Source of the DNA: Streptomyces sp. NBC_00236 | Lineage (GTDB): Bacteria; Actinomycetota; Actinomycetes; Streptomycetales; Streptomycetaceae | Assembly: GCF_036195045.1 (NCBI RefSeq) | Contig: NZ_CP108100.1 | Span: 1,860,001-1,924,000 of the forward strand | DNA: 64,000 nucleotides | Reading direction: 5' to 3' | Part shown: one piece after another, positions 1-64,000 of the stretch | Layout: each line of letters opens with the position of its first letter | How positions within the stretch are numbered: the stretch's first letter is position 1 | The notes under the pieces: model-generated | What the model was told of the DNA's origin: nothing | Database searches by the model: none | The model's input: the letters and a program-made list of their open reading frames with translations, nothing else | Position numbers and translations under genes: made by a program

Positions 1-873
1 GGCCGAGTCGGAGGCGTCCGGGGTGCAGACGGGGAAGATCCGGTCCAGCTGCGCCTCGCCGAAGAGGCTGGAGGCGAGCTGGGACTCGCGGGCCTTCATC
101 CAGTTGCGGTTGCCCTTGACCGTGTTGATCTCGCCGTTGTGCGCGACGAAGCGGTACGGGTGGGCGAGCGGCCAGCTCGGGAAGGTGTTGGTGGAGAAGC
201 GGGAGTGGACCAGCGCGACCGTGGTGGCGAAACGGCGGTCGGAGAGGTCCGGGAAGAACGGCTCCAGCTGCCCGGTGGTGAGCATGCCCTTGTAGACGAT
301 CGTGCGGGCGGAGAGCGACGGGAAGTAGACCCCGGTCTCACGCTCGGCGCGCTTGCGCAGCACGAACGCCTTGCGGTCCAGGACGATGCCGGTGCTCTCG
401 CCGTCCGCGACGAAGAGCTGGCGGAACTCGGGCATGGTGGCGCGGGCGCCGTTGCCGAGGATGTCGGGGGTGACCGGGACCTCGCGCCAGCCGAGGACCT
501 TGAGGCCTTCTTCGGCGGCGATCTTCTCGAGGTTGCGGACGGCCTCGGTGGAGTCGTCCGCGGGCAGGAAGGCGATGCCGACGGCGTAGGCGCCGGCATC
601 GGGGAGCTCGAAGCCGACCTCTTCGCGCAGGAAGGCGTCCGGGACCTGGAGCAGGATTCCGGCACCGTCACCGGAGTCGGGCTCGGATCCGGTGGCTCCG
701 CGGTGTTCGAGGTTGCGCAGTACGGTCAGCGCCTGCTCGACCAGCTCGTGGCCGGCCACACCGGTCAGAGTGGCTACGAACCCCACGCCACAGGCGTCGT
801 GCTCGTTGCGGGGGTCGTACATCCCCTGCTGGGCGGGGCGACCGTCCATGGGCGACCAGGCGTCGGTGCGCAT
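1..873 (-). CDS. gltB: Glutamate synthase large subunit, N-terminal part (cut by window edge)
   Basis: Only the first 291 codons are present; the gene runs off the left edge. The reading begins MRTDAWSPMDGRPAQQ and continues to DACGVGFVA, so Cys28 is the class II glutamine amidotransferase nucleophile exposed after removal of a short propeptide, as in GltB proteins. Later stretches (RNLEHRGATGSEPDSGDGAG, ALVHSRFSTNTFPSWPLAHP, VAHNGEINTVKGNRNWM) are hallmark GltB glutaminase-domain sequences. The family transfers the glutamine amide nitrogen to 2-oxoglutarate to make two glutamates; the synthase domain and gltD lie outside the window. GGGAG five bases before the ATG supports this start. Confidence 0.96.
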   Translation of the reverse strand, partial: MRTDAWSPMDGRPAQQGMYDPRNEHDACGVGFVATLTGVAGHELVEQALTVLRNLEHRGATGSEPDSGDGAGILLQVPDAFLREEVGFELPDAGAYAVGIAFLPADDSTEAVRNLEKIAAEEGLKVLGWREVPVTPDILGNGARATMPEFRQLFVADGESTGIVLDRKAFVLRKRAERETGVYFPSLSARTIVYKGMLTTGQLEPFFPDLSDRRFATTVALVHSRFSTNTFPSWPLAHPYRFVAHNGEINTVKGNRNWMKARESQLASSLFGEAQLDRIFPVCTPDASDSA

Positions 874-1235
874 CGGCTCTCCCGTCGTCGTCGTGGCATT
901 TTCAGTGCCGAGGGACGACGTTGGCCCTCTGCGAAATTTCGTGCAGATTACATGATGGGACGCTTCTCAAAAAGCGGATAGCTCGTTCCAACATACGGAC
1001 ACCGTCGTGACGGTGAAGTGGGTCGCAGTCGGAGGATCGGCGCCCGGGAGACCACAGAGAGCAGGCGTCGTTGCCTGCGGTGTCTACGGCTCATGCCCGG
1101 CGGCAAAGGAAACGAAACCGCCGGGTAACGACTACTTATGTGTAGCCCTGCATAGAGTCTCATTTTACGTCGCGTACGACCGATCCGCCCAGTGGCGGTG
1201 GTCAGGACGTACGTCACACAGGTGGCGTACGCGTT
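874..1235 (-). promoter_or_regulatory. Upstream region of gltB with candidate regulatory motifs
   Basis: This gene-free stretch precedes gltB and has no credible ORF. On the minus strand a TAATCT candidate -10 (plus positions 945-950) lies about 70 bases before the gltB start, without a good -35. A perfect palindrome CGAAATTTCG (932-941) would sit at or near the start point. Further up, GAAAC-n6-GTAAC at 1114-1129 resembles two adjacent half-boxes of the GlnR consensus described for actinomycetes, but the full four-box array is absent. The assignment is by inspection only. Confidence 0.35.
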
Positions 1236-1269
1236 ACGGCCACGTGCACCGGAGGGTGTACGTGGCCGT
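1236..1269 (-). terminator. Hairpin terminator after the VIT-type gene
   Basis: A 15-bp stem with one mismatch (ACGGCCACGTGCACC pairing with GGTGTACGTGGCCGT) and a GGAG loop. It lies 23 bases past the stop of the VIT-type gene and far upstream of gltB, so it probably ends that transcript. No U-tract, as is usual in Streptomyces. Confidence 0.6.
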
Positions 1270-1291
1270 GGACGGTACCGGACGCGGGTTC

Positions 1292-2026
1292 TCAGCCTCC
1301 GACGGCGACCCCGAACAGGGCGCCCAGGCCGTAGGTGATCGCGGCGGCGGCGCCACCGAGCACCAGCTGGCGCAGTCCGCTGAACCACCAGCTGCGGGCC
1401 GTGACCCGGGCGACGACCGCTCCGCAGCCGAACAGTCCGGCCAGGGCGAGCAGCACGGCGGGCCACATCGCGTCCGCACCGAGCAGATACGGCAGTACGG
1501 GCAGCAGCGCGCCCAGCGCGAAGGCGCCGAAGGAGGACACGGCGGCGACGAGGGGCGACGGCAGGTCGCCCGGGTCGATGCCGAGTTCCTCGCGGGCATG
1601 GATCTCCAGGGCCTGCTCGGGGTCGCGCGACAGCTGCCGGGCGACCTCGCGGGCGAGGCCGGGCTCGACGCCGCGGGACTCGTAGAGCTCGGCGAGCTCC
1701 CGTTCCTCGTCCTTGGGGTGCTTGCGCAGCTCCCGCCGCTCGACGTCGAGCTCGGCCTCGACGAGCTCGCGCTGCGAGGCGACGGAGGTGTACTCGCCGG
1801 CCGCCATCGAGAAGGCGCCCGCGGCCAGACCGGCCAGGCCGGTGATCACGATCGTGCGGTGCGAGACGTCCCCGCCCGCGACACCGGTCATCAGGGCGAG
1901 GTTCGAGACGAGCCCGTCCATCGCACCGAACACCGCCGGACGCAGCCATCCGCCGTTCACGTCACGGTGGGTGTGGTTGTCCCGGTGCGCCTCGTGCAGT
2001 ACGGCGTCGGTCTCGATGATGGACAC
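1292..2026 (-). CDS. VIT1/CCC1-family metal transporter
   Basis: A 244-aa membrane protein starting at a GTG (VSIIETDAVLHEAH) with GAAGGGGAG just upstream; the frame stays open another 30 codons but without a better ribosome site. The segment GWLRPAVFGAMDGLVSNLAL opens the first membrane helix typical of VIT1/CCC1 proteins. AAGAFSMAAGEYTSVASQRE follows, and then a charged Glu-rich cytosolic stretch (residues about 90-150) like the extra domain of bacterial CCC1-type members. Two to three more hydrophobic helices complete the protein. The family exports or sequesters Fe(II)/Mn(II). The specific ion is not readable here. It is transcribed divergently from the ADP-ribosylglycohydrolase operon across a long dyad. 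Confidence 0.85.
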   Translation of the reverse strand: MSIIETDAVLHEAHRDNHTHRDVNGGWLRPAVFGAMDGLVSNLALMTGVAGGDVSHRTIVITGLAGLAAGAFSMAAGEYTSVASQRELVEAELDVERRELRKHPKDEERELAELYESRGVEPGLAREVARQLSRDPEQALEIHAREELGIDPGDLPSPLVAAVSSFGAFALGALLPVLPYLLGADAMWPAVLLALAGLFGCGAVVARVTARSWWFSGLRQLVLGGAAAAITYGLGALFGVAVGG

Positions 2027-2110
2027 AGCTCTCCCCTTCTCCGGCAGCGGAATTCGTACGCTCCGCCCCGCTCGACACCCTCGAAAGTACGCACGAAAAA
2101 TGGCTCCCGC

Positions 2111-2170
2111 CAGCAAGGCAGGCCGTACTTACCACCCTGCGTAACCAGGTAGGTACGCCTTGCCTTGCTG
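2111..2170. promoter_or_regulatory. 60-bp interrupted dyad between divergent transcription units
   Basis: Two 23-base arms (2111-2133 and 2148-2170) are inverted repeats with three mismatches, separated by 14 bases. Both arms begin or end with CAGCAAGGCA or its complement and carry a CGTAC core. The element lies 85 bases upstream of the VIT-type gene and about 120 bases upstream of the ADP-ribosylglycohydrolase operon, so it may be an operator controlling one or both. TAGGTACGCCTTGCCT in the right arm loosely recalls DtxR/IdeR-type iron boxes, which would suit a metal transporter, but only about 11 of 19 positions match. Confidence 0.55.
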
Positions 2171-2289
2171 TCCGAAGGCCGTCATCCGAGTGGCCCTTTT
2201 GTGGGGATAACCGGCCTCTGTCGTGGCTCCGCGTGGCACAGATCCCACAGGGACGAGAACTGGCTCGGTACGAGCGAAGGGTCGACGCG

Positions 2290-3447
2290 ATGGAGCGAGG
2301 CGCAGGAAATCCGGCAGGGCCGCGGACGAACGGCGCGCGGGCAGCGGTACGCGGGGCTCCCGAACCGGCCGCTGCGGCACCGGGCGGCCTCGGTGACCGG
2401 GCCAGGGGTGCGCTGCTGGGTCTCGCGGTCGGCGATGCGCTGGGCGCCCCCGCGGAGAACATGCGGCCCTCCGAGATCCGCCGCCGCTGGGGCCGCATCG
2501 AGGGCTTCGTGAGCGACGACCCGGCGGGCACGGACGACACCGAGTACGCGATCTTCTCCGGGCTGCTGCTGGCCCGGCACGGCTCGGCGCTGACCGTCAC
2601 GCATGTCGAGCGGGCCTGGCACCTGTGGATCGCCGATCTGGACGAGGGGCCGTTCCGGGGTGCCGGTTTCAGCGAGCGCGGCACGCTGGAGAACCTGCGC
2701 CGGGGGCTGGCCGCCCCGATCTCCGCCCAGCACCGGCACGCCTGGAGCGACGGCCTGGCGATGCGGGCGGCCCCCTTCGGCGTCTTCGCGGCGGGCCGGC
2801 CCACCGAGGCGGCGCGGCTGGTCGCGGTGGACGGCCGGGTCAGCCATGAGGGCGAGGGCATCTACGGCGGCCAGGCGGTGGCGGCCGGGGTGGCGGCCGC
2901 GATGACGGGGGCCGGGGTCACCTCCGTGATCGCCGCCGCGCTCTCCGTCGTACCGATGGACTCGTGGACGGCGCGTTCGCTGCGGCGGGCGGTGACGGCG
3001 GCGCAGCGCCCGTATCCCGACCGGCTGACGAGGGAACGGGCGGTGCGCTCGGCCGTCGTCGTCGGCGGATATCCGTGGACGGACCTGGCCCCGGAGGCGG
3101 TGGGCCTGGCCTTCGGCGCGTTCGCGGCGGCGCGCGGCGACTTCCGTACGGCGGTGCTGATGGCGGTCAACATGGGCCGCGACGCCGATACGACAGCCGC
3201 GGTGGCGGGGGCCCTGGCCGGAGCGCTGCACGGGGCGTCCGCCATCCCGCGCCCCTGGGCGGACGCGATCGGACCGGTCCGCGGCAGCTGCCTCCCGTCG
3301 ATGCGCGGCTACCACGTCCTGGACATCGCGGAACTGCTCACCCCGGACGAGACGGAGGAACGGGGCGGGGACGGGCCTCCCCCGCCACCGTCCACGGATG
3401 CGGAGTCGGATGCCGCCCCCGCCACCGCAACGGTGGTGGGGCGATGA
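2290..3447 (+). CDS. ADP-ribosylglycohydrolase family protein 1
   Basis: A 385-aa protein of the ARH/DraG fold. GALLGLAVGDALGAPAE opens the domain, DDTE (residues 82-85) supplies the N-terminal metal aspartates and GRDADTTAA (from residue 296) the C-terminal ones, so the two-metal site looks intact. Family members hydrolyse N- or O-glycosidic bonds to ADP-ribose or related ribosides; the substrate here is unknown. The start with GAAGGG eight bases upstream is preferred over an in-frame GTG at 2233. A Pro/Ala-rich tail of about 40 residues follows the domain. First gene of a coupled operon; its TGA overlaps the next ATG. Confidence 0.88.
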   Translation: MERGAGNPAGPRTNGARAAVRGAPEPAAAAPGGLGDRARGALLGLAVGDALGAPAENMRPSEIRRRWGRIEGFVSDDPAGTDDTEYAIFSGLLLARHGSALTVTHVERAWHLWIADLDEGPFRGAGFSERGTLENLRRGLAAPISAQHRHAWSDGLAMRAAPFGVFAAGRPTEAARLVAVDGRVSHEGEGIYGGQAVAAGVAAAMTGAGVTSVIAAALSVVPMDSWTARSLRRAVTAAQRPYPDRLTRERAVRSAVVVGGYPWTDLAPEAVGLAFGAFAAARGDFRTAVLMAVNMGRDADTTAAVAGALAGALHGASAIPRPWADAIGPVRGSCLPSMRGYHVLDIAELLTPDETEERGGDGPPPPPSTDAESDAAPATATVVGR

Positions 3448-4727
3448 CCACGGCCAGGGACACCCCGCGAACCGAGGCACGAACCGAAGCCGGCCCCGGA
3501 GCCGCGCGGCCGCGCACACCGCGCCGGGCCCGTATCGAGGGGCTGCTGCTCGGGCTGGCCGCCGGGGACGCCGCCGGGTGGCCTGCCGCGCGGCACCGGG
3601 CGGCCCGGATGCCGGAGTGGACCCGGCGCCTGACCCGCGAGCTCGACACCTTCGCCGAGCAGAACGCGACCACCACGCTGCCCGTCCCCATCGCGCTCAA
3701 CCAGCCGCCCGAGCCCCTGCGGCTCGGCCCGTCCGACGACGCCGAATGGGCGGCGTTCGCCGCCGGGACCATCCTCACCTCCGCGGCGGGTGCGCTGCAG
3801 GGCCTGCCCGCGGCTCGCCGGATGCGGGCCGCCGTGGACGCCGCCTGGAACGCGCTGGCAGCCGAGGTCGCCGCCGCGGCCGCCCGGGCACCCGAGGTCG
3901 AGTCGGCGGTCCTCCCGCTGCGGGCCCGGATCTCGGTCCGGGCCGGGCTCGGCAACCTCGCCGCCGGTCTCCGCCCGCCCGCCACGGGGCACGACAACCC
4001 GCACTACTTCGACGACGCGGCGTGTGTGCGGGCCGCCGTGCTGGCCGTCGTGCACCCGGGCGATCCCGGGGCCGCGGCCGACCTCGCGGAGTTCGACGCG
4101 CGCTACACCCAGGACGGCGACGGGGTGCACGGTGCGCGGGCGATGGCCGCCGCGATCGCCGAGGCGCTCGGCGGCGCGGACGTGGACACCGCGGTGAACG
4201 CCGCGCTCGCCCAGCTCCCCGAGGGCACCGAGATCGCCCGCAACGCCGCCCACGCGGTCCGCATCGCCCGCGACTTCGCCGGCGAGCGGGCCGGTGCGTT
4301 CGCCCTCGTACCGGTGCTGGAGCATCAGATCGTCGACCATGTCTACAGCTACGGGATCGCCGCGGCCGAAACGGTCCCCGTCGCCCTCGCCCTGGCCACC
4401 GCGGCGCGGGGCGACATCGCGCAGGCCGTGCCGTCGGCGGCCTGTCTGTCCCGGGTCGCCGACTCGGCCCCCGCCCTGGCCGGTGCGCTCACCGGTGCGC
4501 TGGGCTCGATCACCACCGTGCCCGACGGCTGGCGCGAGGCGTGCCGCACCCTGGCGGGGTGCGCGCTGCCCCGTTTCGCGGGGACGGATCTGATCGAACT
4601 CGCCGGGCTGCTGGCAGACACGGAACCAGCACCCTCGGGTGGACAATTCGGACATGACATCCACAGCGCCCCTGGCGCCCACGAGGTCCGCACCCCCCAC
4701 GACGCCCGCGGCGCCCACCCTCGATGA
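3444..4727 (+). CDS. ADP-ribosylglycohydrolase-like protein 2, altered metal site
   Basis: A 427-aa ARH-fold paralogue overlapping gene 1 by ATGA. GLLLGLAAGDAAGWPAA (residues 34-50) matches the fold's first motif and DDAEW (98-102) the first metal pair. Where the paralogues have GRDxDT or GGWDTD, this one has SRVADS (336-341), so the first C-terminal metal aspartate is Val338. It may bind one metal, be catalytically dead and act as a partner subunit, or use another chemistry. A Thr/Arg-rich leader and a disordered tail flank the domain. The last 74 bases overlap the next gene. Confidence 0.8.
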   Translation: MTTARDTPRTEARTEAGPGAARPRTPRRARIEGLLLGLAAGDAAGWPAARHRAARMPEWTRRLTRELDTFAEQNATTTLPVPIALNQPPEPLRLGPSDDAEWAAFAAGTILTSAAGALQGLPAARRMRAAVDAAWNALAAEVAAAAARAPEVESAVLPLRARISVRAGLGNLAAGLRPPATGHDNPHYFDDAACVRAAVLAVVHPGDPGAAADLAEFDARYTQDGDGVHGARAMAAAIAEALGGADVDTAVNAALAQLPEGTEIARNAAHAVRIARDFAGERAGAFALVPVLEHQIVDHVYSYGIAAAETVPVALALATAARGDIAQAVPSAACLSRVADSAPALAGALTGALGSITTVPDGWREACRTLAGCALPRFAGTDLIELAGLLADTEPAPSGGQFGHDIHSAPGAHEVRTPHDARGAHPR

Positions 4728-5856
4728 ACGGATCGCGGGCGCGCTCGTCGGCGCCGCCGTCGGCGACGCGCTCGGCGGTCCGGTCGAGGGCTACGCCCCG
4801 GAGCAGATCGTGGCGCGCCACGGCGGGCGGATCACCGGCGTGGTCGGTCCGTGGGACGGCGACGACTGGCGTACCGCCCGCCCCATCGCGCCGTACCACA
4901 AGGGCGACGGGCACGTCACCGACGACACCTTGATGACCCATGCGCTGGTACGCGTGTACGGGAAGGTCCGCGACCACCTCGACGCGTACGCCGTCGCCGA
5001 CCACCTCGTGCCGGAGCTGATCTCGAACCCCCGCTGGATTCCGGAACTGGAGGCGGAGGCGCTGCCGCTGCAGCGGATCTTCCTCGCCGAGAAGTGGATC
5101 GTCGCCCGGCTGCACTACGGCCATGTCGACCCGCGTGAGGCGGGCACCGGGAACATCGTGAACTGCGGTGCGGCGATGTACATGGCGCCCGTCGGCCTGG
5201 TGAACGCGGCCCATCCGCAGGCCGCGTACGCCGAGGCGCTGGATGTGGCGGGCGCCCATCAGTCGTCGTACGGGCGGGAGGCCGCGGGAGTCTTCGCGGC
5301 TGCCGTCGCCGCGGCCTGCCTTCCGGGGGCGACGCCCGCGAGCGTGGTCGAGACGTGTCTGTCGCTCGCCAAGGACGGCACCCGGGCCGCGATCGACGCG
5401 GTCTGTGAAACGGCGGTCGGACACCGGGACTTCGAGTCGGCGCTCGTCCCGCTGCGGGAGGCCGTCGCCCCCTTCGACACGGTCGGCCCCGACTACCGCG
5501 CCCCCTCGCTCGGCGCCCGCCGCCCGTCCCGGCTGCACGCCATCGAGGAACTCCCCGTCGCGCTCGGGATGCTGCTGGTCGCGGACGGGGACTACCGGCA
5601 GACGGTCCTCGGCTCGGTCAACTACGGGCGGGACTGCGACTCGATCGCCACGATGGGCGGCGCGATCGCGGGCGCGCTGCACGGCGAACGGGCGGTCCCG
5701 GCCGACTGGGCGACGACGGTCGGCGAGGCCAGCCGGCTCGACCTGCACGCCCCGGCCCGCGTCCTGACCGAGGTCGCCCGCGAGGTGTTCGCCCACGACA
5801 CGGCCCGCCGCCGCGCCCACGAGGCGGCCTTCGCCACGCCGGCGGCCCGGCCATGA
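4654..5856 (+). CDS. ADP-ribosylglycohydrolase family protein 3
   Basis: A 400-aa paralogue with GALVGAAVGDALGGPVEG near the N-terminus, TDDTLM (metal aspartates D90 and D91) and YGRDCDSIATMGGA (D327 and D329), so the dinuclear metal site is complete. The ATG at 4654 is used here; an in-frame GTG at 4639 is an alternative. Either start lies inside the end of gene 2, so translation is probably coupled. A hydrolytic glycosidase is expected from family knowledge; the substrate is unknown. The stop overlaps the next ATG (ATGA). Confidence 0.87.
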   Translation: MTSTAPLAPTRSAPPTTPAAPTLDERIAGALVGAAVGDALGGPVEGYAPEQIVARHGGRITGVVGPWDGDDWRTARPIAPYHKGDGHVTDDTLMTHALVRVYGKVRDHLDAYAVADHLVPELISNPRWIPELEAEALPLQRIFLAEKWIVARLHYGHVDPREAGTGNIVNCGAAMYMAPVGLVNAAHPQAAYAEALDVAGAHQSSYGREAAGVFAAAVAAACLPGATPASVVETCLSLAKDGTRAAIDAVCETAVGHRDFESALVPLREAVAPFDTVGPDYRAPSLGARRPSRLHAIEELPVALGMLLVADGDYRQTVLGSVNYGRDCDSIATMGGAIAGALHGERAVPADWATTVGEASRLDLHAPARVLTEVAREVFAHDTARRRAHEAAFATPAARP

Positions 5857-7262
5857 CGACGACGCTGCGGGCCACCTGGGTCCAGCCCGAGGACCTCGTC
5901 GGGCACGAGTTGCGGCAGGCGGCCGAGGACGGGCGGGACGTCCGGGACATCGAACGCCGGTGGTACGAGGCCGGCGGCTCGCCGGCCCCGGACCGCGCGG
6001 GCGCCTCGGCTCCCCCGGCCCCGCCCGGGCTGCGCGCGGTCGCCGCACATCTGCTGGACGAACTGGCCCTGCTTGATTCGCCGCTGGCCGACGACGAACC
6101 GACCGACCTCGACGCGATCCGGGACGCCTGCCCGCAGTGGCCGCACCCGCGCAACGGGCCGGCCGCCGTGGACCGCGAGCGGCTGCACGCGGCCTGGCTG
6201 GGCCGCGCCGCCGGCTGTCTGCTCGGCAAGCCGGTCGAGAAGCTGCCGCTTGAGGGCATCCGCGCCCTGGCCCGGGCCACCGGCAACTGGCCGCTGAGCA
6301 CCTGGTTCACCGCCCGCGGCGTGCCCCCGGCACTGGCCGCCACCTACCCCTGGAACCGTCGCTCGGCGCCCACCTCGCTGGCCGAGAACATCGACGGGAT
6401 GCCCGAGGACGACGACCTCAACTACCCGTTGCTCACCGTGCTGTTGCTCCAGCGGTACGGCAGTTCCTTCAGCACCGCCGATCTCGCCAGGCTCTGGCTG
6501 GAGGAGCTCCCGGCGGGCCGGACGTTCACCGCCGAGCGCGTCGCGTACCGCAATCTGCTCGACGGCCTCGAACCGCCGGACACCGCCCGTCACCGCAATC
6601 CGTTCCGGGAGTGGATCGGGGCGCAGATCCGTGCCGACGTCCACGGCTGGACCCATCCCGGTGACCCCGGCGCGGCGGCGGAACAGGCGCATCGCGACGC
6701 GGTCCTCACCCACACCGGGAACGGTGTGTACGGCGCGATGTTCACCGCGGCGGCGCTCGCGGAGGCGGCCGGGGGCGAGGCCGATGTGCACGGGTGCCTC
6801 GCCGCCGGCCTGCGCGTGGTGCCGCCGGGTTCGCGGTTCGCGCAGGCCGTACGGGACGGTATCGCCACGGCCCGCGGGGAGGCCCGTTTCGATACGGTCG
6901 TCGACCGGCTGCACACGGCGTACGGCAGGTATCACTGGGTACATGTGCTGCCCAACGCGGCTCTGCTCGCCGCCGCCCTCACCCATGCCGACGGCGACTT
7001 CACCGGCTCGATCTGCCGTGCGGTGTCCGGCGGCTGGGACACCGACTCCAACGGGGCGACCGCCGGTTCGCTCGCCGGCCTGCTGGCCGGGCGGCCGGAC
7101 GCGCTGCCCGACCGGTGGACCACCCCGCTGAAGAACCGGCTCGCCACGTCCGTCCCCGGTTTCGACTCGGTCGGCTTCGACACCCTCGCCGACCTGACCC
7201 ACCGGCTCACCCGGCTCACCCGGCTCACCCGGCTCACCCACGAGGAGGCACTCCGCCCATGA
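5853..7262 (+). CDS. ADP-ribosylglycohydrolase family protein 4
   Basis: A 469-aa, more divergent paralogue. About 110 N-terminal residues of unrecognised sequence precede the ARH core, which opens with WLGRAAGCLLGKPVEKLP, the variant first motif of the larger ARH-like proteins. EDDDLNYPLL (residues 185-194) and SGGWDTDSNGATAGS (D396 and D398) provide metal aspartates. The C-terminus carries a short tandem RLT repeat from near-identical CGGCTCACC units (about 7203-7238), which could vary in number between strains. Overlaps both neighbours by ATGA. The function is inferred from the fold only. Confidence 0.85.
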   Translation: MTTTLRATWVQPEDLVGHELRQAAEDGRDVRDIERRWYEAGGSPAPDRAGASAPPAPPGLRAVAAHLLDELALLDSPLADDEPTDLDAIRDACPQWPHPRNGPAAVDRERLHAAWLGRAAGCLLGKPVEKLPLEGIRALARATGNWPLSTWFTARGVPPALAATYPWNRRSAPTSLAENIDGMPEDDDLNYPLLTVLLLQRYGSSFSTADLARLWLEELPAGRTFTAERVAYRNLLDGLEPPDTARHRNPFREWIGAQIRADVHGWTHPGDPGAAAEQAHRDAVLTHTGNGVYGAMFTAAALAEAAGGEADVHGCLAAGLRVVPPGSRFAQAVRDGIATARGEARFDTVVDRLHTAYGRYHWVHVLPNAALLAAALTHADGDFTGSICRAVSGGWDTDSNGATAGSLAGLLAGRPDALPDRWTTPLKNRLATSVPGFDSVGFDTLADLTHRLTRLTRLTRLTHEEALRP

Positions 7263-8143
7263 CCAAAGTCGCGGTGCTCGGCAGCACCAATATGGATCTT
7301 GTGGCCTACGTCGACCGGGCTCCGGAACGCGGGGAGACCGTCACCGGGCGGGAGTTCCGCACGATTCCCGGCGGCAAGGGCGCCAACCAGGCCGTCGCCG
7401 CCGCCCGCGCGGGCGGCGACGTGATGATGATCGGCGCGGTCGGCGACGACGAGTACGGCGCCCGGATGCGGGAGAACCTGGAGCACTCCGGAGTCGACAC
7501 CGATCTCCTGCACACCGCGGAGGGGCCGAGTGGCACCGCGCACATCGTGGTCGATGCCAAGGGGTCCAACGCGATCGTCGTCATCCCCGGCGCCAACGGC
7601 ACCGTCACCGCACTCGGCCCGGGTGAGATCGCCGCCATCGCCGAGGCCGATCTGCTGCTGCTCCAACTGGAACTGCCGCTGACCGCCGTGATCGAGGGGG
7701 CACGGGCCGGTCACGCCCAGGGGGTGCGGACGGTCCTCACCCCGTCCCCCGTACAGGAACTGCCCGCCGAACTCCTCGACTGTGTCGACCTGCTGATCGC
7801 CAATGAGCACGAGGCGGCCGAACTGTCGGGGCACGCCGAACCGCACGCGGCGGCCGAGATCCTGCTCGGTCAGGTGCCCGCGCTCGTCATCACACTCGGT
7901 TCGAAGGGCTGCCTGTACGCGGCACGGGGCAGCCAGACCGTCCACTTCCCGGCCCCCGAGGTGACCTCCGTCGACACCACCGGCGCCGGTGACACGTTCG
8001 CCGGCACGCTCGCCGTGGCGCTCGGCGAGGGACGGCCGGTGCCGCAGGCCATCGCCTGGGCCTCGTCGGCCGCCGCGCTCTGCGTCCAGAAACCGGGCGC
8101 CTCGATCTCCATGCCGTACCGCAGCGAAATCGACGCCGCATGA
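7259..8143 (+). CDS. PfkB-family carbohydrate kinase, ribokinase type
   Basis: A 294-aa kinase. GGKGANQAVAAAR (residues 38-50) is the PfkB signature that binds the sugar, and DTTGAGDTFAGTLAVALG (from residue 239) holds the anion hole and catalytic base Asp245. N-terminal VAVLGSTNMDLVAYVDRAP and GAVGDDEYGARM fit ribokinases closely. It most likely phosphorylates ribose or a similar sugar. Its place directly after four predicted ribosyl-hydrolases suggests it captures the released sugar, but that link is inference. The symbol rbsK is withheld because no ribose transporter adjoins it. ATGA overlaps on both sides. Confidence 0.87.
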   Translation: MTKVAVLGSTNMDLVAYVDRAPERGETVTGREFRTIPGGKGANQAVAAARAGGDVMMIGAVGDDEYGARMRENLEHSGVDTDLLHTAEGPSGTAHIVVDAKGSNAIVVIPGANGTVTALGPGEIAAIAEADLLLLQLELPLTAVIEGARAGHAQGVRTVLTPSPVQELPAELLDCVDLLIANEHEAAELSGHAEPHAAAEILLGQVPALVITLGSKGCLYAARGSQTVHFPAPEVTSVDTTGAGDTFAGTLAVALGEGRPVPQAIAWASSAAALCVQKPGASISMPYRSEIDAA

Positions 8144-9339
8144 GCGCGCCGGGAGCAGCCCCCCTGACCGGGCTGCGCGTCATCGATCTCGCCACGCTGT
8201 TCGCGGGCCCCCTGTGCGCCACGATGCTGGGCGACTTCGGCGCCGATGTGATCAAGGTCGAGCATCCGAGCAAGCCCGATCCGTCCCGGGGGCACGGCCC
8301 GACGAAGGACGGGGTCGGTCTGTGGTGGAAGCTGCTCGGCCGCAACAAGCGCAATCTCACTCTCGATCTGGCCTGCCCGGGCGGCCGCGACCTCCTGCTG
8401 CGGCTCGCCGCCGACACCGACGTGATCATCGAGAACTTCCGGCCGGGCACGCTGGAGCGGTGGGGTCTCGGGCCGGCGGAGCTGCACGCCGTCAACCCGC
8501 GTCTGGTGCTGGTCCGGGTCACGGGCTTCGGCCAGTTCGGCCCGTACGCCCACCGGCCCGGCTTCGGCACGCTCGCGGAGGCGATGAGCGGGTTCGCGGC
8601 GATCACCGGGGAGCCGGACGGCCCTCCGACGCTGCCGCCCTTCGGTCTCGCCGACTCGATCGCGGCGCTCGCCACGTCGTTCGCCGTGATGGCGGCGCTG
8701 GCCGGCCGGGACCGTACGGGCGTGGGCCAGGTCGTCGACATGGCGATCATCGAGCCGATCCTGATGGTGCTCGGCCCGCAGCCGCTCTGGTACGACCAGC
8801 TCGGTTACGTCCAGCCACGCACCGGCAACCGTTCGCGCAACAACGCCCCGCGCAACACCTACCGCACCTCGGACGGGCAGTGGGTGGCCGTCTCCACGTC
8901 GGCGCAGTCCGTCGCGGAGCGGGTGATGCGCCTGGTGGGCCGGGAGGAGCTGACCGAGGAGCCGTGGTTCGCCTCGGGCGCCACCCGGGCCGAGCACAGC
9001 GACGAACTCGACGAGGCGGTCGGCCACTGGATCGGGCGGCGCACCCGGGACGAGGCGATCTCCGCGTTCGAGAAGGCGGAGGCGGCCATCGCACCCATCC
9101 AGGACATCCGTGACGTGATGGAGGATCCGCAGTACCGGGCCCTGGACTCCATCACGGAGGTCGACGATCCGGAGCTGGGTCCGCTGCGGATGCAGAACGT
9201 CCTCTTCCGGCTCTCGGGCACCCCCGGGGGCATCCGCTGGGCGGGGCGGCCGCACGGGGCGGACACGGAGGAGATCCTCACCGGGCTCGGGCTGAGCGGC
9301 GAGGAGATCGCGGCACTGCGGTCGGAGCGTGTCCTGTGA
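8140..9339 (+). CDS. Class III CoA-transferase (CaiB/BaiF family)
   Basis: A 399-aa protein with the full family layout: GLRVIDLATLFAGPLCATML at the N-terminus, GADVIKVEHP, the RNKRNLTLDL stretch and IIENFRPGTLERWGLG. Asp172 in GLADSIAAL matches the catalytic aspartate of formyl-CoA transferase-type enzymes. It moves CoA between carboxylic acids; the acid is not identifiable. With the next gene it forms an activate-then-cleave pair like the CoA-transferase/lyase pairs known for malate, citramalate and itaconate. The first four bases overlap the kinase gene and the last four overlap the lyase gene. Confidence 0.9.
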   Translation: MSAPGAAPLTGLRVIDLATLFAGPLCATMLGDFGADVIKVEHPSKPDPSRGHGPTKDGVGLWWKLLGRNKRNLTLDLACPGGRDLLLRLAADTDVIIENFRPGTLERWGLGPAELHAVNPRLVLVRVTGFGQFGPYAHRPGFGTLAEAMSGFAAITGEPDGPPTLPPFGLADSIAALATSFAVMAALAGRDRTGVGQVVDMAIIEPILMVLGPQPLWYDQLGYVQPRTGNRSRNNAPRNTYRTSDGQWVAVSTSAQSVAERVMRLVGREELTEEPWFASGATRAEHSDELDEAVGHWIGRRTRDEAISAFEKAEAAIAPIQDIRDVMEDPQYRALDSITEVDDPELGPLRMQNVLFRLSGTPGGIRWAGRPHGADTEEILTGLGLSGEEIAALRSERVL

Positions 9340-10157
9340 CCGCCGAGACGCCGCTGACGTGGCTGTACGTCCCGGGCGACCGGCCTGATGTGGTGCGCAA
9401 GGCGCGGGACTCCGGGGCGGACATGGTGATCGTCGACCTGGAGGACGCGGTCGCCCCCGACCGCAAGGAGTACGCACGGTCCGCCGCCGTCGAGCTGCTC
9501 TCCGACCCGGCCTCCCCCACACAGGCGCCGGTCCACGTCAGGGTCAACGACGAGACGGACGTGCTGGCCCTGGCGGGGCTGCCGGGTCTCGCCGGGCTGC
9601 GGCTGCCGAAGATCACGCATGCCGCGTCCGTCCACCACATCGCGGCGCTGGCCCCGGGGGTCGCGCTCTGTCCGCTGCTGGAGTCGGCGCTCGGCATCGA
9701 GCACGCGTACTCGGTGGCCGCCGCCCATCCGCAGGTGCGTTCCATCGCCCTCGGGGAGGCGGACCTCCGGGCGGATCTGGGGGTGCGCGAGGATGCGGGG
9801 CTCGACTGGTCGCGCAGCCGGGTGGTGGTCGCGGCCAGGGCGGCGGGTCTTGCCCCGCCCACCCAGTCGGTGTTCCCGGACGTCCGGGACCTGGACGGGC
9901 TGTGGACGTCCTGCGCCCACGGGCGGGCGCTGGGGTTCCTCGGCCGGGCGGCGATCCACCCCCGGCAGCTCCCGGTGATCGAGCGGGCGTTCCGGCCGAC
10001 GCCGCAGGAGGTGGAGGCCGCGCAGGAGATCGTCGAGGCCGCCCGGGTCGAGGCGGGTGCGCTGGCCCTGCCGGACGGCCGCTTCGTCGACGCGGCGGTG
10101 GTGGCCCAGGCACACCGCACGCTGGCCCTGGCGGAATCGAGCCCGTCCGGCGATTGA
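9336..10157 (+). CDS. HpcH/HpaI aldolase / citrate lyase beta-like (CitE-type) CoA-ester lyase
   Basis: A 273-aa TIM-barrel protein starting at a GTG that overlaps the CoA-transferase stop. LYVPGDRPDVVRKARDSGAD and VIVDLEDAVAPDRKEYAR are the CitE N-terminal signatures, PLLESALGIEHAYSVA carries the metal-binding Glu, and GEADLRADLG the following Asp. LGRAAIHPRQLPVIERAF near the C-terminus is also typical. The family cleaves 3-hydroxyacyl-CoA esters (malyl-, citramalyl- or methylmalyl-CoA) in a Mg-dependent retro-Claisen reaction. Last gene of the operon; a strong hairpin follows 26 bases later. Confidence 0.87.
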   Translation: MTAETPLTWLYVPGDRPDVVRKARDSGADMVIVDLEDAVAPDRKEYARSAAVELLSDPASPTQAPVHVRVNDETDVLALAGLPGLAGLRLPKITHAASVHHIAALAPGVALCPLLESALGIEHAYSVAAAHPQVRSIALGEADLRADLGVREDAGLDWSRSRVVVAARAAGLAPPTQSVFPDVRDLDGLWTSCAHGRALGFLGRAAIHPRQLPVIERAFRPTPQEVEAAQEIVEAARVEAGALALPDGRFVDAAVVAQAHRTLALAESSPSGD

Positions 10158-10183
10158 GGGCACCGTGCCGCAGACACGGACAT

Positions 10184-10218
10184 GACGAGGGCCGCCGAAT
10201 CGTTCGGCGGCCCTCGTC
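10184..10218. terminator. Bidirectional terminator between CitE-like gene and lgt
   Basis: Perfect 16-bp stem (GACGAGGGCCGCCGAA and its complement) with a three-base TCG loop, located between two converging genes. It can serve both transcripts. Confidence 0.9.
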
Positions 10219-10236
10219 GTCGTATGTGCGTCGACG

Positions 10237-11217
10237 TCAGCCCTTGGCCGTCTCCGCCTCACCGTTCGTCTTCGACGCGTCCTGGTCGGCTTCGGCGTCA
10301 GCTTCGGCCGGCTTCGTGTCGGCGGACTCCGTGTCGCCGTCCTCGGCCTCGCCGGACTCCGTGTCCTCGGCGGCTTCGCCGTCCTTGGCCTCGGGTGTCT
10401 CCGACGCCCCCGGCTCGACGATCTCCTCGCGCCCCGGCCGTACCTTCGCCGAGATCACGATGTACACCACCGCGAGCACGAACATGATCAGCGCGGTCCA
10501 CACGTTCAGACGCAGGCCCAGGATGTGGTGGGCCTCGTCGACGCGCATGTACTCGATCCAGGCACGGCCCGCGCAGTACGCGGCGACGTACAGCGCGAAC
10601 GCCCGTCCGTGGCCGAGCTTGAAGCGGCGGTCCGCCCAGATCACCAGGAGCGCCACGCCGATGCACCACAGCGACTCGTAGAGGAAGGTCGGGTGGTACG
10701 TGCCGGCCACCCGGTTGGGGCCCTCGCTGATCTTCACCGCCCACGGGACGTCGGTCGCCCGCCCGTAAAGCTCCTGGTTGAACCAGTTGCCCCAGCGGCC
10801 GCAGGCCTGGGCCAGGGCGATGCCGGGGGCGAGCGCGTCGGCCCAGGCGGGCAGCGGGATCCCGCGGCGGCGGCAGCCGATCCAGGCACCGACCGCACCG
10901 AGCGCGATCGCGCCCCAGATACCGAGGCCGCCCTGCCAGATCTTGAAGGCGTCGACCCAGTTCTCACCGTCGCTGAAGTACAGCTGGTAGTCGGTGATGA
11001 CGTGGTAGAGCCTGCCGCCGACCAAGCCGAAGGGCACGGCCCAGACGGCGATGTCGGCAACCGTGCCGGCTCTGCCGCCTCGGGCGACCCAGCGCTTGTT
11101 GCCGAACCAGACGGCGACGAAGACACCGATGATGATGCAGAACGCGTAGCCGCGGAGCGGGATCGGTCCGAGATCGATCACGCCGGTCGACGGGCTGGGA
11201 ATGTAGGCAAGATTCAT
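10237..11217 (-). CDS. lgt: Prolipoprotein diacylglyceryl transferase
   Basis: A 326-aa polytopic membrane enzyme that transfers diacylglycerol from phosphatidylglycerol to the lipobox Cys of prelipoproteins, the first step of lipoprotein maturation. Signatures include the IPLRGYAFCIIIG helix, WQGGLGIWGAIALG, RWGNWFNQELYGRATDVPW and the C-terminal RAWIEYMRVDEAH segment. The last 60 residues form an acidic, Glu/Ala-rich cytoplasmic tail beyond the usual enzyme core, a common extension in streptomycetes. lspA, the next enzyme in the pathway, is at 57.6-58.3 kb. Confidence 0.96.
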   Translation of the reverse strand: MNLAYIPSPSTGVIDLGPIPLRGYAFCIIIGVFVAVWFGNKRWVARGGRAGTVADIAVWAVPFGLVGGRLYHVITDYQLYFSDGENWVDAFKIWQGGLGIWGAIALGAVGAWIGCRRRGIPLPAWADALAPGIALAQACGRWGNWFNQELYGRATDVPWAVKISEGPNRVAGTYHPTFLYESLWCIGVALLVIWADRRFKLGHGRAFALYVAAYCAGRAWIEYMRVDEAHHILGLRLNVWTALIMFVLAVVYIVISAKVRPGREEIVEPGASETPEAKDGEAAEDTESGEAEDGDTESADTKPAEADAEADQDASKTNGEAETAKG

Positions 11218-11316
11218 GGCACGGTCGACGCTACCCTGCCGGGCGGGACGTACGGCAACCCGCCCGACAACGTCTGGGTAACGAGCCGGTCATCGATTCC
11301 CCCGGCAGCCCGCCTC

Positions 11317-12144
11317 TCAGGACCCCGAGGGGGCGGGTGTGACGGTCCCCGGCTTCTTGCCCTTGTTGGCCTCGGCGACCCACTTCTTCAGGTTGGCCAC
11401 GGTGATCGGCTCGTCCCCCTTCTTGGGGAAGATCGACTCGCCGTTGAGCAGCGCCGTCGGTGTGCCCTGGAATCCGCCGTTCTCGAACGCGGTGTTGGAT
11501 TTCTCCACCCAGGCGTCGTGCGCACCGTCCTCCACACAGCTGCGGAACGCGGGCGTGTCGAGCCCGTCGACCTTCTTGGACAGCTCGATCAGCTTGCTGT
11601 TGTCGCCGAAGGCGTCGTCGGACTCCGGCGGCTGGTTGCTGTACAGGACGTCGTGGTAGGCGGGGAACTTGCCGACGTCCTGGGCGCAGGCCGCCGCGTT
11701 GGCCGCCTTGAGCGAGCCGCTGCCGCCGAGATTGCCGTCGATCAGCGTGGCGAAGTGGTACTCGACCTTGAGCTGACCGCTCTTCTCCATCTGGTGGATC
11801 GTGTCCCGGAAGGCGTTCTCGAACTGGGCGCAGACCGGGCAGCGGAAGTCCTCCCAGACCGTGAGCGTGGACGGGGCGTCGTCCGCTCCCACCGGAATGG
11901 TCAGGCTGTCCTTGCCCGTGGCGCCGGACGGCGCGACGGCGGGACCCGAGGCCTTGTCCTTGTCGCCCTTGCCGCCGGTGTTCGCGGCGATCACGCCGAC
12001 GACGGCGGCCAGTCCCAGGATTCCCACCACGGCGGCGGACACGATCAGCGTGCGGCGGCGGCGCTCGCGCGCCCTCACCTGCTCGCGCTGCTGGATCAGC
12101 CGGTCTCGCGCGGCCCGTTTTCCCTCTTGGTTCTTCTCGCTCAC
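11317..12144 (-). CDS. Membrane-anchored DsbA-like thiol:disulfide oxidoreductase
   Basis: A 275-aa protein with a basic cytoplasmic N-terminus (SEKNQEGKRAARDRLIQQRE), one membrane helix (about residues 32-54), a Gly/Lys linker and an extracytoplasmic thioredoxin-fold domain. The redox motif is CPVC in WEDFRCPVCAQFENAF, and GTPTALLNG provides the cis-proline. The GTG at 12144 is chosen because the open frame upstream runs through the trpA terminator. It probably forms or isomerises disulfides in exported proteins. It resembles the gene at 50.5 kb in layout. The ribosome site is weak. Confidence 0.83.
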   Translation of the reverse strand: MSEKNQEGKRAARDRLIQQREQVRARERRRRTLIVSAAVVGILGLAAVVGVIAANTGGKGDKDKASGPAVAPSGATGKDSLTIPVGADDAPSTLTVWEDFRCPVCAQFENAFRDTIHQMEKSGQLKVEYHFATLIDGNLGGSGSLKAANAAACAQDVGKFPAYHDVLYSNQPPESDDAFGDNSKLIELSKKVDGLDTPAFRSCVEDGAHDAWVEKSNTAFENGGFQGTPTALLNGESIFPKKGDEPITVANLKKWVAEANKGKKPGTVTPAPSGS

Positions 12145-12158
12145 ACCCGCAGCAACGA

Positions 12159-12188
12159 ACCGGGGAGGCACTCGCGTGCCTCCCCGGT
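12159..12188 (-). terminator. Terminator after trpA
   Basis: 13-bp perfect stem (ACCGGGGAGGCAC/GTGCCTCCCCGGT) with a four-base TCGC loop, 33 bases past the trpA stop and 15 bases before the DsbA-like start. Confidence 0.85.
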
Positions 12189-12220
12189 CCAAGATCCACC
12201 CATTCGGGTGAGAAAGGGTG

Positions 12221-13033
12221 TCAGCGCTTTCGAACACCTTCGGCCAGATCGGCCGCCAGTGAGCGGACGGCCGCGAGGCCCGCCGCCTCGTCCGGAGCGT
12301 CGAGCATCCGCTTGACGAAGGCGGAGCCGACGATGACGCCGTCGGCGAAGCCCGCGACCTCGGCGGCCTGGTCGGCGTTGGAGACGCCGAGGCCGACGCA
12401 GACCGGGATGTCGGTGGTGGCGCGGGTGCGCCGCACCAGGTCCTGGGCCTGTTCGCCGACCGAGACGCGGGTGCCGGTGACCCCCATCAGCGAGGCGGCG
12501 TACACGAAGCCGGAACCGGCCGCCGTGATGGTGGCGAGCCGCTCGTCCTTGCTGCTGGGCGCGACGACGAAGACGGTCGCCAGACCGTGCTTGTCGGCGT
12601 GCTCACGCCACAGGGCGGACTCCTGGACCGGCAGGTCGGGCAGGATGCACCCGGCGCCGCCCGCCTCGGCGAGTTCGGCGGTGAAGCGCTCGACGCCGTA
12701 CCGGTCGATCGGGTTCCAGTACGTCATGACGAGGATCGGGATGCCGGTCGCCTCGTGCGCCTCGCGGACCGTACGCATCACGTCGGCGATCCGCACCCCG
12801 CCGCGCAGCGCGATGTCGTCGGCCGTCTGGATGACGGGGCCGTCGAGCACGGGGTCGCTGTGCGGCAGCCCCACCTCGACGACGTCGGCGCCGCCCGCGG
12901 CCACGGCCTTGACGGCCTCGATGGCGCCGTCCACGGTCGGGAAGCCGGCGGGCAGGTACGCGATCAGCGCGGCCCGGTTCTCGGCCTTCGCGGCGGCGAG
13001 CGTGGTGTTCAGCAGTTCGATGTTGCCGCTCAC
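12221..13033 (-). CDS. trpA: Tryptophan synthase alpha subunit
   Basis: A 270-aa TIM barrel starting at a GTG that overlaps the trpB stop (GTGA), indicating translational coupling. It cleaves indole-3-glycerol phosphate to indole and glyceraldehyde 3-phosphate and passes indole to Trp[20 protein letters not shown] holds the catalytic Glu53 and Asp64; [13 protein letters not shown] and the phosphate-binding [20 protein letters not shown] segments complete the active site. Length and order of motifs are normal. Confidence 0.97.
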
Positions 13034-14316
13034 TTGACGTCCCCCTCGATCTCGGCGCCTTCGCTGTCCGCGTCGGCCTCGACGGCGGCGTCGGTCTCGT
13101 ACAGCCCGAAGTAGCGCGCTGCCGTGTCCATGTCCTTGTCGCCCCGGCCGGACAGGTTGACCAGGATCAGGCCGTCCTTGCCGAGCTCCTTGCCGACCTC
13201 CAGGGCTCCGGCCAGCGCGTGCGCGCTCTCGATGGCCGGGATGATCCCCTCGGTACGGGAGAGCAGGCGCAGCGCCTGCATGGCCGCGTCGTCGGTGACC
13301 GCGCGGTACTCGCCCCGGCCGACATCCTTCAGGTAGGCGTGCTCCGGGCCGATGCCCGGGTAGTCCAGGCCGGCCGAGATGGAGTACGGCTCGGTGATCT
13401 GGCCCTCGTCGTCCTGGAGGACGTAGCTGCGCGAACCGTGCAGGATGCCGGGCTCGCCCTCGGTCAGGGTCGCCGCGTGCTCGCCGGTCTCCACGCCGTG
13501 CCCTGCGGGTTCGCAGCCGATGAGGCGGACCCCGGCGTCCGGGATGAGGGCGTGGAAGAGGCCGATGGCGTTGGAACCGCCGCCGACGCAGGCGATGGCG
13601 GCGTCCGGCAGCCGGCCGGCCCGTTCCAGGATCTGGCGCCGGGCCTCGACGCCGATCACGCGGTGGAAGTCGCGGACCATGGCGGGGAAGGGGTGCGGGC
13701 CGGCGACCGTGCCGAAGAGGTAGTGGGTGCGGTCGACGTTGGCGACCCAGTCGCGGAACGCCTCGTTGATGGCGTCCTTGAGCGTGCGGGAGCCGGACTT
13801 CACCGCGATGACCTCGGCGCCGAGCATCCGCATGCGCGCCACGTTCAGCGCCTGCCGCTCGGTGTCGATCTCGCCCATGTAGATGGTGCATTCGAGGCCG
13901 AAGAGCGCGCAGGCGGTCGCGGTGGCGACGCCGTGCTGGCCGGCTCCGGTCTCCGCGATGACGCGGGTCTTGCCCATGCGCCTGGTGAGCAGCGCCTGGC
14001 CCAGCACGTTGTTGATCTTGTGCGAGCCGGTGTGGTTCAGGTCCTCGCGCTTGAGGAAGACCCGTGCGCCGCCGGCGTGCTCGGCGAAGCGCTTGACCTC
14101 GGTCAGGGCGCTGGGCCGGCCGGTGTAGTTCACCATGAGCTCGTTGAGCTCGGCGGCGAAGGCCGGGTCGGCCTTGGCCTTGTCGTACTCGACGGCGACC
14201 TCGTCCACGGCGGCGACGAGCGCCTCCGGGATGAACTTTCCGCCGTACGCACCGAAGTACCCCTCGGCGCTGGGGATCAGACCCTCCGGGTCCGGAATGA
14301 AGAAGTCGGACGACAT
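13030..14316 (-). CDS. trpB: Tryptophan synthase beta subunit
   Basis: A 428-aa PLP enzyme that condenses indole with serine. Lys100 in [11 protein letters not shown] is the PLP lysine, [19 protein letters not shown] the conserved indole-tunnel and Glu region, [11 protein letters not shown] the phosphate-binding loop, and NLSGRGDKD the C-terminal motif. The ATG giving [12 protein letters not shown] is chosen because AGGAG lies ten bases upstream; another ATG 21 bases earlier lacks a site. A short acidic tail ([14 protein letters not shown]) extends past the usual end. Confidence 0.96.
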
Positions 14317-14458
14317 CTCGACGTTGCTCCTCGGCATGGCAGTGGGTGGGTTCACCGTATTGCGCCGTGAGCGGAGCCCCGCCGCGGCCGTGGAAGGCCG
14401 GGCGGTGGGGTCGTGCGGATCCGCCGGACGGGGCGGGGTGCGACGGCCGGGGCTCGCT

Positions 14459-14683
14459 CTACTGCGCGGACCCCGTGCGCCATCGCATGCCGTTGACCTG
14501 TCCCGGCTCGTCGCCGATCACGTACCGCACCCGCCGTCCGTGCACCCGGCGCGCGGGGGCGCGGCAGCCGCGCGGGCGGCAGCCGCGCGCCAGCGGGGCG
14601 TGCGGATCGCGTCCCAGCGGCTGACGTGCCCCGGCGGGGCGGAGGCCCGCCCGGGGACGGAGCGCGGAACGGTCGGGGGTCAC
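14459..14683 (-). CDS. trpM: Small TrpM-like protein between trpC and trpB
   Basis: A 74-aa, Arg-rich ORF in the gap between trpC and trpB. It starts at GTG with GAAAGG about nine bases upstream and ends in [20 protein letters not shown] followed by five residues. The position matches the small trpM gene of the S. coelicolor trpCMBA cluster, reported to modulate tryptophan synthesis and development. Identity rests on position, size and my memory of the protein; a homology search would settle it. It has no domain or membrane helix. Confidence 0.6.
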
Positions 14684-14853
14684 GGGCCAGGGCCTTTCGT
14701 TCGGATCGGGCCGGATCAGGGAGCGGGGTCCGGTACGTGCGGCTGCGGGGCGGAGGAGGGAGTCACTGCGGAGCACGGGCGACCGACGACAACGCGGCAG
14801 AGGGGCGTGCCGGACCCCGCGAGCCCTGCACGGTCCGAACGCAAGGCCCCGGG

Positions 14854-15663
14854 TCAGCTCCGTCCGTGCCGGAGCGCCGGGTGGGCGCCCGCGGCAACCA
14901 GGTCGGCGACGGCCGACCGCGGGTCGCGGCCGGTGACCAGGGACTCGCCGACCAGCACACCGTCCGCGCCCGCGTTGGCGTAGGCGATGAGGTCGTGCGG
15001 GCCGCGGACGCCGGACTCGGCGATCTTGACGATGTGGTCGGGGATCTCGGGGGCGACGCGCTCGAAGGTGGAGCGGTCGACCTTGAGGTCCTTCAGGTTG
15101 CGCGCGTTGACGCCGATGATCTTCGCGCCGGCCTCCACCGCGCGCTCCGCCTCCTCCTCGTCGTGCGCCTCGACCAACGGCGTCAGGCCGATGGACTCGG
15201 CGCGCTCGATCAGGGAGACGAGGGCCTCCTGGTCGAGGGCGGCGACGATCAGCAGGGCGAGGTCGGCGCCGTAGGCCCGCGCCTCCCACAGCTGGTACGA
15301 GGTGACGATGAAGTCCTTGCGCAGGATCGGGATGTCGACCTTGGCGCGGACGGCCTCCAGGTCGGCCAGCGATCCGCCGAAGCGCCGCTCCTCGGTGAGG
15401 ACGGAGATGACGGACGCGCCACCCGCCTCGTAGTCCGCGGCGAGCGCGGCCGGGTCGGCGATGGCGGCAAGGGCGCCCTTGGAGGGGCTGGAGCGCTTGA
15501 CCTCGCAGATGACGGTCACGCCCTCGCCGCGCAGGGCGGCGACTCCGTCCTTGGCCTGGGGAGCGCGCGCCGCGCGTTCCTTGAGCTCGTCGAGGCTGAC
15601 GCGCGCCTGCCGCTCCGCGAGGTCGGCGCGAACGCCGTCGATGATCTCGTCGAGCACACTCAC
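14854..15663 (-). CDS. trpC: Indole-3-glycerol phosphate synthase
   Basis: A 269-aa TIM-barrel enzyme that closes the indole ring from Cd[16 protein letters not shown] holds the catalytic Lys and substrate-binding residues, [20 protein letters not shown] the second Lys, [13 protein letters not shown] and [10 protein letters not shown] the remaining signatures. The GTG at 15663 has GGAAGGGGG upstream; the frame remains open farther but without a ribosome site. First gene of the trpC-trpM-trpB-trpA block. Confidence 0.96.
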
Positions 15664-15703
15664 GCGAGAGGCCCCCTTCCGGGACGTTGACAGGGGAACA
15701 GGA

Positions 15704-15766
15704 TGGGACATCCCGATGGTATCCGCAGGAGACCGATGGGCCCGCATCCGCCTGGCGGATGTCCCA
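15704..15766. promoter_or_regulatory. Inverted repeat upstream of trpC
   Basis: TGGGACATCC (15704-15713) and GGATGTCCCA (15757-15766) form a 10-bp inverted repeat around a 43-base spacer that also holds a direct repeat CCGATGG. It lies just upstream of trpC and at the end of the DUF2752 gene, so it could be an RNA leader structure or operator. No Trp-rich leader peptide is visible on this strand. Confidence 0.3.
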
Positions 15767-15778
15767 CTACCTGGGCAT

Positions 15779-16351
15779 TCACGGTGCCAGCGCCGATCCG
15801 AACGGCAGGTTCCTGACCACCGTGAAGATGAGCAGTACGGCTCCGATCGCCCACCAGTGGGCGGGTTTCGGTTCGATCCGCAGCGGCCGTCCGGCGGCCG
15901 CGCGGACCATCCAGAGCGCCCAGAGCACGGCGAAGGCCGCGTAGCCGATGACGGCGACGGCGTTGGAGCCGAGTGCCGCGGCGATGTCACCGTGGGCGAA
16001 GGCGTGGGCGCTGCGCAGCCCGCCGCAGCCCGGGCAGAAGATGCCGGTGAGCCGGAGCAGCGGGCACACCGGGTAGTGCCCGGGTTCGTTGGGGTCCACG
16101 GTGCCGACGTAGGCGAAGGCGGCGACGACGCCCGCCATGACGGCGGCGGGCTTGGCGATCCGCCGCAACCGCGACGCGGGAACAGGTCCGGGTCCGGGTC
16201 CGGGTGGGAAGGCCGGCATCGGTCCGTGGCCCGGTGTCGGGGGCCGGCCGGTCACCGGCTGCGGGCCCGGGGTCTGCGGGGCGGCGGCCTGCGGGGGCGG
16301 GGGCGGGGCGGGGGAAGGCGATGCGTCCACTCGGTGATTGTCGCCGTTCAT
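15779..16351 (-). CDS. DUF2752 membrane protein
   Basis: A 190-aa protein with a Pro/Gly-rich cytoplasmic N-terminus (residues 10-58) and three or four membrane helices. [20 protein letters not shown] is the DUF2752 signature with its conserved cysteines, of unknown function. A strong hairpin ends only seven bases before the ATG, leaving no room for a normal ribosome site, so the true start or an internal promoter is uncertain. Confidence 0.82.
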
Positions 16352-16357
16352 ACGGAA

Positions 16358-16384
16358 AGGCGCAGCCCGGACCGGGCTGCGCCT
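16358..16384 (-). terminator. Hairpin between HGxxPAAW-type gene and DUF2752 gene
   Basis: 13-bp perfect inverted repeat AGGCGCAGCCCGG/CCGGGCTGCGCCT with a one-base centre. It follows the upstream small gene by 26 bases but abuts the start of the next, so it may either terminate transcription or occlude initiation of the DUF2752 gene. Confidence 0.7.
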
Positions 16385-16410
16385 CGCGTGTGTGGGTCCT
16401 CGGAACGGAT

Positions 16411-16659
16411 TCAGGAGGTCTGTGCCTGCCCGGCGCGGGCCCTGGCCGCCGCCAGCTCCGCCGACTCCTTCGGCATGCCGAGGCCCGCGGCCTTCATCGC
16501 GAGTCCGACGATCCCGCCGACGAAGACGACGACGATTCCGGCCCAGAAGCCCAGCGGGTTGGCCGCGACCATGAAGACGCCCGCGATGCAGAAGCCGATG
16601 AAGGCGATGATGACACCGGTCCAGGCGGCCGGGGTGTGTCCGTGGCTGCTGCCCGCCAT
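16411..16659 (-). CDS. HGxxPAAW-motif small membrane protein
   Basis: An 82-aa protein with the N-terminal HGHTPAAWTGV motif, two membrane helices (about residues 13-33 and 38-58) and a polar Ala-rich C-terminus. I recognise it as the small actinobacterial family named for this motif; function unknown. It sits between two other membrane-protein genes in the trp region, which suggests but does not prove a link to tryptophan metabolism. AGGAGCAACTC precedes the ATG. Confidence 0.8.
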   Translation of the reverse strand: MAGSSHGHTPAAWTGVIIAFIGFCIAGVFMVAANPLGFWAGIVVVFVGGIVGLAMKAAGLGMPKESAELAAARARAGQAQTS

Positions 16660-16777
16660 GAGTTGCTCCTCGTTGGTGTTGCGCTGTTGGTATCGCTCGG
16701 GGTCGCCGCGACTGTGCCGCCGTGCTACGAGCTCAGGGTCATTGTCCCGTACGGGCGGGTGCGACGTGAGCTGGGGG

Positions 16778-17437
16778 TCATGCCTCGCGCGTCGGGTCCT
16801 CGCCGCGGTCCAGCGCCTTCCACAGGTCCTCGGGCCGGTCGGGGTCCGGGGCGGTGGGGCGGGCCTTGCGGGGGCGGGGGGTGCCGTCGCGCTCGTACCG
16901 TCCGGACATCGTGGGCCAGCGGCTGCCGAAGCGCAGGGCGAGCAGCCCGGCGATGAGGATCAGCAGGCCGCCGGCCGCGGTGACGTAGGGCCAGGCGGTG
17001 TGGCTGAGTGCGTGGATGGTGGCGGAGGCGTCGCCGGTGGTCTGCGCGGCCTTCTCGTCGAGCGCGGCGCTGTCGGACGCGCCGAGGAAGGCGCTCAGCG
17101 CGGCGCCGAACCCGCTGAGGGCCAGCAGCCCCGCGACGGCCAGCCGGCCGGCGCCGCGGACGGCGAAGACGGCGACGAGGGCGGCCAGGCCGACTATGGC
17201 GAGGGCCGCGGGGAGGCCGGTGACGTCCTGCCCCTCGGCGTTCAGGGCCAGGTTGCCGCCGCCGACCGCGGCCTCGCCCCCGGCCCAGGTCTGCCCGGAG
17301 GCGAGCAGCACGACAGTGGCTCCGGCCGCCCCGAGGAGCAGGGCGGCTGCCAGGCTTCGGCGGCTTCCCGCGCTGTCGGGCGCGGTGGCGGCTTCGGCAC
17401 GGGGCTGGGGTACGGGGACAGCGCTCACGTACTCCAC
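16778..17437 (-). CDS. Trp biosynthesis-associated membrane protein (TIGR02234-like)
   Basis: A 219-aa protein with four predicted helices: residues about 29-47, 75-95, 101-120 and 149-168. A polar, Arg/Pro-rich tail follows (GSRWPTMSGRYERDGTPRPR). The helix pattern, the GQTWAGG motif and the site just downstream of trpE match the actinobacterial Trp-operon-linked membrane family TIGR02234, whose function is unknown. Two GTG codons nine bases apart (17437 and 17428) are both possible starts; GGAG lies close before the second. Confidence 0.82.
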   Translation of the reverse strand: MEYVSAVPVPQPRAEAATAPDSAGSRRSLAAALLLGAAGATVVLLASGQTWAGGEAAVGGGNLALNAEGQDVTGLPAALAIVGLAALVAVFAVRGAGRLAVAGLLALSGFGAALSAFLGASDSAALDEKAAQTTGDASATIHALSHTAWPYVTAAGGLLILIAGLLALRFGSRWPTMSGRYERDGTPRPRKARPTAPDPDRPEDLWKALDRGEDPTREA

Positions 17438-17490
17438 TATCCCTTACGGCCCCGCAGTGGCCGACCGCCCCCCGTGTGCCGGTCGTCTCA

Positions 17491-17543
17491 GAGCATCCGC
17501 CAACCGGGGGGCGGCGTCGCGGCCCCCCGGTTGCCGGATGCTC
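17491..17543 (-). terminator. Strong terminator directly after trpE
   Basis: 22-bp stem with a single mismatch (arms begin GAGCATCCG and continue CAACCGGGGGGC) around a short GC loop. It begins at the base next to the trpE stop codon, separating trpE from the next gene. Confidence 0.88.
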
Positions 17544-19031
17544 TCAGTTTCCGCCGAGCCGGTTGGCGGTGTGCACGGCGCGCAGCACCGCGGCGGCCTT
17601 GTTGCGGCACTCGGTGTCCTCGGCGACCGGGTCGGAGTCGGCGACGACACCGGCGCCGGCCTGGACGTACGCGGTGCCGTCCCGCAGCAGGGCGGTGCGG
17701 ATCGCGATGGCGGTGTCGGAGTCCCCGGCGAAGTCGAGGTAGCCGACGCAGCCGCCGTACAGCCCGCGGCGGGTGGGTTCGAGCTCCTCGATGATCTGCA
17801 TGGCGCGCGGCTTGGGGGCGCCGGAGAGGGTGCCCGCCGGGAAGCACGCGGTCAGGACGTCGAAGGCGGTGCGGCCCTCGGCGACCTTGCCGGTGACCGT
17901 GGACACGATGTGCATCACGTGGGAGTACCGCTCGATCGACATGAAGTCGACGACCTCGACGCTGCCGGGCTCGCAGACCCGGCCCAGGTCGTTGCGGCCG
18001 AGGTCGACGAGCATCAGGTGCTCGGCGCGTTCCTTCGGGTCGGCGAGGAGTTCGTCGGCGAGCGCCTGGTCCTCCTGCGGGGTGGCGCCGCGATGCCGGG
18101 TGCCGGCGATCGGGTGGACCATCGCGCGGCCGTCCTCGACCTTGACGAGGGCCTCGGGACTGGATCCGGCGACGTCGAAGCCGTCGAAGCGGAAGAGGTA
18201 CATGTACGGCGAGGGGTTGGTGGCGCGCAGCACCCGGTAGACGTCCAACGCGCTGGCCGTGCACGGGGTTTCGAAGCGTTGGGAGGGGACGACCTGGAAG
18301 GCCTCGCCTGCCCTGATGCGCTCCTTCACGTCCTCGACGGCGTCCTGGTAGGCGGGGCCGCCCCACAGGGCGGTGTACGGGGGGAGCTCGGAGGGCGGGA
18401 GGGCCGCCGGGGCGTTCTCGACGGGGCGGCTCAGGTCCCGCTCCATGGCGTCGAGCCGGGCGACGGCGTCGGTGTACGCCTCGTCGACGCCGGAGTCCAG
18501 GTCGTTGTGGTTGATCGCGTTGGCGATCAGCAGGACGCTGCCGTCCCAGTGGTCGAGGACGGCGAGGTCGGAGGTGAGCAGCATCGTCAGCTCGGGGAGC
18601 TTGAGGTCGTCGCCGCCGCTCTCGCCGATCTTCTCCAGCCGGCGCACGATGTCGTAGCCGAGGTAGCCGACCATGCCGCCGGTGAAGGGCGGCAGCCCGG
18701 ATTCCTGGTCGTGCGGGGTGTGGAGCGTCTCGATGGTCGCGCGCAGGGCCTGGAGCGGGTCGCCGTCGACGGGGACACCGACGGGCGGGGTGCCGAGCCA
18801 GTGGGCCTCGCCGTCGCGGGTGGTGAGCGTGGCGGCGCTGCGTACACCGATGAAGGAGTAGCGCGACCAGGTGCGGCCGTTCTCCGCGGATTCGAGGAGG
18901 AAGGTGCCGGTGCGTTCGCCCGCGAGCTTGCGGTAGAGACCGACCGGGGTGTCGCCGTCCGCGAGGAGCCGGCGGGTGACGGGGATGACGCGCCGGTCGA
19001 CGGCCAGCTTGCGGAAGGTGTCGAGGTCCAT
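17544..19031 (-). CDS. trpE: Anthranilate synthase component I
   Basis: A 495-aa chorismate-utilising enzyme making anthranilate with ammonia from a TrpG subunit, which is not in this window. C-terminal signatures are clear: [48 protein letters not shown] and [20 protein letters not shown]. The N-terminal [18 protein letters not shown] is the usual tryptophan feedback-site region. hisI ends only 11 bases upstream, so hisI and trpE are probably co-transcribed. It shows no leader peptide of its own. Confidence 0.96.
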
Positions 19032-19042
19032 GGCGGCAGACC

Positions 19043-19426
19043 CTACTGGCCGAGGGGCAGGACGTCGGCGTCGAAACAGGTGCGGTCGCCCGTGTGGCAG
19101 GCGGCACCCGTCTGGTCGACCTTGACGAGGACCGTGTCGGCGTCGCAGTCGAGGGCGACGGACTTGACCAGCTGGATGTGGCCGGACGTGTCGCCCTTGA
19201 CCCAGTACTCCTGGCGGCTGCGCGACCAGTAGGTGCAGCGGCCGGTGGTGAGCGTGCGGTGCAGTGCCTCGTCGTCCATCCAGCCGAGCATCAGCACCTC
19301 GCCGGTGTCGTACTGCTGGGCGATGGCCGGGACCAGTCCGTCGGCGCCGCGCTTGAGACGGGCGGCGATGGCGGGGTCGAGGTCGCTGGCGGGCCGGGGC
19401 GTGCCGGGCGTGGGCGTGCTGGTCAT
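19043..19426 (-). CDS. hisI: Phosphoribosyl-AMP cyclohydrolase
   Basis: A 127-aa enzyme opening the purine ring of PR-AMP in histidine synthesis. [33 protein letters not shown] and [14 protein letters not shown] are family signatures, and [10 protein letters not shown] holds zinc-ligand cysteines. It is the stand-alone cyclohydrolase form; no fused HisE domain. It lies away from the main his operon and directly precedes trpE. Confidence 0.95.
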
Positions 19427-19510
19427 GTGCCCATTGTGCCGTGGGTGCGGAGCGCGTCCGGGCGTGCGTCCACTGGGCGGACGGTGGACGGCGGTCGTAC
19501 GCTGGCGGGC

Positions 19511-20143
19511 ATGTCGACCCATGCGAAGCGCGAACGACTTCTGCTTGCCGACCTGTTGGAGGCCGTGGGCCCGGAGGCCCCGACTCTCTGCCACGGCTGG
19601 ACCGCCCGCGATCTGGCGGCCCATGTGGTGGTGCGTGAGCGGCGGCCGGACGCGGCGGCGGGGACCGTGATCGGACCGCTGAAGAACCGGAGTGAGCGGG
19701 TCACCGCCGAGTTCGCGGCGAAGCCGTACGAGGAACTGATCCAGCTCATCCGTACGGGTCCGCCGAGGATGTCCCCGTTCGGGCTGAAGCAGCTGGACGA
19801 GGCGGCGAACACCGTCGAGTTCTACGTGCACACGGAGGATGTCCGCCGGGCGCAGCCGGACTGGTCGGCGCGGGAGCTGGACCCGGTCTTCGCCGATGTC
19901 CTGTGGTCGCGTACGGAGAAGGCGGCGCGGGTCCTGGGCCGGAAGGCCCCGGTGGGGCTGGTGCTGCGCCGCCCGGACGGCCAGACGGCGGTGGCGCACA
20001 AGGGGACCCCGGTGGTGACGGTGACGGGCGAGCCGGGCGAGCTGCTGCTGTTCGCGTTCGGGCGGCAGGACGCGGCGCGGGTGGAGCTGGAAGGTGAGCA
20101 GGACGCGATCGGCCGGCTGACGACAGCGAAGCTCGGGATGTAG
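19511..20143 (+). CDS. TIGR03085-type metal-binding protein (DinB/maleylpyruvate-isomerase fold)
   Basis: A 210-aa protein beginning [38 protein letters not shown] (from about residue 26) and the later [15 protein letters not shown] provide the histidines of the DinB-like mycothiol-dependent superfamily. The overall pattern fits the actinobacterial TIGR03085 family. A thiol-linked or metal-dependent transferase role is possible; the reaction is unknown. It is divergent from hisI, and the 84-base gap probably holds both promoters. Confidence 0.78.
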
Positions 20144-20170
20144 GCGGCCGGGCGGGCCTGCCGTGGCCCG

Positions 20171-21772
20171 CTACCGCGTGGCCGGCGCCGCGCGGTGCGG
20201 CCGCGGCCCGGGCGGTGCCGGACGCTCCCTCCGCCCGGCACGGGAGCCGAGGTGTCCCAGGAGGAATCCGGCCGGGATCGTGACCAGGCCCGGTGTCTGG
20301 AGCGGGAACCAGTGGAAGTCGCGGGTCGGGAACAGCGCGATGTGGGTGCCGGAGAACGCGGGCGAGAAGACCATCAGGAACACGATGAGCGGCAGCGTGC
20401 CGTAGACCGTCCAGCGCACCCCGCGCGCGTTGAAGCCCGGCCGGAACAGGGCGTACAGCAGGACCGGCGGCAGTACGGACGCGGCGGCCGCGAACGAGAG
20501 CGAGAGCAGCACCTGCGGATTGCGGTCGTGGGTGTACGTCGACACGTAGACGGCGAGCGCGCCCGTCAGGACGACGGCCAGGCGGGCGCGGAGGATCTCG
20601 CGCCCGGCGGACCGGTCGGAGCGGACGGCCGTACGGGACCGGGCCTTCGCCGCGAAGTCCCGGGCGACGGATGAGGCGGCGGCCAGCGTGATGCCGGCGA
20701 CCGCGGCCAGGGTCGTGGCGAACACCGCGCAGGCCACGAACGCGAACAGCGGGCTCTCGCGCGGCCCGTCGGCGCCCGGGTCGAGTGCGCCGGTCACCAG
20801 CAGCAGCGCGGTGCCGCCCGCCGGGTCCGCGGCCTGGATGATCTTGTGGCCGAGCAGGGCGGACGCCCCGAGGCCGACCACGACGACGCCCGCGCACAGG
20901 AAGGCCACGGGGGCCGCCGCCCAGACGGTGGCGCGGCGCACGGTCCAGCGGTCGCGCATGGGGTGCAGCCGCATCATGATGTGCGGCATGCACGCGGCCC
21001 CGAGGACCAGGGTCAGCTGGAAGCCGAGGAGATCCAGGGTGCCGGCGAAGGTGTGGCCGAACTGCAGTCCGGGGCGTGCGTAGGACCCGCCGGCTCCGCT
21101 GCCCTGCTGTGCGGCGTCGAAGAGGGCGAAGGGGTTCCAGCCGTAGCGGGCGAGCACCAGCCCGGCGAGCAGGGTCACCGCGGCCAGCACCACCGCGACC
21201 TTGACGATCTGGATGTAGCCGGTGCCGCGCATGCCGCCGACCGCCGAGTAGCAGACCATCAGGGCGCCGCTGGCGACGGTGCAGCTGGTGAGCGCGCCGT
21301 CGGGCAGCCCGAACATGGAGGCCATGACCCGGCCCGCGGTGGCGAGTTGCACCAGCAGCAGCGGGGCCAGCACGACCAGGGTCGTGATTCCGAGGGCGCG
21401 GCGTACGGTCGGGTCGCCGAGCCGGTCCGCCAGGAAGTCGCCGAGGGTGAACACGCCCTTGCGGCGCATCGGTTCGGCCAGGATCCGCATGACCAGGACC
21501 AGGGAGGCGACCGTGGCGGCGGCGAAGAGAATGCCGTCGAATCCCGCGAGGGCGACCGAACCCGTCGTGGAGAGCAGCGTGGCGGCCGAGATGTAGTCGC
21601 CGGCGATGGCCAGCCCGCTCCCGGCCGGACCGAGGGCGGAGCCGCCGCCCGCGTAGAAGTGCTCCGGGTCGTCCTGGTCCGCCGCGGCCAGCCCGCACAG
21701 CAGCAGCGACACGGCGACGAATCCGAGGAAGACGACCACGGCCAGCGACCGGGCGTCGAAGCCGCCGCTCAC
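20171..21772 (-). CDS. Sodium:solute (cation/acetate-type) symporter
   Basis: A 533-aa protein with about 13 hydrophobic helices. EHFYAGGGSALGPAGSGLAIAGDYISAATLL is the SSS-family first-helix region that lines the Na+ site, shown here only in outline as it is longer than can be quoted safely; VCYSAVGGMRGTGYIQIVK and FVACAVFATTLAAVAGITLA follow in family order. Closest in layout to ActP/MctC-type monocarboxylate symporters, so acetate, propionate or pyruvate is likely. Streptomyces versions often pair with a small DUF485 protein, but none is seen upstream. The C-terminus is a basic, Pro-rich tail. Confidence 0.85.
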   Translation of the reverse strand: MSGGFDARSLAVVVFLGFVAVSLLLCGLAAADQDDPEHFYAGGGSALGPAGSGLAIAGDYISAATLLSTTGSVALAGFDGILFAAATVASLVLVMRILAEPMRRKGVFTLGDFLADRLGDPTVRRALGITTLVVLAPLLLVQLATAGRVMASMFGLPDGALTSCTVASGALMVCYSAVGGMRGTGYIQIVKVAVVLAAVTLLAGLVLARYGWNPFALFDAAQQGSGAGGSYARPGLQFGHTFAGTLDLLGFQLTLVLGAACMPHIMMRLHPMRDRWTVRRATVWAAAPVAFLCAGVVVVGLGASALLGHKIIQAADPAGGTALLLVTGALDPGADGPRESPLFAFVACAVFATTLAAVAGITLAAASSVARDFAAKARSRTAVRSDRSAGREILRARLAVVLTGALAVYVSTYTHDRNPQVLLSLSFAAAASVLPPVLLYALFRPGFNARGVRWTVYGTLPLIVFLMVFSPAFSGTHIALFPTRDFHWFPLQTPGLVTIPAGFLLGHLGSRAGRRERPAPPGPRPHRAAPATR

Positions 21773-22020
21773 CGTCGCGGTCCCGGGGCCGGGGGCGGGG
21801 TCGGGGCCGCTGGGACGGCGGGTGCGCAGGCGCGCGCGCGGGCGCGGGGCGTGCGGGGTGTCGGGGGCGCTGAGGACATGCCGGTTACGGCATCAGGCGA
21901 CCGGGTCCGCGTACAGCGGCCGGGGCGGGGGCGCTGCGCGGGTACAGCCGGTGCGGGCGAGGTCTGTGCGCGAGCACATCGCACCCGGCCCGCCCGGCCA
22001 CCGGCCCGGCCCGGCGGGCA

Positions 22021-22110
22021 CGAGCGGGTCGTCCGACACCCCGCCGGGCACGAGCCGGTCGTCCGACACCCCGCCGGGCACGAGCCGGTCGTCCGACACC
22101 CCGCCGGGCG
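22021..22110. repeat. Three tandem copies of a 30-bp unit
   Basis: Exact 30-base periodicity at 22021, 22051 and 22081. The unit contains GTCGTCCGACACCCCGCCGG; copy 1 differs at one base from copy 2, and copy 3 only at its last base. In one minus-strand frame it would encode repeated PGGVSDDRLV, but the surrounding frame does not look coding. Confidence 0.93.
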
Positions 22111-22197
22111 CCTCGTCCGCCGCCCTGCCGCGCGTGAACACCTCGTCCGGCAGCCCGCCGGACGACGGCACGGACGGCTCCTGCTTCCGGCGCCCGC

Positions 22198-22253
22198 CAG
22201 TCCGGCAGTCCGGCAGTCCGGCAGTCCGGCAGTCCGCCAGTCCGTCAGTCCGG
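22198..22253. repeat. Seven tandem copies of an 8-bp unit CAGTCCGG
   Basis: Seven consecutive octamers from 22198. Copies 1-4 and 7 are CAGTCCGG, and copies 5 and 6 end in C and T. A further partial GGCAGTCCGG lies at 22260-22269. Likely slippage-prone. Confidence 0.92.
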
Positions 22254-22300
22254 GCGCCCGGCAGTCCGGTGGGCGCGGGCGCGATGTGCTCGTCGGAGCG

Positions 22301-23683
22301 TCAGCCCGCCAGCAGGCGGCGGGCCGTCAGGGCCAGGGAGACCTCGACCGCGTCGGACGGGCGGGTCAGACAGCGGCCGGTCAGCTGCTCGAAGCGGCGC
22401 AGCCGGTTCAGGACCGTGTTGCGGTGGCAGTAGAGCCGGGCCCCCGCCCGCTGCGCGGAACCGTCCGAGTCGAACCACGCCGTGAGCGTCTCGATGATCA
22501 CGTCGCGGTCGGCCGGGTCCAGCCGGTCCAACGGTCCCAGCACCCGTGCGGCCAGCGCGGAGCCGAGTCCCGGGGACGAGACGACCAGGGCGGCGGGCAG
22601 TTGCTCGTCGAGCAGGACGACTCCGCCTCCGGCCGGGCAGGCCCGCAGGGCGGTCTCGGCGAGCCGCCGGGCGTCCCCGACGGCCGCCAGCCCCTCCACG
22701 ACGGAGCTGATGCCGACCCTGCTGCCGGGCGGGGCGGACAACCCGGCGGCCAGCGCGGCGAGTTCCGCGTCCCCGTCGACCGCGCCGGCAGGTCCGCCGG
22801 GCTGCGGGCCACCGCCCTGATCGGCCGCTGATCCGGTGCCCGCACCGGTGAGCGGAGCGACGGGCTCCGCCGCCCCCTCGCCCCGGGACAGCGTCAGGAT
22901 CGCGAACTCGGCGTCCGGGCCCGGGTGCCAGAGCGCGTCCGTCCCGGCGGGCAGCGTCATCGGCGGCTGTGCGGTGCCGTGCGGGGCGCGGCGGGCGGTG
23001 GAGACCGCGAGCACCGCGTACCTGCCGTGCTCCGGCAGCCCCAGCATCGCGGCGGCGTCCGGCAGTTCGGCGATCTGCGCGGTGCCGTCGAGCAGGGCCG
23101 CCGTCATCAGGCGCTGGCGGTTCTCCCGCCGCCACGCCAGCTTGCGCTCGGTCTGCCGGTAGGCGTCCGCGACGACACCGCAGTGCTCGTCCACGAAGTT
23201 CCAGACGTCCGCCGCGACGTGCACCAGCAGCCGGATGTCCTCGGGGTGGCGGCGCGCGGTGTCGTCCACCAGGTCCTGCCAGACCATCGCGCCGCCCATC
23301 CGGAAGGCGTGCAGGACCGCGTCGAGCGGCAGGCCCTGCTCGGCCCGTACCTCGCCGATCCGCCGGGAGGTCCGGTGGGCGGCCTCCCGGAACTCCCGGG
23401 GCTGGATCAGCGATCCGACGTTGTGCCGAAGCGAGTGGTGCACCTCCTGCCAGATCTCCGCCGCGTCGGCCTCGATGGCCGAGCGGTAGGCGGGCTCCTG
23501 CTCGTGCAGCGCCTCGACGAGCCGGTCCGTGAGCTCCGGCAGCGCCTCCATCAGCACCCGGGCAGCCCGGTGCAGTACGGCGACGGCCTCGCGATCGGCC
23601 AGCGAACGGAAGCGGCGCGGCATCGGAGCGACGGGGGGCGGCCCGTGCAGCGCCCTGACCCGTGAACGTACGACCTGCGGCAT
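22301..23683 (-). CDS. PucR/CdaR-family transcriptional regulator
   Basis: A 460-aa regulator. The N-terminal half (to about residue 200) is a helical sensor-like region, the middle resembles the GGDEF-like domain of CdaR proteins, interrupted by a Gly/Pro-rich linker. The C-terminus holds the PucR HTH: LTAWFDSDGSAQRAGARL, then YCHRNTVLNRLRRFEQLTG. The ATG at 23683 has GGAGG five bases upstream. Family members control purine, sugar-acid or amino-acid use. Its gene lies next to the symporter and reads the same way, so it may regulate that gene, but this is a guess. Confidence 0.87.
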   Translation of the reverse strand: MPQVVRSRVRALHGPPPVAPMPRRFRSLADREAVAVLHRAARVLMEALPELTDRLVEALHEQEPAYRSAIEADAAEIWQEVHHSLRHNVGSLIQPREFREAAHRTSRRIGEVRAEQGLPLDAVLHAFRMGGAMVWQDLVDDTARRHPEDIRLLVHVAADVWNFVDEHCGVVADAYRQTERKLAWRRENRQRLMTAALLDGTAQIAELPDAAAMLGLPEHGRYAVLAVSTARRAPHGTAQPPMTLPAGTDALWHPGPDAEFAILTLSRGEGAAEPVAPLTGAGTGSAADQGGGPQPGGPAGAVDGDAELAALAAGLSAPPGSRVGISSVVEGLAAVGDARRLAETALRACPAGGGVVLLDEQLPAALVVSSPGLGSALAARVLGPLDRLDPADRDVIIETLTAWFDSDGSAQRAGARLYCHRNTVLNRLRRFEQLTGRCLTRPSDAVEVSLALTARRLLAG

Positions 23684-23895
23684 GGCGGCCTCCACCGGGA
23701 TTCGGCCGGCTCCAGAAAACGACCGGCTCCGGTTCACTCAGCCCGGCGTTGGGCATGAGCACACCGAATCATCCTGACGCCCGCAGAATGGCATACCGCC
23801 CAGTCGGTACCTAGAGGTTTGCGGCGTACTTCTCATCACGGTCCTGCAACCTCCCGGACTCGGAGCCGAAACCGGAACTCCTCACCCGCGTCGTT

Positions 23896-26800
23896 TCAGC
23901 GGTCCAGCAGCCTGGCCAGTTCGGTCCTGGACCGCACGCCGAGCGCGGCGAAGACATTGCGCAGATGGTGGTCGACGGTCCGCGTGCTCACCGAGAGCCG
24001 CAGCGCCACCTCACGGTTGGTGGCCCCCTCGGCGACGCATCGGGCGATGCGCTGCTGCTGCGGGGTGAGCGCGGCCAGCGGATCCGTGCCGCCCGCGGCG
24101 GCCGGGCCCTCCACGGCCTCCCCAGCGGCCCGCAGCTCACCGCTCGCCCTGTCGGTCCAGGCCCGCGCACCGCACCGCTCGAAGGCGACCAGGGCGTCCC
24201 GCAGCGGGCCCCTCGCCTCCCGGGTACGGCGGCGCCGGCGCAGCCACGCCCCGTGGAGCAGCTGCGTGCGGGCGCGTTCGAAGTCGCCGCCGGCGCGATC
24301 GTGGTGGGCGAGCGCCTCCTCGTACCGTCCGGCGACATCGGCCGGTGCCGCCAGCAGGGCGCGGCAGCGGGCGAGTTGGGCGGGGGCCTGGGGGTCGGTG
24401 GTGCGGGTGACCCACACGGCGAACTCCGCCACCGCGTCGGCGACCGGGTCCGCTCCCCTGCCCCGTTCCGCCCGCCCGGCCAGGACGGACGCCTCGACGT
24501 AGCACGGCACGGCGAGCATCCGGGTGGCGAAGTGGCCGCGCCGGGGGCCGGGCCGCACGAGCGGGTCGAGCCGGGCCGCGGCCTCTCCGGAGCGGCCCGC
24601 CGCCAGGTCGGCACGGGCGAGCGCCCAGGTGGCGAGGGTGGCGGCCTGTACGAGTCCGTTGGGGCCTGCCCCTGCCAGGGCCGCGTCGGCGTGGGCGGCG
24701 CAGGCTTCCGTGCCGCCCTCCACCGAAGCGGCAAGTGCCAGCACGGCGTGCAGGTGGGAGGCGATGTTGGGCTGTCCGGTACGCCGGGCCGCGTGCAGGC
24801 CCTCCAGCGCGTGGGCGCGGGCGGGGGCATGGCGGCCGGCCCGGAGTTCGGCGTACGCCAGGTGCTCCAGGGCCTGCGGCAGCAGGGCCTCGGGACCGGC
24901 CGACCGTACGGCGGCCAGCGCCCGGGTGCCGAACCGGCAGGCGGCGTCGACGTCGCCCAGCACCAGGGCCGAGACCCCACCGCGCAGCAGCTGGGCCGGG
25001 TCGTCCGCCCGGCCCGCCGAAGCCAGGCAGCGGCGCAGCAGCGCCTGCCCTTCGGCGATACGCCCGCACAGCACCGCGCTCATACCGTCGCAGTACTGGG
25101 CGAGGGCCGGCTCCGCCACGGAGACCGGCATCCGGGTCATGGCGTCGAGGTACGCGAGCGCGTCCCCCATCGCCCAGGCGGCCTCGGCGGCTCCGAGCTG
25201 GGCGTCGAGCGCGCGGCGCGGGTCGTGCGGCGCGAGCAGCGCCGCGGTGGTGAGGAGGGCCTCGTGGGCGTCGGCGGCCGGTCCGTCGCGCAGGGCGAGC
25301 AGCCCGCGCACCAGGTGCGCGCCGTCGTGCGCGGGGCGGGCGCCGACCCGGGCCAACAGCGCGCGGGCCCGGCCGGCGTCCCCAGCGAGACGGGTGTGCT
25401 CGGCGGCGGCGGCGAACCGGGCGGCCCGCACCTCCTCGTCGCTGGAGAGCACCGCGGCACGGGCGAGCGCGGCGGCCCGCTCGGCATGCGGCCGCGGCGC
25501 CACGGCCGCCGCCTCCAGGGCGTCGGCCAGCCCGTCGTCGGGCCCCTCGGCGGCGCAGGCACGCTGGACGAGCGCGGGCAGCCCCGCCGGCCCGGCCGCC
25601 GGGTATCCCGCCCCGGGCCGGAACACGCCGTGCTGAGGGGGAAGCACCCGGTCGGACCGGCTGACACCGCCGGCGCCCGGCACGGGGACGGGCGCCGGAT
25701 CGGAGAACGGCGCAGGCACGGGGGCGAGGCCGGGGGCAGGGGCGGAAACGGAACCGGTCGCGCGGGTGTCTCCGGGACGGAAACCGGCAGCGGCCACCCG
25801 GCCGCCGCCGGGACGGAGACCCGCACCGGCCACCGGCCCATCCCCCGGACGCACACCCGAACCAACCGCCCACCCCTCCCCCGGACGCACACCCGCACCA
25901 ACCACCGGCCCCTCCCCCGGACGGAAGGCGGAACTTGCCGCCCTGCCGTCACCGGGCCGGGCACCGGAACCGGAAGCCGTCACATACGAGACACCGGCCC
26001 CGGGCAGGGACGTCCGACCGCTGAGGCCCAGTCCCCCGCCCCCTGCCCCCGCGGCCCAGCGCGGTGGCCGGCGGACCCGTCCGCGGGCGCCGGCCGGGGC
26101 AGCCGTCAGCAGCGCGGCGAGCAGTCCGTGCACCGCGCGGCGGTGCTGCGGGGAGGCTCGGTGCAGGACCGCCCGGCGCAGCAGCGGGTGGCTGAAGTGG
26201 AGTCGGTCGCCCGCTCGTTGGAGAGCGCCGGCGGTCCCGGCCGGGGTGAGCAGGGCCTGGTCGAGCACGGCGGGGCCGAGGCCCGTCGAGGCGGCGGCAC
26301 GGAGCAGGAGCGCGACATCGGCACCGGCGCCCTCCGGCTCGTGCTCCTGCGCCGCGGCAGCGAGCAGCAGCAGCGTGCGGGTGTCCGGGGGCAGCCCGTC
26401 GAGGCGGGCGGCGTGGGCCTCCAGGACGTCCTCGGCGCCGGGCAGCGGATAGGGCGGCGGGGTGCGGCCCGCCAGCTGACCGGGGGTGAGCCGGGCGGCC
26501 AGTCCGGCGAGCAGCCGGGGGTTCCCGGCCGCCTCCCGGATGAGCTCGCCGCGGACCACCGGGTCCACCTGGTCCGCGACGCCGGCGGCATCGGTGATGC
26601 GGTCCAGGAGGGCCGCCGCCGCATCGTCGTCGAGGGGACCGAGCCGGAGCGCGGGCAGTCCCGCGAAACTCGTCTCGTCACCCGCCCCGATCACCACCGC
26701 GACCCGGCTGCCCGCGCCGAGCCTGCGGGCGGCGAAGACCAGGGCGGCACGCGAGTCGGGGTCCCAGGCGTGTGCGTCGTCCACGCATACCAACAGGGGG

Positions 26801-27168
26801 CGCTCCGACCCGAGTTCACGGAGCAGGACGAGGAGTTCCGTGGGGGTGATGCCGTCGCGCAGCACCCGGTCCGGCTGGAGGGGAAGCGGGCCCGGAGCGG
26901 AGCAGAGCAGGGCGTGCAGCCCGCTGTACGGCAGCCGTTGCTCGGCGGGGGCCGCGGTGGCGCACAGCACGGGGCCGGTACGTCGTTCGCGGTGCGCGGC
27001 CACGGCCTTCTCCAGGAGCGCGGTACGGCCGACGCCGGGCAGCGCGGTCAGCACCAGCGCGCCGCCGTCGCCGTTGCGCAGCCGCACCAACAGGGTGTCC
27101 AGAATGGCGAGTTCACCGCTGCGGCCGTACAGCCGGAGCGGACTGTGCACGGTCGTCGATGGAGTCAC
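23896..27168 (-). CDS. Large LuxR-family (LAL-type) ATP-binding regulator with repeat insertion
   Basis: A 1090-aa regulator. An AAA-like ATPase region opens the protein (LYGRSGELAILDTLL, Walker A PGVGRTALLEK at residues 44-54, Walker B LLVCVDDAHAWD). A long helical TPR-like middle follows, and the C-terminus is a LuxR HTH (LTPQQQRIARCVAEGATNRE, then VDHHLRNVFAALGVRSRTEL). Residues about 355-535 are a low-complexity insert with six 12-residue repeats. LAL proteins often activate secondary-metabolite or sugar-use genes; no such cluster adjoins. It is divergent from an alpha/beta hydrolase gene. Confidence 0.9.
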   Translation of the reverse strand: MTPSTTVHSPLRLYGRSGELAILDTLLVRLRNGDGGALVLTALPGVGRTALLEKAVAAHRERRTGPVLCATAAPAEQRLPYSGLHALLCSAPGPLPLQPDRVLRDGITPTELLVLLRELGSERPLLVCVDDAHAWDPDSRAALVFAARRLGAGSRVAVVIGAGDETSFAGLPALRLGPLDDDAAAALLDRITDAAGVADQVDPVVRGELIREAAGNPRLLAGLAARLTPGQLAGRTPPPYPLPGAEDVLEAHAARLDGLPPDTRTLLLLAAAAQEHEPEGAGADVALLLRAAASTGLGPAVLDQALLTPAGTAGALQRAGDRLHFSHPLLRRAVLHRASPQHRRAVHGLLAALLTAAPAGARGRVRRPPRWAAGAGGGGLGLSGRTSLPGAGVSYVTASGSGARPGDGRAASSAFRPGEGPVVGAGVRPGEGWAVGSGVRPGDGPVAGAGLRPGGGRVAAAGFRPGDTRATGSVSAPAPGLAPVPAPFSDPAPVPVPGAGGVSRSDRVLPPQHGVFRPGAGYPAAGPAGLPALVQRACAAEGPDDGLADALEAAAVAPRPHAERAAALARAAVLSSDEEVRAARFAAAAEHTRLAGDAGRARALLARVGARPAHDGAHLVRGLLALRDGPAADAHEALLTTAALLAPHDPRRALDAQLGAAEAAWAMGDALAYLDAMTRMPVSVAEPALAQYCDGMSAVLCGRIAEGQALLRRCLASAGRADDPAQLLRGGVSALVLGDVDAACRFGTRALAAVRSAGPEALLPQALEHLAYAELRAGRHAPARAHALEGLHAARRTGQPNIASHLHAVLALAASVEGGTEACAAHADAALAGAGPNGLVQAATLATWALARADLAAGRSGEAAARLDPLVRPGPRRGHFATRMLAVPCYVEASVLAGRAERGRGADPVADAVAEFAVWVTRTTDPQAPAQLARCRALLAAPADVAGRYEEALAHHDRAGGDFERARTQLLHGAWLRRRRRTREARGPLRDALVAFERCGARAWTDRASGELRAAGEAVEGPAAAGGTDPLAALTPQQQRIARCVAEGATNREVALRLSVSTRTVDHHLRNVFAALGVRSRTELARLLDR
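25747..25962 (-). repeat. Six in-frame 36-bp repeats inside the LAL regulator
   Basis: Encodes residues 403-474 as six 12-residue units of the form xRPGxGxxxxxG: FRPGEGPVVGAG, VRPGEGWAVGSG, VRPGDGPVAGAG, LRPGGGRVAAAG, plus degenerate first and last copies. DNA identity is highest between the middle copies, which suggests recent expansion. Confidence 0.9.
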
Positions 27169-27329
27169 ACCTGCACGTTACTTCCGCGTAAACAGCGCCG
27201 GAAGACGCGCGTCCGGCCCCGCCCCGCCCCCGCCCCGTTGCGGGGCAGCCTCCCAAGGCGGGCCGCACTTGGCTGTGCAGGCGCACAGCGCGGGCCGGTT
27301 CGCGCACGGGCCGCCCGTAACGTCGGGCC

Positions 27330-28106
27330 ATGAATGATGAATTCCGAACGGCAGACGGTCTGACACTGCGCTACTGGTCCTGGTCCCGCAGGCCCCGGCC
27401 GGGGCTGCCCCCGGTGATCCTGCTGCACGGTTTCGCCGCCAACGCCCGGCTGAACTGGGAGGGCCCCGGTGTGGTCGAGGCCCTGGTGGCCCGGGGCCGG
27501 CACGTCCTGGCCCTCGACGCCCGGGGGCACGGTTCGTCGGACAGACCGCACGACGACTCCCTGTACGGCGAACCGGTGATGGCCCGGGACGTGACGCAGC
27601 TGATCGACCGCACCGGGGCCGGCGAAGTGCATCTGGCGGGCTACTCGATGGGGGCGGTCGTGGCGCTGCTCGCCGCGGCCGCCGACGAGCGGATCACGCG
27701 GCTGGTGGTCGGCGGGATCGGCGCGGGCGCGGTGGAGCTGGGCGGGCTGGACACCCGGGCCATGCCTCCGGAACTGGTGGCGGCCGCGCTGACGGCCGAG
27801 GACGCGGCCGACGCCCCCGAACGGACCCGGGGTTTCCGGGTCCTGGCCGACACCACGGGCTCCGACCGTCTCGCTCTCGCCGCGCAGCTCCGCTCGCTGC
27901 ACCGGGCGCCGCTGCCGCTGGAGCGGATCCGGATACCCACGCTGGTGCTCGCCGGGGCGGACGATCCCCTCGCCGTGCGGCCCGAGGTGCTGGCCGACGC
28001 CCTCGCGGGGTCGCGGCTGAAGGTGCTGCCCGGCGACCATCTCACCGTCGTCCGCGATCCGGGATTCGCCGCCTGTGTCGCCGGCTTCCTCACCGAGGAC
28101 GGCTGA
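27330..28106 (+). CDS. Alpha/beta hydrolase
   Basis: A 258-aa serine hydrolase. VILLHGFAANARLNWEGPG forms the oxyanion region, LALDARGHGSSDRP the typical strand-turn, and AGYSMGAVVALLAAAAD the nucleophile elbow with Ser at about residue 106. VLAGADDPLAV supplies the acid and LPGDHLTVV the His. Substrate unknown. No signal peptide is seen, so it should be cytosolic. Divergent from the LAL regulator across 161 bases; a hairpin follows. Confidence 0.9.
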   Translation: MNDEFRTADGLTLRYWSWSRRPRPGLPPVILLHGFAANARLNWEGPGVVEALVARGRHVLALDARGHGSSDRPHDDSLYGEPVMARDVTQLIDRTGAGEVHLAGYSMGAVVALLAAAADERITRLVVGGIGAGAVELGGLDTRAMPPELVAAALTAEDAADAPERTRGFRVLADTTGSDRLALAAQLRSLHRAPLPLERIRIPTLVLAGADDPLAVRPEVLADALAGSRLKVLPGDHLTVVRDPGFAACVAGFLTEDG

Positions 28107-28126
28107 CGCACCCCCAACGGGCAAGA

Positions 28127-28151
28127 GCCGGACCGCTGTTCGCGGTCCGGC
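28127..28151 (+). terminator. Terminator after the alpha/beta hydrolase gene
   Basis: 10-bp stem GCCGGACCGC/GCGGTCCGGC with a TGTTC loop, between two converging genes. Confidence 0.8.
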
Positions 28152-28183
28152 CCTCACCCACCGTCAGGAGCGACGTCGGGAAC

Positions 28184-29110
28184 CTACGAGGTGTGGGGGC
28201 AGTTGCCCCGCGACTCGGCGATCGTCAGGCTCACCGCGGGCAGCGGGCACAGGAACTGCTCGTAGCGGGTGTCGTTGTCGATGAAGCGCTTCAGCCACGA
28301 AATGCTGTACTTCGCGATCGTGGTGTTGGAGGAGTTCGGGGTGAAGTGCGTGGCCCCGCGCAGCTCCACGTACGCCTTGTCGAGCGAGCTCGGCAGCGAC
28401 CGGTAGAACGGCTCCGAGTGGGTGGCGACGGGGGCGATCGTGTCGCCGTCCGCACCGAAGATCAGCGTGGGTGTACGGACTTCGGGCCAGGTGGTGTCGA
28501 GGTTCCAGCCGGTCAGCGGGATCGCCGCCTTCAGCGAGGTGCGGCTCTTCGCCGCCTCCAGGGTGCCGCCACCGCCCATGGAGTGGCCCATCACGCCGAG
28601 CCGGGAGGTGTCGATCCGGTTGCGCACCGAGCTCGTCTTCGTCAGGTAGTCCAGTGCGGCCAGGAGCTGGCGGCCCCGGCTGTCGGGCTGGTCCAGCGTG
28701 GTGTTGGTGTCGATGGTGAAGACGACGAAGCCCTGGGAGGCGAGCCGCGGTCCGAGCCAGGCGATGCTGGACTGGTAGGCGGTGAAGCCCGGCGAGATGG
28801 CGACCGCGCCGAAGGTGCCGTCCGAGGTGGACGTCGGGTAGTAGATCGTGCCGCCGCCGAAGCCGCTGACGCCGAGCGAGGAGACGCTGGTCTGCGAGAC
28901 CGCGTACGAGCCGCGGCTCGCCTCGATACTCGAATTGCTGGGAGCCGGGCCGCGCTCGTAGGGATTGTCGGCTGCCTGGGCGCCCGGCATCAGCGCGGTA
29001 CACAGACCCGCGGTGGCGACGGTGGCGGCCAGCAGTCCCTTGACGAGACGGGAGCGGCTCTTCGACATCCGGTGGCGCGGGGAGGTGTCGCCGGAGGGGA
29101 GGTGCTGCAC
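28184..29110 (-). CDS. Secreted cutinase / PET-hydrolase-type polyesterase
   Basis: A 308-aa secreted alpha/beta hydrolase of the cutinase/poly(ethylene terephthalate) hydrolase group. Numbered from the internal ATG (29068): a signal peptide ends near [12 protein letters not shown]. The nucleophile is Ser163 in [14 protein letters not shown], the acid Asp209 in [11 protein letters not shown] and the base His241 in RGATHFTPN. Tyr98 (GFTAYQSS) and Met164 line the oxyanion hole, and Trp188 lies in the aromatic clamp. Cys273 and Cys290 should form the C-terminal disulfide. The GTG at 29110 has GAGAGGA upstream, so it is preferred; the ATG at 29068 is the alternative. Mature size (about 262 aa) fits the family. 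Confidence 0.92.
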
Positions 29111-29194
29111 GAGGGGGGATCCTCTCGGTCGTGGCGGGAGCCACGCCGGGCAGGGACCGAGACCCCCCGTCAACTGTCACCGAGGGCCTTCGGA

Positions 29195-29250
29195 GTGCAC
29201 CGCGTGGAACCGCCAGATGTTCTCTGGCGGTCGCCACTGTTGCGGTGCAC
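29195..29250 (-). terminator. Terminator of the his operon
   Basis: Nested hairpin: GTGCACCGC/GCGGTGCAC outer stem, GTGG/CCAC middle stem, CCGCCAGA/TCTGGCGG inner stem with TGTTC loop (29210-29230). It lies about 60 bases beyond the hisF stop. Confidence 0.85.
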
Positions 29251-29310
29251 CCCGGTGGCGCACATCGGCAACTTCACCGGTCTTCACGGCCGGTGCTCCC
29301 CCGCACGTCC

Positions 29311-30066
29311 TCAGCGGACCGGGTGCCCGGCCTCCCGCAGAGCGCCCTTGACCTCGGAGATCCGCAGATCGCCGAAGTGGAAGACGGACGCGGCGAGGAC
29401 CGCGTCGGCCCCGGCGTCGATGGCCGGTGCGAAGTCCGCGAGCCGGCCGGCGCCGCCGGAGGCGATGACGGGAACGCTCACGTGCTTCCGCACGGCGGCG
29501 ATCATCTCGGTGTCGTAGCCGTCCTTCGTGCCGTCGGCGTCCATCGAGTTGAGCAGGATCTCGCCGACACCGAGCTCGGCGGCCCGGTGCGCCCACTCGA
29601 CGGCGTCGATGCCGGTGCCCTTGCGGCCGCCGTGTGTGGTGACCTCAAAGGTGCCGGCGGGGGTGCGCCGGGCGTCCACGGAGAGCACCAGCACCTGGCG
29701 GCCGAAGCGCTCGGCGATCTCCCGGATCAGCTCGGGCCGGGCGATGGCCGCGGTGTTGACGCCGACCTTGTCGGCGCCGGCCCGCAGCAGCTTGTCGACG
29801 TCGTCGGGGGTGCGGACGCCACCACCGACGGTGAGCGGGATGAAGACCTGCTCGGCGGTGCGGCGCACCACGTCGTAGGTCGTCTCCCGGTCGCCGCTGG
29901 ACGCGGTGATGTCGAGGAAGGTCAGCTCGTCGGCGCCCTCGGCGTCGTACAGCTTCGCCATCTCGACGGGGTCACCGGCGTCGCGCAGGTTCTGGAAGTT
30001 GACGCCCTTGACGACCCGGCCCTTGTCCACGTCGAGGCAGGGGATGACACGTACGGAGAGGGTCAT
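29311..30066 (-). CDS. hisF: Imidazole glycerol phosphate synthase, cyclase subunit
   Basis: A 251-aa TIM barrel that joins PRFAR with ammonia from HisH to give IGP and [24 protein letters not shown] holds catalytic Asp11, [20 protein letters not shown] the phosphate site, [10 protein letters not shown] the second catalytic Asp, and [13 protein letters not shown] the C-terminal phosphate loop. Last gene of the his operon; its ATG overlaps the RidA stop. A start directly coupled to RidA translation is likely. Confidence 0.97.
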
Positions 30067-30461
30067 CGCGCACCTGCCCGGTAGGCCTCTACCTCGACCT
30101 CGACGACCAGGCTCGGGTCGACGAGGCCACTCACGATGATCATCGTGGCGGCGGGGCGGACGTCGTCGAACAGCTCCTTGTGCGCGCGGCCGACCTCGTC
30201 CGTGTCCCGGGCGTGGGTGACGTACATCCGGGTACGGACGACGTCTTCGCGGCCGAGGCCCACCTGCTTCAGTGCCTCGAAGGCGACCTCGAAGGAGGTG
30301 ACGGCCTGCTCGTAGGGGCTGCCGGCGGAGATCTGGCCGCCCACCACCGACGTGCAGCCGGCCACGAGCACCAGCCCGTTGGAGAGTTCGACCGCGCGGG
30401 AGTAGCCGAACTTCTCCTCCCAGGGGGCGCCGGAGGAGACGCGCTTGACGGAGTCGCTCAT
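30063..30461 (-). CDS. RidA (YjgF/YER057c/UK114) family protein
   Basis: A 132-aa protein with the RidA fold: [39 protein letters not shown], the arginine-bearing [10 protein letters not shown] and [27 protein letters not shown] in outline. RidA proteins deaminate reactive enamine/imine intermediates; Arg in the RTRMYV motif is the carboxylate-binding residue of active members. It sits between priA and hisF with four-base overlaps on both sides, so it is made in step with histidine enzymes. Confidence 0.92.
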
Positions 30462-31183
30462 ACGGAGACCGCCTCCAGCGCCTCTTCCAGGGTGAAGGCC
30501 TTCGCGTACAGCGCCTTGCCGACGATCGCGCCCTCGACGCCCGCCGGGACGAGTGAGGAGATGGCCCGCAGGTCGTCGAGCGAGGAGACGCCGCCGGAGG
30601 CGACGACGGGCTTGTCCGTGGCCGCGCAGACGTTCTTCAGGAGTTCCAGGTTGGGGCCCTGGAGCGTGCCGTCCTTGGCGATGTCAGTGACGACGTAGCG
30701 GGCGCAGCCCTCGGAGTCGAGGCGGGCGAGCGTCTCGTAGAGGTCGCCGCCGTCGCGGGTCCAGCCGCGGCCGCGCAGCGTGGTGCCGCGGACGTCGAGG
30801 CCGACCGCGATCTTGTCGCCGTGCTCGGCGATGACCTTGGCGACCCATTCGGGGGTCTCCAGGGCGGCGGTGCCGAGGTTGACGCGGCGGCAGCCGGTGG
30901 CGAGGGCGGCGGCGAGTGTCGCGTCGTCGCGGATGCCGCCGGAGAGCTCGACCTTGATGTCCATGGCGCCGGCCACCTCGGCGATGAGTGCCCGGTTGTC
31001 ACCGGTGCCGAAGGCGGCGTCCAGGTCGACGAGGTGCAGCCACTCGGCGCCGGAGCGCTGCCAGGCGAGTGCGGCCTGGAGCGGGGAGCCGTAGGAGGTC
31101 TCGGAGCCGGACTCGCCGTGCACCAGGCGGACCGCCTGGCCGTCGCGGACGTCAACGGCGGGGAGCAGTTCAAGCTTCGGCAT
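30458..31183 (-). CDS. priA: Phosphoribosyl isomerase A, dual HisA/TrpF
   Basis: A 241-aa TIM barrel starting [20 protein letters not shown], with Asp11 the general acid. It has [40 protein letters not shown] and [15 protein letters not shown] with the second catalytic Asp. In Streptomyces this enzyme isomerises both ProFAR (His) and PRA (Trp), an established dual role; no trpF is visible in the trp blocks here, which fits. The start shares one base with the hisH stop (TAATG). The hisA symbol is equally usable. Confidence 0.95.
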
Positions 31184-31824
31184 TACAGCGTCTCGATCCA
31201 GTTGGTCAGCAGCTGGGCGCCGGCATCGCCGGACTTCTCGGGGTGGAACTGGGTGGCCCACAGCGCGCCGTTCTCCACGGCCGCGACGAACCGTTCGCCG
31301 TGCGTGGCCCAGGTGACCTTGGGGGCACGGATCTTGGCGTTGGTGACTTCGAGGGACCAGTCGTGCGCCGCGTACGAGTGCACGAAGTAGTACCGGGCCT
31401 CGGCGTCCAGTCCGGCGAACAGCCGGGAGTCCTCGGGCGATTCGACGGTGTTCCATCCCATGTGCGGGACGACGTCGGCCTTGAGCGGGCCGACGGTGCC
31501 GGGCCACTCGTCGAGGCCCTCGGTCTCGACCCCGTGCTCGATGCCGCGCTCGAAGAGGATCTGCATGCCGACGCAGATGCCCATGACGGGGCGCCCGCCG
31601 GAGAGCCGGCGTCCGATGATCCATTCGCCGCGGGCCTTCTTCAGCCCCTCCATGCAGGCGGAGAACGCACCGACGCCGGGCACGAGCAGCCCGTCGGCGT
31701 TCATCGCCGTGTCGAAGTCGCGGGTGATCTCGACGTCGGCGCCGACGTGGGCGAGGGCGCGCTCGGCGGACCGGACGTTGCCGAAGCCGTAGTCGAAGAC
31801 GACGACCTTCTTCTTCGTATCCAC
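31183..31824 (-). CDS. hisH: Imidazole glycerol phosphate synthase, glutaminase subunit
   Basis: A 213-aa class I amidotransferase that supplies ammonia to His[19 protein letters not shown] opens the protein, [16 protein letters not shown] follows, [13 protein letters not shown] holds the nucleophilic Cys, and [18 protein letters not shown] the His-Glu pair. The GTG start has GAGGGAG six bases upstream. Ten bases separate it from the 55-aa membrane-protein gene. Confidence 0.97.
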
Positions 31825-31834
31825 GTGTGCTCCC

Positions 31835-32002
31835 TCAGTCCCAGAGGCCCTGGATCCGCATGACGCCCGCTACCAGGCACATCACGGAGGCGATCCCGAG
31901 CAGCACGATGACGCCCTTGGGCATGCCCTGCTTCGAGAAGGAGTAGACCCCGCCGGCCAGGAAGAGGCCGACCAGGATCAGAACGGTGTTGAGGCCGGTC
32001 AC
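31835..32002 (-). CDS. 55-aa two-helix membrane protein in the his operon
   Basis: A very short ORF starting [20 protein letters not shown] and ending VMRIQGLWD, with two predicted membrane helices joined by a polar FSKQGMPKG turn. The GTG overlaps the hisB stop (GTGA) and hisH begins 10 bases after its end, so it is a real part of the operon. I recognise no family. Its role in histidine synthesis is unknown. Confidence 0.8.
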
Positions 32003-32601
32003 AGGGCGCCCTTCGTGGAGGGGAGGATGCCGGCCGCGCGCGGGTCGTGCTCGCTGGCGTAGCGAAGGGCCCGGGCGAGCGCCTTGAACTGGCATTCCAC
32101 GATGTGGTGGGCGTTGCGCCCGTACGGGACGTGGACGTGCAGGGCGATCTGCGCCTGGGCGACGAAGGACTCCAGGATGTGCCGGGTCATCGTCGTGTCG
32201 TACGCGCCGATCATCGGCGCCATGTTCTCGGGCTCGGTGTGCACCAGGTACGGGCGGCCGGAGAGGTCGACGGTGACCTGGGCGAGCGACTCGTCCAGCG
32301 GGACGGTGCAGTTGCCGAAGCGGTAGATGCCGACCTTGTCGCCGAGGGCCTGCTTGAACGCGGCGCCGAGCGCGAGGGCGGTGTCCTCGATGGTGTGGTG
32401 CGAGTCGATGTGCAGGTCGCCGTCGGTCTTGACCGTGAGGTCGAACAGACCGTGGCGGCCGAGCTGGTCGAGCATGTGGTCGTAGAAGCCGACGCCGGTC
32501 GCGACGTCGACCTTGCCGCTGCCGTCGAGGTTGATCTCGACGAGCACGGAGGTTTCCTTGGTGGTCCGCTCCACTCTTCCTACGCGGGCCTCGCGAGTCA
32601 T
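31999..32601 (-). CDS. hisB: Imidazoleglycerol-phosphate dehydratase
   Basis: A 200-aa mono-functional dehydratase (no fused phosphatase). [56 protein letters not shown] and [20 protein letters not shown] contain the His/Glu ligands of the Mn clusters. The start overlaps the hisC stop by ATGA and its own stop overlaps the next GTG. Confidence 0.96.
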
Positions 32602-33734
32602 GCGTCGTGCTCCTTCTTCAGTTCGCGTACCGCATCGAGGAACGCGTCGTTCTCTGCCGGGGTCCCTGCGGAGACCCGCAGCCATCCCGGTACGCCGTTG
32701 TCCCGGACCAGGACGCCCCGGTCGAGGATGTGCCGCCAGGCGGTGTGGCTGTCGGCGAACCTGCCGAACTGGACGAAGTTGGCGTCCGAGTCGGTGACGT
32801 CGAAGCCCTGGGCGCGCAGCTCGGTGACGATCCGGTCGCGTTCGCCCTTGAGCTGCGCGACGTACCCGAGGAGCGTATCGGTGTGCTCCAGGGCGGCGAG
32901 CGCGGTGGCCTGGGTGACGGACGACAGGTGGTACGGCAGCCGCACCAGCTGGACCGCGTCGACGACGGCCGGGTCCGCGGCGAGGTAGCCCAGGCGCAGT
33001 CCGGCGGCGCCGAACGCCTTCGACATGGTGCGGGAGAGCACCAGGTGGCGGCGGCCCTCGATCAGCGGGAGCAGCGAGGCGTGGTGGCTGAACTCGCCGT
33101 ACGCCTCGTCGACCACGACCATGGACGGCCCGGCGGCCTGCGCGGCGTCGTACAGCGCGAGGACGGTGTCCGCGTCGACGGCGGTGCCGGTGGGGTTGTT
33201 GGGCGAGGTGATGAAGACGACGTCGGGGCGCTCCCGCGCGATGACGGCGCGGGCCGCGTCGACGTCGATGGTGAAGTCCTCGTTGCGCGGTCCGGAGATC
33301 CAGCCGGTGCCGGTGCCGCGGGCGATGAGGGCGTGCATCGAGTACGAGGGCTCGAAACCGATCGCGGTGCGGCCGGGCCCGCCGAAGGTCTGCAGCAGCT
33401 GCTGGAGGACCTCGTTGGAGCCGTTGGCCGCCCACACGTGGGCGCGGGTGACCTCGTGCCCGGCGGTGCGGGTGAGGTAGCGGGCGAGCTCGGTGCGGAG
33501 CTCCACCGCGTCCCGGTCGGGGTAGCGGTTGAGGTTTCGGGCGGCCTCGCGGACCCGTTCGGCGATCCGGTCGACGAGTGCGTCGGGGAGCGGGTACGGG
33601 TTCTCGTTGGTGTTCAGCCGGACCGGTACGTCGAGCTGCGGCGCCCCGTACGGGGACTGGCCGCGCAGTTCGTCGCGGATCGGGAGGTCGTCCCAGGCGT
33701 TGCGCCGGGGGGCGCCGGTGCTGCTGTTCGTCAC
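32598..33734 (-). CDS. hisC: Histidinol-phosphate aminotransferase
   Basis: A 378-aa fold-type I PLP enzyme. [13 protein letters not shown] binds substrate, [14 protein letters not shown] and [11 protein letters not shown] hold the PLP Asn and Asp, and [18 protein letters not shown] the Schiff-base Lys. The GTG start overlaps the hisD stop (GTGA). Length is normal for the actinobacterial form. Confidence 0.96.
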
Positions 33735-35053
33735 TGCTGCGGAACCTTCCACCCGAACCTGGCCTTGAGCGCGGCGCCGTGGGCGGGGAGGTCCTCCGCC
33801 TCGGCGAGGGTCACCACGTGGTGGGTGACCTCGGCGAGCGCGTCGCGCGTGTAGTCGACGATGTGGATACCGCGCAGGAAGGACTGCACGGACAGGCCCG
33901 AGGAGTGGCAGGCGCAGCCGCCGGTGGGCAGGACGTGGTTGGAGCCGGCGCAGTAGTCGCCGAGGGAGACGGGCGACCAGGGCCCGACGAAGATCGCTCC
34001 GGCGTTGCGGACGCGGCCGGCCACGGCCGCGGCGTCGGCGGTCTGGATCTCCAGGTGCTCGGCGGCGTACGCGTCGACGACCTTGAGACCGTCCTCCAGG
34101 TCGTTGACCAGGACGATCGCGGACTGGCGGCCGGCCAGCGCGGGCTCGATGCGGTCGGTGACGTGCTTCGTCGCGGCGACCTGCGGCTTCAGCTCGGCCT
34201 CGGTGGCGGCGGCGAGCTCCTCGGAGTCGGTGACCAGGACGGCGGCGGCCATCGGGTCGTGCTCGGCCTGGCTGATCAGGTCGGCGGCGACGTGGGCCGG
34301 GTCGGCGGTGGCGTCGGCGAGGATCGCGATCTCGGTCGGGCCGGCCTCGGCGTCGATGCCGATGCGGCCCTTGAGGAGGCGCTTGGCGGCGGCGACGTAG
34401 ATGTTGCCGGGACCGGTGACGAGGTTGACGGGCAGGCAGTCCTCGGTGCCGTACGCGAACATCGCGATGGCCTGGGAGCCGCCGGCGGCGTACACCTCGT
34501 CGACGCCGAGCAGGGCGCAGGCGGCCAGGATCGTGGGGTGCGGGAGGCCGCCGAACTCCTTCTGCGGCGGGGAGGCGACGGCGACGCCCTCGACGCCCGC
34601 TTCCTGGGCGGGGACCACGTTCATCACGACGGACGACGGGTAGACGGAACGCCCGCCCGGCACGTACAGCCCGACGCGCTCGACCGGCACCCACTTCTCG
34701 GTGACGGTGCCACCGGGGACGACCTGGGTGGTGTGGGTGGTGCGGCGCTGCTCGCGGTGGACGAGGCGGGCGCGGCGGATCGACTCCTCCAGGGCGGCGC
34801 GCACGGCGGGGTCGAGCGTCTCCAGCGCGCCGGTGATCGCGTCGGCAGGGACGCGGATCGAGCCGATCCGTACGCCGTCGAGTTTCTCCCCCCAGTCGAT
34901 CACTGCCGCCGAGCCACGATGGCGTACGTCCTCGCAGATGGGCCGCACCGTCTCCAGGGCGGCTTCCACGTCGAACTCGGCACGGGGCAGCAGGTCGCGC
35001 AGGGCGCCGCCCTCGGGGAGGGCATCGCCGCGCAGATCGATTCGAGAGATCAC
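33731..35053 (-). CDS. hisD: Histidinol dehydrogenase
   Basis: A 440-aa NAD- and zinc-dependent enzyme that carries out the last two oxidations of histidine synthesis. [39 protein letters not shown] and [16 protein letters not shown] are signature segments; [18 protein letters not shown] and [20 protein letters not shown] supply ligands and catalytic residues. First gene of the operon; starts at GTG ([15 protein letters not shown]) with only a weak upstream site. Confidence 0.97.
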
Positions 35054-35093
35054 ACCGCAATTCTCGCAGACCGCCCCGGACGCCCGGACGCCC

Positions 35094-35110
35094 GTATCAC
35101 TGGCTGATAC
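35094..35110. promoter_or_regulatory. Short dyad upstream of hisD
   Basis: GTATCA-n5-TGATAC, an exact 17-base interrupted palindrome 41 bases upstream of the hisD start and 98 bases upstream of the divergent gene. Its position suits an operator for the his operon; no binding protein can be named. Confidence 0.4.
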
Positions 35111-35207
35111 ATGTCCCCGGTGTCACGGCTGACTATTAGCGTTCACCCGGTCACTCAGAGGGAATAAGGGGATTACCGATTTACGGCTCCGAGCGGAAGG
35201 AGCGTCG

Positions 35208-36809
35208 GTGACCGAACCGCACGACGGGGAGTTTCCGGACGGCCTCAGCGCCGCAGAGCTGGGCATGTGGCAGTCCTTCAGGACCGGGACCACCTACGAC
35301 CTGCGCGCCCGTGACGGGGTGCGCGACGATCCCTTCGCCCCGCACGTCTGGGGCCCCGAACGCAGCGTGGCGGCCCGGGTCGTCGCCCGCCTGCTGCTGA
35401 GCGGCCCGGAGCCCCGGCCGGGCCGGGTGGCGGCGCTGAAGCTACGGGGGCTGCTGATCACGGGCAAGCTCGACCTCGCGGGCGGGCGCGTCGACCCGTA
35501 CGTGGAGATGACGGGCTGCCGCTTCGAGGAGGAGGTGGTGCTGCCGGAGTGCCACTTCACGACGCTGCGGATGGTCGGCTGCGCGATCCCGAGACTGGAG
35601 GCGGCCCGGCTGCGCACCGAGGGCGACCTCCACCTGCCGCGCTGCCGCGTGGAGCGCGGGATCCGGCTCACGGACGCCCAGATCGGCACGGACCTGCTGA
35701 TCAGCCAGATCGACATCGGGCCCGACCGGCAGGGCCGGGCCCTGGTCGGAGACGGGCTCACGGTCGCCCAGGACCTCCAGGCCGAGATGATCGAGACGCT
35801 CGGCGAGCTGAGCCTGCGCGGGGCGAAGGTGGGCGGTTCACTGAGTCTGCGCGGAAGCCGGCTGCGGGCGACGCAGGGGCGCCGGGCGCTGAACGCCCCG
35901 CAGCTGAGTGTGGAGCGGACGCTGTACATGAGCGAGGCCTGGGTCAGCGTGGACACGGGCAACCAGGGCACCACTCCCCCGTACGGCATCGTCAACTCCC
36001 CGACACCGGCCCGCGGCACCCGTCCGCAGGTCTTCCGGTGCCGGGGCGGGGTCCGGCTGGACGACGGGCGCTTCGGCGACGCGGTGGACCTGCACAAGGC
36101 CGTCTTCGTGCTGGCCGGCCACGAGGAGCTCTCGCTGCGCCGCACAGTCACTCCGGAACTGCGCTTCAACCCGGAGCGCCCGGTGCAGGGACGGGTGGTG
36201 CTCAACGGGGCGAAGGTCGTCACCCTGATCGACGTGTCGACCAGCTGGCCGGGCCCGGGCGGGCTGGCGATGGGCGGTTTCGTGTACGAGAACCTTGTCC
36301 CGTACGGGCACTTCCCGCTCTCCCGCCGTCTGGAGTGGGTGGCGGCGGCGACGCCCGAGTACGTGCCGGAGCCTTACGAACGGCTGGCCGCGGTGCTCCG
36401 CAGCAGCGGGGAGGACGCGGACGCCCGCGAGGTGCTGCTCGCCAAGCAGCGGCGCCGGCGCGAGACGCTGCCGCCCGCGGCGAAGCTCTGGGGCTTCGTC
36501 CAGGACTGGACGGTGGCGTACGGCTACCGGCCGGGGCGGGCCGCGGTGTGGATGGCGGTGCTGTGGGCGGCGGGCACGGTGGCCTTCTCGCGGTACGACC
36601 CGGCCTCGCTCAAGGGCAGCGAGCATCCCGAGTGGAACCCCGCTCTGTACGCGCTGGATCTGCTGGTGCCGGTGATCAACCTCGGTCAGGACGGCTACTG
36701 GCGGATGGAGGGCGGCTGGCAGTGGATCGCGGCGGCCCTCGTCATGCTCGGATGGATACTGGCCACCACCGTCGCGGCCGGCGCCTCCCGGCTGCTGCGC
36801 CGCGGCTGA
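35208..36809 (+). CDS. Beta-helix-like membrane-anchored protein (often called oxidoreductase)
   Basis: A 533-aa protein with GGAAGGAG before its GTG. Residues about 70-330 consist of short beta-strand repeats such as LRGLLITGKLDLAGGRVDPY and LSLRGAKVGGSLSLRGSRL, resembling a right-handed beta-helix or bactofilin/pentapeptide-type stack. A helical stretch and two C-terminal membrane helices (about 445-465 and 500-525) follow. Homologues are often labelled membrane-associated oxidoreductase, but I see no flavin, NAD, heme or thiol motif, so I do not adopt that name. Function unknown. Confidence 0.75.
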   Translation: MTEPHDGEFPDGLSAAELGMWQSFRTGTTYDLRARDGVRDDPFAPHVWGPERSVAARVVARLLLSGPEPRPGRVAALKLRGLLITGKLDLAGGRVDPYVEMTGCRFEEEVVLPECHFTTLRMVGCAIPRLEAARLRTEGDLHLPRCRVERGIRLTDAQIGTDLLISQIDIGPDRQGRALVGDGLTVAQDLQAEMIETLGELSLRGAKVGGSLSLRGSRLRATQGRRALNAPQLSVERTLYMSEAWVSVDTGNQGTTPPYGIVNSPTPARGTRPQVFRCRGGVRLDDGRFGDAVDLHKAVFVLAGHEELSLRRTVTPELRFNPERPVQGRVVLNGAKVVTLIDVSTSWPGPGGLAMGGFVYENLVPYGHFPLSRRLEWVAAATPEYVPEPYERLAAVLRSSGEDADAREVLLAKQRRRRETLPPAAKLWGFVQDWTVAYGYRPGRAAVWMAVLWAAGTVAFSRYDPASLKGSEHPEWNPALYALDLLVPVINLGQDGYWRMEGGWQWIAAALVMLGWILATTVAAGASRLLRRG

Positions 36810-36813
36810 CCGG

Positions 36814-36851
36814 GGCGCGCGGTCCGCCGGGCGGTATCCGGGCCGCGCGCC
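36814..36851 (+). terminator. Candidate terminator after the beta-helix gene
   Basis: 9-bp stem GGCGCGCGG/CCGCGCGCC enclosing a smaller CCGCC/GGCGG hairpin, starting four bases after the stop. Confidence 0.55.
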
Positions 36852-37065
36852 GTGTGCTGACGGGCCCCACGGCGTCCGAACGGATGCGCTCGGGCATCGG
36901 ACGCACCACCGATCGTTCTCGCCGGAACAACAGGAACAGGCCAGATTCCGCGATTTCCTTTACTCTTTCTTGGCCCTGGCCAGGGCAACCCATCCACTCG
37001 GCACCAAAGCTTCACAGCGCTCCTCTGGCGCCCGCCCCGACCAGCGCTTTTCAATGGTCTGCACC

Positions 37066-38091
37066 ATGCCTTTCCTCCGCGCTCTGCTCCGTACCGCGCG
37101 CGTGATCCGGCACACCCCGGAGCTGTCCGCCGGGTTGCCCGCGGACCATGCGGTGATGCTCGACGCCCCCGACGAGCGGCTCTCGCCCGCGCTGGTGGCC
37201 GCCGCCCTGGGGGAGTACGAGCCGGCGGCGAAGCTGTTGGCGACGACCCGGGACGCCGCCGAGTGGGAGAGCCGGGACCGCTATCTGAACCGGCTCGTCG
37301 CCTTCGCCCGCAACCGGGACGGCTGGCTCCGCGACTGGCTTGCCGTCGCCCCGCGCGACTGCGACGCGATCCTCGTCAAGGCCCAGCTCGCGGTCGAGCG
37401 GGCCTGGGAGTCCCCGGCCCGCGCCGAGCAGTTGCGCGCGGTCGGGCCGATGATCACGGCAGCCGCGGAGGGCGATCCGCGCGATCCGGTGCCCTGGCGC
37501 CTCGCGCTGGACCACGCCCGCGGCACCCATGCCACGCACACGACGTTCGAGGCGCTGTGGGAGCAGGCCATACAACGCTCCACGCACCATTACGGCTGCC
37601 ATGTCGCCGCCCTCCAGTACCTCTCCGCCGCCTGGTACGGCTCGCACCGCGAGTGCTTCGACTTCGCCGAGCGGGCCGCCGAGGACTCGCTGCCCAGCTC
37701 CCTGGTGCAGGCGCTGCCGCTGCGGGCCGCCTTCGCGGTGCTGACCGAAGGCCCGGGTGCCGGGTTCACCTCGGTGCAGGAGGAGCGGATCGACGCCGCG
37801 GCGGATCTGGCGATCTCGCTGTCCGGCGCGTTCGCACCGGGCGACCCGTGGCCGGCCGAGGTGCGCAATCTGCTCGTGTACGTGCTGGTGGCGCGCGGCC
37901 GCTGGGGCGAGGCGCTGGAACAGTTCCGGCAGATCGGACCCCATGCGGCGTCGTTCCCGTGGGCCTCGATGTCCGACGATCCGCTCGGCAGCTTCCTCGA
38001 CGCACGGGACGGAGTACGGCTCAAGGTGGCCTCCCGGACGCCGCTCGGCCACCGGGCCGACCGGGGACGGGCGCGCGGCCATTACGCTTGA
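37066..38091 (+). CDS. Conserved hypothetical protein, all-helical
   Basis: A 341-aa protein from MPFLRALLRTARVIRH. No signal peptide, membrane helix or known catalytic motif is visible. The middle has repeated helix pairs (WEQAIQRSTHHYGCHVAALQ, LVYVLVARGRWGEALEQFRQ) that recall TPR-type repeats. The chosen ATG lacks a clear ribosome site, and the frame is open 32 codons upstream. Five bases separate it from the LON-domain gene, so they are likely one operon. I do not recognise the family. Confidence 0.65.
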   Translation: MPFLRALLRTARVIRHTPELSAGLPADHAVMLDAPDERLSPALVAAALGEYEPAAKLLATTRDAAEWESRDRYLNRLVAFARNRDGWLRDWLAVAPRDCDAILVKAQLAVERAWESPARAEQLRAVGPMITAAAEGDPRDPVPWRLALDHARGTHATHTTFEALWEQAIQRSTHHYGCHVAALQYLSAAWYGSHRECFDFAERAAEDSLPSSLVQALPLRAAFAVLTEGPGAGFTSVQEERIDAAADLAISLSGAFAPGDPWPAEVRNLLVYVLVARGRWGEALEQFRQIGPHAASFPWASMSDDPLGSFLDARDGVRLKVASRTPLGHRADRGRARGHYA

Positions 38092-38096
38092 CCGTT

Positions 38097-38840
38097 GTGA
38101 CCACCGCTCGCCTGCCTCTGTTCCCGCTGAACGCGGTGCTGTTTCCCGGCCTCGTGCTGCCGCTGAACGTCTTCGAGGAGCGTTATCGCGCCATGATGCG
38201 CGAACTGCTGAAGACCGATGAGGACGAACCGCGCCGCTTCGCCGTGGTCGCCATCCGCGACGGCCGCGAGACCGCTCCGACGGGTTCGGGCATGCCGGAC
38301 GCCATGACGGTGCCCGTCGAGCGCGGTCCGGGGGACGGCTTCGGTCCCGACCCGGTCCAGACGTTCCACCGGGTCGGCTGTATCGCGGACGCGGCGAAGA
38401 TCCGGGAGCGTGCGGACGGCAGCTTCGAGGTCCTGGCGACCGGCACCAGCCGCGTGCGGCTGCTGTCCGTGGACGCGAGCGGCCCGTATCTGACCGCCGA
38501 CCTCGAAGAGCTGGACGAGGATCCGGGCGAGGAGGCGGAGGCACTCACCGAGGGCGTCCTGCGGGCCTTCCGCAGCTACCAGAAGCGGCTGGCGGGCGCG
38601 AGCGAGCGTTCCCTGACCACGGGTGCGGACCTGCCCGGCGAGCCGTCGGTCGTCTCCTACCTGGTGGCCGCTGCGGCGGTCCTCGACGTCCCCGCCAAGC
38701 AGCGGCTGCTCCAGGCCCCGGACACCGCGACCCGGCTCCGCGAGGAGCTGACGATCCTGCGCTCCGAGACCGCCGTCATCCGCCACCTCCCGTCGCTGCC
38801 GGCCGCGGACCTCACCCGCGCCCCCACCCACCCCAACTGA
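38097..38840 (+). CDS. LON peptidase N-terminal (substrate-binding) domain protein
   Basis: A 247-aa protein starting VTTARLPLFPLNAVLFPGLV. RLPLFPLNAVLFPG and LPLNVFEERYRAMMRELL are the PUA-like LON substrate-binding signature; FEVLATGTSRVRLL follows. There is no AAA ATPase or Ser-Lys protease domain, so it is the stand-alone type, perhaps an adaptor or scaffold of unknown function. ybaK follows 22 bases later. Confidence 0.88.
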   Translation: MTTARLPLFPLNAVLFPGLVLPLNVFEERYRAMMRELLKTDEDEPRRFAVVAIRDGRETAPTGSGMPDAMTVPVERGPGDGFGPDPVQTFHRVGCIADAAKIRERADGSFEVLATGTSRVRLLSVDASGPYLTADLEELDEDPGEEAEALTEGVLRAFRSYQKRLAGASERSLTTGADLPGEPSVVSYLVAAAAVLDVPAKQRLLQAPDTATRLREELTILRSETAVIRHLPSLPAADLTRAPTHPN

Positions 38841-38862
38841 GCGAGCGGAGGGCCACTCCCCC

Positions 38863-39366
38863 GTGGCGAAGAAGCCGAAGAAGCAGCCCCAGTCCGGCGG
38901 CACCCCGGCCACGGTCGCGCTGACCGCGGCGGGCACGGAGTTCACGGTGCACGCGTACGAGCACGACCCCGCGTCCGCCTCCTACGGCGAGGAGGCGGCC
39001 GAGGCGCTCGGCGTGTCCCCCGACCGGGTGTTCAAGACCCTGGTGGCCGACGTGGACGGCCGGCTGACGGTCGCCGTCGTCCCCGTGGCGGGCTCGCTGG
39101 ACCTCAAGGCCCTGGCCGCGGCGGCGGGCGGCAAGCGCGCCACCATGGCGGACCCGGCGGCGGCGGAACGCACCACGGGCTACGTCCGGGGCGGCATCTC
39201 GCCCCTGGGCCAGCGCAAGCGCCTGCCCACGGTGCTGGACGCGTCGGCGCGGTCCCACCCGACGATCTGCGTCTCGGCGGGCCGCCGCGGCCTGGAGGTC
39301 GAACTGTCCCCCACGGACCTGGCCGCCCTGACGGACGCGGTCTTCGCCCCGATCGGCCGGAGCTAG
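38863..39366 (+). CDS. ybaK: YbaK/EbsC-type Cys-tRNA(Pro) deacylase
   Basis: A 167-aa editing protein that hydrolyses mischarged Cys-tRNA(Pro). RVFKTLVADVDGRLTVAVVP contains the key substrate-binding Lys, DLKALAAAAGGKRATMAD and TGYVRGGISPLGQRKRLPTV match the family closely, and the C-terminal VELSPTDLAALTDAVFAPI completes the fold. The GTG start is followed by a Lys-rich leader (AKKPKKQPQ). Probable operon with the LON-domain gene. Confidence 0.92.
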   Translation: MAKKPKKQPQSGGTPATVALTAAGTEFTVHAYEHDPASASYGEEAAEALGVSPDRVFKTLVADVDGRLTVAVVPVAGSLDLKALAAAAGGKRATMADPAAAERTTGYVRGGISPLGQRKRLPTVLDASARSHPTICVSAGRRGLEVELSPTDLAALTDAVFAPIGRS

Positions 39367-39430
39367 CCCCTGCGGGGTGCCTGCCGGTACCAAACCACGC
39401 TGGAAGGCGCCGGCGCCCGCCGCACCGGTT

Positions 39431-39452
39431 CCGTCCTCAAACGCCGGACAGG
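39431..39452 (-). repeat. Inverted single copy of the downstream tandem-repeat core
   Basis: CCTCAAACGCCGGACAGGCTG is the reverse complement of the GTCCGGCG-TTGAGGA core of the array that starts at 39483, so a large stem could form between them. The gene-free stretch 39367-39814 holds this copy, the array and the 48-bp block, and nothing else I can assign. Confidence 0.75.
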
Positions 39453-39482
39453 CTGAATACGCCCGGCCATCCGCGACCGGGG

Positions 39483-39748
39483 CACATCCAGCCGGTCCAA
39501 CACTTGAGGACCGGGCACACCCAGCCCGTCCGGCGCTTGAGACCCGGGCACACCCAGCCCGTCCAACACTTGAGGACCGGGCACACCCAGCCCGTCCAAC
39601 ACTTGAGGACCGGGACACACCCAGCCCGTCCAACACTTGAGGACCGGGCACACCCAGCCCGTCCAACACTTGAGGACCGGGCACACCCAGCCCGTCCAAC
39701 ACTTGAGGACCGGGACACACCCAGCCCGTCCGGCGCTTGAGGACCGGG
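39483..39748. repeat. Tandem array of eight 33/34-bp units
   Basis: Units start at 39483, 39516, 39549, 39582, 39616, 39649, 39682 and 39716. Each reads CACACCCAGCCCGTCC, then AACAC or GGCGC, then TTGAGGACCGGG; copies 4 and 7 carry one extra A. Copies 3-7 are nearly identical, which points to recent duplication of a larger block (copies 4 and 7 share the insertion three units apart). There are no unique spacers, so this is not a CRISPR array. Confidence 0.95.
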
Positions 39749-39792
39749 GTCCGGGGCGGAGCCCCGGTTACGGGAAGGGGCGGGTAGGGGAA
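39745..39792. repeat. 48-bp intergenic block, copy A
   Basis: Identical over 48 bases to 63070-63117. It contains CCGGGGC-GGA-GCCCCGG, a 7-bp hairpin, followed by TTACGGGAAGGGGCGGGTAG. Both copies lie between converging genes and follow a GGCG(C/A)TTGAGGA motif, so it may act as a terminator-like dispersed element. CGCGCAGCGGCC follows both copies a few bases later. Confidence 0.93.
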
Positions 39793-39814
39793 AGGCCCCG
39801 CGCAGCGGCCCCGC

Positions 39815-40582
39815 TCACGCAGACGGACCGGGCTGCGGCGGCCCGTCCTCGGGCGAGGGCGAGGACGACGGCGCGTGCCCAGACGGCGCAGGCCCGGACG
39901 GCGCGGGCCCAGACGGCGCGGGCCCAAACGGCACGCCCCCCGAAGGCCCCCCGTACACCCCCCACTCCGGCTCCGGATCCCGAGGCCCGAACGCCGCCGT
40001 CAACCCCAGATGCACGGCCATCGCCGCCAACGACCACGCCAGCAACGCCCCCTTCGCATGCAGCTCCAGCGGCGCGTCGAAGATCACACCCTTGCCGACC
40101 TCGCGCGCGTGCGCGACCACGTCGTCGGTCGGCCCCAGCCGGGTGCCGAGCTGCCACGCCACGAGCGAGCCGAGTACGCCGCCCACCGCGAGCGCCACCA
40201 CGAGGGCGATCCCGCCCTTCCGGTGGAACCAGAAGACCAGCCCCGCCGACACCGCGCCGAAAGCCAGCGCGAGCAGCGCGAACGTGCCGTCGGCACCGAT
40301 CGCCTCCTCGCCCTCGCTGTCGCTGAGGAAGACGGCCGTGTCGTCGGAGACCAGCGGAATGCGCGGCGCCAGCCACAGCCAGAGCAGCCCGAGCGCAAGA
40401 CCGGCGACCGTCACGGCGACGGCGACGAGCGCCGCCCGGCGCAGTTCCGTACGGAGATCCCCCTCCTCCGGCGACCGCAACAGGGTTCCGAGGTGGGAGC
40501 CGCCGGAACCGCCCCCTTCCGGCGGCTTCTGCCACGGGTCGTGGGGCGAGGGCTGGTGCGGCGGCGTCAGAGGTGCTGTCAC
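39815..40582 (-). CDS. Membrane protein with Pro-rich tail
   Basis: A 255-aa protein starting at GTG. A Pro/Gly-rich N-terminus (residues 1-45) precedes four predicted helices: about 50-70, 98-117, 124-145 and 178-195. The C-terminus has GPAPS repeats (APSGPAPSGPAPSG). I recognise no domain; the layout recalls DUF2567-type actinobacterial membrane proteins, but that is uncertain. It converges on the repeat array. Confidence 0.65.
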   Translation of the reverse strand: MTAPLTPPHQPSPHDPWQKPPEGGGSGGSHLGTLLRSPEEGDLRTELRRAALVAVAVTVAGLALGLLWLWLAPRIPLVSDDTAVFLSDSEGEEAIGADGTFALLALAFGAVSAGLVFWFHRKGGIALVVALAVGGVLGSLVAWQLGTRLGPTDDVVAHAREVGKGVIFDAPLELHAKGALLAWSLAAMAVHLGLTAAFGPRDPEPEWGVYGGPSGGVPFGPAPSGPAPSGPAPSGHAPSSSPSPEDGPPQPGPSA

Positions 40583-40616
40583 CGTGCCATCGTGCCAGGC
40601 GTCCCTGTGGCGCGCC

Positions 40617-41495
40617 TCACCGGACCGCTGCCCTGCGGTACGCCCAGGTCGCCACAGCGAGCGAGAGGACGCCCACGACGGCGCAGACGGCGAGGTCGAG
40701 GGCGACGACGGCCCAGTCCGGGTGGGCGTCGAAGGACCGGGAGAGCGCCTCGACACCGTACGTGGAGGGCAGCAGATCGCGCGCCCAGCCGATCGGCTCC
40801 GGCAGCCGGGCCGCGGGGAGCACGCCCAGCAGCAGCGCCGCGGACATGCCGAGCTGTCCCAGCAGGGTCGCGAGTTCCTGCCTCGGAGCGAGCAGCCCGA
40901 GGGCGGCGCCGAGTCCGGCGAGGGCGGCCCCGGAGAGCGGGATGACGGCGACGAGCACCCACAGGTGGGTCATCGGCAGCCCGAACAGGATGCTGCCGGC
41001 CACGGCCGTCACGATCGTGCCGGGCACGGTGAAGGAGGCGTACGCCCCGGCCGCGCCGAGTACCACGGCGGCGGGCGGCACCGGCAGGGTGGCGTAGTGG
41101 TCGAGTCCGCCGCCGGCCCGGAGCTGCCCGAAGTACTGGGCGAGCAGGTTCAGCGCGACGAAGGCGACGACCAGGACACTGGATCCGGCCACCACGGCAC
41201 GGGCCTCGGAGCCCCCGTCGACGACCCCGCGCATCAGGACCATGATCCCGATGGACTGGAAGGTCGCCACGAAGAGCAGAGGGATGCGGGCGACCCGGGC
41301 CCGGGACAGCTGGGCGCGGTAGACCGCGGCGAGCGAGGGGAAGAGCCGGGCGCGCGGCGCGAGCGGCGCGGGCGAAGGGCCCGGTGCGTCGTCGTCACCG
41401 GCCGGACCGGACAGGCCGTGGGGCGCTCTCTGCCCCGCACGGCCCGTCTGCCCGGCGCCCCCGGACACCGCTTCCGCAGGAACGATGCTCGTCAC
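40617..41495 (-). CDS. ABC-2 type transporter permease
   Basis: A 292-aa protein with six hydrophobic helices from about residue 75 on, including SIGIMVLMRGVVDGG, LLAQYFGQLRAGGGLDHYAT and the PSTYGVEALSRSF segment typical of ABC-2 exporters. The GTG with AGGAG ten bases upstream is used; an ATG at 41582, five bases after the ATPase gene, would add 29 Arg-rich residues and cannot be excluded. It forms an export pair with the upstream ATPase. Substrate unknown. Confidence 0.87.
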   Translation of the reverse strand: MTSIVPAEAVSGGAGQTGRAGQRAPHGLSGPAGDDDAPGPSPAPLAPRARLFPSLAAVYRAQLSRARVARIPLLFVATFQSIGIMVLMRGVVDGGSEARAVVAGSSVLVVAFVALNLLAQYFGQLRAGGGLDHYATLPVPPAAVVLGAAGAYASFTVPGTIVTAVAGSILFGLPMTHLWVLVAVIPLSGAALAGLGAALGLLAPRQELATLLGQLGMSAALLLGVLPAARLPEPIGWARDLLPSTYGVEALSRSFDAHPDWAVVALDLAVCAVVGVLSLAVATWAYRRAAVR

Positions 41496-41586
41496 CTGGC
41501 GCTGCTCCTGTTCGCTTCCTGCCCGGCCGCACACCCGCACCGGTCCGTTTCGGCCACTGTGGCGACCGCGCTGATCCGGCATCGCC

Positions 41587-42603
41587 TCATGCCTTCACCA
41601 GTCCCTTGGCCGCGTCCCCGCCGAGCGCCAGATAGACGTCCTCCAGGCTGGGGGTCGCCAGGGTGAAGTCGTCGAGTGCGGCGAAGGCCGCGCCACCGGT
41701 CACGGCGGCGACCGCCGCGCGCGCCTCGTCGGGCCCGAGGCGCAGCACCCAGCGGCGCCCGGACTCCTGCGCGGACGCCCGGAGGGCGGCGACCTCGGGC
41801 ACGTCCAGCGGCGCCCGCTCGCGCCACACGAGTTCCACCCGGACCTCGCCCGCGACCCGTTCCTTGAGCCCGGCCGGGGTGTCGCAGGCGATGATCCTGC
41901 CGCGTTCCATGACGGCGACCCGGTCGAGGACGGTCTCGGCCTCGATGACGTTATGGGTGACCAGCAGCACCGTCGCACCACGTTCGGCACGCCGCCGGTC
42001 GACGGCGGCCCAGACGGCGCGCCGGGCGACGGGGTCCATGCCGGTCGTCGGCTCGTCGAGGATGAGGACCGGTCGCTCCCCGACCAGCGCGGCCGCGACA
42101 CAGGCGAGCCGTCGCTGTCCGCCGGAGAGCTTCTTCAGGGGACGTCCAACGAGTTCGCCGAGGCCGAGCTCGCCGAGCACCGCGTCACGCTCGGCACGGG
42201 CCTCGCGCACGGGCAGGCCGCGCAGCCGTCCGGTGGTCTCGGCGGCGAGTCCGACGGTCAGCTCGTCGAGCGCGGTCGACTCCTGTCCGAGGTAGCCGAT
42301 CAGCCGGGAGGCCCGTTCCGGGTGGCGGACGAGGTCGTGTCCCAGCATGTCGACGCTGCCCGAGTCGGGCCGCATCAGTCCGGTGAGCTGTCGTACGAGT
42401 GTGGATTTGCCGGCACCGTTGGGGCCGAGCAGACCGAAGATCTCGCCGCGCCGGATGTCCAGGCTGACTCCGTCGGTGGCACGTACCTCGGGTGTGGCGG
42501 GGGTACCGCGCCGGCCCCGGGCCGCGGGGTAGGTCCTGACCAGATCACGCACCGCGCACACGGTGCCGTTCGCCGACTGCGCCTGTGCTGTGCCCGTACT
42601 CAC
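41587..42603 (-). CDS. ABC transporter ATP-binding protein
   Basis: A 338-aa ATPase. Walker A is LLGPNGAGKSTL, the signature is KLSGGQRRLACVAAAL, Walker B is PVLILDEPTTGMDP, and the switch His lies in LLVTHNVIEAE. The C-terminal 90 residues resemble the DrrA-type extension of drug and antibiotic exporters. GTG start. It precedes the permease gene with little or no spacing, so they are an operon; drug or lipid export is likely, the substrate unknown. Confidence 0.92.
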   Translation of the reverse strand: MSTGTAQAQSANGTVCAVRDLVRTYPAARGRRGTPATPEVRATDGVSLDIRRGEIFGLLGPNGAGKSTLVRQLTGLMRPDSGSVDMLGHDLVRHPERASRLIGYLGQESTALDELTVGLAAETTGRLRGLPVREARAERDAVLGELGLGELVGRPLKKLSGGQRRLACVAAALVGERPVLILDEPTTGMDPVARRAVWAAVDRRRAERGATVLLVTHNVIEAETVLDRVAVMERGRIIACDTPAGLKERVAGEVRVELVWRERAPLDVPEVAALRASAQESGRRWVLRLGPDEARAAVAAVTGGAAFAALDDFTLATPSLEDVYLALGGDAAKGLVKA

Positions 42604-42715
42604 GAGGTACGAGGGTACGGGGTCCGGGCACCCGCATTACGCCCGGGGCCGCACCGATCGGACATCAACGCCGCAAACGGCGGCCGGGTTGAGCGCCTCG
42701 GGTACCGATGCGGGC

Positions 42716-44044
42716 TCAGTCCCCGGACGACGCCGCGTTCCCGGGTTTCCCGGCAGCGGAGGCTGCCGTGGGGTGCTTCTCGCCCGCCGGGGGGTGCTCC
42801 GCCGCGGCCCGCACGTCGATCTCGCGCCAGAACCCCGCCCGGATCGCGTACCGGTCGTGCTCGTCGATCTGGTCGTCCTTGTGGGCGAGCAGCCCGAAGC
42901 GGGCGGCGTACCGCAGCAGTTCGCCGTCGATGCGGTGCGGGATGCGGGGGTACATCGTGGACAGCTTCTGCAGGTGGACGGTCTCCGGCAGCCGCTCCAT
43001 CCAGCGCCGGGCGAAGACCTGGCCCACTTCGAAGGGGTCGCCGCCGACCGTGGTGATGTCCTCCTCCCGGTCCGCCCAGCGCTGCTCGGCGCTGGTGAGC
43101 TGGGCGAGCGTGGGCAGCGAGGCGGTCTCGGGCGGTTCGCCGAGGGGGCCGCCGCGCTCCACCCAGCCCCGGTCGGAGGACCAGCGCAGGGTCGCGTTGG
43201 CGGGCGGCGGGGCGGGGTGTTGGCGCTCGGCCCGGTCGGCGGGGCCGCGCAGGGTGCCGGCGAGGTCTTTCGGGGTGGGGACGCCCCGGCCACCATGGCC
43301 GTGCGCGGTGTGGCCGGTGCTCTCGTCGGGCGGCGCGGCCGTTCCGTTGCGGGCGGCGGCTTCGGCCTGGGCCTGGGAGGCCCGCTCGGCGGAGGCCGCG
43401 AGGGCAGCCTCGGGCAGGGGCGCGGAGAGGATCGCGGCGATCTCGGAATTGCGCGGGGCGGGCGGCGGGGCGCATGGACCACCGGTCTCCTTGGCCTGTA
43501 CGGCCCGGGTGATCCAGGCACGGTCCAGCACGCGCCGCTCGTCGGCCTCGGCGACCAGGTCCTCCGACTGGTTGTAGTCGCCGTCGGCGGCCTGGACGGC
43601 CCAGAGGTGGACGGCGACGCCGTGCTCCTTGGCGGACATCAGGCCGGGCAGCAGATCCCCGTCACCGGTCACCAGTACGACGTCCGAGCAGGCCCGGTTC
43701 CTGGCGAGTTCGGTGAGCTCGGCGTGCATCGCCGCGTCGACGCCCTTCTGCGCCCACCGCCCGTCACTGCGCGTCAGGGCGCCCAGCCGTACCGTCACCC
43801 GTGACATGACGCGCAGTCTGCGGTGTTCGGGCTGCGGTACGCGGTCCGGGGCGCCGTCGAACCAGTAGATCCGCAGCAGCGGCTGTTCCGTATCGGCCTC
43901 GGCCCGCTCCCGCAGGCCCTGGATCAGAGCCGCGTGGTCGACGGTGATGCGGGACCGGGCGGGCTCACCGGCCAGCAGACTCGCGGCTGCGCCCAGCAAG
44001 TAGCCGGCGTCCACCAGGACGACGCAACGGTCCACGCGTTCCAC
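42716..44044 (-). CDS. NYN-domain (PIN-like) putative ribonuclease
   Basis: A 442-aa protein. The N-terminal 190 residues form a NYN domain: CVVLVDAGYLLGAAASLL with the first Asp, RWAQKGVDAAMHAELTELA with Lys and Asp, and DVVLVTGDGDLLPGLMSAKE with the final acidic cluster, so the metal-dependent nuclease site appears complete. A long low-complexity linker (200-300) is followed by a winged-helix-like C-terminus (FARRWMERLPETVHLQKLS). Two GTG starts nine bases apart are possible. RNA target unknown. Confidence 0.87.
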   Translation of the reverse strand: MERVDRCVVLVDAGYLLGAAASLLAGEPARSRITVDHAALIQGLRERAEADTEQPLLRIYWFDGAPDRVPQPEHRRLRVMSRVTVRLGALTRSDGRWAQKGVDAAMHAELTELARNRACSDVVLVTGDGDLLPGLMSAKEHGVAVHLWAVQAADGDYNQSEDLVAEADERRVLDRAWITRAVQAKETGGPCAPPPAPRNSEIAAILSAPLPEAALAASAERASQAQAEAAARNGTAAPPDESTGHTAHGHGGRGVPTPKDLAGTLRGPADRAERQHPAPPPANATLRWSSDRGWVERGGPLGEPPETASLPTLAQLTSAEQRWADREEDITTVGGDPFEVGQVFARRWMERLPETVHLQKLSTMYPRIPHRIDGELLRYAARFGLLAHKDDQIDEHDRYAIRAGFWREIDVRAAAEHPPAGEKHPTAASAAGKPGNAASSGD

Positions 44045-44304
44045 CCTCTTCCAGGAATTCGGGAACGGATTCAGCGGGTCCGGCCTTCGGGAAAGGCGCG
44101 GATCCGCTTACTCAGGGTTTCCTTCGAGTCTGCCCGACCGCGCGAGGGTTAACGGCCGGAACTCGATCATCGGCGTGGCGGATCCGGAAAACGGCGCATC
44201 ATACCCCCTCACTACGCACGGTAATGATCCAACATGCGATGTTTATCCGATTATGTGAATCTGACATCGGTCCTGGCCCCGAGAGTCCCCATAGGAGGAA
44301 CACC

Positions 44305-44484
44305 ATGGCCAAGAACAAGAACCGCAAGCAGGGCAGCCAGCAGGACCGCGCGTCCGAGTCGGAGCGCGGTGCGCAGGAGGCACGTTCCACGGCTTTCGAG
44401 TCGCAGAACACGCCCCAGGCGCAGTCCCAGGGCAGCCCTGCCGATGTTGCGCGTAAGCATCAGCGGCGCTTCGGCCACAACTGA
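44305..44484 (+). CDS. 59-aa hydrophilic protein
   Basis: A small ORF starting MAKNKNRKQGSQQDRASESE and ending DVARKHQRRFGHN. AGGAGG six bases before the ATG is the strongest ribosome site in this part of the window, and a strong hairpin follows, so expression is credible. Lys/Gln/Ser-rich and probably disordered; no family recognised. An unusually AT-rich stretch at 44195-44270 may carry its promoter. Confidence 0.82.
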   Translation: MAKNKNRKQGSQQDRASESERGAQEARSTAFESQNTPQAQSQGSPADVARKHQRRFGHN

Positions 44485-44519
44485 CCGGACTTCTCCGGTA
44501 CGGCCACAGGCCGGTAGCC

Positions 44520-44556
44520 GAGAGGGGCGCACCCGCTTGTGCGGGGCGCCCCTCTC
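44520..44556. terminator. Bidirectional terminator between the 59-aa gene and dnaE
   Basis: Stem GAGAGGGGCGC/GCGCCCCTCTC extended by an inner CCCGC/GCGGG with a TTGT loop, between converging genes. Confidence 0.92.
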
Positions 44557-44576
44557 GTGCGTGTGCGTGTGGGGGC

Positions 44577-47500
44577 TCAGCCGGCCAGACAGGACGGGCC
44601 GAGCAGCACCTTCAGGTCACCGAAGAGCGCCGGGTCGGCCTTCACCCGGTGCCGGTCGAGCCGGAGCACCGTGGTCTTGCGGGGGCCCTGGAGCCTGATC
44701 CGCACCTCGGTGTCGCCACGGTGACTGCTGAGCACCTCGCCGAGCCGGCTGACCATGGGCGGGGTGATCTTGACGGTGGGGATGGTCAGGACCACGGGGG
44801 CGTTGGTGCCCGCGTTCGAGATGTCGGGGACCTGCATCTCCATGGCGACGAGGCGGGGCACGTCCTCGCGCTTGTCGAGGCGTCCCTTGACGAAGACGAC
44901 GGTGTCCTCGACGAGCTGGGTGGAGACCAGCTGGTAGGTGGCCGGGAAGAACATGCACTCGATCGAACCGGCCAGGTCCTCGACGGTGGCGATGGCCCAG
45001 GCGTTGCCCTGCTTGGTCATCTTGCGCTGGAGGCCGGAGATGATGCCGCCGATGGTGACGATCGCGCCGTCGCTGTGCTCCCCGCCGGTGAGCTGCGAGA
45101 TCGCCGCGTCGGACTTGTCGCTCAGCACGTGCTCGATGCCGAAGAGCGGGTGGTCGGAGACGTAGAGCCCGAGCATCTCGCGCTCCTGGGCCAGCAGATA
45201 GGACTTCTCCCACTCGATGTCGGAGAACTCCACGTCGAGCCCGAAGCCCGGCTCGTCGCTGTCCTCCTCACCGCCGCCGAAGAGGTCGAACTGCCCCTCG
45301 GCCTCCTTGCGCTTGACCTGCACCACGTTGTCGATCATGGGCTCGTGGTGGGCGACGAGGCCCTTGCGGGTGTGACCCATCTCGTCGAAGGCGCCGGCCT
45401 TGATCAGCGACTCCACGGTCCGCTTGTTGCAGACGACGGCCTCGACCTTGTCGAGGAAGTCGGGGAAGCTGCTGTACTTCCCCTTCGCCTTGCGGCACCG
45501 GATGATCGAGTCGACGACGTTCTGACCGACGTTACGGATGGCCGTCAGCCCGAAGAGGATGACGTCGTCACCCTGTGCGGCGAAGTTCGACTCCGACTCG
45601 TTGACGTTCGGCGGGAGCACCTTGATGCCCATGCGGCGGCACTCGTTGAGGTAGACCGCCGACTTGTCCTTGTCGTCCTTGACCGAGGTGAGCAGCGCCG
45701 CCATGTACTCGGCGGGGTAGTTCGCCTTCAGGTATCCGGTCCAGTAGGTGACCAGGCCGTACGCGGAGGAGTGCGCCTTGTTGAAGGCGTATCCGGCGAA
45801 GGGGACCAGCACGTCCCACAGGGCCTTGATCGCGGCGTCGGAGAAGCCGTTCTTCTTGGCGCCCGCCTCGAACAGGACGAAGTTCTTCGCCAGCTCGTCG
45901 GCCTTCTTCTTGCCCATCACGCGGCGCAGGATGTCGGCCTCGCCGAGCGAGTACCCGGCGACGATCTGGGCGGCCTTCTGCACCTGCTCCTGGTACACGA
46001 TCAGGCCGTAGGTGAGGCCGAGGACCTCCTTGAGCGGCTCCTCCAGCTCCGGGTGGATCGGAGTGATCTCCTGGCGGCCGTTCTTGCGCTCGGCGTAGTT
46101 CGTGTGCGAGTTCATGCCCATCGGGCCCGGCCGGTACAGGGCCGAGACGGCGGAGATGTCCTCGAAGTTGTCGGGCTGCATCTGGCGCAGCAGGGAGCGC
46201 ATCGGCCCGCCGTCGAACTGGAACACGCCGAGCGTGTCACCCCGGCAGAGCAGCTCGTACGTCTTGGGGTCGTCCAGCGGCAGCGCCAGCATCTCCAGGT
46301 CGATGCCCTTGTTGGCCTTCACCATCTTGATGGCGTCGTCCATGATCGTCAGGTTGCGCAGGCCCAGGAAGTCCATCTTGAGCAGGCCGAGCGACTCGCA
46401 CTGGGGGTAGTCCCACTGCGTGATCGTCACGCCGTCGGTGTGCCGCACCCAGATCGGCGCGTGGTCGACGATCGGCTCGCTGGACATGATGACGCCCGCG
46501 GCGTGCACGCCCATCTGCCGGACCAGGCCCTCGACGCCCTTCGCGGTGTCGATGACCTTCCGGACGTCCGGCTCGTTCTCGTACATCCCCCGGATCTCGC
46601 CGGCCTCGCTGTAGCGCGGGTGCTTGGGGTCCGTGATGCCGTTGAGGTCGATGCCCTTGCCGAGGACGTCGGCGGGCATGGCCTTGGTGAGCCGGTCGCC
46701 CATGGCGTACGGGTAGCCGAGGACGCGGGCCGAGTCCTTGATCGCGTTCTTGGCCTTGATCTTGCCGTAGGTGCCGATCATGGCGACCTTGTCGGCGCCG
46801 TACTTCTCGGTGACGTACCTGATCACCTCGACGCGCCTGCGCTCGTCGAAGTCGATGTCGACATCCGGCATGGAGACGCGCTCGGGGTTGAGGAAGCGCT
46901 CGAAGATCAGTCCGTGCTCGATCGGGTCGAGGTCGGTGATGCCCATCGCGTACGAGACGATCGAACCGGCGGCGGAGCCTCGGCCCGGGCCGACCGCGAT
47001 GCCGTTGTTCTTGGCCCACATGATGAAGTCGGCGACGACCAGGAAGTACCCCGGGAACCCCATCTGGATGATGATGTCCATCTCGTACTCGACCTGCTTC
47101 TGCCGGTCCTCGGGGACCCCGCCCGGGAAGCGGCGGTTCATCCCGACCCGGACCTCCTCCTGGAACCAGGTGATCTCCGTGAAGCCGTCCGGGATGTCGA
47201 ACTTCGGCATCAGGTCGCGCTTCTCGAACATCCCCGTGGTGTCGATCTGCTGCGCGACCAGCAGGGTGTTCGCGCAGCCCTCCTGCCAGGCGTCCGAGGA
47301 GTCGACGGCGTACATCTCGTCCGTCGTCTTGAGGTAGTAGCCGGTGCCGTCGAAGCGGAAGCGGTCCGGGTCGGAGAGGTTCTTGCCGGTCTGGATGCAG
47401 AGCAGGGCGTCGTGCGCGGTCGCCTCGCTGGCGTAGGTGTAGTGCGAGTCGTTCGTCACGAGCGGCGGGATGTTCAGCTTCTTGCCGATTTCGAGGAGCC

Positions 47501-48113
47501 CGTCACGGACCCGGCGCTCGATCTCGATGCCGTGGTCCATCAGCTCCAGGAAGTACTTGCCCTCGCCGAAGATGTCCTTGTAGTCGGAGGCCGCCTGGAC
47601 GGCCTCGTCGAACTGTCCGAGCCGCAGCCGGGTCTGCACCTCGCCCGAGGGGCAGCCGGTGGACGCGATCAGTCCCTCGGACCACTGGGAGATGGTCTCC
47701 TTGTCCATGCGCGGCCACTTCTGCAGCCAGCCCTCGGCGTAGGCGTCCGAGGACAGCTTGAAGAGGTTGTGCAGCCCCTTGGCGTTGGACGCCCAGATCG
47801 TCTTGTGGGTGTAACCACCCGAACCGGAGACGTCGTCCCGCTTCTGGTGCGGCTGGCCCCACTGGATCTTCCGCTTGTGCTTGCGCGACTCCGGGGCGAC
47901 GTACGCCTCGATGCCGATGATCGGTGTCACGTTCGCCTTCTTCGCCGAGTGGAAGAAGTCGTACGCCCCGTGCAGGTTGCCGTGGTCCGTCATCGCGATA
48001 TGGGACATGCCCATGTCGTTGCAGGCCTCGAACATGTCCTTGAGCCGCGCGGCACCGTCCAGCAGCGAGTACTGGGTGTGGACGTGAAGGTGCGTGAAAG
48101 GCGGCTTGGTCAC
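44577..48113 (-). CDS. dnaE: DNA polymerase III alpha subunit
   Basis: A 1178-aa replicative polymerase. The N-terminal PHP domain begins HLHVHTQYSLLDGAARL and continues MTDHGNLHGAYDF. The palm carries GPGRGSAAGSIVSYAMG and the catalytic MPDVDIDFDERRR; ALYRPGPMGMNSH follows. GQFDLFGGGEED near residue 905 looks like the beta-clamp-binding peptide, and an OB-fold region (VTIGGIISGLQRKMTKQGN) comes after it. GTG start. This is the DnaE1 size class, the essential replicase of actinobacteria. Confidence 0.97.
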   Translation of the reverse strand: MTKPPFTHLHVHTQYSLLDGAARLKDMFEACNDMGMSHIAMTDHGNLHGAYDFFHSAKKANVTPIIGIEAYVAPESRKHKRKIQWGQPHQKRDDVSGSGGYTHKTIWASNAKGLHNLFKLSSDAYAEGWLQKWPRMDKETISQWSEGLIASTGCPSGEVQTRLRLGQFDEAVQAASDYKDIFGEGKYFLELMDHGIEIERRVRDGLLEIGKKLNIPPLVTNDSHYTYASEATAHDALLCIQTGKNLSDPDRFRFDGTGYYLKTTDEMYAVDSSDAWQEGCANTLLVAQQIDTTGMFEKRDLMPKFDIPDGFTEITWFQEEVRVGMNRRFPGGVPEDRQKQVEYEMDIIIQMGFPGYFLVVADFIMWAKNNGIAVGPGRGSAAGSIVSYAMGITDLDPIEHGLIFERFLNPERVSMPDVDIDFDERRRVEVIRYVTEKYGADKVAMIGTYGKIKAKNAIKDSARVLGYPYAMGDRLTKAMPADVLGKGIDLNGITDPKHPRYSEAGEIRGMYENEPDVRKVIDTAKGVEGLVRQMGVHAAGVIMSSEPIVDHAPIWVRHTDGVTITQWDYPQCESLGLLKMDFLGLRNLTIMDDAIKMVKANKGIDLEMLALPLDDPKTYELLCRGDTLGVFQFDGGPMRSLLRQMQPDNFEDISAVSALYRPGPMGMNSHTNYAERKNGRQEITPIHPELEEPLKEVLGLTYGLIVYQEQVQKAAQIVAGYSLGEADILRRVMGKKKADELAKNFVLFEAGAKKNGFSDAAIKALWDVLVPFAGYAFNKAHSSAYGLVTYWTGYLKANYPAEYMAALLTSVKDDKDKSAVYLNECRRMGIKVLPPNVNESESNFAAQGDDVILFGLTAIRNVGQNVVDSIIRCRKAKGKYSSFPDFLDKVEAVVCNKRTVESLIKAGAFDEMGHTRKGLVAHHEPMIDNVVQVKRKEAEGQFDLFGGGEEDSDEPGFGLDVEFSDIEWEKSYLLAQEREMLGLYVSDHPLFGIEHVLSDKSDAAISQLTGGEHSDGAIVTIGGIISGLQRKMTKQGNAWAIATVEDLAGSIECMFFPATYQLVSTQLVEDTVVFVKGRLDKREDVPRLVAMEMQVPDISNAGTNAPVVLTIPTVKITPPMVSRLGEVLSSHRGDTEVRIRLQGPRKTTVLRLDRHRVKADPALFGDLKVLLGPSCLAG

Positions 48114-48293
48114 GGCGCTGTGCCTCCGGGGGAACTGCGGATGTCGGCTGGGGGGACAGCGTGGAAGTCTACGTCTCCCGGGTCACGAGTGACGGGCACT
48201 CCGCGATACGGTCGCGCGTTGGAAGGGCGAGGACACCCGTCCGTTTTGTCATGTACGTCGTCATGCAGGCCAGGTACCAGGAGGCACCCAGAG

Positions 48294-49619
48294 ATGTCGG
48301 AAACGCAGACCGGCGCAGTGCAGCGCGGGGAGCAGATCCTCGAGGTCTTCGACACCGCTTTCGGTGAGCTGCTGGCCGCCGATCCGGCTGCCTTCCGCGT
48401 GAAGTTCCGCAAGATGGCGGGCTCCGCGTTCGCCTTCTACCGGGGCACGGCCTGTCTCTTCTACAACGACCTGGAGCGGGAGCGGCACGGCGGCCCGTAT
48501 CTCGACGAGCGCACCGGCCGGGTGTGGATCCACGGCGATCTCCACGCGGAGAACTTCGGCACGTACATGGACGCCAACGGGCGCCTGGTCTTCAACGTGA
48601 ACGACTTCGACGAGGCCTATGTCGGCCCGTTCACCTGGGACCTCAAGCGCTTCGCCGCCTCCGTCGCCCTGATCGGTTACGCGAAGGCCCTGGGCGACGA
48701 CCAGATCACCGAGCTCGTCCGGGTCTACGCGGCGGCCTACCGCGAGCGGATCCACGCGCTGGCGACGGGCGCGAAGAACGACGAGGTGCCCCCGTTCACG
48801 CTGGACACCGCCGATGGGCCGCTCCTGGGCGCCCTGCGGGACGCCCGGGCGCTGACCCGGTTCTCGCTGCTGGACTCGATGACGGTGATCCGTGACTTCG
48901 AGCGCCGGTTCGCGGAGGGCGGCGGCTCGATCGACCTCGACGCGGCGACGCGCTACAAGGTCCTCGCCGCGTTCGACGGTTATCTGGAGACGCTGCCGGA
49001 GTCGAGCCTGACCCGTCCGGACTCGTACCGGGTCAAGGACGTCGTCGGCAGGCGCGGGATCGGCATCGGATCGGCCGGGCTGCCCTCGTACAACATCCTT
49101 CTGGAGGGCAACAGCGACGCCCTGGAGAACGATGTCGTGATCTATCTCAAGCAGGCCCAGACGCCCGCCGTCTCCCGGCACATCACGGACGCGGCGGTAC
49201 GGAACTACTTCCAGCACGAGGGGCACCGCACGGTGATCTCGCAGCGCGCGCTCCAGGCGCACGCCGACCCGTGGCTGGGCTGGACCGAGCTGGACGGGGC
49301 CGGTCAGCTGGTCGCCGAGGTCTCGCCGTACGCGGTCGACCTGGACTGGTCCGACATCGACGAGCCCGAGGAGATCGCGGCGGTCGTCGCCGACCTCGGC
49401 CGGGCGACGGCGACGATGCACTCCGCCGCGGACGACGAGAGCGGCCACTCGCTGGTGCCGTTCTCCACCGAGCGAGCGATCGACGCGGCGATCGCGGCGG
49501 ACGAGGAGGGCTTCGGGGACCTGCTGGTGGACTTCGCCCACAGCTACGGGGCCCGGGCGCGCGCGGACCACCAGATCTTCGTGGACCTCTTCCGCAACGG
49601 CCGCATCCCGGGGCTGTAA
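48294..49619 (+). CDS. DUF2252 protein
   Basis: A 441-aa protein of the DUF2252 family, which shares elements of the kinase-like phosphotransferase fold. RVWIHGDLHAENFGTYMDA and FNVNDFDEAYVGPFTWDLKR resemble the catalytic loop and metal-binding loop, and RGIGIGSAGLPSYNILLEG and VVIYLKQAQ are further family segments. GGAGG lies upstream of the ATG. Function is unknown. It is divergent from dnaE, with 180 bases for both promoters. Confidence 0.9.
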   Translation: MSETQTGAVQRGEQILEVFDTAFGELLAADPAAFRVKFRKMAGSAFAFYRGTACLFYNDLERERHGGPYLDERTGRVWIHGDLHAENFGTYMDANGRLVFNVNDFDEAYVGPFTWDLKRFAASVALIGYAKALGDDQITELVRVYAAAYRERIHALATGAKNDEVPPFTLDTADGPLLGALRDARALTRFSLLDSMTVIRDFERRFAEGGGSIDLDAATRYKVLAAFDGYLETLPESSLTRPDSYRVKDVVGRRGIGIGSAGLPSYNILLEGNSDALENDVVIYLKQAQTPAVSRHITDAAVRNYFQHEGHRTVISQRALQAHADPWLGWTELDGAGQLVAEVSPYAVDLDWSDIDEPEEIAAVVADLGRATATMHSAADDESGHSLVPFSTERAIDAAIAADEEGFGDLLVDFAHSYGARARADHQIFVDLFRNGRIPGL

Positions 49620-49666
49620 GTCTTCCCACAGCACAGCGGCCCTTTAGGGGGCACCTACAGGTTCAC

Positions 49667-50416
49667 ATGCGACACTCCCTGACGATGGATATCTCCGGGA
49701 CGCAGCTCAGAGTCGTACGCGCGGCGCTTTTCACAGCGCTCGTCGTGACGCTCTCCGCTGCCTCCCACGTGCTGCTCTCCCGGGTCCCGCTGCCGCTGAC
49801 CCTGGTCGCCGTGCTGGCGGGCGCCGTCTTCGTGATGGCGTACGCGCTGGCCGGGCGGGAGCGTGGCTTCGGGGCCATCGCCGGACTGCTCGTGCCGCTG
49901 GAACTGGCCGCCGACACCGTCTTCACCACCGGCCAGCACCTCTGTTACGGGGCGGCCGGCGGCCCGATCGCCGGACCGCTGCGGTCGGTGGGCGTCGATG
50001 TGCTGTGCGGCGGCGGTGACGTCGGAAGGGGCGCGGCGGGGCTCGGCGGTGTCGGTGAGGTGGGTACCCCGCTGGCCTCGGTGACGGCGGGCGGTCACGG
50101 CGCCGCCTCACTGCTGGCCTCGCCCGGCCCGCTCGTGCCGTGGCTGCTGCTGGCCGCGCACGTGACGGTCGGGCTGCTCGCCGCCGCCTGGCTGCACCGC
50201 GGCGAGCTGGCGCTCGCCGGGCTGCTGGGCGCGTTCGCGCTGCTGGCGTTCCGGCCGCTGCTGATCGCGGTGGCCGTGGCGGGGTCGGTCGGCCGCTCCG
50301 TACTCCTCAAGGTCCGTACCGCCGGGGCCGGCCCGCATCTGCTCGCCCACGCCCGTCTCCTGGTGCACTCCGTGGGACGGAGGGGACCGCCGCGCTCGGC
50401 CTGCGCCACCGCCTGA
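49667..50416 (+). CDS. Polytopic membrane protein
   Basis: A 249-aa protein with five or six helices (about 18-37, 40-59, 66-85, 157-176, 184-204). A glycine-rich loop (GGGDVGRGAAGLGGVGEVG) lies between helices three and four. A second ATG six codons in is an alternative start. I recall similar genes beside DsbA-like genes in Streptomyces but cannot name a family. Probably co-transcribed with the following gene. Confidence 0.7.
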   Translation: MRHSLTMDISGTQLRVVRAALFTALVVTLSAASHVLLSRVPLPLTLVAVLAGAVFVMAYALAGRERGFGAIAGLLVPLELAADTVFTTGQHLCYGAAGGPIAGPLRSVGVDVLCGGGDVGRGAAGLGGVGEVGTPLASVTAGGHGAASLLASPGPLVPWLLLAAHVTVGLLAAAWLHRGELALAGLLGAFALLAFRPLLIAVAVAGSVGRSVLLKVRTAGAGPHLLAHARLLVHSVGRRGPPRSACATA

Positions 50417-50467
50417 GCACGCAAGTCCCTGACGACGTACGACCACGCACCCCACGGAGAACCGATC

Positions 50468-51283
50468 ATGAGCAAGCGCAACAGCCAGGCCAACAAGTCC
50501 GCCGCCCGCGAGCGGCTGCGCGAGGAGCGCGAGCGCCAGGCCAAGAAGGACAGGACCCGCCGCCAGGTCGTCGTCGGCGTCTCCGTCGTCGCCGCCCTCG
50601 CGATCATCGGAGGCGGCGCCTACGGCGTGATGCAGCTGAACAAGCCCGGCCACTGGGACGAGGCCGGTGACGCCAAGAACGTCACCGCGCCCAAGAACAC
50701 CTCGGGCGAGAACGGCACGACCGTGGTGGTCGGCAAGTCCACCGCCAAGAAGACCCTGGAGCTGTACGAGGACTCCCGCTGCCCGATCTGCGCCACCTTC
50801 GAGCAGACGGTCGGCGAGACCGTCCACAAGGACGTCGACGCCGGAAAGTACAAGGTCAAGTACGTCGGCGCCACGTTCATCGACAACAGCGACAACGGCG
50901 AGGGCTCGAAGAACGCGCTGAGCGCCCTGGGCGCCGCGCTGAACGTGAGCCCCGAGGCCTTCCTCGACTACAAGTACGCCCTCTACTCCGCGAAGTACCA
51001 CCCGCAGGAGACGGAGGACAAGTTCAAGGACGACTCGTACCTGATCAAGGTCGCCGACACGGTCGACGCGCTGAAGGACAACGACGCCTTCCAGAAGAAC
51101 GTCAAGGACGGCACGTACGACGCCTGGGCGATGAAGATGTCCGCCGCCTTCGACAAGAGCGGTGTCCAGGGCACGCCCACGCTGAAGATGGACGGCAAGG
51201 CGCTGACCGGCTCGGACAAGCAGAACGCCCCGATGACGGTGGCGGACTTCAACACCGCGATCACCGCCGCGCTGAAGGGCTGA
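50468..51283 (+). CDS. Membrane-anchored DsbA-like thiol:disulfide oxidoreductase
   Basis: A 271-aa protein with a charged cytoplasmic N-terminus (ANKSAARERLREERERQAKK), one helix (about residues 34-55) and an extracytoplasmic DsbA-like domain. The redox motif is CPIC in LYEDSRCPICATFEQTV, and QGTPTLKMDG holds the cis-proline. GGAGAA precedes the ATG. Same architecture as the protein at 11.3 kb. Likely handles disulfides of exported proteins. Confidence 0.87.
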   Translation: MSKRNSQANKSAARERLREERERQAKKDRTRRQVVVGVSVVAALAIIGGGAYGVMQLNKPGHWDEAGDAKNVTAPKNTSGENGTTVVVGKSTAKKTLELYEDSRCPICATFEQTVGETVHKDVDAGKYKVKYVGATFIDNSDNGEGSKNALSALGAALNVSPEAFLDYKYALYSAKYHPQETEDKFKDDSYLIKVADTVDALKDNDAFQKNVKDGTYDAWAMKMSAAFDKSGVQGTPTLKMDGKALTGSDKQNAPMTVADFNTAITAALKG

Positions 51284-51299
51284 TCGGCCCGGTCCCGGA

Positions 51300-51341
51300 C
51301 GAACGGGCAGGTGACCCCTCGGGGGGGCACCTGCCCGTTCG
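51300..51341 (+). terminator. Terminator after the second DsbA-like gene
   Basis: 14-bp perfect stem CGAACGGGCAGGTG/CACCTGCCCGTTCG with a C/G-rich 14-base loop. Confidence 0.92.
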
Positions 51342-51645
51342 CGTGCGCCGAGCCCACCGACCGTCCAGATCCAGCCATCGTCGGCCGTGTTGACGGCGGA
51401 TGACAGCACCGTGTCGGGCGGCGTCCCGGACGGATCCAATGCGGACACACCGGCCATCGGAACGACCCGTTAGATGACGCCCGTCTCCCAAACTCCGGAG
51501 CGGGCAGAAGATTTTCTTCCCGTTGTACCGATTCGCACCGTGAATGATTGGGCCGGATCGATTCTCCCGCGCATATGACATGCCCACGTAATCTCCCGGC
51601 GGCGGGTGAGGAAATCCCTCCCCCACACATCCGCTAGGAGACCCT
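51342..51645 (+). other. Gene-free upstream region of the metalloprotease gene
   Basis: No credible ORF. The second half (51510-51600) is notably AT-rich for this genome and should hold the promoter, but I cannot select a -10/-35 pair with confidence. AGGAG lies five bases before the GTG of the next gene. Confidence 0.5.
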
Positions 51646-52638
51646 GTGCGCACTCTTGCCCGTATATCCCCGCGTATGCGCCACCGTGCGATCGGCACCG
51701 CCGTCCTGGCCGGAACCCTGGCCCTGGCACCTCTCACCGTCTCCTCCGGCGCCACCGCCGCTTCCGGCAAGGCCACTGCGGCCACGTCGGCCGAGGCCTG
51801 CGCCGACACCCCGGCCGACGCCACCGCCCGCCAGTCCCGCCCCTCGGGCCCGCAGCACGCCGCGGACCCCAACGAGCTCACCACCGCCCAGGCCGCGGCC
51901 ATCGACAAGCAGCTGAAGCAGAGAGTCGCCGAGCGCCGGGTGACCGGCTCCACGCTCGCCGCCGGCGCGACCGTCCCGGTCTACTTCCACGTCATCCACT
52001 CCGGCACCACGGGCAAGCTCACCTCGGGCGACATCAGCAGCCAGATGAACGTGCTGAACGCGGCGTACAGCGGCCAGGGCACCGGCAACACCCCCACCGG
52101 CTTCCAGTTCTCCCTGGCGGGCACCGACTACACGGACAACGCCTCCTGGTACAACCTCTCCTCGGGCTCGTCGGCCGAGAAGGCCATGAAGACCGCCCTG
52201 CGCAAGGGCGGCAAGAACGCGCTCAACGTCTACACCGCCAACCTCGGCGGCGGGCTGCTCGGCTGGGCGACCTTCCCGAGCTCCTACAACTCCAGCCCGT
52301 CCATGGACGGCGTGGTGATCCTGGACGCCTCGCTGCCGGGCGGCTCGGCCTCCAACTACGACGAGGGCGACACCGCGACGCACGAGGTCGGCCACTGGAT
52401 GGGGCTCTACCACACGTTCCAGGGCGGCTGTAACGGCAACGGCGACTACGTCTCCGACACCCCCGCGGAGAAGAGCGCCGCGTTCGAGTGCCCGACCGGG
52501 CGCGACACCTGCACCAACAAGACCGGCGTCGACCCGATCCACAACTTCATGGACTACACGTACGACTCCTGCATGTACCAGTTCACCGCGGGCCAGGTGC
52601 AGCGGATGAGCGACAGCTGGACCGCGTACCGCGGCTGA
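51646..52638 (+). CDS. Secreted zinc metalloprotease, M43 (pappalysin-like) family
   Basis: A 330-aa protein with an export signal ending near GATAASG. The metzincin zinc site is [11 protein letters not shown] (residues 246-256) with catalytic Glu247, and [10 protein letters not shown] supplies the Met-turn. Cysteines around the site ([22 protein letters not shown]) suggest disulfides, as in bacterial M43 proteases. [11 protein letters not shown] opens the catalytic domain, preceded by a propeptide-like helical stretch. Likely an extracellular protease. Confidence 0.9.
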
Positions 52639-52654
52639 TCCGCTCCGTACCGCC

Positions 52655-52694
52655 CGAAGGGCCCCGCGCACCGTTCCGTGCGCGGGGCCCTTCG
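52655..52694. terminator. Bidirectional terminator after the metalloprotease gene
   Basis: 17-bp perfect stem CGAAGGGCCCCGCGCAC with its complement around CGTTCC, between converging genes. Confidence 0.95.
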
Positions 52695-52699
52695 CGTGC

Positions 52700-53269
52700 T
52701 CACAGCGTGGCGAGGAAGCCGATCGCGACCTTCCACGCCAGCTCGGCCGACGCCTGGTCGAAGTCCGGCAGCTCGGCGTCGGTGAACAGGTGCCCCGCAC
52801 CGGGGTACCGGTAGACCTCGACATCGGCACCGGTCCGCTGCATCTGCAGATACCAGGAGTTCAGCCAGTCGTGCGTCTCGAACGGGTCCGGGTCGGCGAC
52901 GTGCAGCTGGACGGGCAGCTCGTCCACCGAGGCGTTCTCGGCGATGTCCGACGTGCCGTGGAACAGCAGCAGCCCACGCGCCTTCGCGTCCCCGAGTGCC
53001 AACGTCTGGGCGACGGACGCGCCGAGCGAGAAGCCCACATAGACAAGACCGCGGTCGGAGTAGGGAGCCGCGGCCAGCACGGCCCGCTTCAGCAGCTCCT
53101 CCTTGCCCGTCTCCTCCTTGAAGGCGAGCCCCTCCTCGACGGATTCGAAGGTGTGTCCCGCGAAGAGATCGGGCACGTGCACCTCATGCCCGGCGGCGCG
53201 CAACCGGTCGGCAGCCGCGTGCACCGCGGGGCGCAGACCGTACGTCGAGTGGAAAAGCATGATGTTCAT
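52700..53269 (-). CDS. Dienelactone hydrolase family protein
   Basis: A 189-aa alpha/beta hydrolase starting MNIMLFHSTYGLRPAV. VHVPDLFAGHTFESVEEGL and YVGFSLGASVAQTLALG match the dienelactone hydrolase family, but the nucleophile position in VGFSLGAS is Ser rather than the Cys of classical DLH. ADPDPFETHDW gives the acid and YPGAGHLFTD the His. An ATG nine bases upstream is also possible. Substrate unknown; short of the usual DLH length by about 40 residues. Confidence 0.82.
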   Translation of the reverse strand: MNIMLFHSTYGLRPAVHAAADRLRAAGHEVHVPDLFAGHTFESVEEGLAFKEETGKEELLKRAVLAAAPYSDRGLVYVGFSLGASVAQTLALGDAKARGLLLFHGTSDIAENASVDELPVQLHVADPDPFETHDWLNSWYLQMQRTGADVEVYRYPGAGHLFTDAELPDFDQASAELAWKVAIGFLATL

Positions 53270-53314
53270 GAGCCCCATGGTGCCATTCAAGAAGGTCCGG
53301 GCTAAGTCGAGAGC

Positions 53315-54451
53315 ATGGAGAGCGACAGCATGGAGAACGTACTGCGCCCGCTGATCGTCCTCGGCGGTTCCGCCGTGATCACGCTGGTGGCGGGCTGGCT
53401 GCTCGACCTGCTGCTCAGGCGCGCGGACGGCCGCCACCACGAGACACCGCTGTGGGGTCTGCTGCGGCGCTGCCGGATCCCGTTCCAGCTGACGCTGGGC
53501 ACGGCGCTGCTGCGGGCCTCGTACACGCACACCGGGCTCCGGATCATCAGCGATCACAGGGCGGGCATCGGGCAGGTGCTGACACTGGTCCTGATCGGGG
53601 CGTCGGCCTGGCTGGTGGTGCGGATCGCCGTGGCGGTGGTGGACTCGGTGTACGCACGCTACGCGGCGAACACCCGCGACCCGGCGCGGGTGCGCCGGGT
53701 ACGGACCCAGGTGACGCTGATCCAGCGGGTGGTCATCGCGATCGTGACGACCGTCGCCGTCGCCGCGATGCTCCTGACGTTCCCCGCCATGCAGACCGTC
53801 GGCACCTCGATGCTGGCCTCGGCCGGTGTCCTCGGCATCGTCGCGGGTGTCGCCGCCCAGTCCACGCTCGGCAATCTCTTCGCGGGCCTGCAGATCGCCT
53901 TCGGCGACATGGTGCGGATCGGCGACACGGTGGTGGTGGACGGCGAGTGGGGCACGATCGAGGAGATCACACTGACCTTCCTCGCGGTCCGGACCTGGGA
54001 CGAGCGGCGGATCACGATGCCGGTCTCGTACTTCACCAGCAAGCCCTTCGAGAACTGGTCGCGCGGCGGGATCCAGATGACCGGCTCGGTCTTCTTCCAC
54101 CTCGACCACGCGGCGCCGGTCGCCGCCATGCGCGAACAGCTGCGGGACATCCTGGGCGAGTGCGCCGCGTGGGACGGCCGCGACTGGTCGCTGGCGGTCA
54201 CCGACACCACCCCCTCCACGATCCAGGTGCGCGCGGTGGTCACGGCGAAGGACGCGGACGACATCTGGACGGTGCGGTGCGCGGTCCGCGAGCAGCTGAT
54301 CGGCTGGCTGCGCGACCATCATCCGTACGCGCTGCCGCGCATCGCCACGGCCCCCGCGGCGCTGCCGCCGGGCGACGCGTGGCCGACCGTGAACGGCGCG
54401 GACGAGAAGCCGGCGGGCTGGGGCAGGGCGCCGCGCACGGGGCGCGGCTGA
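53315..54451 (+). CDS. MscS-family mechanosensitive channel
   Basis: A 378-aa membrane protein. Helices run about 10-35, 82-108, 130-155 and 158-185. The last is the pore helix, ASAGVLGIVAGVAAQSTLGN, followed by LFAGLQIAFGDMVRIGDTVV and the beta-domain WGTIEEITLTFLAVRTWDER, all typical of MscS channels. It releases solutes on hypo-osmotic shock. It converges on the antiporter gene with only six bases between stops. Confidence 0.92.
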   Translation: MESDSMENVLRPLIVLGGSAVITLVAGWLLDLLLRRADGRHHETPLWGLLRRCRIPFQLTLGTALLRASYTHTGLRIISDHRAGIGQVLTLVLIGASAWLVVRIAVAVVDSVYARYAANTRDPARVRRVRTQVTLIQRVVIAIVTTVAVAAMLLTFPAMQTVGTSMLASAGVLGIVAGVAAQSTLGNLFAGLQIAFGDMVRIGDTVVVDGEWGTIEEITLTFLAVRTWDERRITMPVSYFTSKPFENWSRGGIQMTGSVFFHLDHAAPVAAMREQLRDILGECAAWDGRDWSLAVTDTTPSTIQVRAVVTAKDADDIWTVRCAVREQLIGWLRDHHPYALPRIATAPAALPPGDAWPTVNGADEKPAGWGRAPRTGRG

Positions 54452-54457
54452 GCGGGA

Positions 54458-56044
54458 TCAGCGCAGGCTGCGTACGTCCAGCTGCCGCAGCACCCGGTCG
54501 ACCACCTCGGGGTCCGCACCGGCCTCGCTGCGCGCGGAGAGCACCGCGTGGCGGGCGGCCGACATCATCTCGCGCTGGATGCGGCTGACCGCCTTGAACC
54601 GCTCGGCGCGCTGGGCGTACGCCTCGCGCCGCTCCTCGTCGACCATGTCGGGGCTGATCCGCGCGCCGACGTCGTAGGCCAGCCGCTGGAGGCGTTCCAC
54701 GACGTCCTCGGGGAACTCCTCGACGTCCTGGATCTCCTTGAGCCGCTGCTTGGCCGCCTTGGCGGCCCGGATCGCGAGGTCCCGCTCCAGCGCGGCCTCG
54801 GCGTCCGTGTCCGCGCGCACGCCCAGCCGGCGCACCAGCCAGGGAAGTGTGAGGCCCTGGAAGACGAGCGTGACCATGATGACGGCGAAGGCGATGAAGA
54901 CGATCTCGTCGCGGCCCGGGAACGGCTTCCCGTCGTCCGTCTCCAGCGGGATGGCGAGCGCCAGGGCGACCGAGGCCACGCCGCGCATCCCGGCCCACCA
55001 CATGATCACGGTCTCCCGCCAGCTGGTGGGGATCTCCTCGCTCACGTCGCGGCGGGTGTGCAGCCGCTTGGCCAGCCAGGTCGCGGGAAGCAGATAGAGC
55101 AGCCGTACGCCGACGACGACCGCGACGACGGCGAGGGCCCAGCCGGCCATCTCCAGCTCACGCCCGTCGGCGGTCCCGAAGACGTTGTGCAGTTCGAGGC
55201 CGATCAGTCCGAAGGCCACACCGGTGACGAGGGTGTCGACGATCTCCCAGAAGGTACGGCCGGTGAGCCGGCCCAGGACGTCGTCGGCGTCGGCGGTGTG
55301 CTCGGCGAGGAAGAGCGCGGTGGTCAGGACCGCCAGCACGCCGGAGCCCATCAGCTCCTCGGCGAGCACGTAGCTGACGAACGGCACCAGCAGCGTGAGC
55401 CCGACCTGGAGGGTGGCGTCGCCGAGCAGGCCCATGAGTTTGATGGTGAGCCAGCCGAGTGCGACTCCCACCGCCACGGCGACGACGGCGGACAGGACCA
55501 GCAGACCGAACGCCTCGGGCAGCGAGAAGGTGCCGCTCACCGCCGCGGCGATCGCCACGTGGTAGAGCACGATCGCGGTCACGTCGTTGAACAGCCCCTC
55601 GCCCTCCAGGATCGAGATGAGCCTGCGGGGCAGTCCGACCGATCCGGCGACGGCGGTGGCCGCGACCGGGTCGGGCGGGGCGACGAGCGCGCCCAGTGCG
55701 ACGGCCGCCGCGATGGGCAGTCCGGGGACGACCGCGTTGGCCACCGCCGCGACGGCCGCAGTCGTGAGGAAGACCAGCGCCACGGCCAGCAGGAAGATCG
55801 GCCGCCTGTTGGCGGCGAACTGCCGCCAGGAAGTGCGTTGCACGGAGGCGTAGAGCAGCGGCGGCAGCAACGCGGGAAGGATGATCTCCGGCGGGATGTC
55901 CACGTTCGGTACGAAGCTGAGGAAGGCCATCGCGACGCCCATCAGGGTCATCAGCACCGGCGCCGGAAGCCCGAGCCGGTCCCCCAGCGGCACGGTGACC
56001 ACGGCTCCGAGCAACAACAGGAGCAGCAGGGCCATTTGATCCAC
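54458..56044 (-). CDS. CPA1-family Na+/H+ antiporter
   Basis: A 528-aa antiporter with about 12 helices. LGALVAPPDPVAATAVAGSV and ISILEGEGLFNDVTAIVLY are the conserved CPA1 ion-site segments, with Asp pairs in PPDP and FND. WWAGMRGVASVALALAIPL is the third signature. A charged cytoplasmic tail of about 110 residues (AIRAAKAAKQRLKEIQD, then MVDEERREAYAQRAERF) follows. The start is a GTG. Confidence 0.93.
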   Translation of the reverse strand: MDQMALLLLLLLGAVVTVPLGDRLGLPAPVLMTLMGVAMAFLSFVPNVDIPPEIILPALLPPLLYASVQRTSWRQFAANRRPIFLLAVALVFLTTAAVAAVANAVVPGLPIAAAVALGALVAPPDPVAATAVAGSVGLPRRLISILEGEGLFNDVTAIVLYHVAIAAAVSGTFSLPEAFGLLVLSAVVAVAVGVALGWLTIKLMGLLGDATLQVGLTLLVPFVSYVLAEELMGSGVLAVLTTALFLAEHTADADDVLGRLTGRTFWEIVDTLVTGVAFGLIGLELHNVFGTADGRELEMAGWALAVVAVVVGVRLLYLLPATWLAKRLHTRRDVSEEIPTSWRETVIMWWAGMRGVASVALALAIPLETDDGKPFPGRDEIVFIAFAVIMVTLVFQGLTLPWLVRRLGVRADTDAEAALERDLAIRAAKAAKQRLKEIQDVEEFPEDVVERLQRLAYDVGARISPDMVDEERREAYAQRAERFKAVSRIQREMMSAARHAVLSARSEAGADPEVVDRVLRQLDVRSLR

Positions 56045-56178
56045 GAGGTGCCTTCCGGAGCGCGCCGGGCCGGTCTCGGTGGACGGCCGGCCTCGGGTTC
56101 AACCCTGCCATGCGGGCTCCGCAATCCGGACAACACCCCCACTGCGGACCCGCGGGTCCGGATGATCCGGCGAGGGCC

Positions 56179-56649
56179 CTACGCGTCCACGGTGCGACGC
56201 ATCGCCCGGTGCGGGATGCCCGCGTCCGGGAACTCGGGGCCGTAGGCCACGTATCCGAGCCGCCCGTAGAAGCCGAGCGCATGGGTCTGCGCATGCAGAT
56301 CGACGGCGGACAGGCCGAGGTCGCGGGCGGCGTCCTCGATGGCCCGCACCAGCGCCGCGCCGACGCCGAGGCCGCGCGCCGCCTTGCTCACGGCGAGCCG
56401 GCCGAGCGAGCCGACGGTGGCATCGCCGCCGGTCTTCGCCGCCGCGGCGGAACCGTGCAGCAGTCGTCCGGTGCCGAGCGCCGTGCCGTCCTCGGCGACG
56501 GCGATGACGTGCACCGCGTCCGCGTCGTAGGCGTCGTACTCGATCTCCTCGGGCACGTTCTGCTCGCCGACGAAGACGTCCTTGCGGATCCGGAAGCAGG
56601 CGGCACGGTCCTGCTCACCGGTGACCGTGCGGGTGGTGTAGGCGGTCAT
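56179..56649 (-). CDS. GNAT-family N-acetyltransferase
   Basis: A 156-aa acetyltransferase resembling the ElaA-type GNAT group. [20 protein letters not shown] opens the fold, [19 protein letters not shown] is the acetyl-CoA pyrophosphate loop, and [20 protein letters not shown] the C-terminal half. The ATG overlaps the pseudouridine synthase stop (ATGA). A 16-bp perfect palindrome, CGGACCCGCGGGTCCG, lies 19 bases past the stop at 56145-56160. Acceptor unknown. Confidence 0.9.
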
Positions 56650-57587
56650 TCGCTCTCTGCCGCAATCCTGTCGAGTGCCTGACGGAGGTCGTCGGGGTAG
56701 GTGCTGGAGAACTCCACCCAGCTGCCGTCCGAGGGGTGCTCGAAGCCGAGCCGGACCGCGTGCAGCCACTGCCGGGTCAGGCCCAGCCGCTTGGCCATGG
56801 TCGGATCGGCGCCGTAGGTCAGGTCGCCGACGCAGGGGTGGCGGTGGGCGGACATGTGCACCCGGATCTGGTGGGTGCGGCCCGTCTCCAGCTTGATGTC
56901 CAGGAGGCTGGCGGCCCGGTACGCCTCGATCAGGTCGTAGTGCGTCACCGACGGCTTGCCCTCGGCGACGACGGCCCACTTGTAGTCGTGGGTGGGGTGG
57001 CGCCCGATGGGGGCGTCGATGGTGCCGCTCATCGGGTCCGGGTGGCCCTGGACCAGCGCGTGGTACTTCTTCTCGACGACCCGATCGCGGAACTGGGCCT
57101 TCAGCAGGGTGTAGGCGCGCTCGGACTTGGCGACGACCATCAGGCCGGAGGTGCCGACGTCGAGGCGGTGCACGATGCCCTGGCGCTCGGCGGCGCCGGA
57201 GGTCGAGATCCGGTACCCGGCCGCGGCGAGACCGCCGATGACGGTGGTGCCGGTCCAGCCGGGGCTCGGGTGCGCGGCGACGCCGACCGGCTTCATGATC
57301 ACGACGATGTCGTCGTCGTCGTGGACGATCTCCATGCCCTCGACGGGCTCGGCGACGATCTGCACCGGAGCGGGAGCCTGCGGCATCTCCACTTCCAGCC
57401 AGGCGCCGCCGCGCACCCGTTCGGACTTCCCGACCACCGAACCGTCCACCTGCACCTTCCCGGCGGCGGCCAGCTCTGCGGCCTTGGTGCGGGAGAACCC
57501 GAACATCCGGGAGATGGCGGCGTCGACACGCTCGCCTTCCAGACCATCGGGTACGGGCAGGGTTCGGATCTCGGGTTGCGTACTCAC
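56646..57587 (-). CDS. RluA-family (RluD-type) RNA pseudouridine synthase
   Basis: A 313-aa enzyme that isomerises uridines in RNA, probably 23S r[23 protein letters not shown] and [20 protein letters not shown] form an S4 RNA-binding domain. [19 protein letters not shown] carries the catalytic Asp, and [19 protein letters not shown] is the conserved C-terminal motif. GTG start. It lies 23 bases after lspA and overlaps the GNAT gene, an arrangement common in bacteria. Confidence 0.93.
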
Positions 57588-57610
57588 CTGTCGAGTATGC
57601 CTTGCATGGC

Positions 57611-58273
57611 CTAGTCCTTGTGCACGGTGCCGTCGGGGTCCAGGCCCTTGAAGGACAGCAGCACGATCAGGATGCCTCCGCAGACGATCGCGGAGTCCGC
57701 CAGGTTGAAGACGGCGAAGTGCGCGGGGGCGATGAAGTCCACCACAGCGCCCTCGAAGACGCCGGGCGCGCGAAAGATACGGTCGGTGAGGTTGCCGAGC
57801 GCCCCGCCGAGCAGCAGACCGAGCGCGATCGCCCACGGCAGGCTGTACAGCTTGCGCGCGAGCCGGGCGATCACCACGATGACGGTCGCCGCGATGATGG
57901 TGAAGATGATCGTGAAGGCCTCGCCGAGCCCGAACGCGGCGCCCGCGTTCCGGATCGCGTCGAGCCTGAGCCAGTCGCCGAAGATCTCGATCGGCTCCTG
58001 GTGCTCCAGCTTCGCCACCACGAGCATCTTGCTGCCCAGGTCGAGCAGGTAGGCGAGGACGGCGACGCAGAAGAGCAGGATGATCCGGCGCCGGCGTGTG
58101 GCCGGCGACCGGTCGACCGTCGCTTCCCCGTCCTCGGCGTCCCCGGCGTCCTGTCCGTCCGGCTCGGCGGCCTGCGGGGACACGCTCCCGTCAGCCTGCT
58201 CCGGCTCGGCTCCTTCGTGTCCCTCAGCCTCAGGGATGTCCGGCGTACCGATGATGCGCTCCGCCTCTGCCAC
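57611..58273 (-). CDS. lspA: Lipoprotein signal peptidase
   Basis: A 220-aa aspartyl protease that removes signal peptides from diacylglyceryl-prolipoproteins. A disordered acidic N-terminus (to about residue 58) precedes four helices. The catalytic dyad lies in [20 protein letters not shown] (Asp in NLTD) and [19 protein letters not shown] (Asp in NLADS). It acts after Lgt, encoded at 10.2-11.2 kb. Confidence 0.96.
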
Positions 58274-58330
58274 GTGAGTCCCTCAACCTAGTTCCCGACT
58301 GAGGACGAGGGTACGACACACGGGTGGCGA

Positions 58331-59104
58331 TCAGCCGCGTCGCTCCTGCTTCTGTTTGTCCTCGACACAGAGGGTGGCCCGGGGGAACGCCTGCATCCGC
58401 GCCTTGCCGATCGGATTGCCGCAGATCTCGCAGAGTCCGTACGTGCCCGCGTCGAGCCGGGCCAGTGCCCGTTCGGTCTGTTCCAGCATCTCCTGGGCGT
58501 TGGCCGCGAGGGACATCTCGTGCTCGCGGGTGATGTTCTTGGTGCCGGTGTCCGCCTCGTCGTCACCCGCCCCGTCGCCCGAGTCCCGCATCAGCCCGGC
58601 CAGCGCCAGGCCCGAAGCCTCCAGCTCGTTGCGCAGCCGGGTGATCTCGCCGGTGAGCTCGGTGCGCGCGGCCGCGACCTCCTCCGGCGTCCAGGGGTCC
58701 TCTCCCGGCCGTACGGCCAGCTCTCCCGGCGCCGTCGCCGCGGCCCGTGCCGGAGGCACGGGTGCGGTGCTCCGGCCGGCCGGCCGGGTCCTGGCCGCGC
58801 TCTTCTTGGCTACCACCGTGTGGGCTCCCGTCTGCTCGGCGGCCTCGGCCGCCCCCGTGGCCGCGTCGGCGGCCTTGTTCGAAGCCTTCTCGGCCGTGGT
58901 CTTCCCGGCCGCGCTCTTCTTCGCCGTGGTCTTCCCGGCCGCGCTCTTCTTCGCTGCGGTCTTCTTGGCCGCCGCTTTCTTGACCGCCTTCTTGGCCGTC
59001 TTCCTCGTGGTCTTGTTCGCGGCCTTCGCGGCCCCGGTGGTCCTCGCCGCCGCGTCCTCCGGCCCGGTCCCCGCGTTCGCGTCGGACGTCTTCTTCGCCA
59101 CCAT
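58331..59104 (-). CDS. DksA/TraR-type zinc-finger protein with Lys/Ala-rich N-terminus
   Basis: A 257-aa protein. Residues about 20-80 are histone-H1-like Lys/Ala repeats (KKSAAGKTTAKKSAAGKTTA). A coiled-coil-like stretch (ELTGEITRLRNELEASGLAL, EMLEQTERALARLDAGTYG) leads to the finger CEICGNPIGKARMQAFPR, then TLCVEDKQ. Zinc ligands would be Cys225, Cys228 and Cys246, but the fourth position is Asp249 instead of Cys. GAAGGGG precedes the ATG. It may bind RNA polymerase like DksA and also DNA through its basic region; both are inference. Convergent dnaE-type roles are not implied. Confidence 0.87.
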   Translation of the reverse strand: MVAKKTSDANAGTGPEDAAARTTGAAKAANKTTRKTAKKAVKKAAAKKTAAKKSAAGKTTAKKSAAGKTTAEKASNKAADAATGAAEAAEQTGAHTVVAKKSAARTRPAGRSTAPVPPARAAATAPGELAVRPGEDPWTPEEVAAARTELTGEITRLRNELEASGLALAGLMRDSGDGAGDDEADTGTKNITREHEMSLAANAQEMLEQTERALARLDAGTYGLCEICGNPIGKARMQAFPRATLCVEDKQKQERRG

Positions 59105-59378
59105 GGCCGCGGCCCCTTCACGCATTGTGATCTTGCTCGCGAGTCGTGCTGGGACGATAAGTCGACCCCAGCCCCGCAGCAACGGGGCACGCCGCCGCAT
59201 CGCCCCTCCCCGTGTCCGGATCACCGCGCGCCTGAAACCGTTGTGCCCAGCTCCCCGCCCGGTAATCCGCCTTCCGCCCGCCCGCCGGGCACTGCCGGGA
59301 CCCGGTGCCACCCGTCTGGCCATTCGGGTCACGCCGAGGACTCCGGAAATCCGGTCGGCCGTCGCCTCCCGGGGCCCG

Positions 59379-59384
59379 TACACT
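59379..59384 (+). promoter_or_regulatory. Candidate -10 element of the ileS promoter
   Basis: TACACT fits the TANNNT -10 of Streptomyces housekeeping promoters and would start RNA near 59391, exactly ahead of the T-box stem I. The -35 region is not well conserved. The rest of 59105-59378, between the two divergent genes, shows no gene. Confidence 0.5.
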
Positions 59385-59390
59385 GGCCTC

Positions 59391-59680
59391 AGCGAGAGGC
59401 ATCGATGGGACGAGTAGCGTCGTACGCAGCCCAGAGCGACCCGGGGACGGTGGAAGCCCGGGGGCGAGCGCGCCGTGAAGATCACCCCGGAGCCGCCGGA
59501 AGAAAGCTCGGGACAGTGGGCTCCGCCCACGGGCCCAGGGCCAGTAGAACCGGCGTCGCACCCCAATGAGGGGGCCACGGGCGGCACGCCCGGGGCCAAG
59601 GAGGGTGGTACCGCGGGATCCGGCAACGGTTCTCGTCCCTCCGACGGAAGTGGAAAACGTCCGCCGGAGGAAGCCCGCAC
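59391..59680 (+). promoter_or_regulatory. Isoleucine T-box riboswitch (translational type) upstream of ileS
   Basis: Stem I begins around GATGGGACGAGTAGC (59404-59418), with the AGAGCGA and GGTGGAAG elements of its distal part. The specifier loop GTGAAGATCAC carries ATC (Ile) at 59481-59483. The T-box proper, GAGGGTGGTACCGCG, is at 59601-59615. CCTCCGACGG (59638-59647) can pair with CCGCCGGAGG (59661-59670), hiding the Shine-Dalgarno; uncharged tRNA-Ile binding should free it. No U-tract hairpin follows, so control is at translation, as known for actinobacterial ileS leaders. Confidence 0.93.
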
Positions 59681-62600
59681 ATGACATCGCCGCAGTACCG
59701 CCAGGTACCCGCCCAGGTCGACCTGCCCGCGCTGGAGCACGCCGTGCTCGACTTCTGGCGCGAGAACAAGGTCTTCAGCCAGAGCCTCGAACAGTCCGAG
59801 GGCCGCCCCGAGTGGGTCTTCTACGAGGGCCCCCCGACCGCCAACGGCATGCCGGGCGCCCACCACATCGAGGCCCGCGTCTTCAAGGACGTCTTCCCGC
59901 GCTTCCGCACCATGCAGGGCTACCACGTCGGCCGGAAGGCCGGCTGGGACTGTCATGGTCTGCCGGTCGAGCTCGCGGTCGAGAAGGAGCTCGGCTTCAA
60001 CGGCAAGAAGGACATCGAGGCGTACGGCATCGCCGAGTTCAACGCCAAGTGCCGTGAGTCCGTGACCCGGCACACCGACGCGTTCACCGAGCTCACGACC
60101 CGGATGGGTTACTGGGTCGACCTCGACGACGCGTACCGCACGATGGACCCCGAGTACGTCGAGTCCGTGTGGTGGTCGCTGAAGGAGATCTTCAACAAGG
60201 GCCTGCTCACCCAGGACCACCGCGTCGCCCCGTGGTGCCCGCGCTGCGGTACCGGACTCTCCGACCACGAGCTGGCGCAGGGGTACGAGACGGTCGTCGA
60301 CCCCTCGGTCTTCGTCCGCTTCCCGCTGACCTCCGGCCCGCTGGCCGGCGAGGCGGCCCTCCTGGTCTGGACGACGACGCCCTGGACCCTGGTCTCGAAC
60401 ACGGCCGTCGCCGCGCACCCCGAGGTCGAGTACGTCGTCGCGACGAACGGCGAGGAGAAGCTCGTCGTGGCCCGGCCGCTGGTCGAGAAGGCGCTCGGCG
60501 AGGGCTGGGAGCTCACCGGACAGTCCTTCACGGGCCGCGAGATGGAGCGCTGGACCTACGAGCGCCCGTTCACCCTGGTGGACTTCCCGGCCGAGGCCCA
60601 TTACGTCGTCAACGCCGAGTACGTGACGACCGAGGACGGTACGGGTCTGGTCCACCAGTCCCCCGCCTTCGGTGCCGACGACCTCCTGGTCTGCAAGGCG
60701 TACGGCCTGCCGGTCGTCAACCCGGTCCGCCCCGACGGCACCTTCGAGGAGGACGTGCCGCTGGTCGGCGGCGTCTTCTTCAAGAAGGCCGACGAGACGC
60801 TCACCGAGGACCTGGCCGCCCGCGGCAAGCTCTTCCGCCACGTCCCCTACGAGCACAGCTACCCGCACTGCTGGCGCTGCCACACGGCGCTGCTGTACTA
60901 CGCGCAGCCGTCCTGGTACATCCGCACGACCGCGGTCAAGGACCGGCTCCTCGAAGAGAACGAGAAGACCAACTGGTTCCCCGATTCGGTCAAGAACGGC
61001 CGCTTCGGTGACTGGCTGAACAACAACGTCGACTGGGCCCTGTCCCGCAACCGCTACTGGGGCACGCCGCTGCCGATCTGGCGCTGCGAGGACGATCACC
61101 TGACCTGCGTCGGCTCGCGCGCCGAGCTGTCCGAGCTCACCGGCACCGATCTGTCCGGCCTGGACCCGCACCGGCCGTTCATCGACGAGATCACGTTCAC
61201 CTGCTCCCACGAGAGCTGCCAGCTGGAGGCGTACCGCGTCCCCGAGGTCATCGACGCCTGGTACGACTCGGGCTCGATGCCGTTCGCGCAGTGGGGCTAC
61301 CCGCACAAGAACAAGGAGATCTTCGAGAGCCGCTACCCGGCGCAGTTCATCTCGGAGGCCATCGACCAGACGCGCGGGTGGTTCTACACGCTGATGGCGG
61401 TCGGCACGCTGGTCTTCGACAAGTCGTCCTACGAGAACGTGGTGTGCCTGGGCCACATCCTCGCCGAGGACGGCCGGAAGATGTCCAAGCACCTGGGCAA
61501 CACCCTTGAGCCGGTCCCGCTGATGGACCAGCACGGCGCCGACGCGGTCCGCTGGTTCATGGCGGCGGGCGGCTCCCCCTGGGCGGCGCGCCGCGTCGGC
61601 CACGGCACGATCCAGGAGGTCGTCCGCAAGACGCTCCTCACGTACTGGAACACGGTCGCCTTCCAGGCCCTGTACGCCCGCACCTCGGAGTGGGCGCCCT
61701 CGGCCGCCGACCCCGCACCGGCCGACCGCACGGTCCTGGACCGCTGGCTGCTGAGCGAGCTCAACGCCCTGGTCGACCAGGTCACCCAGGCGCTGGAGGG
61801 TTACGACACCCAGCGTGCCGGCAAGCTGCTGTCCGCGTTCGTCGACGATCTGTCCAACTGGTACGTACGCCGCTCCCGCCGCCGCTTCTGGCAGGGCGAC
61901 AAGGCGGCGCTGCGCACCCTGCACGACGTCGTCGAGACGGTCACCCGGCTGATGGCCCCGCTGACCCCGTTCATCACGGAGCGGGTCTGGCAGGACCTCG
62001 TCGCGCCGGTCACCCCGGACGCCCCCGCCTCGGTGCACCTCTCCACGTGGCCGAAGGCCGACCTGTCGGCGATCGACCCGAGCCTGTCCACGCAGATGGC
62101 CCTCGTCCGCCGCCTGGTCGAGCTGGGACGCGCCACGCGTGCCGAGTCGGGCGTCAAGACCCGCCAGCCGCTGTCACGCGCCCTGGTCGCGGCCTCGGGC
62201 TTCGAGGCTCTCTCCCCCGAGCTGCACGGCCAGATCACGGAGGAACTGAACGTCTCCTCGCTGGCCTCCCTCTCCGAGGTCGGGGGCTCGCTGGTCGACA
62301 CGACGGCGAAGGCGAACTTCCGGGCCCTGGGCAAGCGGTTCGGCAAGGGTGTCCAGGCGGTGGCGAAGGCCGTCGCGAACGCGGACGCGGCGGCACTGTC
62401 GCTCGCCCTGCGCGAGGGCACGGCGTCGGTGGAGGTCGACGGGGAGCCGATCACCCTGGCCCCCGACGAGGTCATCATCACGGAGACCCCGCGCGAGGGC
62501 TGGTCGGTCGCGTCCGACTCGGGCGCGACGGTCGCCCTGGACCTGGAGATCACCCCGGAGCTGCGGCGTGCGGGCCTGGCCCGTGACGCGATCCGCCTGA

Positions 62601-62830
62601 TCCAGGAGGCGCGCAAGAACAGCGGCCTGGACGTGGCGGACCGCATCGCCGTCCGCTGGGTGTCCACCTCGCCCGCGACGGCCGAGGCCCTGACCGAGCA
62701 CGCGTCGCTCATCGCGGACGAGGTCCTGGCCCTGGACTACGCCGAGGGCGAGGCGGACCCGTCGTACGGCGAGTCCTTCGAGGACGAGGGCCTGGCCCTG
62801 ACGTTCCGCCTCCGCAAGACGGAGCGCTAG
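59681..62830 (+). CDS. ileS: Isoleucyl-tRNA synthetase, type 2 (long) with GAHH signature
   Basis: A 1049-aa class I synthetase. The N-terminal EGPPTANGMPGAHHIEAR holds the adenylate motif, but reads GAHH (residues 59-62) where classical enzymes have HIGH. AGWDCHGLPVELAVEKELG follows; the CP1 editing domain contains LLVWTTTPWTLVSNTAVAAH and the DD pair in GADDLLVC. The KMSKS loop reads GRKMSKHLGN (K600-H604). The size matches the eukaryote-like IleRS2 class, which tends to resist mupirocin. A Shine-Dalgarno of GGAGG sits in the T-box expression platform. Confidence 0.96.
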   Translation: MTSPQYRQVPAQVDLPALEHAVLDFWRENKVFSQSLEQSEGRPEWVFYEGPPTANGMPGAHHIEARVFKDVFPRFRTMQGYHVGRKAGWDCHGLPVELAVEKELGFNGKKDIEAYGIAEFNAKCRESVTRHTDAFTELTTRMGYWVDLDDAYRTMDPEYVESVWWSLKEIFNKGLLTQDHRVAPWCPRCGTGLSDHELAQGYETVVDPSVFVRFPLTSGPLAGEAALLVWTTTPWTLVSNTAVAAHPEVEYVVATNGEEKLVVARPLVEKALGEGWELTGQSFTGREMERWTYERPFTLVDFPAEAHYVVNAEYVTTEDGTGLVHQSPAFGADDLLVCKAYGLPVVNPVRPDGTFEEDVPLVGGVFFKKADETLTEDLAARGKLFRHVPYEHSYPHCWRCHTALLYYAQPSWYIRTTAVKDRLLEENEKTNWFPDSVKNGRFGDWLNNNVDWALSRNRYWGTPLPIWRCEDDHLTCVGSRAELSELTGTDLSGLDPHRPFIDEITFTCSHESCQLEAYRVPEVIDAWYDSGSMPFAQWGYPHKNKEIFESRYPAQFISEAIDQTRGWFYTLMAVGTLVFDKSSYENVVCLGHILAEDGRKMSKHLGNTLEPVPLMDQHGADAVRWFMAAGGSPWAARRVGHGTIQEVVRKTLLTYWNTVAFQALYARTSEWAPSAADPAPADRTVLDRWLLSELNALVDQVTQALEGYDTQRAGKLLSAFVDDLSNWYVRRSRRRFWQGDKAALRTLHDVVETVTRLMAPLTPFITERVWQDLVAPVTPDAPASVHLSTWPKADLSAIDPSLSTQMALVRRLVELGRATRAESGVKTRQPLSRALVAASGFEALSPELHGQITEELNVSSLASLSEVGGSLVDTTAKANFRALGKRFGKGVQAVAKAVANADAAALSLALREGTASVEVDGEPITLAPDEVIITETPREGWSVASDSGATVALDLEITPELRRAGLARDAIRLIQEARKNSGLDVADRIAVRWVSTSPATAEALTEHASLIADEVLALDYAEGEADPSYGESFEDEGLALTFRLRKTER

Positions 62831-62845
62831 CCTCAACGGCACGAG

Positions 62846-62878
62846 GGCCCGCCCGGACCGATACGGTCCGGGCGGGCC
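62846..62878 (+). terminator. Terminator after ileS
   Basis: 15-bp perfect stem GGCCCGCCCGGACCG/CGGTCCGGGCGGGCC with an ATA loop, 15 bases past the stop. Confidence 0.95.
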
Positions 62879-62897
62879 TTCGCCGTTTTCCGCTCCG

Positions 62898-63060
62898 AGC
62901 CCCTCCGAACGGTGCCGGCCCGCACAGCCCTCCGCCCTTCACCTTCCGAGCCCCTCCGAACCACACCGGCCCGGACAAGCCCGCACCGCTCGCCTTCCCA
63001 GCCCCTCCGAACCACACCGGCCCGGAGCCCGCACCGCCCGCCTTCCCAGCCCCTCCGGCG
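62898..63060. repeat. Degenerate tandem repeats around AGCCCCTCCG
   Basis: Four copies of AGCCCCTCCGAAC or variant, spaced about 51, 51 and 48 bases (near 62898, 62949, 63000 and 63048). Each of the first three is followed by GCCGGCCCG or CACCGGCCCGGA and a GCCCGCACCGC stretch. The last copy leads into GGCGATTGAGGA and the 48-bp block. No gene is seen in 62831-63284. Confidence 0.8.
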
Positions 63061-63069
63061 ATTGAGGAG

Positions 63070-63117
63070 CGGGGTCCGGGGCGGAGCCCCGGTTACGGGA
63101 AGGGGCGGGTAGGGGAA
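63070..63117. repeat. 48-bp intergenic block, copy B
   Basis: Base-for-base identical to 39745-39792, again between converging genes and again preceded by GGCG(A)TTGAGGA. CGCGCAGCGGCC follows, as at copy A. Confidence 0.93.
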
Positions 63118-63207
63118 CACGCCCCGCGCAGCGGCCCCAAGCCCCCCCCGCCCTGGCCCCATACCCGCACCCCGCGCCCCGCCCGCCCCGCACTCCGCCC
63201 ACGGCAA

Positions 63208-63244
63208 AGGGCCGGGCCCCGGGGAATCCCCGGGGCCCGGCCCT
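63208..63244 (-). terminator. Terminator after divIVA
   Basis: 17-bp perfect stem AGGGCCGGGCCCCGGGG and complement with an AAT loop, 40 bases past the divIVA stop. Confidence 0.95.
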
Positions 63245-63284
63245 CAGCCTGCCGACGGCTACGCGCTCAGCGAGCGCGACCCGC

Positions 63285-64000
63285 TCAGTTGTCGTCCTCG
63301 TCGATCAGGAACCCGCGCATCGGCGAAGGCGCCTGCTGCATCGGCTGCGGCGCCTGCGGCCGCACCGGCGCCATCGGCTGGGTCATCGCCGGCGACATCT
63401 GCTGCTGGCCGCCGTACGAGGGGCCACCGCCCATGGACGGGTTGCCGCCCATCTGCTGGTTGCCGTGACCGCCGTGGTTGCCGCCCATGGTGTGACCCAT
63501 GGCGCCGGCACCGGCCGGAGCCAGCGAGGGCGACGGCGGCAGCGAAGCGGCAGCCGGCGTCCGCGGCGGAGCCAGCGAGTCGTCGGCCTGGGTCTCCAGC
63601 TGACGCAGCTGGCTCTCCAGGTAGGACTTCAGACGGGTCCGGTACTCGCGCTCGAAGCCACGCAGGTCCTCGACCTTGCGCTCCAGCGTCGCGCGGGCCG
63701 ACTCCAGCGAGCCCATCGCCACGCGGTGCTTCTCCTGCGCGTCCCGCTCCAGCGCGTCCGCCTTGGCACGCGCGTCGCGCTCCAGACCCTCGGCACGGCT
63801 GCGCGCCTCGCCGACGATCTTGTTGGCCTCGGAACGGGCCTCCGCGATCGCCTGGTCGGCGGTCTGCTGCGCCAGGGAGAGGACACGGGCGGCGCTGTCG
63901 CCACCGGGGCCCTGCTGCTGCATCTGCGGCGGCTGCTGCTGCTGCATCTGCTGCATCTGCTGCTGCGGGTTGTGACCGCCCATGGGGCCACCCATCGGTC
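63285..64000 (-). CDS. divIVA: DivIVA polar-growth protein, C-terminal part (cut by window edge)
   Basis: The last 238 codons are present; the conserved N-terminal membrane-binding domain lies off the right edge. What is visible: a Gln/Met/Pro-rich linker (NPQQQMQQMQQQQPP), a long coiled coil (AQQTADQAIAEARSEANKIV through the EREYRTRLKSYLESQLRQLE segment), then a Gly/Met/Pro-rich tail ending PMRGFLIDEDDN. This layout is specific to the large streptomycete DivIVA, which marks hyphal tips and directs polar growth and branching. Position downstream of ileS in converging orientation agrees. Confidence 0.95.
   Translation of the reverse strand, partial: PMGGPMGGHNPQQQMQQMQQQQPPQMQQQGPGGDSAARVLSLAQQTADQAIAEARSEANKIVGEARSRAEGLERDARAKADALERDAQEKHRVAMGSLESARATLERKVEDLRGFEREYRTRLKSYLESQLRQLETQADDSLAPPRTPAAASLPPSPSLAPAGAGAMGHTMGGNHGGHGNQQMGGNPSMGGGPSYGGQQQMSPAMTQPMAPVRPQAPQPMQQAPSPMRGFLIDEDDN

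Follow-up and report, generated by a model that had tools for sequence, protein, structure and literature searches.

ADP-ribosylglycohydrolase (ARH) family proteins are best known for the removal of ADP-ribose tags. What, then, is the role of four such proteins encoded next to a sugar kinase, a CoA-transferase and an acyl-CoA lyase, as found in a 64,000-nucleotide stretch of a Streptomyces genome (hereafter the window)? On balance, these seven genes appear to be the enzyme half of an operon for the breakdown of an imported glycosylated organic acid. The literature found contains no description of the seven-gene operon.

The seven overlapping plus-strand open reading frames all lie where the preliminary description had placed them (2290-10157), and their identification as four ARH proteins, a kinase, a CoA-transferase and a lyase is confirmed (Table 1). 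Alternative GTG starts are possible for arhA (in frame, at 2233) and arhC (at 4639), while the open frame of arhB spans 2964-4727. Consecutive genes overlap by four bases, ATGA at 3444, 5853, 7259 and 8140 and GTGA at 9336, and arhB and arhC overlap by 74 bases, or by 89 if arhC begins at 4639. Internal promoters or terminators had been named beforehand as evidence that would count against a single transcription unit. A pattern scan of positions 2000-10400, covering sigma-70-type sites and T-run terminators only, returned no match inside the operon, and splitting of the operon by such signals was rejected; its three matches (one promoter-like, two terminator-like) all lie below 2200, upstream of arhA. 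The hairpin downstream of L is a possible transcript end.

Table 1. Features of the locus, with positions counted from the first nucleotide of the window.
Feature	Positions	Strand	Remarks
Spacer between divergent VIT-like gene and arhA	2027-2289	.	Relatives' LacI operator not found within
ArhA, PF03747 hydrolase (putative)	2290-3447	+	ATG start; 211.2 bits; metal-binding residues complete (E, T-D-D, D-x-D-T)
ArhB, PF03747 protein, probable pseudo-hydrolase	3444-4727	+	112.6 bits; lacks conserved E and first D of D-x-D
ArhC, PF03747 hydrolase (putative)	4654-5856	+	ATG start; 169.6 bits; metal-binding residues complete; widest core
ArhD, PF03747 hydrolase (putative)	5853-7262	+	165.8 bits; E-D-D variant of T-D-D site; widest core
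K, ribokinase (putative)	7259-8143	+	Above TIGR02152 cut-off
T, class III (CaiB/BaiF) CoA-transferase	8140-9339	+	PF02515, 413 bits
L, CitE/RipC-like acyl-CoA lyase (HpcH/HpaI fold)	9336-10157	+	PF03328, 104.5 bits
Hairpin, 18-bp stem, between L and convergent lgt	10182-10220	+	Fold of 10155-10230, z = -5.5; no U-run

All four ARH proteins score above the curated PF03747 cut-off of 26.2 bits, and the genome holds ten PF03747 genes, six of them outside the operon. The E of GDxxGxxxE, [ST]-D-D and D-x-D-[ST] are presumably the metal ligands of PF03747 hydrolases. Counting only aligned rows with a letter at the position concerned, the E and the Asp residues are kept in 80/80 and 84/84 rows for ArhA, in 97/97 and 99/99 for ArhC, and each in 101/101 for ArhD, in which the S/T position of [ST]-D-D is occupied by E in 98 rows, A in 2 and R in 1. 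By these residues, A, C and D group with the catalytically competent members of the family, and ArhB, with two ligands gone, does not. In ArhB, by the same count, 83 of 83 rows have A, G, R, V or M instead of the conserved E, and 93 of 93 have V, L, T, I or N at the first D of D-x-D; the second D of this motif survives in 92 of 93, and D-D is intact in 93 of 94. Because two metal ligands are lost in every aligned row, ArhB is probably a non-catalytic partner, or pseudo-hydrolase; its partner would most likely be ArhA. The predicted model of ArhB has the ARH fold at moderate confidence (mean pLDDT 70.1), as does that of ArhD, compared by Foldseek (73.7, likewise moderate). At its N-terminus, ArhD carries an additional helical stretch of about 110 residues. 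In a tree of 53 chosen rows, where the A and B proteins of locus L179 form long branches, A, B, C and D fall into four separate deep clades in 96-100% of 200 bootstrap trees, and the ArhB clade is the sister of the ArhA clade. Since the four form separate clades, recent tandem amplification of one ARH gene was rejected.

Such enzymes could simply remove ADP-ribose from proteins, nucleic acids or small molecules, with K recycling the ribose and T-L forming an unrelated acid pathway in the same operon. Indeed, the four belong to the Pfam family of DraG, ARH1, ARH3 and Tri1, the models of B and D match the fold, and A, C and D carry the metal-binding motifs. SCO2028-2031, the probable orthologues of the ARH genes, are listed as uncharacterised DraG/ARH homologues in the accessible part of PMC9411070, as are SCO2028-2030 in that of PMC5087735. 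However, the operon context differs, B lacks two ligands, and a scan of A, C and D for the equivalogs DraG (TIGR02662, cut-off 337 bits) and Tri1 (NF041672, cut-off 490 bits) gave scores far below both, at 77 and 54 bits for A and 48 and 44 for C, with no match for D. According to the accessible part of PMC13036486, activity of SCO2028 and SCO2030 on U-ADPr, a single substrate, was not detectable. The linkage of sugar importer and LacI genes in two operon forms, with one operator ahead of the set, also speaks against the reversal of ADP-ribosylation, which we regard as unlikely.

This linkage emerged from the gene-neighbourhood survey across actinobacteria that the preliminary description had proposed: the set holds together, and relatives add a sugar ABC importer and a LacI repressor. 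Of the named Streptomyces loci, 70 leave room for A, and 69 of these carry A-B-C-D side by side, L090 alone being without A; T-L come next in order in 79 of 80; the VIT label in that survey marks a position only (off-frame query). The arrangement is unlikely to be accidental, as the gene order is kept in these loci and also in other Actinomycete groups, at about 36-81% protein identity. Judged by sequence comparison, the operon in the window is only part of an ancestral operon, which in other Actinomycetes has the order LacI-permease-permease-sugar-binding protein-(A-B)-C-D-(K)-(c10)-T-L. The operon is present in 19 of 20 further loci, with Pfam names for the genes of one locus. All 19 have both permeases, the sugar-binding protein (SBP), A, C and D; LacI, B, T and L are each found in 18, K in 16 and c10 in 10. 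The order is altered in L179, with linkage retained. Within the same genus, L218 carries LacI-F-G-SBP-A-B-C-D-K-T-L in one piece. L219 keeps the importer and K without the ARH genes, T and L.

A lean form, LacI-F-G-SBP-C-D-(K)-c10-T-L, in which none of the genes carries the label A or B, was found at 18 loci in a search of 347 genomes and probably belongs to the Micrococcales, the relatives' taxa being read from protein names (Jiangellaceae and Ruania; Microbacterium, Georgenia and Pseudactinotalea, hence Micrococcales). With C and D only in the lean operons and two metal ligands missing from ArhB, the earlier suggestion that the ARH paralogues remove successive sugar groups is weakened. The operon is patchy: of 200 genomes of the family, 60 have C, as do 43 of 246 genomes of the class and, in the order of the lean form, 20 of 347. 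Genes in fetched loci were called by a simple codon-score script, with the first residue set to M; where a locus differs in composition (L254, L255), the script overlooks genes.

CUT1/LacI carbohydrate operons of Actinobacteria comprise a regulator, two permeases, a binding lipoprotein and a kinase. The relatives' operons have all of these and, with linked LacI, importer and operator, belong to the LacI-controlled CUT1 type, but ARH-fold enzymes take the usual place of the glycoside hydrolase and an acid module is added. The operator TGGAAACGTTTCCA, a consensus derived from the same loci as those scored, occurs with at most three mismatches in 33 of 35 lacI upstream windows, against none of the 133 remaining upstream windows in these operons and 7 of 1750 shuffles. 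The single operator ahead of the set and the linkage to importer and LacI across Actinomycetes agree with the initial claim of one functional, catabolic unit; the stoichiometric pathway or complex read there from the gene overlaps carries less weight. The solved binding proteins nearest to SBP are sugar binders of many kinds, and none of the labelled operon genes encodes an ATPase. The transporter, LacI and c10 lie outside the window and were hence invisible to the preliminary description.

Neither LacI nor operator was found at the locus in the window, which falls outside the LacI-controlled CUT1 type: the best operator match in 1-2400 has five mismatches, and no close LacI was found in the genome, the best being 39% identical. 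The genome's own importer is a three-gene F-G-SBP cluster 4.9 Mb from the operon; the SBP orthologue encoded there is 57% identical and scores 519 bits, the runner-up reaching 63 bits. Whether the split importer and the operon share an operator in Streptomyces was also considered, and the idea was dropped: no clear shared motif was visible by eye in ten genomes and this one, and in L197 the sole site within three mismatches of the LacI operator sits on the border of an unrelated gene, with 5.7 kb between it and the permease. When three 147-genome searches are taken as one sample, ArhD and SBP are both present in 77 genomes, ArhD only in 20, SBP only in 5 and neither in 45, in counts that ignore phylogeny. 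An importer match at E 1e-60 is missing in 20 of 97 operon genomes, as might be expected if the operon served intracellular salvage of NAD- or nucleoside-derived ribosides and the importer were a secondary addition. A parallel for salvage is provided by Escherichia coli yegTUV, which, in the accessible part of PMC10819704, unites a nucleoside-type transporter, the ARH-like YegU and the putative sugar kinase YegV in one repressed operon. This resembles the present combination of transporter, ARH-like protein and sugar kinase, yet yegTUV has a single ARH-like gene, an MFS transporter and a GntR-family regulator, without CoA-transferase or lyase. Because permeases and SBP are present in 19 of 19 operon loci, and SBP in 18 of 18 lean loci, the importer looks ancestral, and salvage appears very improbable.

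If the substrate is an imported glycoside, its sugar is probably ribose. K scores 303.2 and 304.8 bits in two scans, above the TIGR02152 ribokinase equivalog cut-off of 299.65, and is the only gene of the genome to do so. However, 24 of 80 named Streptomyces loci lack K, the gene went uncalled in 7 of 18 lean loci, and two K proteins of the lean form reach 273 and 232 bits. Since K is missing from many loci and these two fall below the cut-off, ribose is not certain, and the "ribosylated" acid initially proposed, which depends on K, loses ground. The sugar could be another pentose or furanose (arabinofuranose, apiose, fructose), with K acting as a broader PfkB kinase. Besides the gaps in K, such a sugar would suit CUT1-type importers and LacI regulators, which fit many sugars, and c10, whose N-terminal part has no Pfam match beside a SUMF1/FGE-like C-terminal part; ARH enzymes, on the other hand, are known for ribose-type linkages, and with K of the window above the ribokinase cut-off another sugar seems rather doubtful. 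Ribokinases elsewhere in the genome add little to the case for ribose: of 34 operon genomes for which no adjacent K is listed, 33 have one, against a base rate of 42 of 50 genomes without the operon. Because the ribokinase row is unlisted for seven of these 34 genomes (one has none), K may adjoin the operon in some of them. Nor did c10, which has numerous homologues in Micromonospora, serve as a key to the sugar: beyond matches to its SUMF1/FGE-like part, a profile search of solved structures gave a single chain, at E 0.22.

The acid module can be characterised by class. The LADS stretch of T contains an Asp that lines up with one in solved relatives, e.g., 4ed9, 4hl6 and 9br7, and we take this residue to be the catalytic Asp of class III CoA-transferases; this alignment and the PF02515 score place T in that class. 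The nearest solved relatives of L are the acyl-CoA lyase beta chain 8khl/9nzb and citrate-lyase-type chains, and its best NCBIfam model is RipC (NF038242), at 152.4 bits under a cut-off of 375. Since neither T nor L reaches any NCBIfam equivalog cut-off, the kind of acid is a guess; we infer a malate/citramalate-type acid. The itaconate degradation system to which RipC belongs likewise has a CoA-transferase followed by a CitE-type lyase. In contrast to that system, no itaconyl-CoA hydratase gene was found among the seven window genes or the relatives' labelled operon genes, T is class III, the RipC score falls short, and the operon is linked to ARH genes and, in relatives, to a sugar importer.

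Altogether, what the sequences show directly, namely gene content, linkage, operator, metal-site states and the split of the importer, suggests a model in which, in the ancestral form, the LacI repressor would sense a sugar or glycoside and free one promoter, and the CUT1-type ABC importer (binding lipoprotein and two permeases) would carry the glycoside inward. In the cytoplasm, the ARH-fold hydrolases A, C and D would cut glycosidic, probably ribofuranosyl, bonds, with ArhB as a non-catalytic partner, most likely of ArhA. K would phosphorylate the freed ribose and T would put CoA onto the freed acid, after which L would split the beta-hydroxyacyl-CoA, probably into acetyl-CoA and a 2-oxo acid. 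The Streptomyces lineage seen here would have relocated the importer and lost LacI. More tentatively, the ARH fold may have been recruited across Actinomycetes for a set of glycosidases that act on a small imported molecule, a ribofuranoside of a malate/citramalate-type acid. Both the catabolic pathway and its class of substrate would then be undescribed, and the pathway would include A-B, a hydrolase and a pseudo-hydrolase that stay paired in several families.

Because the importer, the LacI operator and the T-L acid module offer three separate handles on the substrate, its identity becomes directly testable in a laboratory strain. The accessible part of PMC9411070 names three transferases and eight DraG/ARH homologues. 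If four of these homologues were nutrient enzymes, their surplus over the transferases would partly vanish, and the annotation of bacterial ARH proteins would need revision.

The genome that holds the stretch (G000:C1:1860001-1924000) is 8.33 Mb in size, and its seven-gene operon encodes four PF03747 proteins of the ADP-ribosylglycohydrolase (ARH) family, ArhA to ArhD, followed by a ribokinase, a class III CoA-transferase and a CitE-like lyase (see the table). A long hairpin lies between the operon end and lgt, and the divergent gene on the other flank is presumably VIT-like. Between the latter and arhA, an imperfect inverted repeat was noticed by eye (GCAAGGC..GTAC.TACC / GGTA.GTAC.GCCTTGC), which is partially conserved in relatives and may be where an iron regulator acts on the VIT gene. 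At the C-terminus of ArhD, where conservation is poor, a short tandem repeat codes for LTRLTRLTR. ArhA to ArhD probably have their orthologues in SCO2028-SCO2031, to judge by the four consecutive tags of these ARH genes; two reports list them as DraG/ARH homologues that are uncharacterised (PMC9411070; PMC5087735 for SCO2028-2030).

Features in the stretch, its genome and related loci
Feature	Coordinates	Description
Operon arhA-arhB-arhC-arhD-ribokinase-CoA-transferase-lyase	2290-10157	Seven genes; five junctions with 4-base overlap, one with 74-base overlap
Flanking gene	1292-2026	VIT-like (presumed); divergent from operon
lgt		Other flank of operon; convergent
Inverted repeat	2106-2175	Imperfect
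Tandem repeat	~7200-7250	ArhD C-terminus
Importer cluster, own genome	C1:6.81 Mb	Three genes, permease-permease-binding protein; holds the binding-protein orthologue
One-ARH cluster	L187:3969-9681	Lone D-like ARH, ROK-type regulator, sugar-binding protein, two permeases; another family of the phylum
c10	L178:12352-14253 (example)	~640 residues; SUMF1/FGE-like C-terminal domain; in 10/19 operon loci
Gene after the lyase		Last gene of L247, L248, L252, L253, L256; first large gene of L249
D-like ARH neighbourhoods	L208:7344-10065; L209:8953-11999; L210:8968-14319	Three other genomes of the same genus

The operon was present in 19 of 20 loci fetched from relatives, and all 19 combine two permeases and a sugar-binding lipoprotein with ArhA, ArhC and ArhD. 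A LacI regulator, ArhB, and the CoA-transferase and lyase each occur in 18 of the 19 and the ribokinase in 16, ArhB being found only in pieces in L176 by tblastn; the gene order of L179 is CoA-transferase-lyase-LacI-permease-permease-lipoprotein-C-D-A-B. At the twentieth locus (L187), a single D-like gene is accompanied by a ROK regulator and an importer, which amounts to a one-ARH variant of this arrangement. Among CG-centred palindromes, AAACGTTT cores turned up 18 times, in each case upstream of lacI. With up to 3 mismatches, TGGAAACGTTTCCA matched 33 of 35 lacI upstream windows, versus 0 of 133 upstream of the first permease, lipoprotein, arhA and arhC genes, and 7 of 1750 shuffles; this consensus was taken from the very loci then scored, and the weight therefore rests on the internal controls. 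Because a single candidate operator heads the entire gene set, its placement argues for one inducer and one putative pathway.

In the order of L179's genome, ArhC was found in 20 of 347 genomes at the search threshold, and 18 loci remained after exclusion of the query's own genome and one short-contig genome. These have a lean operon (LacI-permease-permease-lipoprotein-C-D-(ribokinase)-c10-CoA-transferase-lyase), in which no gene was labelled arhA or arhB in any of the 18. Genes were called for the lipoprotein in 18, c10 and the CoA-transferase in 17 each, LacI in 16, the lyase in 15 and the ribokinase in 11, counts that include two poorly called loci (L254, L255) and one that stops at a contig edge (L263). 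The protein c10 has numerous homologues in Micromonospora; its SUMF1/FGE-like domain is joined to an N-terminal part of ~450 residues that has no Pfam match. Six lean loci share a gene of ~730-820 residues, with a secretion-signal-like start, directly after the lyase gene; it encodes a PF00756 esterase in both loci tested (L249, L253) and may act extracellularly to set the substrate free.

The layout with LacI and importer beside the enzyme genes looks ancestral; in the lineage of the stretch, the importer lies apart from the operon. Its genome has one orthologue of the lipoprotein (57% identity, 519 bits; next match 26%, 63 bits), its best LacI reaches 39% identity, and no match to the relatives' operator was found upstream of arhA. 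In L218, from the same genus, all eleven genes, LacI and importer included, are in one piece beside lgt. Importer and operon tend to occur in the same genomes: of 147, 77 have both lipoprotein and operon-type ArhD, 20 ArhD only, 5 the lipoprotein only and 45 neither (Fisher p ~1e-16, uncorrected for phylogeny). Four of the five lipoprotein-only genomes were looked at: the operon is damaged in G039, the importer and ribokinase are kept in G132, and only the importer lies within the fetched stretch in G079 and G123.

The distribution of the operon is patchy. Among 80 named Streptomyces loci from a scan with ArhD, the best 80 of at least 582 related stretches, 69 carry A-B-C-D in order by tblastn; ten of the other 11 stop close to a contig edge, and L090 has no ArhA despite 6.9 kb of room. 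The CoA-transferase and lyase lie downstream in 79 (L096 has neither), and the ribokinase is present in 56 and missing from 24. Operon-type ArhD (at least 486 bits) occurs in 97 of 147 genomes of the order sample, and ArhC in 60 of 200 family genomes and 43 of 246 class genomes (9 of 103 genera). ArhB (E <=1e-12) is found in 9 of 296 phylum genomes, eight of them from the genus of the stretch and one a weak match. Separately, L208, L209 and L210 have a D-like ARH (44-46% identity) near genes named by eye as NUDIX-like and sirtuin-like, a neighbourhood that would fit O-acetyl-ADP-ribose handling.

A tree built from 53 chosen rows places each of the four proteins in a clade of its own, with ArhB sister to ArhA (91/76 support) and six other ARH genes of the genome outside all four clades. 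ArhA, ArhC and ArhD keep the E, D-D and D-x-D residues in all aligned rows with a letter there. ArhB lacks the E in 83 of 83 such rows and the first D in 93 of 93; its remaining Asp residues are kept in all rows except L179. The equivalent ligands of human ARH3 are E41 and D314, for which E41A, D314A and D314E mutants are among the solved structures, by their titles. The models of ArhB (best Foldseek matches 1t5j, ARH3 and DraG) and ArhD have the ARH fold. Since two ligands are missing while the fold is retained in its model, ArhB is probably a non-catalytic member, retained for regulation or structure. It may pair with ArhA, given that the two are neighbours, are sister clades and are both missing from the lean form. 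The sole biochemical result found is that SCO2028 and SCO2030 are reported to have no detectable activity on U-ADPr (PMC13036486).

Solved relatives of the CoA-transferase are CaiB/BaiF enzymes, succinate-hydroxymethylglutarate CoA-transferase among them, and the Asp of the family is aligned. For the lyase, the closest matches are the beta chain of an acyl-CoA lyase and further proteins of the citrate-lyase type, and the E of its LLES and the D of its GEADL stretches align with solved relatives. Because no hydratase is found among the operon genes, the chemistry of the family suggests that the acid should already bear a beta-hydroxy group, as in malate or citramalate. The kinase scores over the ribokinase cut-off and is the sole such gene of its genome; a ribokinase is encoded elsewhere in 33 of 34 operon genomes with no adjacent one listed, versus 42 of 50 non-operon genomes. 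The sugar is likely ribose.

No account of this operon was found in the literature searched. The nearest described arrangement is yegTUV of E. coli, whose function is reported as unresolved (PMC10819704). Judged from sequence, the operon would work like a carbohydrate catabolic operon, and what is new in it is that ARH-fold enzymes are used together with a CoA-transferase/lyase module.
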